From the NCBI GenBank assembly GCA_030038015.1, contig JASHPR010000048.1, positions 1 through 43,938 on the forward strand: a DNA stretch of 43,938 bases, written 5' to 3'. Of the stretch, positions 1 to 43,938 are shown in pieces. Position 1 is the stretch's first letter. Each line of letters opens with the position of its first letter. The notes under the pieces are model-generated. The model searched no databases. It was not told the DNA's origin and worked only from the letters and a program-made list of their open reading frames with translations. The DNA comes from Streptosporangiaceae bacterium. GTDB lineage: Bacteria > Actinomycetota > Actinomycetes > Streptosporangiales > Streptosporangiaceae. A program made the position numbers and the translations under genes.

Positions 1-1
1 G

Positions 2-232
2 GCCGTCTCGCTGCGCCCGGAACTGCGGCGCACGCTGGCCGCGGGCCGCGAGTCCGGCGCGCTCGGCGCGATCGTCTCCGGTTCCGGCCCCACCTGCGCC
101 TTCCTGGCCGCGGACGCGGACAGGGCGCGGGAGCTCGCGGTGTCGCTGACCGGCGCCGGGGTCTGCCGCGGTGTGGTCAGGGTCCAGGGCCCCGCCGCAG
201 GCGCCGCGGTGGCGGTCCCGGTCGCCGGATGA
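2..232 (+). CDS. ispE: 4-diphosphocytidyl-2-C-methyl-D-erythritol kinase, C-terminal part
   Basis: The window opens inside this gene, and 76 codons remain before the TGA. The visible part holds the glycine-rich GHMP-kinase motif 'GSGPTCAFL', which in IspE precedes the last strand and helix of the fold. IspE phosphorylates CDP-methylerythritol in the non-mevalonate isoprenoid pathway in the cytoplasm. An ABC-F gene follows on the same strand after about 200 nt, an order I recall from other actinomycetes. The identification rests on a short C-terminal piece and on context; the ATP-binding and substrate motifs lie outside the window. Confidence 0.85.
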
Positions 233-298
233 GAATCTTTCGGCTATCGAACGGCTCACCCGCGCCGCCGCAGCCGCCGGGACGCCGCATTCCCGCGC

Positions 299-417
299 GC
301 GCCTCCGGCACGACCGTGCGTCAGCGGTGCCCGGCGGCAAGGGATGCCTCCCGCCGCGCCCCTGGCGCACCTCCGGCACGACCAGCGAGGTGCCTGACGG
401 CGCGCCTCCGGCGCGAC
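299..417 (+). repeat. three imperfect 16-bp direct repeats in the ABC-F leader
   Basis: The intergenic region between ispE and the ABC-F gene carries three near-identical copies of GCGCCTCCGGCACGAC at about 299-314, 367-382 and 402-417. Copies differ at one or two positions. The last copy ends 22 nt before the ABC-F start codon, next to the purine-rich ribosome binding site. They may form alternative RNA pairings in the leader or may be protein sites; the sequence does not decide. Confidence 0.5.
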
Positions 418-439
418 GCACCGGGAGGGAGGCCATGAC

Positions 440-2200
<1,761 letters not shown>

Positions 2201-2203
<3 letters not shown>

Positions 2204-2221
2204 TCCGGCGGAAGCCGGTCA
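2201..2221 (+). terminator. GNRA-capped hairpin at the ABC-F stop codon
   Basis: The stop codon starts an inverted repeat: TGA(T)CCGGC, loop GGAA, GCCGGTCA, an 8-bp stem with one bulged T. No T-tract follows. It may be a terminator or an mRNA 3'-end stabiliser, since actinomycete terminators often lack U-runs. Confidence 0.4.
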
Positions 2222-2293
2222 GATTGCGCTATTCCCGCAGCGGCTCCTGACCGGAGCTCCGGCCCGCCTGCGTGCCGGTGCGAGAATGCCGGC

Positions 2294-2575
2294 ATGGCTG
2301 ATCGCAACGGCTCGAAATGGTCGCTGGGCTCCCAGCGCTCGATCCTGAGCATCGCGTCAACGGGGTCGATCCTCTCGATCGGATCGGCCGGCTCGATCCT
2401 CTCGGTCGCGTCGGCGGGCTCGATCCTGTCGATGGGGTCGGCCGGCTCCCTGGCCAGTGTGGGCTCGATCCTGTCGGCGCTGTCGGACCGGTCCATCCTG
2501 TCGGTGCTGTCGGACCGGTCCATCCTCTCGGCTAGCTCCAGCCGGTCGATGCTGGCCTGGAAGTCTGGCCGCTAG
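2294..2575 (+). CDS. small nonapeptide-repeat protein (SILSxxSxG repeats), function unknown
   Basis: This 93-residue ORF is almost entirely a tandem 9-residue repeat after a 16-residue basic head. Successive units are SILSIASTG, SILSIGSAG, SILSVASAG, SILSMGSAG, a shortened SLASVG, then SILSALSDR, SILSVLSDR, SILSASSSR and SMLAWKSGR. Repeating small-hydrophobic and serine positions suggest a short beta-solenoid or amphipathic assembly. There is no signal peptide, no long hydrophobic helix and no cysteine. The last units switch from Ala-Gly to Asp-Arg ends, giving a polar cap. The ATG has only a weak upstream purine stretch. It lies between the ABC-F gene and the convergent SGNH gene. I have seen similar Ser/Ile repeat proteins in actinomycetes but know no function. 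Confidence 0.7.
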   Translation: MADRNGSKWSLGSQRSILSIASTGSILSIGSAGSILSVASAGSILSMGSAGSLASVGSILSALSDRSILSVLSDRSILSASSSRSMLAWKSGR

Positions 2576-2593
2576 GCGGGGGCGCCCCGGGGC

Positions 2594-3502
2594 TCAGCCG
2601 CCCTGGTCGGCGAGCAGGAAGGCCAGCGCGATCACCCCGTAGCCGACCGGCCGTGCGTGCTCGTTCGGTCCCCGCGGGGCCGCGGCGCACTCCCACGTCC
2701 ACAGGCAGATCGCGGCGACGTTCCGGGGGACCGTGCCCAGCCCGGGAACCCGCACCTGGTCGGTGAAGTCGCCGCTGTGGAAGGCGCCGAACACGTTCGC
2801 GACCCTGACCCCGAACTGCTGGTACACGCCGGCCAGCAGGTTGTTGTAGGCCACGACGAGCCGTTCGGACAGCCGCGCGAGCTGCTGGCCGAGGAAGCCG
2901 TCGCGCCACTCCGACAGCGCGGGCACGTAGTAGTTCATGCCGATGATGCGGACGCCGCTGCCGGCGCCCGCCCGGATGGTCCTCATGATCTCCGTGAGGT
3001 TGGTCACCGCGTCGGGGAAGCTCCGGGAGACGCATGAGACGACCGCTCCGATGCTCGGCTGGGTGACGCAGGAGTCCGGGTCGTTGGCGCCGATGTCGAT
3101 CGTGATCAGCGAGACCTGGCCGCGGTGGGCGCGCAGGAAGCTGGCCGCCTCGGCCAGCTGCGAGCCCGCCGGGTAGGAGCAGATCCCGCCGTCGATCATG
3201 GTGTGCGTGGTCTCGCCCGAGCAGCCCAGCTTGACCAGCCGCAGGCGGGGGTCGGTCAGGCGCAGCGCCGAATACAGCTGGTTGGCGTAGCCCTGCCCCG
3301 TTGGCAGGCTCTTCCCGGCCGCGTCCGGCTGCACGCCTACCGATAGCGAATCACCGAGGGCGAGGTAGTAGCTGGGCCTCGTCTTGGCCCTGGCGGGGCG
3401 GGGCTGGGTGTGGGCGCTGCAGGCGGAGACCGCCACGGCCAGCGACACGACCACGGCCACCGCTGCGGCCAGGGCGACGGCGATGGCTACGCGGCGGCGC
3501 AC
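2594..3502 (-). CDS. SGNH/GDSL-family hydrolase, predicted lipoprotein
   Basis: This 302-residue exported esterase/lipase-like protein starts at a GTG preceded by AGGAG. A hydrophobic signal of about 27 residues ends in 'VSAC', a plausible lipobox, so it is probably lipid-anchored outside the membrane. SGNH blocks are visible: block I 'LALGDSLSVG' (nucleophile Ser), block II around 'LGCSGETT' (oxyanion Gly) and block III 'IGANDPDSC' (oxyanion Asn). Block V is unusual: the His is found in 'PNEHARPVGYG' but the Asp expected three residues before it is Pro, so it may work as a Ser-His dyad or use another acid. It lies 21 nt after a tetR gene on the same strand and may be controlled by it. The natural ester is unknown. 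Confidence 0.88.
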   Translation of the reverse strand: MRRRVAIAVALAAAVAVVVSLAVAVSACSAHTQPRPARAKTRPSYYLALGDSLSVGVQPDAAGKSLPTGQGYANQLYSALRLTDPRLRLVKLGCSGETTHTMIDGGICSYPAGSQLAEAASFLRAHRGQVSLITIDIGANDPDSCVTQPSIGAVVSCVSRSFPDAVTNLTEIMRTIRAGAGSGVRIIGMNYYVPALSEWRDGFLGQQLARLSERLVVAYNNLLAGVYQQFGVRVANVFGAFHSGDFTDQVRVPGLGTVPRNVAAICLWTWECAAAPRGPNEHARPVGYGVIALAFLLADQGG

Positions 3503-3523
3503 TGGGACTCCTGCATGCCCTGG

Positions 3524-4150
3524 CTAGCTGCCCGGCCCGGGCCCCAGCCCGGCCGGCCTGCCGAGCCGGCCGGTGATGTACGCCTCGATCGTCGGCCCGA
3601 TCCAGGCGGCGACCTCGGCCCTGGTGGCCGACGCGAACGGCTCCATGCCGATCACGTACCTGGCCCACGCCGCGCCGAGCAGCTGGGAGGACACGAGCGC
3701 CGTGGCCCTGGCGGGAACCGCGCCGCCGGCGCCGTTCCCGCCAGGCACCCGGGCCCACACCCGCTCGGTGAGGAACTCGCGCACGGCCCGTGCCACCTCC
3801 GGCGCACTGGAGACCGCCTGGGTCAGCGTCACGAAGGACTTCCCCGGCTCGGCGGCGCCCTCCTCCCACTGCGCCAGGAAACGTTCGGCGATGCGGGCGC
3901 CGTCGAGCTTGCCCGCGCGTGCCTGGAGCTGGACCCGGCGGGGGTCGGCCGGCAGGTCGAGGCAGGCCACGAACAGCCCGGCCTTGTCGGCGAAGTAGTG
4001 GTAGACGAGGGCGGGGTCGACGTCGGCGCGCCTGGCGACCTGGCGGATCGTCGCCGCGACGTAGCCGCGCTCGCCGAACTCGGCCCGCGTGGCCTCGAGG
4101 ATCTTGGCCCGAGTGTCGGGGCCGCCCGGCCGGCGGCCGGCCGGGCTCAC
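3524..4150 (-). CDS. TetR/AcrR family transcriptional regulator
   Basis: This 208-residue one-component repressor has an N-terminal TetR helix-turn-helix at about residues 13-60. The recognition region reads 'RADVDPALVYHYFADKAGL', the typical signature of the family. The C-terminal ligand and dimer domain has no recognisable specificity. Translation probably starts at GTG 4150, without a clear Shine-Dalgarno sequence. The gene is upstream of and co-oriented with the SGNH lipoprotein gene, and divergent from a four-helix membrane protein. A 25-bp direct repeat lies in the shared intergenic region and overlaps the start codon, a likely place for autoregulation. Confidence 0.9.
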   Translation of the reverse strand: MSPAGRRPGGPDTRAKILEATRAEFGERGYVAATIRQVARRADVDPALVYHYFADKAGLFVACLDLPADPRRVQLQARAGKLDGARIAERFLAQWEEGAAEPGKSFVTLTQAVSSAPEVARAVREFLTERVWARVPGGNGAGGAVPARATALVSSQLLGAAWARYVIGMEPFASATRAEVAAWIGPTIEAYITGRLGRPAGLGPGPGS

Positions 4151-4217
4151 GGCGTCACGGCCCGGGTGAGCGGCCGGGGTTCGCCGCGGGGCGGGCTCAC
4201 GGCGTCACGGCCCGGGT
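4143..4217. promoter_or_regulatory. 25-bp perfect direct repeat between divergent tetR and membrane protein genes
   Basis: The 25-bp sequence that begins GGGCTCACGGCGTCACGG and ends CCCGGGT occurs at 4143-4167 and again at 4193-4217, exactly 50 bp apart, so about five helical turns. The first copy covers the tetR start codon. Position and spacing fit a two-site operator, but the repeat could also be a recent small tandem duplication, because a shorter GCCGCGGGG motif recurs beside it. Confidence 0.5.
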
Positions 4218-4265
4218 CCGCGCCGCGGGGTTCACCACCCGTGAATTTCCTGGCATAATTCATCA

Positions 4266-4802
4266 GTGATGGATTCTAGCCAGGCCGCAGCCGGGTCACG
4301 AGGGCTGCACGAGGCCACCCCGGCGGCATCACCCGAGACCGGGACCGGCCGCCAGCCGGCGAGCGCAAGGGCTCGGCTGCGCTGGATGATCCTCGCCGCC
4401 ATCCTGCTCGTGCTGGTCCAGGCCGGGATCGGCATGGTCGTGAACCTGTTCGTGACGATCCCGTCCAGCCACCCGGGCGCGCGGCCGTCCGACTACTTCG
4501 CTGGGTCCTTCCACAGCGTCGTCTGGGCGGTCGCGCACGGCGCCCCGGCCCTCGCCGTCCACGCCTCGCTGGGGCTGGCGCTCGTGGTGATCGTGATCGG
4601 CGTGGCCGGGCACGCCGCGCGGCTGGGCAGCCGCGCGGTCGCCGCGCTGTCCATCCTTGCCGGGATGCTCATCATCGGGGCCGGATTCAACGGGGCCAGC
4701 TTCCTGGACTTCAACGGCAACATCAGCTCGCTGATCATGGCCCTGCTCACCCTCGCCGCCCTGGCGTGCTACTCGGCAGCCCTCAGCCTGCTGGCGAGGT
4801 AG
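4266..4802 (+). CDS. four-helix integral membrane protein, function unknown
   Basis: This ORF encodes 178 residues from GTG 4266; an ATG one codon later (4269) is equally likely. After a 35-residue polar head there are four hydrophobic segments at about residues 38-60, 85-110, 118-140 and 150-175. Segment 1 is followed by an extracytoplasmic loop 'PSSHPGARPSDYFAG'. A His in helix 2 and another in the loop to helix 3 could bind haem or metal, but no known family motif is clear. It is divergent from tetR across the direct-repeat region, so TetR may control it. I do not recognise its function. Confidence 0.75.
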   Translation: MMDSSQAAAGSRGLHEATPAASPETGTGRQPASARARLRWMILAAILLVLVQAGIGMVVNLFVTIPSSHPGARPSDYFAGSFHSVVWAVAHGAPALAVHASLGLALVVIVIGVAGHAARLGSRAVAALSILAGMLIIGAGFNGASFLDFNGNISSLIMALLTLAALACYSAALSLLAR

Positions 4803-4835
4803 CCGCCCGCGGCGACCCGTTCTTGATGGTGGTCA

Positions 4836-5384
4836 TCAGCGGGAGGTGTCCGGCGGCTGGCTGGCGTCGAACGGCGCGAGCAAGATCCGCAGCAGCGCGG
4901 CGAGCTCGCGCCGCTGCGAGCGGTCCAGGCCCGTCAGCAGCTTGCGCTCGCTGCGCAGCAGGTCCTCGAAGGCCGCGTCCACCGCGGCCCGGCCGCAAGG
5001 GGTCAGCGTCACCAGGACGCCGCGCTTGTCCTGAGGGTCGGGGTGCCTGCTGACGAGCCCCGCCTCGGCCAGGCGGTCAATCCGGTTGGTCATCGTGCCC
5101 GAGGTCACCAGCGTGGCCCGCAACAGCGCGCCCGGGCTCAGCTGGTACGGCGGCCCCTGTCTGCGCAGGGCGGACAGGACGTCGAACCCCCAGGCCTGCA
5201 GGCCGTGCGAGGCGAACGCCGCGGTTCGCGCCCGGTCCAGGTGCCTGGCCAGCCTGGATACCCGGCTGAGCACCTGGAGCGGTTCGGCGTCCAGGTCGGG
5301 ACGCTCGGCGCCCCATCGCGCCACCAGCTCGTCGACCTCGTCACGAAGTTCTCCCGCTGCTGGCTGCTGCGGTCCCCGGCCCAT
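4836..5384 (-). CDS. MarR family transcriptional regulator
   Basis: This 182-residue winged-helix regulator starts at ATG 5384. The longer track ORF upstream is not needed and runs through the operator. The core contains 'LVTSGTMTNRIDRLAEAGLV' (recognition helix) and the wing 'DPQDKRGVLVTLTPCGRAAV', typical of MarR. No ligand specificity is visible. A TATACT element ends 5 bp before the ATG, which predicts a leaderless or nearly leaderless mRNA, and a perfect 14-bp palindrome sits just upstream of it, so autorepression is expected. It follows the desaturase-tetR operon on the same strand but is separated from it by a 14-bp inverted repeat. Confidence 0.92.
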   Translation of the reverse strand: MGRGPQQPAAGELRDEVDELVARWGAERPDLDAEPLQVLSRVSRLARHLDRARTAAFASHGLQAWGFDVLSALRRQGPPYQLSPGALLRATLVTSGTMTNRIDRLAEAGLVSRHPDPQDKRGVLVTLTPCGRAAVDAAFEDLLRSERKLLTGLDRSQRRELAALLRILLAPFDASQPPDTSR

Positions 5385-5389
5385 CCAGG

Positions 5390-5412
5390 CAGTATATCTC
5401 TTGACGTCAAGA
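5390..5412 (-). promoter_or_regulatory. marR promoter with 14-bp palindromic operator
   Basis: TCTTGACGTCAAGA (5399-5412) is a perfect palindrome. Reading the minus strand, it is followed directly by TATACT (a -10 hexamer, 5395-5390) and then by the marR ATG at 5384. The palindrome therefore falls in the -35/-10 spacer, the classical place for a MarR repressor to block RNA polymerase. Confidence 0.65.
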
Positions 5413-5495
5413 TTGCGCTGGCCAGCCCTCTTAGCGGAGCCGCGGGCCGGCTCGCTTAGCGGATGGGCGCGCGCCGTGTGGCGCGGTCCCCGGCT

Positions 5496-5549
5496 GGGTG
5501 GTGTGTGCGAAAACTGCGGTCCCAGCAGCATAAAGCGCACACACCACCC
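5496..5549. terminator. two-tier hairpin between tetR and marR
   Basis: GGGTGGTGTGTGCG (5496-5509) is perfectly repeated in inverted orientation at 5536-5549. The 26-nt loop holds a second small stem, CTGC/GCAG (5514-5517 and 5525-5528). It lies about 50 nt after the tetR stop and 110 nt before marR on the minus strand. It could end the desaturase-tetR transcript or be a structured element in the marR upstream region. No T-tract is present. Confidence 0.5.
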
Positions 5550-5596
5550 GGATTCCGCCCGGCTGCGAACCATATCCCGGGATTGTTCCTGCGGTT

Positions 5597-6292
5597 TTAC
5601 TGCCCGGCGCGCAGCCGCCGCTTGGCCGCGGCGGAGATCTCCGGCTTCGGGTCCAGCTTGGACAGCCCGTTCCAGGCCAGGTTCACCAGGTGCGCCGCGA
5701 CCTCCTCGAGGTCCGGCTTGCGCGCGTCCAGCCACCACTGGCCCGTGAAGGCCACCATCCCGACGAGCATCTGCGCGTACACGGGGGCGAGCTTCGGGTC
5801 GTAGCCCCGGTTGGCCAGCACATCGCCGAGGATGTACTCGACCTGGCTGGCGATGTCGCTGATCAGGCTGGCGAACGTGCCCGAGCCGGACGACGGGTTC
5901 GAGTCGCGCACCAGGATCCGGAAGCCGTCGGAGTTGTCCTGGATGTAGCGGAGCAGCTCGACGGCGGCGACCTCGAACTTCTCCATGGTGTCCTCGCCCG
6001 AGAGCAGCCGGGTGGCCATCGCGAGGAACCGCTCGACCTCGCGGTCCACGACGACCGCGTAGAGCCCTTCCTTGCCGCCGAAGTGCTCGTACACGACCGG
6101 CTTGGACACGTCGGCTGTCGCGGCGATCTCCTCGATGGACGTTCCATCAAGGCCGCGCTCGGCGAACAGGCGGCGGCCGACGTCGAGCAGCTGCTCCCGC
6201 CGCTCCTTGCCGGTCATGCGCCTGCGGCCCGAGCCTGAAGAGGGCTGGCTTGGCACTGGTTCATCATGCCAACCCAGCGCGACCTCAGCCAA
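5597..6292 (-). CDS. TetR family regulator linked to acyl desaturase
   Basis: This TetR-type regulator has 231 residues if translated from TTG 6292. GTG 6256 or ATG 6217 ('MTGKERREQLL') are alternative starts and none has a strong Shine-Dalgarno. The helix-turn-helix reads 'IAATADVSKPVVYEHFGGKEG', a pattern found in lipid-responsive regulators such as mycobacterial FasR. The C-terminal domain contains 'GMVAFTGQWWLDARKPD', which resembles the FasR ligand domain by eye. The gene overlaps or abuts the 3' end of the desaturase gene, so the pair is co-transcribed. It most likely senses acyl-CoA chains and binds the palindromic array upstream of the desaturase; that is inference. Confidence 0.88.
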   Translation of the reverse strand: MAEVALGWHDEPVPSQPSSGSGRRRMTGKERREQLLDVGRRLFAERGLDGTSIEEIAATADVSKPVVYEHFGGKEGLYAVVVDREVERFLAMATRLLSGEDTMEKFEVAAVELLRYIQDNSDGFRILVRDSNPSSGSGTFASLISDIASQVEYILGDVLANRGYDPKLAPVYAQMLVGMVAFTGQWWLDARKPDLEEVAAHLVNLAWNGLSKLDPKPEISAAAKRRLRAGQ

Positions 6293-7382
6293 CCTCGCGG
6301 GTCGCGGCCGGCCCGGCCACGGCGCGCTTGGTCATGGAGCCAAGCTGCCGGGAGCGGCCGGTGACACGCTTGCCGGCCAGCCGGGCCTCGTCCGGCCAGC
6401 GGACATCGCGGACCCAGCCGAGCTTCTCGCACCACCGGATCAGCCGCGCGGCGATGTCGATCTGGCCGCGGAGCACCCCGTGCCGGGCGCAGGTCGGGTC
6501 GGCGTGGTGCAGGTTGTGCCAGGATTCACCGAACGACAGGATCGCCAGCCAGTTGACGTTCCGCGACTTGTCCCTGACCTCGAACTCCTCCTTGCCGAAC
6601 GTGTGGCAGATCGAGTTGATCGACCAGGTGACGTGGTGCAGGAACGCGACGCGCACCAGGCTGGCCCAGAAGAACGCGGTGACCGCGCCCTGCCAGGACA
6701 TCGACCACAGCCCGCCGATCGCGGCGGGCGCCAGCAGCGAGGCGGCCACCAGCACGGGGAACAGCCGGGAGACCCAGCGGATGTCGTCGTCGGCGAGCCA
6801 GTCCGGGCAGAACTTCTCCTTGGAAGTGCGGTTGCGGTCGAACAGCCAGCCCATGTGGGCGAAGGCGAGCCCCTTGGCCAGCGCCTTCCAGTCGCTGCCA
6901 TACCGCCAGGGCGAGTGCGGGTCGCCTTCGGCGTCGCTGTACTTGTGGTGCCTGCGGTGATCGGCGACCCAGGTGAGGACCGGGCCTTCCACGGCGAGCG
7001 TCCCGGCCACCCCGAGCGCGATCTTGAACGGGCGGGTCGCCTTGAACGAGCCGTGCGTGAAGTAGCGGTGGAAGCCCATGCTGATCCCCAGGCCGGAGAT
7101 CGCGTAGAACACGACGGCGATCACGATGTCGTGCCAGCCCAGGCCCCATCCCCAGGCCACTGGCCCCGCGGCGAGCAGGGCGAGCATCGGCACGCCGACG
7201 AAGACCCCGATCAGGGCCCGCTCGGCGGTGCCGTTCTGCTCCGGCTCGACGTCGGGCCGGGGAGCCCGGCGCGGGATGGGCGCCGCGGCTGGCGTGGCCG
7301 GCCCGGTTCCGGCAGCGGGCGGTGGCTGGGGTGGGGCCAGCGTGGCGATGGTCGCCGCGGTGGGGTCTGCGGACGCGGCCAT
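6285..7382 (-). CDS. acyl-CoA/fatty acid delta-9-type desaturase
   Basis: This 365-residue membrane-bound di-iron desaturase introduces a double bond into long acyl chains. The three histidine boxes are present: 'HRYFTH' (HX4H), 'HRRHH' (HX2HH) and 'HNLHH'. Hydrophobic segments flank the boxes, as in stearoyl-CoA desaturases and mycobacterial DesA3. The first 50 residues are Pro/Ala-rich and probably cytoplasmic. I chose ATG 7382 rather than the longer track start because GAGGACACC precedes it and homology begins after it. The tetR gene follows with a small overlap. The electron-transfer partner is not encoded nearby. Confidence 0.94.
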   Translation of the reverse strand: MAASADPTAATIATLAPPQPPPAAGTGPATPAAAPIPRRAPRPDVEPEQNGTAERALIGVFVGVPMLALLAAGPVAWGWGLGWHDIVIAVVFYAISGLGISMGFHRYFTHGSFKATRPFKIALGVAGTLAVEGPVLTWVADHRRHHKYSDAEGDPHSPWRYGSDWKALAKGLAFAHMGWLFDRNRTSKEKFCPDWLADDDIRWVSRLFPVLVAASLLAPAAIGGLWSMSWQGAVTAFFWASLVRVAFLHHVTWSINSICHTFGKEEFEVRDKSRNVNWLAILSFGESWHNLHHADPTCARHGVLRGQIDIAARLIRWCEKLGWVRDVRWPDEARLAGKRVTGRSRQLGSMTKRAVAGPAATREVG

Positions 7383-7461
7383 GGTGTCCTCGCTCGGATT
7401 CGGAGATTGCGGCCAATTGCTGAGCGCTCCGCACGTACCGGGTCTGGGGCACTGCAAATAC

Positions 7462-7501
7462 GCTTACGTAACCGTAGGCTACGGTACCGTAGGTTACGCA
7501 A
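7462..7501 (-). promoter_or_regulatory. nested palindromic operator/promoter of the desaturase-tetR operon
   Basis: Within 40 bp there are three overlapping palindromes: TTACGTAA (7464-7471), ACCGTAG-G-CTACGGT (7471-7485) and the perfect 14-mer CTACGGTACCGTAG (7479-7492). They are followed by a further half site, AGGTTACG. A TTGCGT hexamer on the minus strand (7501-7496) could be the -35. The array sits about 80-115 bp upstream of the desaturase ATG. This is the expected operator for the TetR encoded at the end of the operon. Confidence 0.7.
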
Positions 7502-7583
7502 GTACCCGGGCAAACATTTTTTGAACTTATGGTGACGGTCGCGCCCCAGGTGCGCGCGCCCTGGCCGCGGCGCGAACGAGGTG

Positions 7584-7657
7584 TTCCGGCGGCTGGACTC
7601 GAACCAGCACAAACCCGACTCCAAAGGACGGTGGGCTGCCAATTACCCTACGCCGGA
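7584..7657 (-). tRNA. tRNA-Gln (anticodon UUG)
   Basis: The minus strand folds as a tRNA: acceptor stem TCCGGCG/CGCCGGA with discriminator A, D-arm GGGT..GCCC with an AATTGGCA loop, anticodon loop CTTTGGA (anticodon TTG, Gln), six-base variable region, and T-arm GCTGG-TTCGAGT-CCAGC. The 3' CCA is not encoded. The anticodon stem CCGTC/GTCGG has a U-U opposition at 30-40, the only unpaired position in the stems. Its position upstream of and divergent from glmU matches what I recall from other actinomycetes. Confidence 0.93.
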
Positions 7658-7927
7658 TCATGGCAACAGACCGTGATCTGCCGCCAGGTGGTAGCTCCAC
7701 GATACCGAGTGCCACGCAGGTGCTTCAGGCCCCGGCGCGTGCGGCAGCAGTCCCGGCCGCCACCCGGCTCGCCAGAAGGTGGCAGAGCACACAGATGAGC
7801 GCATGCCGGGCCGTGCCGGGCAGCCGGGCGGTATCCTGCGAGGGTCGGGAGCGTGAACTGTCCCGGGGGAGCGCACCAGCGGCTATCAGGCCCAGGTGCC
7901 TGCAGCGATACCGAGGAGCCGAGCCGA

Positions 7928-8962
7928 GTGAGCCTCAGCGATCCGGCCGCCGTGATCATTCTCGCGGCGGGTGAGGGCACCCGAATGAAGAACCAGACGC
8001 CGAAGGTTCTCAACCACGTGTGCGGCCGGAGCATGCTCGGCCATGTCATCGCCGCCTCCAGGGAACTGGCGCCCGGCCGGCTGATCGTGGTGACCGGGCA
8101 CGGCCGTGACAAGGTCACCGCCCACCTGGCCGAGCACGCGTCCGACGCCGAGATCGTCGTCCAGGACCGGCGCGGCGGCACCGGGCACGCGGTGCGCGTG
8201 GTCATCGAGGCCGTCGGGCTGATCCACGGCACGGTGGTGGTGACCTACGCGGACACGCCGCTGCTGCGCGGGAGCACGCTCAGCGACCTCGTCGCGGCGC
8301 ACAGGGCACACCAGGCCGCGGTCACCGTGCTCACCGCCAGGCTGGACAACCCGACCGGCTACGGCCGGATCATCAGGGACGCCGGCGGCGCGTTCACCGG
8401 CATCATCGAGGAAGCGGACGCGAGCCCGGAGCAGCGCGCGATCACCGAGATCAACTCGGGGATGTACGCTTTCGACGGCGAGCTGCTCGCCGACACGGTC
8501 AAGCGGGTGCCGACCGACAACGCCAAGGGCGAGGAGTACCTCACCGACGTCGTGTCGATCCTGCGCGGTGACGGCTACCCGGTGGCGACGGCCGCGTGCG
8601 CCGACCCCGAGGAGGTCCTCGGGGTGAACGACCAGGCGCAGCTCGCGTGGGCGCGCCGGGTGCTGAACGAGCGGCTGCTGCACGCGTGGATGCGCGCCGG
8701 GGTGACCATCGTCGACCCGGCGAGCACCTGGATCGACGTCGGCGTCAAGCTCGAGCCCGGGGTGCACATCGGTCCCTCCACCCAGCTGGAGGGCACCACC
8801 ACGGTCGCGGCCGGGGCGCAGGTGGGGCCCGGCTGCCTGCTGCGGGACACCACGGTCGGCGACGGCGCCACGGTGGTCAACTCCGTCTGCGAGTCCGCGG
8901 TGGTCGCGGCCGGCCTGACGGTCGGGCCGTTCGCCCACCTGAGTGGGGGACGTCATCAGTGA
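7928..8962 (+). CDS. glmU: GlmU, uridylyltransferase domain with truncated acetyltransferase beta-helix
   Basis: This 344-residue protein is built from the N-terminal half of bifunctional GlmU. The nucleotidyltransferase domain is intact: 'ILAAGEGTRMKNQTPKVL' (UTP-binding loop), 'VTYADTPLL' (metal-binding Asp) and 'INSGMYAF'. The left-handed beta-helix begins at about residue 250 but stops after 'GLTVGPFAHL', followed by SGGRHQ and the stop. In full-length GlmU (about 456-495 residues) the next residues are the Arg-Pro-Gly turn and then the Lys, His, Tyr and Asn of the GlcN-1-P acetyltransferase site, all missing here. The start is GTG 7928, nine bases after GAGGAG; the track's longer start has no support. 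prs follows after 13 nt. Confidence 0.88.
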   Translation: MSLSDPAAVIILAAGEGTRMKNQTPKVLNHVCGRSMLGHVIAASRELAPGRLIVVTGHGRDKVTAHLAEHASDAEIVVQDRRGGTGHAVRVVIEAVGLIHGTVVVTYADTPLLRGSTLSDLVAAHRAHQAAVTVLTARLDNPTGYGRIIRDAGGAFTGIIEEADASPEQRAITEINSGMYAFDGELLADTVKRVPTDNAKGEEYLTDVVSILRGDGYPVATAACADPEEVLGVNDQAQLAWARRVLNERLLHAWMRAGVTIVDPASTWIDVGVKLEPGVHIGPSTQLEGTTTVAAGAQVGPGCLLRDTTVGDGATVVNSVCESAVVAAGLTVGPFAHLSGGRHQ

Positions 8963-8975
8963 GAGGGCGGGTTCA

Positions 8976-9953
8976 GTGACTGGCATTACCGCCGCTAACC
9001 AGAAGAAGCTGCTGCTGCTTTCCGGCCGCTCCCACCCAGAGCTCACCGACGAGATAGCCGCCTGCCTGGGCGTCGAGCCGACCCCGACGACGCTGTACGA
9101 CTTCGCCAACGGCGAGATCTTCGTCAGGTTCCTGGAGTCGGTGCGCGGCTGCGACGCGTTCGTCCTGCAGAGCCACACCGCGCCGATCAATCGGTGGATC
9201 ATGGAACACCTGATCATGGTGGACGCGCTGAAGCGCGCGTCGGCCAAGCGGATCACGGTGGTGGCCCCGTTCTTCGGCTACGCGCGGCAGGACAAGAAGA
9301 GCCGGGGCAGGGAGCCGATTTCCGCCCGGCTCATGGCGGACCTGTTCCTCACCGCCGGCGCGGACCGGATCATGGCCGTCGACCTGCACACGGCCCAGAT
9401 CCAGGGCTTCTTCGACGGGCCGGTCGACCACCTGTTCGCGCTGCCGATCCTCGCCTCCTACCTCGAGGACCAGCTGGATCTGGCACGGGTCACCGTGGTG
9501 GCGCCGGATGCGGGGCGGGTCCGGGTCTGCGAGCGGTGGACCGACCGGCTCGGCTGCCCGCTGGCCATCATCCACAAGCGGCGCGACCCCGATGTCGCCA
9601 ACCGGGTGCGGGTCCTCGAGGTGGTGGGCCAGGTGGCCGGGCGGACCTGCATCATCGTGGACGACATGATCGACACCGGCTCCACGATCGTGAACGCGGC
9701 CGAGGCCCTGTTCGAGCAGGGAGCCGCCAAGGTGATCGCGACCGCCACGCACGGGGTGCTGTCCGGCCCGGCCGTGGATCTGCTGAAGAACTCCAGGATC
9801 AGCGAGGTGGTCGTCAGCAACACGCTGCCGATCCTGAACGAGAAGCGATTCGACAAACTCACCGTGCTGTCGATCGCGCCGCTCATCGCCAGGGCGATCA
9901 GCGAGGTGTTCAGCGACGGGTCGGTGACCAGCCTGTTCGACGGGCAGAGCTGA
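8976..9953 (+). CDS. prs: ribose-phosphate pyrophosphokinase (PRPP synthetase)
   Basis: This 325-residue enzyme makes PRPP from ribose 5-phosphate and ATP for nucleotide, histidine, tryptophan and NAD synthesis. It carries the N-terminal 'DFANGEIFVR' segment, the catalytic flexible loop region after 'HKRRDPD', and the PRPP-binding loop 'CIIVDDMIDTGSTI'. GTG 8976 is preferred over the track start because AGAGGGCGGG precedes it and the protein then begins 'TGITAANQKK', close to other actinomycete Prs proteins. It lies immediately after the shortened glmU, the usual gene order. Confidence 0.96.
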   Translation: MTGITAANQKKLLLLSGRSHPELTDEIAACLGVEPTPTTLYDFANGEIFVRFLESVRGCDAFVLQSHTAPINRWIMEHLIMVDALKRASAKRITVVAPFFGYARQDKKSRGREPISARLMADLFLTAGADRIMAVDLHTAQIQGFFDGPVDHLFALPILASYLEDQLDLARVTVVAPDAGRVRVCERWTDRLGCPLAIIHKRRDPDVANRVRVLEVVGQVAGRTCIIVDDMIDTGSTIVNAAEALFEQGAAKVIATATHGVLSGPAVDLLKNSRISEVVVSNTLPILNEKRFDKLTVLSIAPLIARAISEVFSDGSVTSLFDGQS

Positions 9954-10063
9954 GCGCGCCGCACCGCAGCGGCTGGAGGTGACCGCTGGCCTCACACCCG
10001 TTCGAGGAGTAGCGGCGGGCGCCGCCCCGGCGCTCCCGGCACCCGGCGGGACCCCCGGGATCA

Positions 10064-10081
10064 CCGCCCGCCGCCGGGCGG
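10064..10081 (+). terminator. GC hairpin downstream of prs
   Basis: CCGCCCG (10064-10070), loop CCGC, CGGGCGG (10075-10081): a perfect 7-bp stem with a 4-nt loop about 110 nt after the prs stop. No U-run follows. It is a reasonable end point for the glmU-prs transcript before the gluconate-dehydrogenase-like pair. Confidence 0.45.
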
Positions 10082-10223
10082 GCCGGCACCCGCTGTCCCG
10101 GTATCGATTGCCCTGCCAGCGTTGGCGCACCAAGATAGCTATGTCCCGGCTGTCACCGCTGCGCAGCCCGCCGCACGGCATCCGGCGGGCGGGAAGCGGC
10201 CCGGACTAGGGAGGGTGCAGGCG

Positions 10224-10907
10224 GTGCTGGCCGGAGAACAGCCGATGAGTTCGCTGCCCAACGGCCCGTCCGGGGCCGCCCGGTTCTTCACCGCCCACCA
10301 GGCCGCGGTCGTGGAGGCCGCCACCGCGCGGATCGCTCCCGGCCCGGAAGACGACCCCGCGGAGGAGGGCCACCCCGGTGCGCGCGAGGCCGACGTCACC
10401 CGGTACATCGACATCATGCTGGGGGCGCTCGACACGCTGGAGGGGACGGCTCCGGTGATCTTCGCGGGCGGCCCGTGGAGCAACCGGCACACGCCCGGCC
10501 CGGACCACATGGCGTCCTTCATCCCGCTCGATCCCGTCGCCCGCATCGCATGGCGCAGGCGCCTCACCGGATGGCGTCAGCAGTACCAGCAGGGCATCGC
10601 GGACCTGGACAGGCTCGCTGACGGGGATTTCACCAAGGCAACCCGCGTGGAGCAGGACCGGATTCTCGCCGGCCAGGCCATGGACGCGTTCCGGTCGCTG
10701 CTGTTCGAGCACACGGCCGAGGGCCTGTACGCCAGCCCCGAGTACGGCGGAAACCGCGGCAAGTCCGGCTGGAGGGACATCCGCTTCCCCGGCGACGTTC
10801 AGCCGCGCGGCTACACCAGCGACGAGGTCGAGCGCCCGGACGGGCCCGATCCGCTCGGCGACAGCGGCATCGTGGCCGAGGTGCTGGCGTTCCTCGGCGG
10901 GCTGTGA
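10224..10907 (+). CDS. gluconate 2-dehydrogenase subunit 3-like protein
   Basis: From GTG 10224 the protein has 227 residues; GTG 10215 and ATG 10245 are alternatives, and GGGAGGG at 10209-10215 best supports 10224. It resembles the small subunit 3 family that accompanies GMC-type membrane dehydrogenases: 'RYIDIMLGALDTLEG', 'ADGDFTKATRVEQDRIL', 'LLFEHTAEGLYASPEYGGNR' and 'GWRDIRFPGDVQPRGYT'. Family members usually carry a Tat signal; none is obvious here. The stop overlaps the start of the GMC gene (GTGA), so the two are translationally coupled and probably form a complex. Confidence 0.82.
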   Translation: MLAGEQPMSSLPNGPSGAARFFTAHQAAVVEAATARIAPGPEDDPAEEGHPGAREADVTRYIDIMLGALDTLEGTAPVIFAGGPWSNRHTPGPDHMASFIPLDPVARIAWRRRLTGWRQQYQQGIADLDRLADGDFTKATRVEQDRILAGQAMDAFRSLLFEHTAEGLYASPEYGGNRGKSGWRDIRFPGDVQPRGYTSDEVERPDGPDPLGDSGIVAEVLAFLGGL

Positions 10908-12607
10908 CGGTGCGCAAGGCGGTCGTGGTCGGCAGCGGCGCCGGCGGGTCGATCGCTGCGATGGAACTCGCGCAGGCAGGGTGGCAGGTCGCCGTGTTCG
11001 AGAAGGGCCCCAACTACTTCGCCGACCTCGACGGCGAGGGGCCGCTGCGGACGCTGTTCTCCAACGACGAGCTCAAGATGAACGTGCGCCACTTCGCCGG
11101 CCCGGATCCGCTGGTGTTCCCGCGCACCTGGCGCCCGGTCGGCGCGCCTGCCGTGCAGCACACCGGCGCGGTGGACGAGCTGCCCCAGCTCGTCGGCGGC
11201 GGGACCGTGCACTGGGACGCGAAGGTGCCGAGGTTCTGGGACATCGACTTCCAGCAGCTCACGGCCCTCGGCCCGGTTCCTGGCGCAGACCTGGCCGACT
11301 GGCCGTTCGGCTACGCCGAGATCGCGCCCTACTACGACGAGGTGGAACGGCTGATCGGGGTGCAGGGCGACGTCCGGGCGATGCCCGGCGTCGTGCTCAA
11401 GCACGCACCGCGCGGCGGCCAGTTCCCGATGGCGCCCGGCCCGCAGCAGCTCGCGTCGCTGACCGTGGCGGCGGGAGCCGCCGCCGTCGGCCTGCACCCG
11501 TTCCCGTTCCCCATGGCGATCAATTCCCGGCCCTACAACGGGCAGCGCGCGTGCAACGACTGCGGTTTCTGCAGCACCTACGGCTGCCCGGTGGTGGCCA
11601 GGCCGTCGGCGCTGGTCCCGCTGCGGCGGGCGCTGCGAACCGGCCGGGCCACGCTGGTCCCGCAGACCATGGTGACCAAGGTCATCCTGTCCGGCTCCGC
11701 CGCCACCGGGGTCCGCTGGGTGCGGATGACCGCGGACGGCCCGGTGACCGGCGCGGAGAGCGCCGACGTGGTCGTGATGGCGGCGTCCGCCATCGAGACC
11801 GTGCGGCTGGCGCTGCTCTCGGGATTCCCCGACGCCAGCGGCAAGCTCGGCCGGCGGCTGATGCTGCACTCATTCCTGGACGGCACCGCGATCTTTCCCG
11901 GCGAGCGCATGCACGCCCACCGTGGCCGGTCCATCACCCAGTGCGCGGAGGACGCCGCCGATCCCGACTTTCCCGGGGCGCGGTCGTTCGCCAAGGCCAA
12001 CGGGCTGCCCTACATCCGCGGCGGGATCATGGAACTCGGCGGCAGCCAGGGCCCGATCGGCGAGGCGCGCTCCTACCAGACCCTGCTTGGCCTCCTGCGT
12101 TCGTCCCGGCCGTTCGGCACCGAGTTCAAGCAGCTCATGCGCTCCTCGATGCTGCGGGACCGGCTGGCGGGGTGCGTGCTCGTCGGCGAGGAGCTGCCGT
12201 ACCTCGACCACACGGTGACCCTCGACCCCACGGTGACGGACGTCTTCGGGCTGCCCGTGGCCCAGATCACGTGGAGCCCTGGCCGGTACGAGCAGGTGGC
12301 GCAGCAGTTCTACAGCCCGCTGCTGAAGAAGATGATGATCAGTGCCGGGGCCGCCGTCGCCTTCGCGGTGCCCGACACGATCAACAGCGAGGGCCTTCCC
12401 ACCAGGAGCCATGTCATGGGCGGCATGATGATGGGCGCCGATCCAGCCACCAGCGTCACCGACGGCTACGGGCGGGTGCACGGGCTGGACAACGTCTACG
12501 CCGCCGACGGCTCCGTCTTCGTCACCTCCGGCGCGCACAACCCGACCAACACCATCATGGCCGTGGCGCTGCGCAACATGCGCCAGCTCGCCGGCACGGC
12601 ATCCTGA
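10904..12607 (+). CDS. GMC-family FAD oxidoreductase (sugar/alcohol dehydrogenase large subunit)
   Basis: This 567-residue flavoprotein is the catalytic partner of the preceding subunit. The FAD-binding Rossmann motif is 'VVGSGAGGSIAAMELAQAG', followed by 'VFEKG'. A substrate-domain segment holds 'CNDCGFCSTYGC', a Cys-x2-Cys-x2-Cys-x4-Cys array that could bind an iron-sulfur cluster, as in some FAD-dependent glucose or fructose dehydrogenases. The C-terminal GMC signature is 'NVYAADGSVFVTSGAHNPTNT', with the catalytic His/Asn pair. It probably oxidises a sugar or polyol and passes electrons to a membrane acceptor; no cytochrome subunit is adjacent. The substrate cannot be assigned. Confidence 0.9.
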   Translation: MTVRKAVVVGSGAGGSIAAMELAQAGWQVAVFEKGPNYFADLDGEGPLRTLFSNDELKMNVRHFAGPDPLVFPRTWRPVGAPAVQHTGAVDELPQLVGGGTVHWDAKVPRFWDIDFQQLTALGPVPGADLADWPFGYAEIAPYYDEVERLIGVQGDVRAMPGVVLKHAPRGGQFPMAPGPQQLASLTVAAGAAAVGLHPFPFPMAINSRPYNGQRACNDCGFCSTYGCPVVARPSALVPLRRALRTGRATLVPQTMVTKVILSGSAATGVRWVRMTADGPVTGAESADVVVMAASAIETVRLALLSGFPDASGKLGRRLMLHSFLDGTAIFPGERMHAHRGRSITQCAEDAADPDFPGARSFAKANGLPYIRGGIMELGGSQGPIGEARSYQTLLGLLRSSRPFGTEFKQLMRSSMLRDRLAGCVLVGEELPYLDHTVTLDPTVTDVFGLPVAQITWSPGRYEQVAQQFYSPLLKKMMISAGAAVAFAVPDTINSEGLPTRSHVMGGMMMGADPATSVTDGYGRVHGLDNVYAADGSVFVTSGAHNPTNTIMAVALRNMRQLAGTAS

Positions 12608-12630
12608 CCGCCGGGCGCGGCACCGGCGGT
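12607..12630 (+). terminator. hairpin at the end of the GMC gene
   Basis: Directly at the stop codon: ACCGCCGG, an 8-nt loop, CCGGCGGT, an 8-bp perfect stem without a U-tail. It separates the dehydrogenase operon from rplY. A TAAACT hexamer at 12638-12643, about 35 nt before the rplY start, may be the rplY -10 element. Confidence 0.5.
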
Positions 12631-12677
12631 TCTCGGCTAAACTCTCAGGATTACCTGTCGTCTGGAGGAGCGCAACC

Positions 12678-13346
12678 GTGCCCGAGGTACGCATCGCCGC
12701 CGAGCCCCGCACCGAGTTCGGCAAGGGCCCGGCCCGCCGGGTGCGGCGCGCGGGCCGGGTACCCGCCGTCCTGTACGGCCACGGGGCCGACCCGCGGCAC
12801 GTCAGCCTCCCCGGCCACGAGGTGCTGCTCGCCCTGCGCACGGCAAACGTGCTGATCCGGCTGGAGGGCCTGCCCGGCGGCAGCCAGCTCGCGCTGCCCA
12901 AAGCGGTCCAGCGGGACGCGATCAAGGGCTACGTGCAGCACGTCGACCTGATCATGGTCAGGCGCGGTGAGAAGGTCACCGTCGAGGTCCCGGTCACGGT
13001 CACCGGGGACGTGGCGGCGGACGGGCTGCTGGACCAGCAGCTGATCCAGATCGCGGTGGAGGCCGAGGCGACGAACATCCCGCCGGGCATCGAGGTGAAC
13101 GTCGAGGGCATGCCGATCGGCGCGGCCGTCCACGCCGGGGACCTGACGCTGCCGGCTGGCGTATCGCTGGCGGTCGAGCGCGACGTCCTGGTCCTGCACG
13201 TGATCGCCTCCCCGACCGCGGCGCAGATCGAGGCCGAGCTCGGCGTGCCCGAGGGCGCGGCGGCCGAGGCTGCTCCTGCCGCTCCGGCCCCCGCCGCGGC
13301 ACCGGCTCCCGGGGCCGGCGAGCAGCCGGAATCGCCTGGCGAGTAG
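12678..13346 (+). CDS. rplY: 50S ribosomal protein L25 / general stress protein Ctc
   Basis: This 222-residue L25 of the long Ctc type binds 5S rRNA in the large subunit. The N-terminal L25 domain covers residues 1-92 ('RTEFGKGPARRVRRAGRVPA', 'YGHG'), and the C-terminal TL5/Ctc beta domain covers about 93-185 ('VEVPVTVTGD', 'NIPPGIEVNVEGM'). The last 35 residues are an Ala/Pro-rich tail, common in actinomycetes. GTG 12678 follows GGAGGAG at ideal distance. pth follows after 36 nt, so the two are likely co-transcribed. Confidence 0.96.
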   Translation: MPEVRIAAEPRTEFGKGPARRVRRAGRVPAVLYGHGADPRHVSLPGHEVLLALRTANVLIRLEGLPGGSQLALPKAVQRDAIKGYVQHVDLIMVRRGEKVTVEVPVTVTGDVAADGLLDQQLIQIAVEAEATNIPPGIEVNVEGMPIGAAVHAGDLTLPAGVSLAVERDVLVLHVIASPTAAQIEAELGVPEGAAAEAAPAAPAPAAAPAPGAGEQPESPGE

Positions 13347-13382
13347 CCATTTCTCACCCGGCCGGCGTGATCCGGTTGCCGC

Positions 13383-13994
13383 ATGGCCACTGAGCGAGCG
13401 GGAGACACAGAGCGCTGGCTGATTGCCGGGCTCGGCAACCCCGGCAGTGAGTACGCAGGCAACCGGCACAACTGCGGGTTCATGGTCGCCGACCTCCTCG
13501 CCGGGCGGATGGGCGTCAGCTTCAAGCGCGACCGCTCGCGTGCGCGCGTCGCCGGAGGACGGCTCGCCAGCCGGCCGGTCACGCTCACGAAGCCGCAGAC
13601 GTTCATGAACCTCTCCGGCGGTCCCGTCGCCGCGCTGCGCGGCTTCTACAAGATCCCGGCCGGCCGGATCGTCGTGATCCATGACGATCTCGACATCCCG
13701 TTCGGCGGGATCAGGCTCAAGCAGGGCGGCGGGGACAACGGCCACAACGGCCTGCGCTCGGTCACCGCCGCGCTCGGCACGCGCGAGTACCTGCGGGTAC
13801 GGGTGGGCATAGGCCGCCCGCCGGGCCGCATGGACCCCGCCGATTTCGTTCTGCACGATTTTTCTCCCGCAGAGCGGAAAGTACTGCCGGAAGTTCTTGA
13901 ACGTGCCGCCGACGCGGTCGAGGCCCTGCTGCAGCGCGGCCTGGCCGCCGCGCAGAACGAGTTCCACGGCACCGCCCAGGCGGCGCAGCCGTAG
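13383..13994 (+). CDS. pth: peptidyl-tRNA hydrolase
   Basis: This 203-residue enzyme frees tRNA from stalled peptidyl-tRNA. Active-site elements are present: '[18 protein letters not shown]' (Asn and catalytic His), 'PQTFMNLSG', 'VIHDDLDIP' (catalytic Asp) and 'GHNGLRS' (Asn). Length and order are normal. It sits after rplY, as in other actinomycetes. Only 15 nt downstream, after GAAGG, begins the relic of a cysQ start codon region. Confidence 0.97.
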
Positions 13995-14009
13995 CGAAGG
14001 CAATCACAA

Positions 14010-14066
14010 ATGATCTCTGATGATGACCGCCTCGCCGCCGGCCTGGCGGGCGTGCCAGCGCGATGA
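14010..14066 (+). pseudogene. relic of the cysQ 5' end (18 codons)
   Basis: The 54 nt from ATG 14010 read MISDDDRLAAGLAGVPAR and then TGA. The intact cysQ at 40610 begins MISADDRLAAGLAGEAGR. At the DNA level 45 of 54 positions match; in the first 14 codons four of the five mismatches are silent. A Shine-Dalgarno GAAGG lies 9 nt before this ATG and 15 nt separate it from the pth stop, so this looks like the original junction pth-cysQ. Homology fades after the TGA. It may be expressed as a meaningless 18-residue peptide. Confidence 0.75.
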
Positions 14067-14291
14067 TCGGGACGAATGCGGGTAACCCCATATGACGTAG
14101 GACGGCCCTGACTAAGTGGGGTTCCGGCACGGGCCGCCGATGACCACCCTGATGGGCGGTGGGTGATGACGGTCAGGGCTGCGTGCGGGACGGGTTCGTC
14201 AATCCGCCGGGCGTGTGCCGATGGCCAGCACATGAGGCCGCCGCGGTAATCGGCGTGTGCCGATTATGCCGACGCGACATCGGGCGGGACA
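14067..14291 (+). other. non-coding leader with several inverted repeats
   Basis: No supported gene is seen here. Three pairings are visible: AACCCCA/TGGGGTT (14084-14090 and 14117-14123), GCCCTGAC/GTCAGGGC (14105-14112 and 14172-14179), and a compact hairpin TAATCGGC-GTGT-GCCGATTA (14247-14266) 25 nt before the next start codon. GGCGTGTGCCGAT also occurs twice (14209 region and 14252-14264). This could be a structured 5' UTR or an operator region for the cell-wall gene downstream. Confidence 0.45.
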
Positions 14292-15116
14292 TTGACATCT
14301 GCGCGCGTTAAGGCCGTGGGCGCCGGTGCGATCTTGCTCTGCACCGTGCTGGTCTGCTACCGCAGCCTGTCGGGTCCCGGGGATGCCCCGCCGCCGCCGG
14401 GCGGCTACTTCACCTTGCAGCCCGTGGGCTCCTACGCCGCACTGCCTGATGACGCCGCCGCCGCCGCCGAGGTCCACCGCTCGGGATGGGAGCCGCGGCC
14501 CGGCAACTCACCGTATAACCAGACCATCCCGCCGCACTTGAAGCTCCACCCGGTCAGCATCGCCTCCCGCGCCTACGATCCCCTCTGGAACAAGTACATC
14601 CTGGGCCGCATCACCGGTGATTTCACCGGGACCACCGACGAGATTTTCCAATGGGCGGCGGCAAAATGGGGGTTGCCGGACAACCTCCTGCGGACCGTCG
14701 CGTACATGGAATCCGGCTGGCGCCAGTCCAACTTCGGGGATTACGTCGACGACCGCGCGGAGTGCCCGCCTGGCTATCAGACGGTCCCGTGCCCAGTCAC
14801 CTTCGGAATCGTGGGAGTCAAGTCAACGAGCTGGCCCGGGATCTTTCCCTGGAACCGCGATTCCACCGCGGCGGCCGTGGACGTCCTGGGCGGCTGGCTA
14901 CGCGGCTGCTATGAGGGCTGGGTCTGGTGGCTCCGCGAGCACGGGAACCGGTCACGCGGCGTCTATCACGCCGGGGACATCTGGGGCTGCGTCGGAGCCT
15001 GGTACTCGGGCAACTGGCTCGACGGCTCGGTCAGCGACAGCCGCAGCGGCGAGAACTACATCTACCGAGCGCAGCACTGGTACCGGACGCGGCCATGGCT
15101 CAGCAAGTGGTTTTAA
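14292..15116 (+). CDS. secreted lysozyme-like / transglycosylase-like protein
   Basis: This 274-residue protein is translated from TTG 14292 (GTG 14316 is the alternative). An N-terminal hydrophobic segment 'AVGAGAILLCTVLVCY' acts as signal or anchor, followed by a Pro-rich linker. The core, from about residue 110, resembles a lysozyme-superfamily fold: 'WGLPDNLLRTVAYMESGWRQ' contains the Glu-Ser-Gly-Trp expected around the catalytic Glu of lytic transglycosylases, with a later 'AWYSGNW' Tyr/Trp-rich part. It probably cleaves peptidoglycan or a related beta-1,4 glycan in the cell envelope. It is the first gene of the polysaccharide island, 28 nt before the methyltransferase gene. Confidence 0.72.
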   Translation: MTSARVKAVGAGAILLCTVLVCYRSLSGPGDAPPPPGGYFTLQPVGSYAALPDDAAAAAEVHRSGWEPRPGNSPYNQTIPPHLKLHPVSIASRAYDPLWNKYILGRITGDFTGTTDEIFQWAAAKWGLPDNLLRTVAYMESGWRQSNFGDYVDDRAECPPGYQTVPCPVTFGIVGVKSTSWPGIFPWNRDSTAAAVDVLGGWLRGCYEGWVWWLREHGNRSRGVYHAGDIWGCVGAWYSGNWLDGSVSDSRSGENYIYRAQHWYRTRPWLSKWF

Positions 15117-15144
15117 TCCCCCCGCATCACAGGAGTGCTCTCCG

Positions 15145-16779
15145 ATGAATCTTGGGTACACCATCCGCGCTTCACAGGTCATGGTGCGTCATCCCGTTCA
15201 GGGGGTCGAACGCGTCCGCGGGCGCATTGACAGACGCAGGGACTTGCGGGACTTGGCGGGGCTCGGCACGTCGGTCAGTGATTTCTACGGCGCGGTCGCG
15301 GACTGGGCGCCACGACTCCACGCCCTGCTTGACCTGCCCTGGCCGTGCCCGGCCGTAGCCGACTTCGAGCGGGTGTGGGACGGGATCGTCGCCGACCTGA
15401 GCAGCGCCGGCGTACGCGTCGGGATACGCTCCTACGGCGGGTGGAACGACGGCGATAAAGCGTTCGCCGAGGCCATCTGGTGCATCATCCTGCACCGGCG
15501 CCCCGGAAAAGTAGTGGAGACGGGCGTTGCTCACGGGCTTACCACCCGGGTAGTCCTCGAGGCGCTCGAGCGCAACGGCTGCGGCCATCTCTGGAGCATT
15601 GATCTGCCGGCCGTCGATTCGGCCCTGCATTCCGAGATCGGCATGGCGATTCCGCAGCACCGGCGCCATCGCTGGACGTACGTCCCCGGAACGGCCCGTC
15701 AGCGGCTGCCCGCGCTGCTCGATAAGCTGACGGGGATCGACGTCTTCATACATGACAGCCTGCACACCGGGCGCAACCAGATGTTCGAGCTCGAATCGGC
15801 ATGGTCCGCTATGCGGGACGGCGCGGTGGCCGTGGTCGATGATATCGATCACAGCCTCGCATTCCGGACCTTCGTCGACCGCGGGGAGCAGCGCAGGTGG
15901 CTGGCTGCCAGGCACGTAACCGGGCCCGGTCTCGCGGTCGAATCGGGGCTGTGGGGACTGGTCGTCAAGGACCGTGAGGCGCTGGCGCCGTCACGGCGAC
16001 GGCCGCGGCCGGGCCGCGCCGCGGTGAGCGACATAAGGGACAATCAGCACTACCGTGCCCTGCGCCCGCTGATGAGCACCGGCACGGCTCGCGACACCCG
16101 GCACGTGCGGATCGAACTGGCCGTCACGAGAGAGATCGCCCGTGCCGTCCGGCTTCGGGCGCCGTCCGGTGCCCGCATCCTGCAGATCCAGGCGCACCAC
16201 GGCCAGGAGACCTTGCTCCTGCGCGACCAGCTTGACCGCCCGGACCGCCCGGTTATCTACGATCAGGAGGACGCGCGTGATGCCGAGGCCAGGGCGGGGA
16301 CGCAGTTCGAGCAAGTGGATTTCGAATCGGCAGCGTTCCCTGCCTCCGGCGGGGTCTTTGACGTTGTTGTCTGGAACCGTAATCTGGTCACCCTGAAGAA
16401 CGCCGTGCCGGCCCTGCGCGAGGCCCGCAGGGTGCTGAGGCCGGGGGGTCTCCTCGTGCTCGCGGTCCCCAATCTGGCCGCCCTGCACAACCGCGTGCTC
16501 CTGCTGGCCGGCCGGCAGCCGACCACGCTGCACATCGACAACGGGGACCACGTCCGCGGTTTTGCCAGCGGCTCGATGACCAGGTTCCTCGAGCGCGATC
16601 TGGAATTCCGCGTCGTGCAGATCACAGGCGTGGGCATCGCCCCGGTCACCGGGGCTGTCTTGCCGCGGCCGTTTCGCGGTATCGGCCACACCGTCGTATG
16701 GGTCCTGCAGAAACCGGGAGGGACAACACCCGGCCGTTCGCAGCCGGCCACGGCCGGGTTGCATTCCGCCGGCGTTTAG
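15145..16779 (+). CDS. two-domain class I methyltransferase fusion
   Basis: ATG 15145, nine bases after AGGAG, gives 544 residues; the 720-residue track ORF extends into the upstream gene and is wrong. Domain 1 (about residues 60-285) resembles sugar or cephalosporin-hydroxylase-type methyltransferases: 'VVETGVAHGLTTRVVLEALE', then 'FIHDSLHTGRNQMFELE' and 'VAVVDDIDHS'. Domain 2 (about 335-520) has a Methyltransf_11-like core with 'ALREARRVLRPGGLLVLAVPN', but its motif I reads 'ILQIQAHHGQETLLL' instead of a Gly-rich SAM loop. So domain 1 may be active and domain 2 degenerate or structural. It probably O-methylates a sugar of the exopolysaccharide. The 3' end overlaps the convergent acyltransferase by 4 nt. 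Confidence 0.78.
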   Translation: MNLGYTIRASQVMVRHPVQGVERVRGRIDRRRDLRDLAGLGTSVSDFYGAVADWAPRLHALLDLPWPCPAVADFERVWDGIVADLSSAGVRVGIRSYGGWNDGDKAFAEAIWCIILHRRPGKVVETGVAHGLTTRVVLEALERNGCGHLWSIDLPAVDSALHSEIGMAIPQHRRHRWTYVPGTARQRLPALLDKLTGIDVFIHDSLHTGRNQMFELESAWSAMRDGAVAVVDDIDHSLAFRTFVDRGEQRRWLAARHVTGPGLAVESGLWGLVVKDREALAPSRRRPRPGRAAVSDIRDNQHYRALRPLMSTGTARDTRHVRIELAVTREIARAVRLRAPSGARILQIQAHHGQETLLLRDQLDRPDRPVIYDQEDARDAEARAGTQFEQVDFESAAFPASGGVFDVVVWNRNLVTLKNAVPALREARRVLRPGGLLVLAVPNLAALHNRVLLLAGRQPTTLHIDNGDHVRGFASGSMTRFLERDLEFRVVQITGVGIAPVTGAVLPRPFRGIGHTVVWVLQKPGGTTPGRSQPATAGLHSAGV

Positions 16780-17387
16780 AGCGCCCGCAAACCCTGGCCG
16801 GACTCGGCGTACTGCTCGCCGGTCTGCGGACAGCGCCATTCCCCGTCGCCCGCCTCGACCAGCCGCACCCCGGCGCGGCCCACCCACCCGATGCGCCGCG
16901 CCGGCGAGCCGACGACCAGCGCGAAGTCCCGCACGTCGCGAGTGACCACGGCGCCGGCCCCGATCATGGCCCAGCGTCCCACCTCGCAGCCCGCCAGGAT
17001 CACGGCGCGGGCGCCGATCGATGCCCCCTCCCGTACCCGCACCCCCTGGGCCTGCCAGTCCGCGGGCCGCTTGAGGTTTCCCGAGACCCCGACCGAGCGC
17101 GGAAACATGTCATTGGTGAGCACGGCAGCGGGGCCGATGAACACGCCGTCTTCCAGCCGGGCCGGCTCGTAGACCAGCGCGTAGTTCTGCAGCTTGACCT
17201 TGTCGCCGATGATCACACCGGGGCCGACGTAGGCACCGCGGCCCACGATGCAGTCACGGCCCAGGCGTGCGTTCTCTCGTACCTGCGCCAGGTGCCACAC
17301 CGTCGTGCCGGGCCCGATCTCGGCGGACGGGTCGACGTCCGCGGTGGCCTGCACCGGCGGAGGTCGGGTGTCAGTGTCCTCGGTCAC
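16776..17387 (-). CDS. left-handed beta-helix N-acetyltransferase (WbpD/WlbB-like)
   Basis: This 203-residue protein starts at GTG 17387. It consists of hexapeptide repeats, for example 'AEIGPGTTVWHLAQVREN', 'IGDKVKLQNYALVYEPARLED', 'VFIGPAAVLTND' and 'IGARAVILAGCEVGRWAMIGAGAVV', ending with 'GSPARRIGWVGRAG'. This order is characteristic of trimeric acetyltransferases that N-acetylate 3-amino-3-deoxy sugar nucleotides in surface polysaccharide pathways (WbpD, WlbB). The C-terminal 'GEWRCPQTGEQY' extension is also found in such enzymes. A matching aminotransferase and sugar dehydrogenase lie elsewhere in the island. The exact sugar is inferred. Confidence 0.85.
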   Translation of the reverse strand: MTEDTDTRPPPVQATADVDPSAEIGPGTTVWHLAQVRENARLGRDCIVGRGAYVGPGVIIGDKVKLQNYALVYEPARLEDGVFIGPAAVLTNDMFPRSVGVSGNLKRPADWQAQGVRVREGASIGARAVILAGCEVGRWAMIGAGAVVTRDVRDFALVVGSPARRIGWVGRAGVRLVEAGDGEWRCPQTGEQYAESGQGLRAL

Positions 17388-17531
17388 CTGTGTCGCCTTC
17401 GGTCGCGTTCGGTGCCAGGCTCCGCCGGCCCTACGTTTGTTGAGGGGAGACTACCTGCATCAGATCGGCTACGGTACAGGCCCTGTGCACTGCTGTGCGA
17501 GATTCTTACCAGCAAGGCAGGGGGCTGAGCC

Positions 17532-18755
17532 ATGCCTGACACAGATGTGGCCATCGTGGGCGCCGGCCCGTACGGGCTGTCCGCCGCCGCTCACCTTCGC
17601 GCCGCCGGAGTGGACGTCCGGGTCCTGGGCGACCCGATGTCGTTCTGGCGAACCATGCCCGCCGGCATGCTTCTGCGATCGAACTGGACCGCCACGTCGA
17701 TCGCCGATTACCGGGGCCCGGTGTCGCTCGATGCGTTCTGCGCCGCGACCGGCGTGCAGGTTGGCCGGCCGGTCCCGCTGGCTCGCTTCATCGAGTACGG
17801 CACCTGGGTGCAGCAGCGGGTCGCCCCCGACGTGGACCGCAGGACGGTGGAAACGCTTGACGGTGACGGGGACGGGTTCTGCCTCGTGCTCGCCGGCGGC
17901 GAGCGGCTTGAGGCGCGCCGGGTGGTGGTCGCCGCAGGCATCAAGCCGTTTCCCAACCGCCCCGCCTTTGCCGACGGGCTGCCGCCCGAGCTGGCTACCC
18001 ACACGGGGGATCATCAGGACCTGTCCCGGTTCTCGGGAGCCAAGGTGCTCGTCGTGGGGGGCGGGCAGAGCGCGCTGGAGTCCGCCGCGCTGCTGCACGA
18101 GAGCGGCGCCGAGACCGAGGTCGTCGTGCGCGCCGATCACCTGAACTGGCTGCACGGCGGAAAGTACCAGCGCAGGCTCGGCCGCCTCTCCCCTTTGCTC
18201 TACGCCCCGACCGACGTCGGGCCCATGGGACTGTCCCGCCTGGTCGCCGTTCCCGGCCTGTTCCGGCGGTTCCCCCGCGCGGCTGCGGATCCGCTCGCTT
18301 ACCGGTCGATCCGCCCGGCCGGCGCTGCGTGGCTGGGCCCCCGGCTGCAGGACGTGCCGATCACCATGACCCGGTCGATCGTGTCCGCGACGGCACGGGG
18401 CGGAGGGGTCCGCGTCACGTTCGGCGACGGGGACGAGCGGGCCGCCGATCACCTGCTGCTCGGCACCGGTTACCGCGTGGACATCGCGCGCTACCCATTC
18501 CTGGCGCCGTCGTTGCTCGCTCGCTTGCGGCGGGTGAACGGCTACCCCGTGCTCGGGCGCGGCCTGGAGTCGTCCGTGCCGGGCCTGCACTTCCTCGGCG
18601 CTCCGGCGGCGTTCAGCTTCGGGCCGACCATGCGCTTCGTCTCCGGAGGGTGGTACGCGGGCCGGGCGCTGACCCGGGCGGTGGCCGGCCGGGCCCGGCC
18701 GGGCCGGCTCGACGCGGCGGCTCCGGCCGCGGTCACGATGAGCGACGCGTCTTAA
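17532..18755 (+). CDS. FAD/NAD(P)-dependent oxidoreductase, flavin monooxygenase-like
   Basis: This 407-residue protein has two dinucleotide-binding sites: 'VAIVGAGPYGLSAAAHL' at the N-terminus for FAD and 'VLVVGGGQSALESAALL' at about residue 172 for NAD(P)H. 'LLLGTGYRVD' near residue 315 matches the conserved ATG/GTGY motif of lysine/ornithine and related N-monooxygenases. Overall it fits SidA-like or FMO-like flavoproteins. It stands alone on the plus strand, divergent from the acyltransferase with 144 nt between. Its link to polysaccharide is unclear; oxidation of an amino sugar is one possibility. Confidence 0.82.
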   Translation: MPDTDVAIVGAGPYGLSAAAHLRAAGVDVRVLGDPMSFWRTMPAGMLLRSNWTATSIADYRGPVSLDAFCAATGVQVGRPVPLARFIEYGTWVQQRVAPDVDRRTVETLDGDGDGFCLVLAGGERLEARRVVVAAGIKPFPNRPAFADGLPPELATHTGDHQDLSRFSGAKVLVVGGGQSALESAALLHESGAETEVVVRADHLNWLHGGKYQRRLGRLSPLLYAPTDVGPMGLSRLVAVPGLFRRFPRAAADPLAYRSIRPAGAAWLGPRLQDVPITMTRSIVSATARGGGVRVTFGDGDERAADHLLLGTGYRVDIARYPFLAPSLLARLRRVNGYPVLGRGLESSVPGLHFLGAPAAFSFGPTMRFVSGGWYAGRALTRAVAGRARPGRLDAAAPAAVTMSDAS

Positions 18756-18988
18756 CCGGCGGCGTGAGCCGGTTCGCGGGCCCGCTGACGGGCTCAGATA
18801 CGCCAGATGGGGGTGGCCTGGTGCGCACCCGCGCAACAAGCTTGGAACGAAAAAAGGCGGCTCTGCTGTGTGCGCTGAGCATTCTGCCCCGGGCGATGTG
18901 CGGGCCAGCAGGTGCGCAGCCAGACACCCCGGTTCGTTGTCTTGGGGGGCGTAGCGCCTGCAGAACCACGTGGGAGGGGGCGCGGACC

Positions 18989-21154
18989 ATGGTCGCGAAG
19001 GGCCGATGCCAGCGCAGCGGTGCATGGTGGTTCCGGCGTGGCGGGCGGCGCGCCGCCTTGGTGTGCACGGCCGTTTCCGTCGGCCTGGCGATGGCCGGAC
19101 TCGCGGCCGTCAGCCAGGCGGCGTCGGCCCAGACCGCGACCGTGGTGTCGCTGAACTTCGACAACGACACCTACAGCGAGTACACCCTGGGCTACGAGGA
19201 TGCCCTGCAGCCCGCCGGGGTGGACGCGACGTACTACATCAACAGCGGCACCATCGGCACGTCCAACCATCTGACGTGGTCCGAGGTGCAGACTCTCTAC
19301 GCTGCGGGAGACGACATCGGCGGCAAGACCGTCGACGGCACCAACCTGACCACGCTCAGCACCTCGCAGCAGATCAGCGAGATCTGCAACGACGTGCAGA
19401 ACATGAAGGCGGAAGGCATAACCCCGCTCTCCTTCGCGTACCCCAGCGGGGCGTACAACACGACCATCGAGGCCGAGGTGCAAGGCTGCGGATACGGGAA
19501 TGCCCGGACGGCCGGCAGTCTGACCCCGAGCGGGCCCACCTACGCGGAGACGCTGCCGCCGCGCAGCTGGATGGCGCTGCGGGCCTACGCCCCGAGCGGC
19601 CAGGTCACGCTGGCCAACCTGGAGTCCCTGGTGACCAGCGCGTCCGCCAAGGGCGGCTGGATCCCGATCGTGATCGGCAAGGTCTGCTCGCAGACGCTGG
19701 ATCCGACGAACTACAGCGCGTGCACGTCCTCGGCGGGCTGGATCCAGCTCAGCGATCTGCAGTCCTTCATCACCTGGGTGCAGGACGCCGGGCAGTCGGG
19801 CGACGCGCCAGCCGGGACCGTGTTCCAGACCATGGGGGCCACCGCCAAGCAGTATTCGACCGCTCCGACCACCACGATCTCCTGCAACGGGTCGCCGTGC
19901 CAGACGACCACCTACGACCAGACGGTCTATGTCACCCTGTCGGCGACCGATCTCGGGTCGGGCGTCGGCAGCGTGCATTACACGCTGAACGGCACGACTC
20001 CCACCCTGTCCAGCCCCACCTACACGGGGCAGTTCCCGTTGACGGCGACCACCACCGTGGAGTACACGGCCTGGGACAACGCCGGGAACGAGGAGGCCGT
20101 GCAGACGCAGACCATACCGATCCAAGAGCCTCCCGATACCACGATCCCGACCACCACCATTTCCTGCAACGGGGCGGCGTGCCAGAGCACTCCGTACTAC
20201 CAGCCGGTGACGGTGGCGCTGACCGCGTCGGACACGGGTGGCTGGGGCGTGGCGAATACCTACTACACCACCAACGGCACCACTCCCACGACGTCAAGTC
20301 CGGTGTACACCGGGCCGTTCACGATCAACGGGCCCACCACCGTTGAATTCTTCACGACCGCCCTGTCCGGCAACACCGAGCCGGTGGTTACCCAGCAGAT
20401 CCAGGTGGACACGGTGGTCTCGCTGACCTTCGACGACCAGTGGGAGGACGAGTGGCTGTACGGGCAGCCGCTGATGCAGCAGTACGGCTTCCTGGGAACC
20501 TACTACGTGATCACCTCCGACAGCGACAACGGCTACGCGTGCTGCATGTCGTGGTCGCAGCTGGACACGCTGGAGGCCGAGGGAAATGACGTCGGCGGGC
20601 AGACCATCGACCACCCGAACCTCACGACGCTGACCGTGGCGGAGATGCAAGAGGAGCTGTGCGGCTCCCGGCAGGACATGATCAACAACGGCATCCCGGA
20701 CCCGGTGTCGATGGCCTACCCCTACGGGGACTACAACGCAACCGTGGAGAGCGTCGCCTCGGAGTGCGGGTGGCTCACCGCGCGCCAAGGCGGCGGCATC
20801 TCTAATTCGAATACCGTGCCCACCACGCCATACATATCAACCATTCCGCCCGCGAACCCCATGGCGCTGCCCACGATCGCGGTGGACGGAACGGCCGACG
20901 AGAATCTCAACGACCTCGAGGCCTTCGTGGATGCTGCCTCGGCGCACGGTGGCGGCTGGCTCCCCATCACCTTCCACGATGTCTGCGACGCCAACGCCTC
21001 CGACTACAGCACCTGCATGTCCGAATACGGGTCGATCCAGGACACGATCTTCGGCCAGTTCCTCGCCTGGCTGGCGGATGCCGGCCAGCCAGGCGGCGCG
21101 CCAGCAGGAGTCGTGGTGGAGGACGTCTGCCAAGTCATGGACGACTGCGGCTAA
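18989..21154 (+). CDS. secreted protein with two NodB-like domains flanking two CHB_HEX_C-like modules
   Basis: ATG 18989 follows GGGAGGGGG and gives 721 residues; the 941-residue track ORF starts inside the upstream gene. A signal peptide (about residues 1-50, ending in 'SQAASAQ') precedes a polysaccharide-deacetylase-like domain ('VVSLNFDNDTYSEYT', 'LSFAYPSGAYNTT'). Two beta-sandwich repeats of about 85 residues follow, each with 'TTISCNG..C' and 'YTLNGTTPT/YYTTNGTTPT', and then a second NodB domain ('VVSLTFDDQWEDEW', 'SMAYPYGDYNATV'). Metal-ligand motifs are degraded: domain 1 has 'GGKTVDGTNL' and domain 2 'GGQTIDHPNL', where active enzymes have His-x3-His. Domain 1 is almost certainly inactive and domain 2 doubtful. 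It probably binds or modifies the extracellular polysaccharide. Confidence 0.85.
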   Translation: MVAKGRCQRSGAWWFRRGGRRAALVCTAVSVGLAMAGLAAVSQAASAQTATVVSLNFDNDTYSEYTLGYEDALQPAGVDATYYINSGTIGTSNHLTWSEVQTLYAAGDDIGGKTVDGTNLTTLSTSQQISEICNDVQNMKAEGITPLSFAYPSGAYNTTIEAEVQGCGYGNARTAGSLTPSGPTYAETLPPRSWMALRAYAPSGQVTLANLESLVTSASAKGGWIPIVIGKVCSQTLDPTNYSACTSSAGWIQLSDLQSFITWVQDAGQSGDAPAGTVFQTMGATAKQYSTAPTTTISCNGSPCQTTTYDQTVYVTLSATDLGSGVGSVHYTLNGTTPTLSSPTYTGQFPLTATTTVEYTAWDNAGNEEAVQTQTIPIQEPPDTTIPTTTISCNGAACQSTPYYQPVTVALTASDTGGWGVANTYYTTNGTTPTTSSPVYTGPFTINGPTTVEFFTTALSGNTEPVVTQQIQVDTVVSLTFDDQWEDEWLYGQPLMQQYGFLGTYYVITSDSDNGYACCMSWSQLDTLEAEGNDVGGQTIDHPNLTTLTVAEMQEELCGSRQDMINNGIPDPVSMAYPYGDYNATVESVASECGWLTARQGGGISNSNTVPTTPYISTIPPANPMALPTIAVDGTADENLNDLEAFVDAASAHGGGWLPITFHDVCDANASDYSTCMSEYGSIQDTIFGQFLAWLADAGQPGGAPAGVVVEDVCQVMDDCG

Positions 21155-21281
21155 CGATCACCAGTGGCGGGGGTGACGTTCGGCCGGCCACTGACCACAG
21201 GGGCGGCCGGTCCCGGGCCGGATTAACCGTTCCCGCTAAGCGGGCAGACGCGGCTACGCTTGCGCGGCGGGCGAGAGCTGG

Positions 21282-22011
21282 GTGGACGAGGCGGACCAGG
21301 CCGAGATACCGCTGGCCGGGGATGACGTCACCGTGGGTGCGGGCCGGGCCGGTGACACGGTGCGGCGGCCGGCCGGGCCGCACTCGCCGCCGGTGCACGC
21401 GCTGCTGACGCACCTCGAATCGGTGGGCTTCGAGGGGCACCACGGTTCCTCGGCATCGACGGGTCCGGACCTGAGGTGCTGAGCTATATCGACGGCGAGG
21501 TGGCCGGACGGCCGCGCATCCCTGGATCGCCGACGAGTCCCGGCTGGCGTCGGCCGGACGGCTGGTGCGCGCCTGCGACGACGCGGCCGCGTCGTTCGCT
21601 CCTCCGCCGGACGTGCCGCTAGACAGAAGGCCGGCCGAACCGCCGGGGATCCCGGCCGCTCCGGCGTGTCCGCCGGATCTGGTCGGGCACGTCGACATCA
21701 CGCCCGAGAACGTGATCTTCCGAAACGGCCGGGCACACGCGCTGATCGACTTTGACCTGGCCACGCTGGCCGCCCGGGCCGACGAGGTGTTCAACGCGAT
21801 GCTGTGGTGGGCGCCGCTTTCCGATCCGCGCGACGTGGATCGGCTGCTGCGGGACGTCGGCGCGCCCCGGCGATCCGGCATTCGGGCGGAAACTCAGGGC
21901 GGCGGCCGGCAGCGGATGTGGGACGAGGGTGTGGGCGAGGTGATCAAGCGCCGCGAAGCCTGGCTGGACCGGCATGCCGTGACGCTGACCGCCGCCCTCA
22001 CCGAGCCGTAG
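21282..22011 (+). pseudogene. frameshifted phosphotransferase (APH/choline kinase-like) pseudogene
   Basis: No single frame is open, but consecutive frames read as one protein. Frame 1 gives 'LTHLESVGFEG' and then shifts to 'RFLGIDGSGPEVLSYIDGEVAGR'. It shifts again to 'WIADESRLASAGRLVRACDDAAASF' and reaches 'GHVDITPENVIFRNGRAHALIDFDLA', the catalytic loop and DFD of aminoglycoside-phosphotransferase-like kinases. Near 21850 another shift separates 'GDPAFGRKL' from 'RMWDEGVGEVIKRREAWL'. At least two, probably three, indels disrupt it. The 148-residue track ORF is the longest remaining piece. It is probably a decayed gene, unless the indels are sequencing errors. Confidence 0.75.
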
Positions 22012-22029
22012 CCGTCCGGGCGCTGGCGA

Positions 22030-23178
22030 TCAGCCCTTCCTGGCCACGGCGGCCAGGTGATCACGGTAGCCCTGCCCATAGGTTCGGGTAGGGGTGCCGC
22101 TGTAACTGGTGATCAGCGACGGCTCACCGGTACAGCTTCCCACATTCCACGCCCATGCCAGGTAGCTCACGCCGTGGGCATCTGACCAGTTCAGCAGGGG
22201 GAGGATGGAACTGGCGGTGCAGTTTATGGAGCCAATCTCGCCCTCCACCACGGGCACCTTGGCGGCCACCCGTGCGATCTGCGACGTCCAGCAAGCCGGT
22301 GCCGCACAGGGTGCCCAATCTGGCTCGTAGATGTGAATGGATGCGATCAGCTGGTGCAGCGGGTCGTGTGGCTCGTACTGCAGCCAGCGGTCGAGATCGC
22401 CCGCGTATTGCGGTCCGGCGATCATGAGCGGCTGGGTTGCCCCGGTCGCCCGGACCACGTCGACAAGCTGCTGCATCCCTGCCGCCTGGAAGGGAACGCC
22501 AGGGCAGGAGCCGCCGTGCAGTACACACGACCACGCGGCCGCGGTGTCCTTGTTCGAGTCGGGATACGGCTCGTTGAAAAGGTCGAAGATCAAGTGGTGA
22601 TCGTTCTTGAAGAACGTGGCCACGCTCCGCCAGAAGGCGGGCGAATGGTCGCTGTCCGCCATGGGTGCCTGGCTATCGGGAACTTCGCTGCCCGGCGCGG
22701 AGAAATGCAGGTTCAGGATCGGTGTGATCCCGAACCGCTCCAGCCGGTCCACATAGTCGGCGATGGCTGCACGGTATCTGGCCTTGGAGTAGGCGGGCTT
22801 GACGTTGTTGATGCCCAGCCAGCAATCCTCGTTGAGCGGGATGCGGACGGCGTTGACATGCCAGGACACTATCGCCTGGATGGCCGCGTCGGTGTCGGTA
22901 GGTCCGTCCCAAATGCCCCACCCCTCGGCGCAGGCATACTCCGCGCCGGAACGGTTGACCCCGGTAAGCCTGACGATCGCACCCTGCTGGTCGACGAGGT
23001 GATTGCCGCGCACCGACAGGACCGGTGCCATCCGGGCGGCGTGCGGCGCCACCTGGGCGGCGTGCGGCGCCACCTGGGCGGCGTGCCGTCGTGTCTGGGC
23101 AGCGATGGCGAGGTTAGACGCCGCGAGCCCGGCAAGACCTGCTGCCAGGGCGTAAGCGGCCAGGCGAAGATTAGTCAC
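22030..23178 (-). CDS. secreted glycoside hydrolase family 5 (cellulase-like)
   Basis: This protein has 382 residues from GTG 23178, which follows a GAGGGGCGGGG stretch; the track start 12 codons upstream is possible. A signal/anchor segment 'LRLAAYALAAGLAGLAASNLAIAA' precedes a short repeat linker and the GH5 (beta/alpha)8 domain. The acid/base Glu is in 'FDLFNEPYPD' and the nucleophile Glu in 'VPVVEGEIGS'; 'AVRIPLNEDCW' gives the conserved Arg and 'SIHIYEPDW' the His/Tyr region. It would cut a beta-glycan outside the cell, perhaps trimming the polysaccharide, as endoglucanases do in cellulose and EPS loci. It is the last gene of the GT4-dehydrogenase-YdcF-GH5 operon. Confidence 0.9.
   Translation of the reverse strand: MTNLRLAAYALAAGLAGLAASNLAIAAQTRRHAAQVAPHAAQVAPHAARMAPVLSVRGNHLVDQQGAIVRLTGVNRSGAEYACAEGWGIWDGPTDTDAAIQAIVSWHVNAVRIPLNEDCWLGINNVKPAYSKARYRAAIADYVDRLERFGITPILNLHFSAPGSEVPDSQAPMADSDHSPAFWRSVATFFKNDHHLIFDLFNEPYPDSNKDTAAAWSCVLHGGSCPGVPFQAAGMQQLVDVVRATGATQPLMIAGPQYAGDLDRWLQYEPHDPLHQLIASIHIYEPDWAPCAAPACWTSQIARVAAKVPVVEGEIGSINCTASSILPLLNWSDAHGVSYLAWAWNVGSCTGEPSLITSYSGTPTRTYGQGYRDHLAAVARKG
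23034..23096 (-). repeat. 21-bp tandem repeat coding for AAQVAPH units
   Basis: Two perfect and one decayed copy of a 21-bp unit (23034-23054, 23055-23075, 23076-23096) encode the heptapeptide repeat just after the GH5 signal segment. Copy number is likely to vary between strains by slippage. Confidence 0.7.
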
Positions 23179-23249
23179 GGCCGCAGCCCCGCCCCTCGAC
23201 CGCACCCACCGCAAACCCGGTGCGCACTAATTGAGGCAGCGCGGGCCGG

Positions 23250-23861
23250 TCAGCAGCTACGCTGCAGCACTTCTTCCTTGAACATCGCTGCCCACTGATA
23301 GGCGATCTGATATGGCCATTCGAGTACCGGCAGCGGGGTGGTGACCACGTAGATCTTGCCGACGTAACAGCGCTCGAACCTGATGCGCGCGCGTATGACC
23401 TGGTCCGGCGTGACCACCAGCACGACAGACCGCCAGTGGTATTTTCTCGCGAGATGGCTGACAAACTCGGCCTCCCCCTGGGTCGTGCGCGGGCGGGGCA
23501 GGAAGCAGATCACCTTGAAGGTCTGGCTCTGCGGACTGCACACGCTGCCGGGAACCGGATGCGGCAAGCCCTGCGAGACAACGAGGACGGGTGCCCGATG
23601 CTGATGCGCCAGCTCCAGGCCCTTGCCCAGGCGGTCGCCCTGTCCGCCCAGCACGACGATCGCGTCCACCCGCCCCGGCATGCCCTGGCCGGGGGGCCAG
23701 ATGAAAAGAACGCCCGTGGCGGCGCAAAACCCCGCGAGAACGATGATCAGCGCGGCACCTGCCAGACGCCAGCGCCGGCGACGAACCGCCCGGCGGTTGG
23801 CTTGCGGCACGGCCGGCTGCCAGCTCGTGTTTTGAGAGGCCGGGCTCCGCGGTGTTCTCAT
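23250..23861 (-). CDS. YdcF/DUF218 family membrane-anchored protein
   Basis: ATG 23861 overlaps the stop of the dehydrogenase gene (ATGA) and gives 203 residues; the longer track ORF is a read-through in the dehydrogenase gene. One N-terminal membrane helix 'LAGAALIIVLAGFCAATGVLFI' leads to an extracytoplasmic DUF218 domain: 'DAIVVLGGQGDRLGKGLELA', 'VLVVSQGL', 'TTQGEAEFVSHLARKYHWRSVVLVVT' and 'RARIRFERCY'. DUF218 proteins (SanA, ElyC, YdcF) act in envelope polysaccharide and peptidoglycan metabolism, with poorly defined chemistry. The operon position supports a role in export or maturation of the polysaccharide. Confidence 0.85.
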   Translation of the reverse strand: MRTPRSPASQNTSWQPAVPQANRRAVRRRRWRLAGAALIIVLAGFCAATGVLFIWPPGQGMPGRVDAIVVLGGQGDRLGKGLELAHQHRAPVLVVSQGLPHPVPGSVCSPQSQTFKVICFLPRPRTTQGEAEFVSHLARKYHWRSVVLVVTPDQVIRARIRFERCYVGKIYVVTTPLPVLEWPYQIAYQWAAMFKEEVLQRSC

Positions 23862-24703
23862 GTGCGTAACCTGAGCGCCCGGGGCGAGAGCCGCTGCTCC
23901 GTCGACCGCCCGTGTTCTTGCCATTCGCGCGCCCGCTGGTCGTTGGACGCCCGCATCGCGTCGATGAACGGGGACTGCCTCAGTTGTTCGAGCAGGTCGA
24001 GATTCGGCATGACGCAGTGACCGCCGATAAAGCCCGGCTCGAAGCCGACGGGCGGCAGAAAGCCGATCTCCTCGAAGAACGCGAGCGTCTCCCAGTAGTC
24101 CGCGGCCACCGAGCCGGCGAAGCGGTCCATCTCCTGCGCCCACGCGACCAAGACGCCGAAGTAGGTGGTCTCCAGAAGCTTGGCGAGCTCGAGCGCCTCG
24201 AGCGGCGACATCCGCTGCGTCGTCATGCCCGCGGCGGAGAAGTGGCCTTCCACCAGGCAGACGGCCTCCGCCGATGAGCCGGCGACGAACTTCCGGTAGC
24301 GCCGCAGTTCCTCGGCCATGCGCGTGTGCTTGCCGCGCACCGGGCTGTACACGGTGGGCACGCCGGTCGTCTCCTGAATCGACCTGGTCGTGCCCGGAAC
24401 CACGGTGCTGTTGACCACGGCGACCTCGGGCCTGTAGCGGGAGACGTAGCCGGAGGCGGCGGGAACGAAATCCGGCCCGAAGGGAAAACAGAGGTGGAGC
24501 ACCTGCACGCCGTGGAAGTCCCGGTCCTCGATATCCCGGCCTTCGGCCTGGTGCGCCCCGCGCAGAACGGCCAGCAGCGGGCCACCCACCTCGCCAAGGC
24601 CGACGACGAGCACCGGCGCCTCGACGGAGGCCTGCCGCTCGGTCCCGGAAAGAGTGCCGGCGGCAGCCGGGGCGAGAGCGCCCCGTGAATCGTATTGGCT
24701 CAT
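23858..24703 (-). CDS. short UDP-glucose/GDP-mannose dehydrogenase-family protein
   Basis: ATG 24703 is preceded by AAGGA and gives 281 residues, much shorter than the 400-450 of normal UDP-sugar dehydrogenases. The N-terminal Rossmann start is 'VLVVGLGEVGGPLL', followed by 'VVNSTVVPGTT' (NAD domain) and the central helix 'ALELAKLLETTYFGVLVAWAQE' carrying the conserved Lys. The catalytic Cys lies in 'GFIGGHCVMPN'. The normal C-terminal UDP-binding domain is missing, and the N-terminal domain is also compact. It may oxidise a nucleotide sugar or another substrate to a uronic acid. It is coupled to ydcF and follows the GT4 gene after 58 nt. Confidence 0.82.
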   Translation of the reverse strand: MSQYDSRGALAPAAAGTLSGTERQASVEAPVLVVGLGEVGGPLLAVLRGAHQAEGRDIEDRDFHGVQVLHLCFPFGPDFVPAASGYVSRYRPEVAVVNSTVVPGTTRSIQETTGVPTVYSPVRGKHTRMAEELRRYRKFVAGSSAEAVCLVEGHFSAAGMTTQRMSPLEALELAKLLETTYFGVLVAWAQEMDRFAGSVAADYWETLAFFEEIGFLPPVGFEPGFIGGHCVMPNLDLLEQLRQSPFIDAMRASNDQRAREWQEHGRSTEQRLSPRALRLRT

Positions 24704-24761
24704 GGTTTCCTTATCCCGCTGCTCGCGATCCGTCACCGGCGTCTGGGCGCGATCGCATTGA

Positions 24762-25961
24762 TTAAGGTGTCCTTACCATCGCCGATTCGCCCCGCGAGCG
24801 CAGCCTCTCGTCACTGGCTAGCGCCTCGACGGTGGCAACCAGCGTCTCTTTCTGGGCAGGCCAGTCAAGCTTCCGCAGCTTTATACGGCTTCTGGCCGCG
24901 CGCTCTTGGGCCGCCGCCGGATCGGTCAGCAGGTCGCGGATGGCCCGCGCAAGATCGCGGGCATTGCCCGGCTCGAAGAACATCAATTCGTCGTCATCGA
25001 AGTAGTGCCGCATCGTCGTGATGCCCGAGCAGGCAACGGGCAGGCCGAGGGTGGCGTACTCGGCGACCTTCATCGAGAACACGAGCGAGCCGAAGATGTC
25101 TTCTCGGTGCGCCGAGACTCCCGCGGCCGCCCCGCTCACCAGGCCCGGGATCTCGTGGTTGGGCACCCAGTCCAGGAAGTCGACCCGGTCCGCGACCCCC
25201 AGGTCCCTGGCCATCCGCACGAGGGACTCCAGGGCGGTGCCGTCGCCGATGATGCGAAGGCGCAAGGCCGGGAACTCGTCCGTGAGCAGGGACAGCGCCT
25301 CGATGATCAGGTCGGGCCCGTTGCGGTGGGTGATCGCTCCGCTGTAGACAAGAAAGTCCGCGCCTTCCCTGCGCGGTGGCTCCTCCCTGGCGCCGAAGAC
25401 GGCCGGGTCGGGCAGGTTCATCACCACCGTCACCGGCCGCCCGGACATGGCGCTGATCCGCCGCCGCATGGACTCGTTCACGGTGATCAGCGCGTCGGAG
25501 AACGACATGCTGACCCGTTCCTCGGCTCTGGCCAGCGAGCGCATCCAGCCCGGCAGGTCACGCCCCCGGATCGATGCCAGCAGCTCGGGCGCGGGATCGT
25601 GGACGTCCAGGACTATCTTGGCTCCGCCCATCTTCGGCAGGCATCCGGCGAAGACCAGGAAGTTCGGCATGTTATGGACGTAGACGACGTCGTACCGCCG
25701 CCGGACATGGAAAAAGCTGACCAGAATGAAGGCCCACGCGCAGAAGAAGCCGTATTCATAGGCATACCGTGCCACGGCCGAGCGCTGTTTTTTCATGCGC
25801 AGCCTGCGGATGGTCAGGAGCGCATTGTTGCTTGCTCGCAGCCCGGCGTGGTCGGCGACAAAGAGGTCGACGTAGTGGCCGCTCTCGACGAGCGCGTCAG
25901 CTGCCCGCTTGACCCGGGCGTCGAGCTCATAGAAGGTGTAGCCGATCATCGCGATACGCAC
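24762..25961 (-). CDS. glycosyltransferase family 4 (GT-B)
   Basis: GTG 25961, seven bases after GCGGAGGAA, gives 399 residues. The N-terminal acceptor domain includes 'YDVVYVHNMPNFLVFAG' and 'KIVLDVHDPAPE'. The donor domain includes 'FLVYSGAITHRNGPDLIIEAL', 'LRIIGDGTALESLV' and 'VSAHREDIFGSLVFSMKVAEYATLGLPVACS', with the retaining GT4 E-x7-E-like region. It transfers a sugar from a nucleotide donor to the growing lipid-linked repeat unit at the inner membrane face. It is the only clear glycosyltransferase in the island apart from the priming enzyme, so other transferases must be encoded elsewhere or the repeat unit is small. Confidence 0.92.
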   Translation of the reverse strand: MRIAMIGYTFYELDARVKRAADALVESGHYVDLFVADHAGLRASNNALLTIRRLRMKKQRSAVARYAYEYGFFCAWAFILVSFFHVRRRYDVVYVHNMPNFLVFAGCLPKMGGAKIVLDVHDPAPELLASIRGRDLPGWMRSLARAEERVSMSFSDALITVNESMRRRISAMSGRPVTVVMNLPDPAVFGAREEPPRREGADFLVYSGAITHRNGPDLIIEALSLLTDEFPALRLRIIGDGTALESLVRMARDLGVADRVDFLDWVPNHEIPGLVSGAAAGVSAHREDIFGSLVFSMKVAEYATLGLPVACSGITTMRHYFDDDELMFFEPGNARDLARAIRDLLTDPAAAQERAARSRIKLRKLDWPAQKETLVATVEALASDERLRSRGESAMVRTP

Positions 25962-26388
25962 GTCAGTTCCTCCGCAGGAAACGCCCACCTGGCCAGGCGT
26001 CGTGCCAGGCCGCGGCCCGGCGCCGGCTGGGCCGTTGCTTCGGCGGCAGTTGCCGGAGCGGCAGGTTGCCGGGCGGACTGAATGCTGAGTTCATTACGGC
26101 CGCGGCGGGCATCAGCTCGTTCTTCCCTGCTCTTTTCCTCGTCAACTGCTCAACGCCCCGCGGAGATGGACGGCAATCAGCCCGCATGCCGTCCGCGGGC
26201 ATTGATGATCCGATTTCTTCCAGCAAGCTAGCCCGGTCACCGGTATCTGCGCACCCCCAATGTGGCGTAGCGTTCCTCGCCGGGTTGAGGGTGGTCGCTA
26301 AGTCCTCGCGAAAGCTAGCCTGAGTCGATTATTAATAGCAAAGCCCTGGTCACGCCGTTTAGTCGGCGGTCACAAGGATTTGGCCACA
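25962..26388. other. divergent intergenic region between GT4 and ATP-grasp operons
   Basis: This 427-nt stretch holds no convincing gene; the 85-residue track ORF at 26066 has no recognisable features. The right end is unusually AT-rich for this genome (GATTATTAATAGC, 26328-26340), as expected for a promoter. A small CGCCG-TTTAGT-CGGCG hairpin (26353-26368) lies just before AAGGATT, the likely ribosome binding site for the ATP-grasp gene. Confidence 0.5.
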
Positions 26389-27603
26389 ATGAAGATTGCC
26401 AGCGACCCGGTAAGCGAGCGGAAGGCCGCGCCCGGCACGGGGGTGCCGGGCGCGGTAGTCATAGGCGGGGACTATCAGGGGCTCGGTATTGCGCGGAGCC
26501 TGGGCCGGCACGGCATCCCGGTGTGCGTGATAGACGATGAGACGTCAATAGCCCGTGCCTCACGTTATGTGCGGAAGGTCGTCCGCGTCGGCGACCTGCG
26601 CAGCGAGGCGTCGGTGCTCGACGCGCTGGCCACGGCCCGCCGGAGGCTCGGGCTCTCCGGGTGGGTGCTCTTCCCGACCCGGGACGAGACCGTCGCGGCC
26701 ATATCCGCCAACCGGGACGCGCTGCGGGACGACTTCAGGGTTCCGACCCCGGATCTGGCCTCGGTGCGGCGCGCCTGGGACAAGCGGGAGACTTACCGGC
26801 TGGCGACCGAGTTGCGCATCCCGATCCCGCGGACGTGGTTTCCCCGCGCCGAGGCCGACCTGGCGACGATCGACACCGACGCCCCGGCCGTGGTCAAGCC
26901 CGCGATCAAAGAGCACTTCTTTTACGCCAGCCGGGCGAAGGCCTGGCGCGCGGACGGCAGCGCCGAGCTTCTCAGCTGCTTCCGCCGGGCCGCCGCCATC
27001 GTCGGCGAGGGCGAGGTCATCGTTCAGGAGATGATCCCGGGCGGCGGGGAGGAACAGTACGCGTACTGCGCGCTCTTCCGGAACGGCCGCGCCGTGGCGA
27101 GCATGACGGTGCGAAGACGCCGTCAGCACCCATCGGACTTCGGCCGGGCCAGCACGTACGTCGAGACGATCAGCCTGCCCGAGCTGGCGGAGCCGTCCGT
27201 GAGGTTCCTCCGCGCGATCGGCTATTACGGGCTCGTCGAGCTCGAGTACAAGCGGGATCCCCGCGACGGTGCCTTCAAGCTTCTCGACGTCAACGCCCGG
27301 ACCTGGGGGTATCACACGCTGGGGCCGCCGGCGGGGGTGGACTTCCCGTACCTGCTGTTCCGCGATCAGACCGGTGCCGGCGTGGACGAGGCGCATGCCA
27401 GGGCAGGGATCCGCTGGGTTCGGCTGGCCACCGACGTGCCCAACGCCCTGCGCGACATCCGGGCCGGGACGTTGCGCACCCGCGACTACCTGCGCTCGCT
27501 GCGCGGCATGCACACCGAGGCCGTGTTCTGCCTGCGTGACCCGCTGCCGGCGCTCTACGAGGTGGCGCTGCTCCCGTACCTCGCGGTCAAACGCGGGCTC
27601 TGA
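26389..27603 (+). CDS. ATP-grasp carboxylate-amine ligase-like protein
   Basis: ATG 26389 (AAGGATT upstream) gives 404 residues. The pre-ATP-grasp domain starts 'AVVIGGDYQGLGIARSLGRHGI'. The ATP-grasp fold follows, with 'APAVVKPAIKEHFFYASRAKAW' (ATP-binding Lys), 'VIVQEMIPGGGEEQYAYCALF' and 'YGLVELEYKRDPRDGAFKLLDVNARTWGYHT', where Glu and Asn are metal ligands. Such enzymes join a carboxylate to an amine using ATP. In a locus that also encodes a uronic-acid-type dehydrogenase, amidation of a uronic acid or of an amino acid substituent is plausible; this is inference. It is followed after 24 nt by the deacetylase-like gene, and the two likely work together. Confidence 0.87.
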   Translation: MKIASDPVSERKAAPGTGVPGAVVIGGDYQGLGIARSLGRHGIPVCVIDDETSIARASRYVRKVVRVGDLRSEASVLDALATARRRLGLSGWVLFPTRDETVAAISANRDALRDDFRVPTPDLASVRRAWDKRETYRLATELRIPIPRTWFPRAEADLATIDTDAPAVVKPAIKEHFFYASRAKAWRADGSAELLSCFRRAAAIVGEGEVIVQEMIPGGGEEQYAYCALFRNGRAVASMTVRRRRQHPSDFGRASTYVETISLPELAEPSVRFLRAIGYYGLVELEYKRDPRDGAFKLLDVNARTWGYHTLGPPAGVDFPYLLFRDQTGAGVDEAHARAGIRWVRLATDVPNALRDIRAGTLRTRDYLRSLRGMHTEAVFCLRDPLPALYEVALLPYLAVKRGL

Positions 27604-27627
27604 CCCATTGTCCGCCCGGAGGAACCG

Positions 27628-29097
27628 GTGTTCGAATCTTCCAGCCCGTTTGCCCTGTTCGATTACTTCCGCGTCCCCTACACGGTGCGGTCTGCCGAGC
27701 GCGAGAGCGGGCCGGCCGCGGTGCACTGGCTGCGCGCCATGGAGCAACCCGGCGCCGCGCGCCGCTCGCTGCTCTGGCTCGGCTCGGACGCGCAGCGTGA
27801 CGGCCGCGCCGCGGCCGCCCGGCTCGGCCGCTACCAGTTCGCGGGATGCACTTTCTTCGGGCATGTCGCACCGGATATCCCGCAGCAGGCGCGGGATATC
27901 GGCGACGGCTGGCGCGCCGCGGAGCCGATTACCGACGCCGACGGCCGCCCCGTCGCCGCGATCTGGCGAGACCGTGACGGCCGCATGTTCCTGCCCTTCG
28001 ACCCAGGTGAGGTGATGCTGCAGTTCTGGTCGGAGGGCTACCTGAACGTGAGGCGGTCATCCCTGGCCGCGGCCGGGCCGGCCCTGCGGCGCTGCTACTA
28101 CTTCGCGCGGCCCGCGATGCCGCGGGCGGTCCAGGTCAGGCTTCGCCGGGCCTTTACCCGCGTGCAGGCCCGCTCGTCGTTTCCCGGGTGGCCCATCGAA
28201 GACAGCCTCCACAACCTCTACCGCTGGCTGTTCGCGTCGGTCGCCGAGATCGCCGGCGGTCCGGTGCCGTTCCTTGAGCTGTGGCCCGAGGGGCGGTCGT
28301 GGGCCCTGGTCCTCACCCATGACGTGGAGACCGACGCGGGCTACCGGACCATGGGGCTGCTGCGCGACGCCGAGCGCGAACTTGGCTACCGGTCGTCGTG
28401 GAACTTCGTCGCGGAGCGGTACCGGGTGGAGGACGCCACCGTCCGGGCCCTTCAGGACGAGGGGTGCGAGGTCGGCGTGCACGGCCTGCGCCACGATGGC
28501 CGCGACCTGGCGTCGCGGCGCCTGATGGAGAAGCGGCTGCCGGCCATGCGGGCGAATGCCGAGCGGTGGAACGCCGTCGGCTTCCGCTCGCCGAGCACCC
28601 AGCGGGACTGGCAGCTGATGCCCCGGCTCGGTTTCGAATACGACTCGTCCTACACCGACACCGACCCATATGAGCCGCAGGCCGGGGGATGCTGCACCTA
28701 CCTGCCCTACTTCAACGGCAGCATGATCGAGCTGCCGATCACGCTGCCGCAGGACCATACCCTGTTCTGCATCCTGCCGGACTCCGGCGCGGATGTCTGG
28801 ATCCGCAAGGCCCGGTCCCTGCGCGAGCGCAACGGGATGGCGCTCGTCCTCACGCACCCGGACTACGCGCAGGAGCAGCGGGTGGCCGACGGCTACCGGG
28901 AACTGCTCGAGACCTTCCACGGCGATGACACCGTCTGGCACGCCCTGCCGAGGGAGGTGGCCCGCTGGTGGCGCCAGCGGGACGCCTCGGCACTGCGCCG
29001 GGACGGCGATGGGTGGCGCGTCGACGGCCCCGCGTCGGCCCGGGGACGCGTCGGATTCGCCGGCGCGGACGGGCTGCGCGAGGACAGCCTGACGTAA
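27628..29097 (+). CDS. polysaccharide deacetylase-family (NodB) protein with N-terminal extension
   Basis: GTG 27628 follows GGAGGAA and gives 489 residues. Residues 1-215 form an unrecognised domain ('FALFDYFRVPYTV', 'RRSLLWLG'). The C-terminal part is a NodB-type domain with motif 1 'LVLTHDVETDAGYR', motif 2 'VGVHGLRHDG' (His-x3-His intact) and 'VGFRSPSTQRDW'. No signal peptide or membrane segment is seen, so it would act on a cytoplasmic substrate such as a lipid-linked or nucleotide-linked sugar, unlike typical extracellular deacetylases. The pairing with the ATP-grasp gene suggests deacetylation followed by attachment of a new acyl or aminoacyl group. Confidence 0.85.
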   Translation: MFESSSPFALFDYFRVPYTVRSAERESGPAAVHWLRAMEQPGAARRSLLWLGSDAQRDGRAAAARLGRYQFAGCTFFGHVAPDIPQQARDIGDGWRAAEPITDADGRPVAAIWRDRDGRMFLPFDPGEVMLQFWSEGYLNVRRSSLAAAGPALRRCYYFARPAMPRAVQVRLRRAFTRVQARSSFPGWPIEDSLHNLYRWLFASVAEIAGGPVPFLELWPEGRSWALVLTHDVETDAGYRTMGLLRDAERELGYRSSWNFVAERYRVEDATVRALQDEGCEVGVHGLRHDGRDLASRRLMEKRLPAMRANAERWNAVGFRSPSTQRDWQLMPRLGFEYDSSYTDTDPYEPQAGGCCTYLPYFNGSMIELPITLPQDHTLFCILPDSGADVWIRKARSLRERNGMALVLTHPDYAQEQRVADGYRELLETFHGDDTVWHALPREVARWWRQRDASALRRDGDGWRVDGPASARGRVGFAGADGLREDSLT

Positions 29098-29126
29098 CCG
29101 CGAGCAGGCGGCGGGGTAACCCGGCG

Positions 29127-30599
29127 TTACCCGGGGTTCCTCGCCGACGCCGGGGCATCGCTGTTGTTGAGCTCGGTGGGCGCATGGCCAGCCCCAGCCG
29201 GCGCCGGTCGTGCCCGCAGGGCTGGCCGGCCCGGCTTCAGGCCGTTGTGCCGCTGCGCCCTGTTGTCCAGCAAGGCTGCCCCCCCGTCACCCATGACGGG
29301 CGGCCTTGCCCGGCCGATCGACAGAGCTCGGGGCACCCTGTTGAGTACGCCCACAATGGTGCCCTGGCTCATCGTCCTGATCTCCTGGGCGGCGGTGCGG
29401 ACCGACGTCCGCCGGGTACGGCGGACGTCGGCCACGACCACCACCACGTCGCTGATGCGCGCCACCGTCATCGCGTCGGAAACCGCCAGCACCGGCGCGC
29501 TGTCGACCACGATGGCATCGGCGACGCCTTTCATATCGGCGAACACCCGGGTCAGCTCTTGGACATCGAACAGCTCGGCCGGACAGCCCGTGCGACCGCC
29601 CACGGTCACCAGGCTCAGCCCGCGCACATCGGTGGGAAGCACCACCTCGTCCAGCGATGCCTCGTCCATGAGCAGGTCTGTCAGGCCGGGCGCGTCGCTG
29701 ACGCCGAACACATCGCCCAGCGACGGGTGCCGGAGGTCCGCATCGACCAGCAGCACCATCACCCCGGCCTGCGTCAGGGCCGTGGCCAGGTTGACCGCCA
29801 CGGATGTGCGGCCCTCGCGGGGCTGCGCACCGGCCACCAGCAGCACCGTCCCGGGGTCGCCCGCCGGGGTGAGCAGCGGGCCGAGCCGCGCCCTGAGATA
29901 GCGGTAGGCCTCCGCCGGGCGGGACGACGGGGCTTTCCTGAAGACGAACGCCGGGTTGGTGCGGTAACGCCACATGCGCGGGACCGCGGCCACGGCCGGC
30001 GCGCCCAGGCACTCCTCCAAATCGGCCCGGTCGCGCACCCGGCCGTCGAAAGCTTCGCGCACGAAGATCTCGCCCACGCCGAGCAGCAGTCCAAGAACCA
30101 CGCCCAGCGCAAGCAGGATCTTTTTGGACGTCCCGGCCGGCGCAGTCGGCAGATCAGCAGGCGTCACCAGCGTGGCCTGCAGCGGGTCTGCCGCACGTAC
30201 CGCCTTGGGGCTCGCGGCCAAATTGCGGAATGCGATGTAGGCCGCCGCAGCGGCGGAGGCGCATCGCTGAGCCGCCGGGGCCGTCGGCATTGAGCAGCTG
30301 ACCGACAGTATGTTGGAGGTGCTCGATACATCGGCACTCAGGTGCGGTGCCAGCAGGCCGGCGTTGACGTGCAGCGTGCGTGCGGCATGGTCCACGACCA
30401 CCCCAGATGTGGCAACAATCTTCTCCGTGGCCTGGTTCGGCACGACCAGCGTCGCGTTGGGCACGACGTGGGACTCAACGTCAACTTGAGCTGTGGAGGT
30501 GTAGTGGACAGGCTGCATCCTGGCGAACAGCCAAGCCGCCACCACGCCCGCCAGCGTCGCACATACCAGCCATAGCCCATGCTTTCGCAACACTGTCAT
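29127..30599 (-). CDS. Wzz/CpsD-type polysaccharide co-polymerase with BY-kinase domain (stand-alone copy)
   Basis: This 490-residue protein has two membrane helices (about 8-27 and 160-180) around an extracytoplasmic Wzz-like domain. A cytoplasmic bacterial tyrosine-kinase P-loop domain follows: 'GAQPREGRTSVAVNLA' (Walker A), 'VLLVDADLRHP' (Walker A') and 'AIVVDSAPVL' (Walker B). The Walker A lysine expected in Gly-Lys-Thr/Ser is Arg. The C-terminal tail (RHNGLKPGRP...) has no tyrosine cluster. In the first 100 residues it differs from the fusion protein at only 14 positions. It ends 'SDAPASARNPG', where the fusion continues into its flippase domain. It controls chain length and assembly. 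It is the last gene of the large operon. Confidence 0.9.
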   Translation of the reverse strand: MTVLRKHGLWLVCATLAGVVAAWLFARMQPVHYTSTAQVDVESHVVPNATLVVPNQATEKIVATSGVVVDHAARTLHVNAGLLAPHLSADVSSTSNILSVSCSMPTAPAAQRCASAAAAAYIAFRNLAASPKAVRAADPLQATLVTPADLPTAPAGTSKKILLALGVVLGLLLGVGEIFVREAFDGRVRDRADLEECLGAPAVAAVPRMWRYRTNPAFVFRKAPSSRPAEAYRYLRARLGPLLTPAGDPGTVLLVAGAQPREGRTSVAVNLATALTQAGVMVLLVDADLRHPSLGDVFGVSDAPGLTDLLMDEASLDEVVLPTDVRGLSLVTVGGRTGCPAELFDVQELTRVFADMKGVADAIVVDSAPVLAVSDAMTVARISDVVVVVADVRRTRRTSVRTAAQEIRTMSQGTIVGVLNRVPRALSIGRARPPVMGDGGAALLDNRAQRHNGLKPGRPALRARPAPAGAGHAPTELNNSDAPASARNPG

Positions 30600-30708
30600 A
30601 ACTGCCGGACCCGCCTATCGGTTCTTTCGATGTGCCGCTGGGACGCGGCCTGCCTGGTCTGCGGACTGGGTACGGGGGCAGTGCGGGCACCGCCGCCGTG
30701 TGTCGTGG

Positions 30709-32247
30709 TCACGCGAACACTCGCCGCGGTAGCCGTGTGATGGCCGATGCGGCGCTCGGCCGGCCGTCGGCGTCGGCTGGCTCACTTCGCCCGGGCAGGA
30801 CCCGGACCAGGGCCAGGAGCAGGAAGAACATGTCGCCGGAGCCGCGGTAGGTCAGGTGCGGGTCGAACACCATCATCACGACCTGCGAGCAGGTGCACGC
30901 GGCTAGCGCCGTGGCGATGACCCCGGCCGGGTCGGCGCGCTGCGCGTGCCTCCAGCACTTCTTGAGCACCGCCGCGACGAACGCGAAGTAGCTGACGAGC
31001 AGCGGGATCCCGCCGCCCCAGAGCAGCCAGGTGTATCCGCTCTCGATCCAGACGTAGCCGTACTGCCGGGTATCCGTGGCTATCCGGGCCGAGGGCCGCA
31101 CGCCCAGGATCCAGTTGTTATCTGAGAACAGGACCGGCCAGAAATACGTCCGAAGGTTGTAGAGCCGGTCTAGCCAGCTCACCGGAAGACCTGTCGCGGA
31201 ATTGAAGCCGCCCAGCCGGGTCTGAATGACTGGCCACAGCAGCACGCCGCCGACGAGCCCAACTGGAACGGCGTAGGCGGCGATCCGGGCCGCCTTCGTG
31301 AGCACCATCAGCGCCACGAGCGCCACGATCAGGCCGATCAGCGTGGAAAACTCTGCCGCGGCGATGACGGCCAGCGCGAACAGGGCCGCCAGGCCGCCGA
31401 GCCACAGGCGCCGCGGGTAGCCACGCACGAGCATCGCGATCGCAATCCCGAGGTTCAGGATCGCGAGGTCGGCGACGGCCGCGGGCAGGCCAAGCAGGGA
31501 ACTGCCGCGGCCGTCTGACAACGGCGCCGTGACGTCATTCGGCGCGTAGTACGTCGCGAGCAGCCTGGGTACCCCGAAAAGGTGCAATGACTGCAATATC
31601 CCGATAAAGCACACGAGCGCCGCCGCCACCATCGACAGCGTGAGACAGCGCAGGGCCTGCTCGCGCGTCTTGACGACCGACCGCACGATCACGTACTCCG
31701 CGAGCAGCTTCCACATCACGATGCAGTACAGGAGGTCGTCCTCGGTGATCGCCCGCTGCCGTACCTCCATCATCGCCAGGGGCAGCACCGAACTCGTGAT
31801 CCCCAGCGCGATGATGGTGACATCGACGCGATCGATCGGTGGCCACCGGAGCCCGCCGGTTCGCAGTTGCGCCAGCCAGCGCAGGCCGATGGCCCCCCCG
31901 AACAAGACGATCAGGGCCTCGTTCGGCCGCAGCACCGGGAGCACCGCGCCGGCGTTGATCCCGACGATCAGCGGCGTGAGGAGGATCAGGGAGTACGCCG
32001 CAATGACCGGCCTGACGATGACCAGCCCGATGACGGCGAGCGCGACGAGCGCGAGCACCGCGTACTTGACCTTGACGTTCAGCAGTGCCCCGAGCGCGAC
32101 CGGGCCGAGCAGCAGGGCGCCGTCCAGAAACCGCCGCCAGACGGCCGGCCCGGCGTCCTGGATGGCGTCGGCAAACGCCAGCTTGCGTGAGGCGAACCCG
32201 ACGCCGAACCGCCTCGGGCCGACGCCCGCCGCACCGCTTGCCGTCAC
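30709..32247 (-). CDS. Wzy/O-antigen ligase-like polysaccharide polymerase
   Basis: This 512-residue integral membrane protein starts at GTG 32247, overlapping the stop of the sugar transferase gene (GTGA). About ten hydrophobic segments are visible, with a larger extracytoplasmic loop around '[28 protein letters not shown]' and '[17 protein letters not shown]', typical of the Wzy_C/O-antigen-ligase family. It would join undecaprenyl-linked repeat units outside the membrane. Operon context with a priming transferase, Wzz-type kinase and flippase supports this. Confidence 0.87.
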
Positions 32248-32912
32248 CTCGCACCGCCTCCGAGAAGGGCCGGAATGGTGCGCAAAAGGATCACGGCATC
32301 AAGGAGGAAGCTGCGGCGGGCTACGTACTCCACATCGAGCCGGAGCGCATCCCGCATCGACAGCCTGCTGCGCCCGCTCACCTGCCACAGGCCCGTCATC
32401 CCGGGTTTTACGTCAAAACGGCGCTGGTACGCCTCGCCGAACATGTCGGCTTCCCACGACAGCACCGGGCGCGGCCCGACGAGGGACATCTCGCCCTTGA
32501 GCACGTTGAGCAGCTGCGGGAGCTCGTCCAGGCTGCTGCGGCGCAGCCACGCGCCGACCGGCGTAACGCGCGGATCGGCGTCTAGCTTGAAGAGCCCTCC
32601 GGCGTCGGCCGTGGCGGCCGCGCCGGAGGAGAGCAGGCCCGTCACGTAGTCGCGGTGTATCCGGTCGTCGTTGTCGATGCGCATCGTCCGCAGTTTCAGC
32701 AGCGTGAAGGGGTGCCTGTTCCGGCCCAGCCGCTCCTGGCGGAACAGCGCCGGCCCGCGGGATGTCGAACGCACAAGCAACCACAACAGCAGCAACAACG
32801 GCGTCAAGATGATGATCGCTATCAGCGAGAGCACAATGTCGGTGGCCCGCTTTGCCGTTTCGCGTCCCGGCACGAGCGCGGCGCCGCGTTTTTTTTCCGC
32901 AACGTCAGTCAT
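32244..32912 (-). CDS. undecaprenyl-phosphate sugar-1-phosphate transferase (WbaP/ExoY-like)
   Basis: ATG 32912 gives 222 residues; the longer track ORF reads through the aminotransferase gene. One membrane helix '[22 protein letters not shown]' precedes the catalytic domain: '[22 protein letters not shown]', '[26 protein letters not shown]' (Asp-Glu and Pro-Arg-Pro motifs) and '[14 protein letters not shown]'. It starts the repeat unit by loading a hexose or HexNAc phosphate on the lipid carrier. It overlaps its neighbours on both sides by 4 nt, so this is a tightly coupled operon. Confidence 0.95.
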
Positions 32913-34090
32913 GGCCTGATTCCCCCTCGCCCTCGCAGCGCGGTTGCCAGCGCTTCGCACACGAGATCGACCTGACCGTCGGTCTGATGAGGGAATATGG
33001 GCAGCGACAGCAGCTCGCCCGCCGCCCGCTCGGCCACCGGCAGCGAGCGGTTCGCGAACCGCCGCAGCGGCGGCTGCAGGTGACACGGGAGCGGATAGTG
33101 CACCCCGGTCTCGATGCCGCGCCGCCCCAGTTCCTCGCGGACGCCGCCGCGGTCGGCGACCCGCACCACGAACAGGTGGTAGACGTGGCGCGCGGACGGT
33201 GCGACTCCGGTCAACTTCACGCCCGTGCCGCCGAGCTGAGCGCGGTACCGGTCGGCCACCGCGATCCGCCGCTGCGTCCACGCGTCGATCCGGGCCAGCT
33301 TGCCGGAGAGCGCGATCGCTTGCAGCGTATCCAGGCGGCTGTTCGTGCCGAGGCAGTCGTGCTCGTAGTGCGCCGTGCCCCGGGACCGGCCGTGGTTGGC
33401 CAGCACCCGCACGCGATCGGCTAGGTCTGGCCGTGAGGTGACCACGGCGCCTGCGTCGCCGAACGCACCCATGTTCTTCCCCGGGTAGAAGCTGAAGCAG
33501 GCGGCCTCGCCGAACGATCCCGCCCGCCTGCCGTCCCATTCCGCGCCGTGGGCCTGCGCCGCGTCCTCGATCAGCGCGATGCCCGCCTCATCGGCCACGG
33601 CCAGCAGGGCGGTCATGTCCGGCACCTGCCCGAACAGGTGCACGACCATCACCGCGCGCGTGCGGGGCGTGATGGCCTCGGTCAGTGTCTGCGGCGTGAT
33701 CAGCAGCGTGTCGTCGCTGACGTCGGCGAAGCGGGGGACGGCCCCGGCGCGCACCACCGCGGCCGCGGTGGCGATGAACGTGTTGGCCGGGACGATGACC
33801 TCGTCGCCCGGGCCGATCCCCAGCGCCATGAGCGTGAGCTCCAGCGCGTCCGTCCCGTTCGCGACCCCGACGGCGAAGTCCGCGCCGCAGTAGGCGGCCC
33901 AGTCCCGCTCGAACGCCGCGACCGCCAGCCCGCCGATGTACCGGCCGCCGAGCAGGCTGGCCAGGTAGTCCTGCTCGATCGAGGCCCAGACCTCGCTCGC
34001 CATCGGGGCGAGGTCGGTAAACGGGACGCGGGTCATCCCGCCCGCCGGGGTTCGGGGCGCGCGCTCTGGCTTGATGCCGGTGTCAGCCAA
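32909..34090 (-). CDS. DegT/DnrJ/EryC1/StrS-family sugar aminotransferase
   Basis: This PLP enzyme has 393 residues from TTG 34090; ATG 34036 ('MTRVPFTDLAPM') is a credible shorter start. Motifs: 'VGVANGTDALELTLMALGIGPGDEVIVPANTF', 'LIEDAAQAHGAEW' (PLP-ring Asp) and 'FSFYPGKNMGAFGDAGAVV' (Schiff-base Lys). It aminates a 3- or 4-keto nucleotide sugar. The neighbouring Gfo/Idh/MocA dehydrogenase and the WbpD-like acetyltransferase at 16776 suggest the WbpB/E/D chemistry, that is, a 3-amino sugar. Confidence 0.94.
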   Translation of the reverse strand: MADTGIKPERAPRTPAGGMTRVPFTDLAPMASEVWASIEQDYLASLLGGRYIGGLAVAAFERDWAAYCGADFAVGVANGTDALELTLMALGIGPGDEVIVPANTFIATAAAVVRAGAVPRFADVSDDTLLITPQTLTEAITPRTRAVMVVHLFGQVPDMTALLAVADEAGIALIEDAAQAHGAEWDGRRAGSFGEAACFSFYPGKNMGAFGDAGAVVTSRPDLADRVRVLANHGRSRGTAHYEHDCLGTNSRLDTLQAIALSGKLARIDAWTQRRIAVADRYRAQLGGTGVKLTGVAPSARHVYHLFVVRVADRGGVREELGRRGIETGVHYPLPCHLQPPLRRFANRSLPVAERAAGELLSLPIFPHQTDGQVDLVCEALATALRGRGGIRP

Positions 34091-35174
34091 CGGACGTCCC
34101 CGCTGAAGCCACGTCCAGCCGGGGCCGGGCGTCAGCGGGCCGCCGCGTCACCTCGGCCAGCGCTACCGGGCGCTGTTCCTGCAACGAGAGCTGAGCGCAT
34201 TCCAGGACCTGGACCACGGCCAGCCCGCTGCCCCCGTCCACGGAAGGATGCGACCCGCTGACGATGCAGTCGATGAAATGCTGATCCTGGACCGCGAGCG
34301 GCTCGGCGAAGGCGACGAATGGTGACACGGTGTCGCCCAGGTGGTACGCGATCTGAGATACCGGCCCGTCTCCCTCATCCGGGGGCACGGCCGACTTGTC
34401 ATAAACGCGGATCCGCTCGCCGTCGACCATGTCGTCGTAGACGACCATCTTTTTCGATCCGACCGCCGTGATCCGTCTGACCTTCTGCGGGTTGAGCCAG
34501 CTGACCTGGATATTGGCCCGCACGCCGACGTCGGCATAGTCGAGCCGCAGGTAGGCGACGTCCTCGTGCTCGAGATGGACGTGCCGTGAGGCCCAGGCCG
34601 TGACGGTCGTCGGCCGTGAGCCGAGCACGAAGTTCGAGATCGAGATGTCGTGCGGCGCCAGGTCGAGAATGACATTCACATCCGCCTGGTAGAGCCCCAG
34701 ATTCAGGCGCGCGCAATCCAGGTAGAACAGCCGTCCGAGCTCCCCGGAGCGCACCAGGTCGCGCAGCTTGTGCACCGCGGCGTTGTGCTCGAAGGTGTGG
34801 CCCGGCATCAGCACGACGTCGGCGTTCTCGGCCGCCTCGACCAGGGACCGCGCGGCGCGTGTCGTGGTGGCCAGCGGCTTCTCTATCAGCGCGTGCTTCC
34901 CGGCGGCGATTGCTTTCAGGCCCAGTGGCGCGTGGCTGGCCGGCGGGGTGGCAATGATGACCGCGTCAATATGCGGCAGCGCGTCCTCGAGATCGGCGTA
35001 TGAGGGGATGCCCAGCTCGACCTGACGCTGTGCGCCATTAAGGCTGGCGAATTGCGGATCCACTCCGACAATCGATGCCACCCCGGTCGTGGACCGCAGC
35101 ACGCGCACATGCCGGGACCCCCAGTAGCCGACGCCCACGACGCCGACGCGGACTCCCTCCGGTTGCTCCCGCAT
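34083..35174 (-). CDS. Gfo/Idh/MocA-family sugar dehydrogenase (WlbA/WbpB-like)
   Basis: This 363-residue NAD-dependent oxidoreductase starts at ATG 35174 after AAAGGGGG. The N-terminal 'VGVVGVGYWGSRHVRVL' binds NAD, and 'ALIEKPLATTTRAA' contains the family Glu-Lys-Pro. 'LDLAPHDISISNF' gives the conserved Asp/His catalytic region, a spelling shared with UDP-GlcNAcA 3-dehydrogenases. It likely oxidises C3 of a nucleotide sugar to the ketone used by the adjacent aminotransferase, with which it overlaps by 8 nt. Confidence 0.92.
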   Translation of the reverse strand: MREQPEGVRVGVVGVGYWGSRHVRVLRSTTGVASIVGVDPQFASLNGAQRQVELGIPSYADLEDALPHIDAVIIATPPASHAPLGLKAIAAGKHALIEKPLATTTRAARSLVEAAENADVVLMPGHTFEHNAAVHKLRDLVRSGELGRLFYLDCARLNLGLYQADVNVILDLAPHDISISNFVLGSRPTTVTAWASRHVHLEHEDVAYLRLDYADVGVRANIQVSWLNPQKVRRITAVGSKKMVVYDDMVDGERIRVYDKSAVPPDEGDGPVSQIAYHLGDTVSPFVAFAEPLAVQDQHFIDCIVSGSHPSVDGGSGLAVVQVLECAQLSLQEQRPVALAEVTRRPADARPRLDVASAGTSVG

Positions 35175-35214
35175 AACGATCCCCCTTTGGTCCTATCCCT
35201 GCTTCGTCGCCTTA

Positions 35215-35241
35215 CGGCATCCGGTGCAGCCGCGGATGCCG
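35215..35241 (-). terminator. 9-bp hairpin in the leader of the sugar dehydrogenase operon
   Basis: CGGCATCCG (35215-35223), a 9-nt loop, CGGATGCCG (35233-35241). It lies 41 nt upstream of the Gfo/Idh/MocA start and about 220 nt after the fusion gene stop. It could terminate or attenuate transcription between the fusion gene and the rest of the operon. The other sequence in 35175-35463 shows no gene. Confidence 0.5.
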
Positions 35242-35463
35242 GCCGGGCCAGTCCGTCACGTTCCGGGCGAGGATTCGGAGCAATTGAGCCATGTATTCGG
35301 CCTCATATCGCAGGTGGCAGATTGGAATTGCTAATGTCCCCTTGGGCACAAGAAGCGCCGGTGGCAGCACATTCCAGAGCTTGGCCCATGCACCCTGGCC
35401 GGCGGCACCCCCGCATGAGCGGCCGGAGCTACGTCAGATTGGGGGCATTGCGTTGCCGCTGCG

Positions 35464-38400
35464 CTAGCCATCGGCCATCTCGGCGACCCGGCTGCGGGCC
35501 TTGTTGCGCACGTGACCCAGGCCCCCGGCGAGCCAGCCCAGCTCCGGCGTCCGCCACGCGGCCTGGACGGCGATATATATCGCGCTTCCGACCAGGGCGG
35601 CGGCAACGATTCCGAGGCGCGCGCCGATGGGCCGCGCCAGCCAGTGCTGGATGGTCGTCGCGGTGAGCCAGGCCGGCCCGGCCATGATCGCGGCGCCGGC
35701 CAGGAACTTGCCCAGCGACGGCGCGAGGCGCTCGGTGCCGCTGCGGCTGATCTTCCGCCACAGCCGGGTGGTCAGGTGGCAGGCCGCCACGGTCACCGCC
35801 ACCGAGAAGGCCAGGCCGAGCGCGAGGATGACATGGAGGCCGTGGACCAGCAGGGCGGCGCTGGCCAGGCCCAGGCAGATGACGGCCTGCAGCAGCATCG
35901 ACACCAGCGGTGAGCGCGTGTTCTTCCTCGCGTAGAACGCGTAGGTGGCGATCATGAAGGCAGTCTGACTGATCACGGCCAGCGACAGCGCGGCCAGCGA
36001 CAGCGCGACCATGGTGACGCCCGACGCGGTGTTCATCCGCCCGAAGGAGATGGCCCGGGCCAGCGGCACGGCCAGGACCAGGTAGGCGACGGCGGCCGGG
36101 ATGGCCACGAAGAGCCCCAGGGCGAAACCGCGCACGAGGGTGTCGCGGAACCCGGTCGTGTCCCCGTCCAGGTGCATCCTGGCCAGCCGGGGCAGCAGCG
36201 ACAGGGCCACCGGCGTGGCGCCCACCGCGATCGCGAGGTAGTAGAAGTTCAGCGCGATCTGGAAGCCGACCACCCCGCCGGGCAGGCGGTTTGCCACGGT
36301 CAGCAGGGTGAGCACCTGCAGGGCGAGCAGCCCGGCCTGGGCCAGCGAGGGCAGGGCCCGCCGGACGACCACCCGGACCTCGGGGTCGCGCCAGCCCAGG
36401 CGCGGGATGAGGACCGAGCCCGCCCGCTTGGCCCCGTACCACTGGGTCGCGGCGTGCAGCACGACCGCGCCGGTGGAGCCGAGCCCGAGCAGCAGCATCT
36501 CGCCCGTTGGCACCTGGTTCAGGTTCGTGTCCGTCCCGTAGAGCACGGCGGTGGCGAGCAGGACGGCGATCGTGCCGAGGTTCTCGATGGAGGGAGCGCC
36601 CGCGGCCAGGGCGAAGCGCTGGCGCGAGTTCATGACCGCGGTGGCGGTCCCGACGACGCCATAGCAGAAGATCTGCGGGATGAACATGAGGATCAGCAGC
36701 CGGCCGATGCGGACCTCGGCCGCGCCCGCCAGGTGGGTCCCGCCGCCCATGGCCGCGAACCCCAGCACGAGAGGGCCGAGGACGAGCGCCACGGGCGCGA
36801 CCGCCACCAGCGAGACCAGGGTCATCCCGAGAAAGCCGCCGGCCACGCGTTCCGAGGCGCGGCGGTCCCCGGCGTCGATGTGGCGCACGAGCGCGGGCAC
36901 CAGCAGCGAGGAGAACAGCGAGCCGGCCAGGAACCCGTAGTAGATCAGGTTCGGCAGGGAGTTCGTGAGCTGGTAGGTGTTGCCGAAGAAGGTCGGGCCC
37001 AGGACCGCCCCGATGCAGGCGAACCTGATCAGGCCGGTGACCCGGCTCACGATGGTCCAGGCGGCCACCGTGAGCGAGTCGCCCGCGGCCGCGGTGGCCG
37101 ATGCCGGGGCGTCGCTGCCGCCCCGGTGGGCAGGGGCGTGGCTGGCGGTGTCGGCGGGGCGGGGTGGCCTGGCCAGGTCGGGGCGGCCGGGCTTGAGCCC
37201 GTTGTGGCGGTGCGGCCCGGCGGCCTCGAGCAGGGCGGGCGGGCTGGCCGGGAGGCGGGCCCGGCCGATCGACAGCGGCCGGGGGGCGCAGTTGACGATG
37301 CCGACGAGGGTGGCGGGGCTGATGGTTTTGATTTCCTGGGCGGCGGCGCGGACCGATGTCCGCCGGGTGCGGCGCAGGTCGGCCACCATGACCACGACGT
37401 CGGCGACCCGGGCCAGCGTCATCGCGTCGGAGACAGCCAGCACCGGGGCGCTGTCGACCACGATCGCGTCAGCGGCGCCCCTCATCTCGGCGAAGACCCG
37501 GGCCAGCTTGGTGACCTCGAGCAACTCGGCCGGCCGGGCCGCCAGCCCGCCGACGGTGACCAGGCTCAGCCCGGGCAGGCCGGTGGGCACCACCGCCTGG
37601 TCCAGCGATGCCTGCCCGGTGAGCAGGTCGGTTAGCCCAGGGGCCTGGCCGGCGCCGAAGACCTCGCCCAGTGACGGGTGCCGCAGGTCGGCGTCGACCA
37701 GCAGCACCCTGGTCCCGGCCTGGGTCAGGGCCGTGGCCAGGTTGACCGCCACGCTGGTGCGGCCCTCCCGGGGCTGCGCGCCGGCCACCAGCAGCACGGT
37801 GGCGGGGTGGCCGGCGGGGGTGAGCATCGGGCCCAGGCGCGCCCGCAGGTACCGGTAGGCCTCGGCCGGGCGGGAGAACGGGGCGTTGCTGAACACGAAC
37901 GCCGGGTTGGTCCGGTAGCGCCACATCCGCGGCACCGCGGCCACCGCCGGGGCGCCCAGGCACTCCTGCAGGTCGTCCCGGCCGCGGACCCGGCCGTCGA
38001 TGGCGTCGTGGACGAAGATCTCGCCTGTGCCGAGCAGCAACCCCAGGGCCGCGCCCAGCGCATAGAGGATCTTCTTCGACGTCCCGGCCGACGCCAGCGG
38101 CAGGTCGGCAGCGGTCACCAGCGTGGCCTGCAGCGGGTCGGCCGCGCGGATCGCCTTGGGGCTCGAGGCCAGGTTGCGGAATGCGATGTAGGCCGCCGCG
38201 GCGGCGGCGGCGCACTGCTGGGCCGCCGCCGCCGTCGGCATGGAGCAGCTGATCGACAAGATGTTCGAGGTGCTCGACACCCCTGCGCTCAGGTGCGGCG
38301 CCAGCAGGCCGGCGTTGACGCCCAGCGCCCGGGCGGCACTGACCACCACCACTCCGGACGTGGCCACGATCTTCTCCGTGGCCTGGTTCGGCACCACCAG

Positions 38401-38550
38401 CGTCGCGCCCGGCACCACGTGCGACTCAACATCCACCTGAGCCGTCGAGGTGTAGTGGACAGGCTCGCTCCTGACAAACAGCCAGACCGCCACCACGCCC
38501 GCCAGCGTGGTGGCCACCAGCCACAGGCCATGCTTCCGCAATGCTGTCAT
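35464..38550 (-). CDS. fusion of Wzz/BY-kinase co-polymerase with MurJ/MviN-type flippase
   Basis: A single 1028-residue frame. Residues 1-190 are a Wzz-like unit with helices at about 8-27 and 160-180. Residues 195-430 are the BY-kinase domain: 'GAQPREGRTS' at 257-266 (Walker A with Arg for Lys), 'VLLVDADLRHP' at 282-292 and 'AIVVDSAPV' at 362-370. Residues 430-488 are a Pro/His-rich linker. Residues 489-1028 are a 14-helix MOP-superfamily flippase beginning 'TVAAWTIVSRVTGLIRFACI', with 'QLTNSLPNLIYYGFLAGSLFSSLLVPALV', as in MurJ/MviN. No stop, strong internal ribosome site or frame change is seen at the joint. It would couple lipid-linked repeat export to chain-length control. It is the first gene of the large operon, divergent from two response regulators. 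Confidence 0.92.
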   Translation of the reverse strand: MTALRKHGLWLVATTLAGVVAVWLFVRSEPVHYTSTAQVDVESHVVPGATLVVPNQATEKIVATSGVVVVSAARALGVNAGLLAPHLSAGVSSTSNILSISCSMPTAAAAQQCAAAAAAAYIAFRNLASSPKAIRAADPLQATLVTAADLPLASAGTSKKILYALGAALGLLLGTGEIFVHDAIDGRVRGRDDLQECLGAPAVAAVPRMWRYRTNPAFVFSNAPFSRPAEAYRYLRARLGPMLTPAGHPATVLLVAGAQPREGRTSVAVNLATALTQAGTRVLLVDADLRHPSLGEVFGAGQAPGLTDLLTGQASLDQAVVPTGLPGLSLVTVGGLAARPAELLEVTKLARVFAEMRGAADAIVVDSAPVLAVSDAMTLARVADVVVMVADLRRTRRTSVRAAAQEIKTISPATLVGIVNCAPRPLSIGRARLPASPPALLEAAGPHRHNGLKPGRPDLARPPRPADTASHAPAHRGGSDAPASATAAAGDSLTVAAWTIVSRVTGLIRFACIGAVLGPTFFGNTYQLTNSLPNLIYYGFLAGSLFSSLLVPALVRHIDAGDRRASERVAGGFLGMTLVSLVAVAPVALVLGPLVLGFAAMGGGTHLAGAAEVRIGRLLILMFIPQIFCYGVVGTATAVMNSRQRFALAAGAPSIENLGTIAVLLATAVLYGTDTNLNQVPTGEMLLLGLGSTGAVVLHAATQWYGAKRAGSVLIPRLGWRDPEVRVVVRRALPSLAQAGLLALQVLTLLTVANRLPGGVVGFQIALNFYYLAIAVGATPVALSLLPRLARMHLDGDTTGFRDTLVRGFALGLFVAIPAAVAYLVLAVPLARAISFGRMNTASGVTMVALSLAALSLAVISQTAFMIATYAFYARKNTRSPLVSMLLQAVICLGLASAALLVHGLHVILALGLAFSVAVTVAACHLTTRLWRKISRSGTERLAPSLGKFLAGAAIMAGPAWLTATTIQHWLARPIGARLGIVAAALVGSAIYIAVQAAWRTPELGWLAGGLGHVRNKARSRVAEMADG
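37096..38550 (-). repeat. paralogous 1.46-kb segment shared with the stand-alone Wzz-kinase gene
   Basis: The first 485 codons of the fusion gene are homologous to nearly all of the gene at 29127-30599, in the same orientation. The shared stretch ends at codons for SDAPASA; after that one copy reaches a stop within four codons and the other enters the flippase. The repeats flank the flippase part, sugar dehydrogenase, aminotransferase, priming transferase and polymerase genes, so recombination between them could delete or rearrange about 8 kb. Confidence 0.85.
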
Positions 38551-39033
38551 GACGACCGAGCCGGCGGGTGCGGACGGCGGCCTATCGTCACGGCGGGTCG
38601 GGGGCGGGGGGCGCGACCGGCGGTGGGTCAGGTTGGATCACGACGTCAGGCACCAGCGGGGCGCGCCGCCGCCGGCCGCTGCCCGCTGACCTAATTAGAA
38701 GAAGTATCGCCCGATCCTTTCCTCCGGGAACGCGCCGCATGGTGCGACAAGCAGGGCCAATGATGTCCCGGGGCGGCGGATGGCGGACATCCTCATCCGA
38801 CGTATCACGCCTGCGTCATCGCGCGGGTATGCGGCCGTTCAGTCCTGGGAACTGAATGCGATCGGCGGATTAACTTCCGAGAACGTCTCGGCCTCCACGT
38901 AACTCTTTTGTCACGCTCGCGCGTCATACGACTAGACGTTCGGGCGATTAAGGGCTGGTGTCGGTACATAGCTCTTTGATGGCTATGTTAAGGGCGAAAC
39001 GGGCGTTGCGCGACGGAGCAAAGGGGCGGATCG
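38551..39033. promoter_or_regulatory. divergent regulatory region between the fusion operon and response regulators
   Basis: This 483-nt stretch has no supported gene. It contains an interrupted palindrome TTCAGT-N7-ACTGAA (38838-38856), a hairpin ACATAGC-N9-GCTATGT (38966-38988), and the octamer TTAAGGGC at 38948-38955 and 38988-38995, exactly 40 bp apart. These are good candidates for binding sites of the two LuxR-type regulators and for promoters in both directions. The region is less GC-rich than its surroundings. Confidence 0.55.
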
Positions 39034-39690
39034 GTGCGGCTGGTACTTTGTGATGAAAACCGAATTTTGTGCGAAGCGCTCGGCGCTGCCATGGAGGGGC
39101 GCGGGCATCAGGTAGTCGCGATCACAACCACCGCCGCCGGCGGCGTCGCCGCTGTGCGGGCATTACGGCCCGACGTCATCCTGCTGGATCTTCGCTTTCC
39201 CGATGAGGCGGCAGCTGGGGGCGCGGCGGGCATCGACGCCGCCCGGAAGATCCGCCGCGACTGCCCAGACACGGCGGTGATGGTGCTGTCCAGCCTGGCC
39301 GACCCCGCGGCGTGGTCGGCGGTCCTCGAGATCGGCGTGGCGGGCCTCATGCTCAAGGACCAGTGCGTGAACGCGATCGCCGGCGCCCTCGACGTCATCG
39401 CGGCAGGCGGGGTCGTGTTCGACCAGAAGCTGTCCAGCCAGGCAAGCCAGCGTGCCTCCCGGCGGCGGCGCAACGGCACGCCCTACGTGCTCACCCCGCG
39501 GGAGAAGGAGGTACTGCGCAGGATCGTGGCTGGCCAGAGCACGGGACAGATGGCCCGAGAGATGAACATCGCCACCAGCACCCTGCGCACCTACGTGAAG
39601 AACGTGCTCTCGAAGATCGGCGCGCACACCCGTCTGCAGGCTGCCGCTCTCGCGACCCAGGGAGAACTGCAGGATGAACTCACCGCGTAA
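39034..39690 (+). CDS. NarL/FixJ-type response regulator (first of an orphan pair)
   Basis: This 218-residue protein starts at GTG 39034. The receiver domain (1-125) has the acidic start 'VLCDENRILCEAL', the phosphoacceptor Asp in 'DVILLDLRFPDE' and the switch Lys in 'GLMLKDQ'. The LuxR HTH (about 148-210) reads 'LTPREKEVLRRIVAGQSTGQ' and 'EMNIATSTLRTYVKNVLSKIGAHTRLQ'. No histidine kinase is encoded in the window. Its position, divergent from the polysaccharide operon, suggests it controls that operon. Confidence 0.93.
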   Translation: MRLVLCDENRILCEALGAAMEGRGHQVVAITTTAAGGVAAVRALRPDVILLDLRFPDEAAAGGAAGIDAARKIRRDCPDTAVMVLSSLADPAAWSAVLEIGVAGLMLKDQCVNAIAGALDVIAAGGVVFDQKLSSQASQRASRRRRNGTPYVLTPREKEVLRRIVAGQSTGQMAREMNIATSTLRTYVKNVLSKIGAHTRLQAAALATQGELQDELTA

Positions 39691-39796
39691 CGCCGCACTG
39701 TGCTCAATACCGGCCGGAACCCTCCCCACCTGGCGTATGCGCGACCACGGCGGGCGGGGCTATTGCGATGCTGGTGGCTAAGCGAGGCTCGCGCCC

Positions 39797-40468
39797 ATGG
39801 GTATCAGTGTCTTTGTCATAGACGCGGAGCGCACCTTTGCCGACGCCCTCTCGGCCAGGCTGGAGGCCGAGGAAGACATAGACGTTGTCATGCCACTCCA
39901 TCCCACCGCACCTGCGCCGTCGCTGATTATCGGCAGGCACGCGGATGTAGTGCTGTTGGACGCTGACCTGCCCGACAGCGCTGCGATCAACCTGTGTGAG
40001 GAGCTGTCCGGCCGGTCTGAGGCCCCGCGGGTGGTGATGATGAGCTGCGGCTCGCACCCGGATCGCATCGCGGATGCCGTCCGCGTGGGCGCTGCGGGCT
40101 GGGTGCGCAAGGACGAGTCGCTTCATGACCTGCTGCGCGTCGTGCGGGGGGTGGTGGCGGGGGAAACGTGGCTGCCGCGGGCCCAGATGGGCGCGGTGCT
40201 GCGGCTGCTGCTCGAGGAGCGCCAGCAGCGGCATGAAAGCGACCGGCTGCTCGCCGCGCTGACGCCGCGCGAGCGGGAGATATTGTCGTGCCTGGCCGAC
40301 GGCGCGGGGCGGCGCGATGTGGCCGAGCGGCTCCATCTGTCGGCGAACACGGTCCGAACCCACCTGCAGAATCTCATGGCCAAGCTTGGCGTCCATTCCA
40401 CGCTTGAGGCGGTGGCGGTGACCCGCTCCCTGCTGAGCGTGTCCTCGACCGGCGAGGGTTCGTGCTAA
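39797..40468 (+). CDS. NarL/FixJ-type response regulator (second of an orphan pair)
   Basis: This 223-residue protein starts at ATG 39797, 106 nt after the first regulator. The receiver domain has 'VFVIDAERTFADAL', Asp in 'DVVLLDADLPDSAA' and Lys in 'GWVRKDES'. The LuxR HTH reads 'LTPREREILSCLADGAGRRD' and 'ERLHLSANTVRTHLQNLMAKLGVHS'. It is clearly different from the first, so the pair is not a recent duplication. The two may heterodimerise or act in series. It ends in a strong hairpin that marks the right edge of the island. Confidence 0.93.
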   Translation: MGISVFVIDAERTFADALSARLEAEEDIDVVMPLHPTAPAPSLIIGRHADVVLLDADLPDSAAINLCEELSGRSEAPRVVMMSCGSHPDRIADAVRVGAAGWVRKDESLHDLLRVVRGVVAGETWLPRAQMGAVLRLLLEERQQRHESDRLLAALTPREREILSCLADGAGRRDVAERLHLSANTVRTHLQNLMAKLGVHSTLEAVAVTRSLLSVSSTGEGSC

Positions 40469-40503
40469 CGTCGGGGCGGGCTGCGAGCCCCGCCGCGGTT
40501 AGC
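40464..40503. terminator. nested hairpin at the end of the second response regulator gene
   Basis: Outer stem GCTAAC/GTTAGC (40464-40469 and 40498-40503) and inner stem CGGGGC/GCCCCG (40472-40477 and 40487-40492). It overlaps the stop codon and can fold on both strands. It is a likely terminator that isolates the sulfate genes from the island. Confidence 0.55.
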
Positions 40504-40609
40504 GCCTGACCGGCGTGTGATGCGAGGCTAGAGCCGGTTCCGGCGATGCATCCGCGGCCGGCCCGGCTGCGGCCGGGGGTCGGCGCCAGCGGCGCCCGTG
40601 GGAAGGTGC

Positions 40610-41353
40610 ATGATTTCTGCTGATGACCGGCTGGCCGCCGGCCTGGCCGGCGAGGCAGGGCGCAGGCTGCTGGCGCTGCGGGCGGGCGGCGGCGACCCCG
40701 ATGCCATGCGGCACGCCGGCGACCGCAGTTCCCACGAGTTCATCACCGCCGAGCTGGCCCGGCGGCGGCCCGGCGACGCGGTGCTGTCCGAAGAGGGCGC
40801 CGACGACCCCGGCCGGCTGCGCGCCCGCCGCGTCTGGATCGTGGACCCGCTGGACGGCACGCGGGAGTTCGGTGAGCCTGGGCGCAGCGACTGGGCGGTC
40901 CACGTCGCGCTGTGGGAGCAGGGCGGGCTCGCCGCCGGCGCGGTCGCCCTGCCAGCTCAGGACAGGCTGCTGAGCACGGCCGACCCGCCCCCCCCGCCGC
41001 CGCCGCGACCAGACGCAACCCTCCGGTTCGTGGTCAGCCGCACCCGGCCGCCCGAGTTCACGACGCGGCTGGCCTGCAAGACCGGCGCCGAGGTGGTCCC
41101 GCTCGGCTCCGCCGGCGCCAAGGCGGCCGCGGTGATCTGCGGGGAGGCCGACGCCTACGTGCACAGCGGCGGTCAGCACGAGTGGGACTCCGCGGCACCG
41201 GTCGCCGTTGCCCTCGCCGCCGGGCTGCACGCCTCGAGGATTGACGGGTCCAGGCTCTCGTACAACCAGGCAACGCCCTCGGTGCCGGATATCCTGATCT
41301 GCCGAGCCGCGCTCGCCGGCACGCTTCTCGGGGCGATCAGGTCCGTCCGCTAA
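40610..41353 (+). CDS. cysQ: 3'(2'),5'-bisphosphate nucleotidase CysQ-like
   Basis: This 247-residue inositol-monophosphatase-superfamily enzyme starts at ATG 40610; GTG 40598, in frame 12 nt upstream, is also possible. Motifs: 'DAVLSEEGADD' (Glu-Glu metal site), 'VWIVDPLDGTREF' (Asp-Pro-Leu-Asp-Gly-Thr, metal and phosphate) and 'HEWDSAAPVAVALAAGL' (Trp-Asp-x-Ala). It removes the 3' phosphate of PAP released in sulfate assimilation, or acts on a related substrate. cysD follows after 31 nt. A poly-Pro stretch near residue 125 is unusual. Its first codons are duplicated after pth (14010-14063). Confidence 0.9.
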   Translation: MISADDRLAAGLAGEAGRRLLALRAGGGDPDAMRHAGDRSSHEFITAELARRRPGDAVLSEEGADDPGRLRARRVWIVDPLDGTREFGEPGRSDWAVHVALWEQGGLAAGAVALPAQDRLLSTADPPPPPPPRPDATLRFVVSRTRPPEFTTRLACKTGAEVVPLGSAGAKAAAVICGEADAYVHSGGQHEWDSAAPVAVALAAGLHASRIDGSRLSYNQATPSVPDILICRAALAGTLLGAIRSVR

Positions 41354-41384
41354 AGCCCGCCTCCGACCCATTTGGAGTCTCCCG

Positions 41385-42308
41385 ATGGCCACGCCACCGC
41401 GTTCCGACTACCAGCTCTCCCATCTCGACATGCTCGAGGCCGAGTCCATCCACATCATCCGCGAGGTGGCCGCCGAGTTCGAGCGCCCGGTGCTGCTGTT
41501 CTCCGGCGGCAAGGACTCGATCGTGATGATGGCCGTGGCCGAGCGCGCGTTCCGGCCCGCGCGGCTGCCGTTCCCGGTGATGCACGTGGATACCGGCCAC
41601 AACTTCGCCGAGGTGCTCGAGTTCCGGGACCGGCGGGTGGAGCAGGCGGGCGCCCGGCTGATCGTCGCTTCGGTGCAGGACTCGATCGACTCGGGCCGGG
41701 TCGCCGAGGAGACGGGACGCTGGGCGAGCCGTAACCGGCTGCAGACCGTCACCCTGCTGGACGCGATCGAGGAGCACCGCTTCGACGCGGTGTTCGGCGG
41801 CGCCCGCCGCGACGAAGAGAAGGCCAGGGCCAAGGAGCGGATGTTCTCCTTCCGTGACGAGTTCGGCCAGTGGGATCCGAAGAACCAGCGACCCGAGCTG
41901 TGGAACCTCTACAACACCAAGCTGCGGCGCGGCGAGCACATCCGGGTGTTCCCGCTGTCCAACTGGACCGAGCTCGACGTGTGGCACTACATCCGGCGGG
42001 AGGAGCTCGAGATCCCGTCCATCTACTTCGCGCACCGGCGCCATGTCTTCGAGCGCGAGGGCATCCTGCTCGCCGGCAGCCCGTACCTGATCAGGGGAGA
42101 GGACGAGCCGCTCTTCGAGGCGACCGTCCGCTATCGCACGGTCGGGGACATGACGTGCACCGGGGCCGTCGAGTCGGCAGCGGCGACGATCGCCGACGTG
42201 ATCTCGGAGATCGCGGCGACGCGGATCACCGAGCGGGGCCAGACGCGCGCCGACGACCGCACCAGCGAGGCAGCGATGGAAGACCGCAAGCGAGAGGGCT
42301 ACTTCTGA
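41385..42308 (+). CDS. cysD: sulfate adenylyltransferase subunit 2
   Basis: This 307-residue PP-loop ATPase forms APS from ATP and sulfate with CysN. 'VLLFSGGKDSIVMM' is the PP-loop, 'MHVDTGHNF' follows, and 'FGGARRDEEKARAKERMFS' and 'ELDVWHYI' are conserved CysD blocks. ATG 41385 lies after GGAG. The stop and the cysN start share one base (TGATG), so translation is coupled. Confidence 0.97.
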   Translation: MATPPRSDYQLSHLDMLEAESIHIIREVAAEFERPVLLFSGGKDSIVMMAVAERAFRPARLPFPVMHVDTGHNFAEVLEFRDRRVEQAGARLIVASVQDSIDSGRVAEETGRWASRNRLQTVTLLDAIEEHRFDAVFGGARRDEEKARAKERMFSFRDEFGQWDPKNQRPELWNLYNTKLRRGEHIRVFPLSNWTELDVWHYIRREELEIPSIYFAHRRHVFEREGILLAGSPYLIRGEDEPLFEATVRYRTVGDMTCTGAVESAAATIADVISEIAATRITERGQTRADDRTSEAAMEDRKREGYF

Positions 42309-43621
42309 TGACGCACGCTCAGGCTGACCCCGGCGCCAGCCAGCCCCCGGACCGGCACGTGGACATGCTCCGGCTGGCGACCGCGGGCTCGGTCGACGAC
42401 GGCAAGAGCACCCTCATCGGGCGGCTGCTCTTCGACTCCAAGGCGATCTTCGAGGACCAGCTCGCCGCGGTGGAGCGCACCAGCAGGGAGCGCGGCGAGG
42501 AGTACACAAACCTGGCCCTGCTGACCGACGGGCTGCGCGCCGAGCGCGAGCAGGGCATCACCATCGACGTGGCCTACCGCTACTTCGCCACGCCGCGGCG
42601 GAAGTTCATCATCGCCGACACGCCCGGTCACATCCAGTACACGAGGAACATGGTCACCGGGGCGTCAACCGCCGACCTGGCGATCGTCCTGGTCGACGCC
42701 CGCAACGGGCTGACCGAGCAGAGCAGGCGGCACGCGTTCCTCGCCACGCTGCTGCGGGTGCCGCACCTGGTGCTCGCGGTGAACAAGATGGACCTCGTCA
42801 ACTACGACGCCGCGGTGTTCGAGCAGATCACCGAGGAGTTCACCTCGTTCGCCGCCAAGCTGGAGATCGGCGACCTGACCTTCATCCCCATCTCGGCGCT
42901 GCACGGGGACAACGTGGTGCAGCGCTCGGCCAGCATGCCGTGGTACGACGGCCCGTCGCTGCTGCACCACCTGGAGCACGTGCACATCGCGTCCGACCGG
43001 AACCTCATCGACGTGCGGTTCCCCGTGCAGTTCGTGATCAGGCCGCACCAGGCCACGCATCCTGAGCTGCACGACTACCGTGGCTACGCCGGCCAGGTGG
43101 CGGGGGGCGTGCTCAAGCCCGGCGACGAGGTCATGCACCTCCCGTCCGGCCTGACCACGACCATCAAGCGCATCGACACGGCGCGCGGCCCGGTGGCGGA
43201 GGCCTTCCCGCCCATGTCGGTGACCCTCCTGCTCGACGGCGACCTGGACATCTCGCGGGGGGACATGCTCTGCCGGCCGCACAACCAGCCGCCAGCGGCC
43301 CAGGATGTCGAGGCACTGGTCTGCTGGATGACCGACGCCAGGACGCTGACCCCGCGCAGCAGGCTGGTCGTGAAGCACACCACGCGGACCGTGAAGGCGT
43401 TCGTCCGCGACCTGCATTACCGCCTCGACGTGAACACCCTGCACCGGGACGAGTCAGCCACCCAGTTCGGCCTCAACGAGATCGGGCGGGTGACGCTGCG
43501 GCTGACGCAGCCGGTGTTCTGCGACCCGTACAACCGCAACCGGCTCACCGGCGGCCTGATCCTGATCGACGAGGCGACCAACGGCACCGTCGGCGCGGCC
43601 GTGGTCACCGACGCCCATTAG
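42308..43621 (+). CDS. cysN: sulfate adenylyltransferase subunit 1 (GTPase)
   Basis: ATG 42308 gives 437 residues; the 583-residue track ORF begins inside cysD in another frame. The EF-Tu-like GTPase motifs are 'GSVDDGKSTLIGRLLFDSK' (G1), 'EREQGITIDVAYRYF' (G2), 'IADTPGH' (G3) and 'NKMDLV' (G4). Beta-barrel domains 2 and 3 follow. The length fits CysN alone, without a fused CysC APS kinase. It drives APS synthesis by GTP hydrolysis. Confidence 0.97.
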   Translation: MTHAQADPGASQPPDRHVDMLRLATAGSVDDGKSTLIGRLLFDSKAIFEDQLAAVERTSRERGEEYTNLALLTDGLRAEREQGITIDVAYRYFATPRRKFIIADTPGHIQYTRNMVTGASTADLAIVLVDARNGLTEQSRRHAFLATLLRVPHLVLAVNKMDLVNYDAAVFEQITEEFTSFAAKLEIGDLTFIPISALHGDNVVQRSASMPWYDGPSLLHHLEHVHIASDRNLIDVRFPVQFVIRPHQATHPELHDYRGYAGQVAGGVLKPGDEVMHLPSGLTTTIKRIDTARGPVAEAFPPMSVTLLLDGDLDISRGDMLCRPHNQPPAAQDVEALVCWMTDARTLTPRSRLVVKHTTRTVKAFVRDLHYRLDVNTLHRDESATQFGLNEIGRVTLRLTQPVFCDPYNRNRLTGGLILIDEATNGTVGAAVVTDAH

Positions 43622-43799
43622 GCGAGCGGCCGGGCGGCCGCCATGGGGGGTGGCCCGGGGATCCCGGCGGTCCCGGCGGCGGCCGCGAATAAGCCCCCGG
43701 GGGGGCTGCCGCTCTATACGCTGAACTTCATCGAATGAGCGATTTGCGTGGCCACTGAGGATTTGCGCGGTCACCCGGCAGGAAGGGCGAACGCAGGCG
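43622..43799. other. intergenic region after cysN with a GC hairpin
   Basis: AGCCCCCGGGGGGGCT at 43694-43709 can form a 7-bp stem and is the best terminator candidate for the cys operon. The rest shows no feature I can support. Confidence 0.4.
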
Positions 43800-43938
43800 G
43801 TGGCGGCAGGAGACGGGGAGACCCCGCCGTCGCGCGGGCGCCACAGGCAGACCGCCGCTCAACCGGGGCCGGATGAGCCAGGGCCGGTGCGGGGGGCGGC
43901 GGGGCCTGGGCGGGGGCTGCCGGTGCCGGCGCCGCCGG
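43800..43938 (+). CDS. possible start of the next gene, truncated by window end
   Basis: A frame from GTG 43800 (VAAGDGETPPSRGRHRQ...) stays open to the end of the window, 46 codons, and is rich in Gly, Pro and Arg. GGAAGG lies 13 nt upstream, rather far for a ribosome binding site. Such N-termini are common as cytoplasmic tails of actinomycete membrane proteins, but no fold can be seen. In GC-rich DNA an open frame of this length may be chance. Confidence 0.3.
   Translation, partial: MAAGDGETPPSRGRHRQTAAQPGPDEPGPVRGAAGPGRGLPVPAPP

Follow-up and report, generated by a model that had tools for sequence, protein, structure and literature searches.

A MurJ-type flippase joined to one of two co-polymerase copies in a polysaccharide cluster of a Streptosporangiaceae bacterium

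The stretch of DNA analysed here (the window; 43,938 nucleotides, a single contig of the draft genome of a soil Streptosporangiaceae bacterium) carries two forms of one co-polymerase, a stand-alone protein of 490 aa and a fusion of 1028 aa that continues into a MurJ-type flippase. We think it probable that the stand-alone form is the ancestral co-polymerase, that the fusion is a copy which received a foreign flippase, that the resident MurJ was lost, and that both forms would build a mixed ring, probably with the putative polymerase Wzy. The parts and the pathway are known and the wiring is unusual; the fusion is a rare natural tether in a machine of debated assembly.

Gene order in the window

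On the minus strand the cluster reads, in order, the fusion (35464..38550), a Gfo/Idh/MocA-type sugar oxidoreductase (34083..35174), a DegT/DnrJ-type sugar aminotransferase (32909..34090), the polyprenyl-phosphate sugar transferase BacT (32244..33539 as called), a putative polymerase Wzy (30709..32247; a multi-helix membrane protein of 512 aa) that starts on the BacT stop, and the short gene, a stand-alone co-polymerase with a BY-kinase-like domain (29127..30599). Relatives match just the C-terminal ~240 aa of BacT, the true start of which probably lies near 32960. A convergent ORF ends at 29097, 29 bp past the stop of the short gene. By content this is a Wzx/Wzy-type polysaccharide cluster, and it is called an operon from strand and order alone. 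The earlier note had placed both co-polymerase forms in one operon; strand and order agree with this, but the gaps between the fusion and Gfo (289 bp) and between Wzy and the short gene (109 bp) are large enough for promoters. No promoter-like sites that could split the operon were detected, terminator-like sites numbered 4 against 2.4 expected by chance, and the sole match in an RNA family scan of the locus was a tRNA at 7584-7657.

Comparison of the two co-polymerase copies

The short protein and residues 1-487 of the fusion share 79% amino acid identity. As had been stated from a first inspection, one copy stops after RNPG (C-terminus SDAPASARNPG followed by the stop codon) and the other runs on, reading ...SDAPASATAAAGDSLTVAAW... 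into the MurJ domain; both ORFs were confirmed. The SDAPASA motif occupies residues 480-486 in both copies (29142..29162 in the short gene, where these are the last shared residues; 37093..37113 in the fusion, where they mark the join), and the tails can be aligned up to Ala486. The claim that the copies match through the linker to this motif thus holds as far as alignability and overall identity are concerned, but the linker itself is shared loosely (~55-78% amino acid identity, with small gaps). Nucleotide alignment, which had been proposed as a check, gave identities of 0.76-0.87 per 40-codon block over codons 1-400 and of 0.60-0.74 in the last three blocks, tail included. The score of the tail was reached by 0 of 5000 shuffles, and that of the part beyond HNGLKPGRP by 1 of 5000, indicating that the similarity of the tails is not due to chance. 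Given that the tails align to this point and that MurJ homology (AAAGDS...) starts within ~3 codons of it, the join was placed, to within a few codons, where the co-polymerase naturally ends. MurJs other than that of the fusion carry unrelated N-terminal tails ahead of the AAAGDS start.

Residues 201-280, which comprise the E..R..R helix and the P-loop region, are 90-93% identical between the copies, and identity drops to 0.60 in residues 321-360. The dN/dS ratio was 0.27 (NG86) or 0.07 (YN00), with a dS of ~0.5-1.6; values this far below 1 point to purifying selection, and both copies look maintained. Recent duplication or gene conversion was considered and rejected, as dS is high and identity varies rather little along the domain.

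In codon composition the two halves of the fusion (co-polymerase residues 1-486, 37093..38550, GC3 0.944; flippase, 35464..37092, GC3 0.965) resemble each other and differ from the short gene (0.839), the flanking LuxR-type genes (0.83-0.84) and Gfo (0.846); DegT and a sulfate gene in the window also reach 0.92-0.94. The shared high GC3 hints that the fusion arrived as one piece, in which case the 79% identity may reflect two lineages rather than a duplication inside this genome. The order of events may accordingly have been duplication followed by joining, or import of a ready-made fusion. An assembly or binning artefact, in which the contig would join two strains and the fusion and the short gene would sit in different cells, is very improbable in our judgement. 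The assembly (6.69 Mb, 786 contigs, 91% complete) is a draft with 6.9% contamination, the GC3 of the fusion departs from that of its neighbours, and a divergence like that of the copies may occur between genes of different species; on the other hand, composition does not break at the in-frame join, GC3 is equal in the flanks to either side, and the downstream cluster really lacks a MurJ and needs one.

A co-polymerase with a probable pseudokinase domain

The structural model (pLDDT 84.9) consists of two folded modules, the co-polymerase (residues 1-422) and the flippase (~485-1027), connected by a disordered linker (residues 427-479, pLDDT below 50). The co-polymerase is predicted to have membrane helices at residues 2-28 and 159-184, a short outside domain with strands between them, and a cytoplasmic BY-kinase fold. 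Its best Foldseek match was Wzc K540M (E 5.7e-17), and CapA1B1 was matched with a TMt of 0.92; Wzz and GNVR matches stayed below the Pfam cut-offs. The architecture of two membrane helices, outside Wzz domain and cytoplasmic BY-kinase fold is therefore that of the PCP-2 co-polymerases Wzc and CapAB, from which the window copies differ in having neither the Walker A lysine nor the tyrosine tail, the position of the latter being taken in the fusion by the flippase.

The linker is also where a proteolytic cut would have to fall if the flippase were simply co-translated with a co-polymerase copy and then cut loose, the join having no structural role. We regard this as improbable: the linker is predicted to be disordered and is poorly conserved, as such a step would allow, but reading it revealed no evidence of a cleavage site, and relatives have no such step in the same operons, where MurJ is free or fused to Wzy.

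The designation of the domain as a kinase, made in the earlier note, is borne out for the fold but not for the catalytic and phosphorylated residues. In both window copies Walker A reads EGRTS, with Arg in place of Lys; Walker A' is retained there, as is most of Walker B. The Walker A lysine was absent from 15 of 16 co-polymerase rows and present in all five ordinary BY-kinases of the comparison genomes; locus L052 keeps the Lys and has lost the Gly, and L053, L054 and L061 have lost parts of Walker A' as well. The C-terminal tyrosine cluster was found in 0 of 16 co-polymerase rows as against 5 of 5 ordinary BY-kinases. Judged by these motifs, the whole actinobacterial co-polymerase family is devoid of the Walker A lysine (15/16) and of the tyrosine cluster (16/16), and its BY-kinase-like domain is probably a pseudokinase. 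The E..R..R oligomerisation motif is kept in 12 of the 16 rows, both window copies included. In the two Winogradskya loci (L059 and L060) the kinase-like domain of the co-polymerase contains an insertion of ~90-110 residues in its middle.

Wzc altered at the Walker-box lysine K540 is no longer phosphorylated and forms a homogeneous octamer (PMC8285477). By analogy, the natural Arg of the window copies suggests a ring that is not controlled by phosphorylation. The tyrosine tail of Wzc is itself described as stabilising the octamer (PMC8285477, PMC11986026), so that with the tail absent an octamer would not be assured here. BY pseudokinases that act as scaffolds have already been described, namely EcpK of Myxococcus xanthus and HfsB of Caulobacter (PMC12004946). 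Like the present domain, these have a BY-kinase fold without catalytic residues or Tyr tail, belong to Wzx/Wzy pathways and are proposed scaffolds. They are, however, presented in that source as separate proteins that bind a PCP, whereas here the pseudokinase-like domain and the PCP form one chain, which in one of the window copies carries the flippase too.

The flippase half and the putative polymerase

The flippase half matched PF03023 (E 1.1e-39) and the fold of E. coli MurJ (TMt 0.81; mostly 0.78-0.82, with three entries at 0.65 to 0.74), and scored 155.5 with TIGR01695, under the cut-off of 235.55. In an alignment to E. coli MurJ, where R18, R24, D39, R53 and R270 presumably form the lipid II charge cluster, the two N-terminal arginines are kept and the positions of D39 and R52/R53 are occupied by N and Y. 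Family and fold are hence those of the lipid II flippase MurJ (MOP superfamily), but the flippase of the fusion sits in a sugar-polymer operon. The kinase domain and the N-terminus of MurJ are both cytoplasmic, which makes the topology of the fusion compatible. The flippase half is the sole MurJ of its type found in the genome, other MurJ matches having ~27-29% identity.

The window Wzy had no Pfam or NCBIfam match and is ~60% conserved across genera. With its low-confidence model (pLDDT 52.6), the best VIA row was WaaL (Z 8.0), followed by FtsW and RodA, and Foldseek gave no match at E <0.001. Assigned as Wzy by position and a weak fold match, the protein probably belongs to an undescribed polymerase family that resembles WaaL, FtsW and RodA at low confidence.

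Related loci and the ancestral arrangement

Sixteen related loci were compared, five from the same family (G011, G013, G014, G063, G182) and eleven others. The latter were found by scanning 84,980 species genomes with a MurJ alignment, which returned 15 loci including G011, G013, G014 and G182; they stem mostly from isolates of Micromonosporaceae, and the rest from MAGs labelled Chloroflexi and Acidimicrobiaceae. A genome scan with the whole fusion as query found nothing. Within the family, 279 genomes were searched for the MurJ part (6 matches including the window) and 150 for the kinase part (4 matches including the window). At class level, the kinase frames of the other matches (7 of 148 genomes besides the window's own) were at most 625 aa long. 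In two MAGs labelled Chloroflexi (L052 and L064) the presence of this otherwise actinobacterial cluster may be due to transfer, mis-binning or a mislabel.

At each of the 14 loci that show the co-polymerase, it is a separate gene downstream of Wzy whose frame contains no MurJ or Wzy match; the contig of G014 ends inside Wzy and that of L064 inside MurJ, which hides the co-polymerase. MurJ directly follows BacT in all 15 relatives that cover BacT. It is fused to Wzy in a single frame at 11 of 15 loci (L036, L037, L049, L050, L051, L055, L057, L059, L060, L063, L065) and separate from, yet adjacent to, Wzy at the other four (L052, L053, L054, L061); because one of the three sequences used to train the Wzy profile was out of frame, a few spurious short Wzy matches arose in L062 and L036. 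In the window alone BacT leads directly into Wzy, with a 4-bp overlap, so that the resident MurJ is missing at exactly its usual place.

These loci bear on the proposal that the shorter gene arose by truncation of a copy of the fusion, one of two origins suggested in the earlier note. The linker shared to SDAPASA would fit such an origin, but the co-polymerase stands alone in 14 of 14 relatives and the short gene occupies the ancestral place downstream of Wzy. A search for a flippase remnant after 29127 had been suggested there; no MurJ similarity was found at E 0.01 in 26000-29130, before Wzy or between the genes, and 145 of 500 shuffles scored as high as the DNA past the stop of the short gene when compared with the MurJ part of the fusion. 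With the convergent ORF ending so close to that stop and purifying selection on the copies, we consider truncation hardly credible. A remnant of a MurJ-Wzy linker on the window Wzy, as would be left by a former fusion, was also looked for and not accepted: its N-terminus was matched or exceeded by 39 of 2000 shuffles against the linker of G011, by 307 against G182, 436 against G063 and 1716 against G013, a weak signal in one relative alone.

Origin of the flippase half

In the kinase tree, made like the others from true-frame sequences, the window copies are sisters (100/100) inside a six-row clade of the same family (100/100), and not members of separate ancient clades, the outcome that had been named as speaking against a common origin. 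The window Wzy likewise groups with Wzys of the same family (100/99). The window MurJ, in contrast, groups with G014, L052, L053 and L054 (100/99), in a tree that leaves out the outgroup and two partial rows (L049, L064); when these were included its neighbours lacked a starred branch, and it still fell outside the starred same-family clade. Forcing the window MurJ to the same-family MurJs of G011, G013 and G182 was rejected (AU p 9.4e-19), as was forcing the window Wzy to the L052/L053/G014 group (8e-66). Plain identities agree: Gfo, DegT, the transferase and Wzy are 60-72% identical to the G011/G182 type and less so to G014, whereas the window MurJ is 69% identical to G014 and 50% to G011 (69-71% to the G014/L052 type, ~50% to the G011 type); five rows whose coordinates were out of frame did not serve as queries in this comparison. 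Trees and identities together indicate that the flippase half has its origin in a different lineage of such clusters.

Sister copies and stand-alone relatives support the second origin suggested in the earlier note, the joining of a kinase copy to murJ, with the amendment that the MurJ-type partner belongs to another lineage and is not the resident flippase of such clusters. On these comparisons the plain form is the older, the short gene being an ordinary ancestral co-polymerase, and the fusion is derived, a co-polymerase copy plus a foreign MurJ-type flippase, as judged from the stand-alone form in relatives, the missing resident MurJ and the lineage of the flippase.

Proposed working arrangement

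In the system of enterobacterial common antigen (ECA; PMC10030265), about eight WzzE surround one WzyE, with Wzy in the lumen of the ring; a Wzx-Wzy-Wzz super-complex has been proposed from genetics, and a single complex is there still a proposal. The cluster in the window resembles this WzyE-WzzE system in its pathway logic of a co-polymerase ring with one polymerase and a flippase proposed to join; it differs in that the parts are separate there, while a covalent link joins the flippase to the co-polymerase here and to the polymerase in relatives.

In the arrangement that we favour, the disordered tail with which a diverged copy of the short form naturally ends would have become the link to the N-terminus of a foreign MurJ-type flippase, and the resident MurJ, normally between the sugar transferase and Wzy, would have been lost. 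Plain and flippase-bearing subunits may then assemble in one ring, probably with Wzy, and the plain form would allow ring closure with a 14-helix flippase on some subunits rather than all. The tether would keep the flippase beside the polymerase, so that a flipped lipid-linked unit could be handed straight over, and phosphorylation would play no regulatory part. Co-assembly, stoichiometry and substrate handover are what we infer from the comparisons above. A mixed oligomer is plausible and would fit the published stoichiometry of related systems; likeliest by this analogy would be a ring of mostly plain subunits with few that bear a flippase. An all-fusion ring would carry eight flippases, making the retained short gene a simple way to dilute them, and such dilution would account for the retention of both forms and for the unchanged place of the short gene downstream of Wzy.

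Alternatively, the two forms may be subfunctionalised copies that do not mix. In that case the short form and Wzy would make up the ring that sets chain length, and the fusion would serve in a flippase-linked assembly of its own or for another polymer. The divergence of the copies (79% amino acid identity, dS, the stretch at 321-360) is compatible with this, as are the separate upstream region and different GC3 of the fusion. We hold it to be rather unlikely: the fusion is the only MurJ of its type in the cluster and the resident MurJ after BacT is gone, which leads us to expect a single pathway for fusion, Wzy and short form, and residues 201-280 are 90-93% identical between the copies.

Our preferred reading of a mixed ring can be extended, tentatively and with some doubt, to a covalently tethered Wzx-Wzy-Wzz machine rewired by evolution, in which the plain co-polymerase sets a low flippase number per ring and the co-polymerases of the family have given up tyrosine phosphorylation. 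If true, the cluster would be natural genetic evidence for flippase, polymerase and co-polymerase as one complex. Two distinct natural fusions pair the flippase with the polymerase (11 of 15 loci) and with the co-polymerase (the window); as the flippase is thus fused to each of the other two parts, the question of a single complex becomes testable with single polypeptides, and the paired plain and flippase-bearing co-polymerases offer a ready system for asking how many flippases a ring tolerates. Among the open-access papers searched, no title or abstract opening disclosed fusions among MurJ, Wzx, Wzy and Wzz.

Genes flanking the cluster

Two LuxR-type response regulators (39034-39690 and 39797-40468) are divergent from the fusion, the second with 55% identity to one that directly adjoins Gfo in G014. 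On the other side, the 489-aa ORF at 27628-29097 (plus strand), which has no Pfam match, is 66% identical to an ORF adjoining the same cluster in G013 and is also found nearby in L053 and L054. Beyond the LuxR-type genes, 41385-43621 holds genes for a PAPS reductase/CysD-like protein and an EF-Tu-like, CysN-like GTPase, which overlap as called; sulfate activation adjoining a polysaccharide cluster is a possible reading of this pair.
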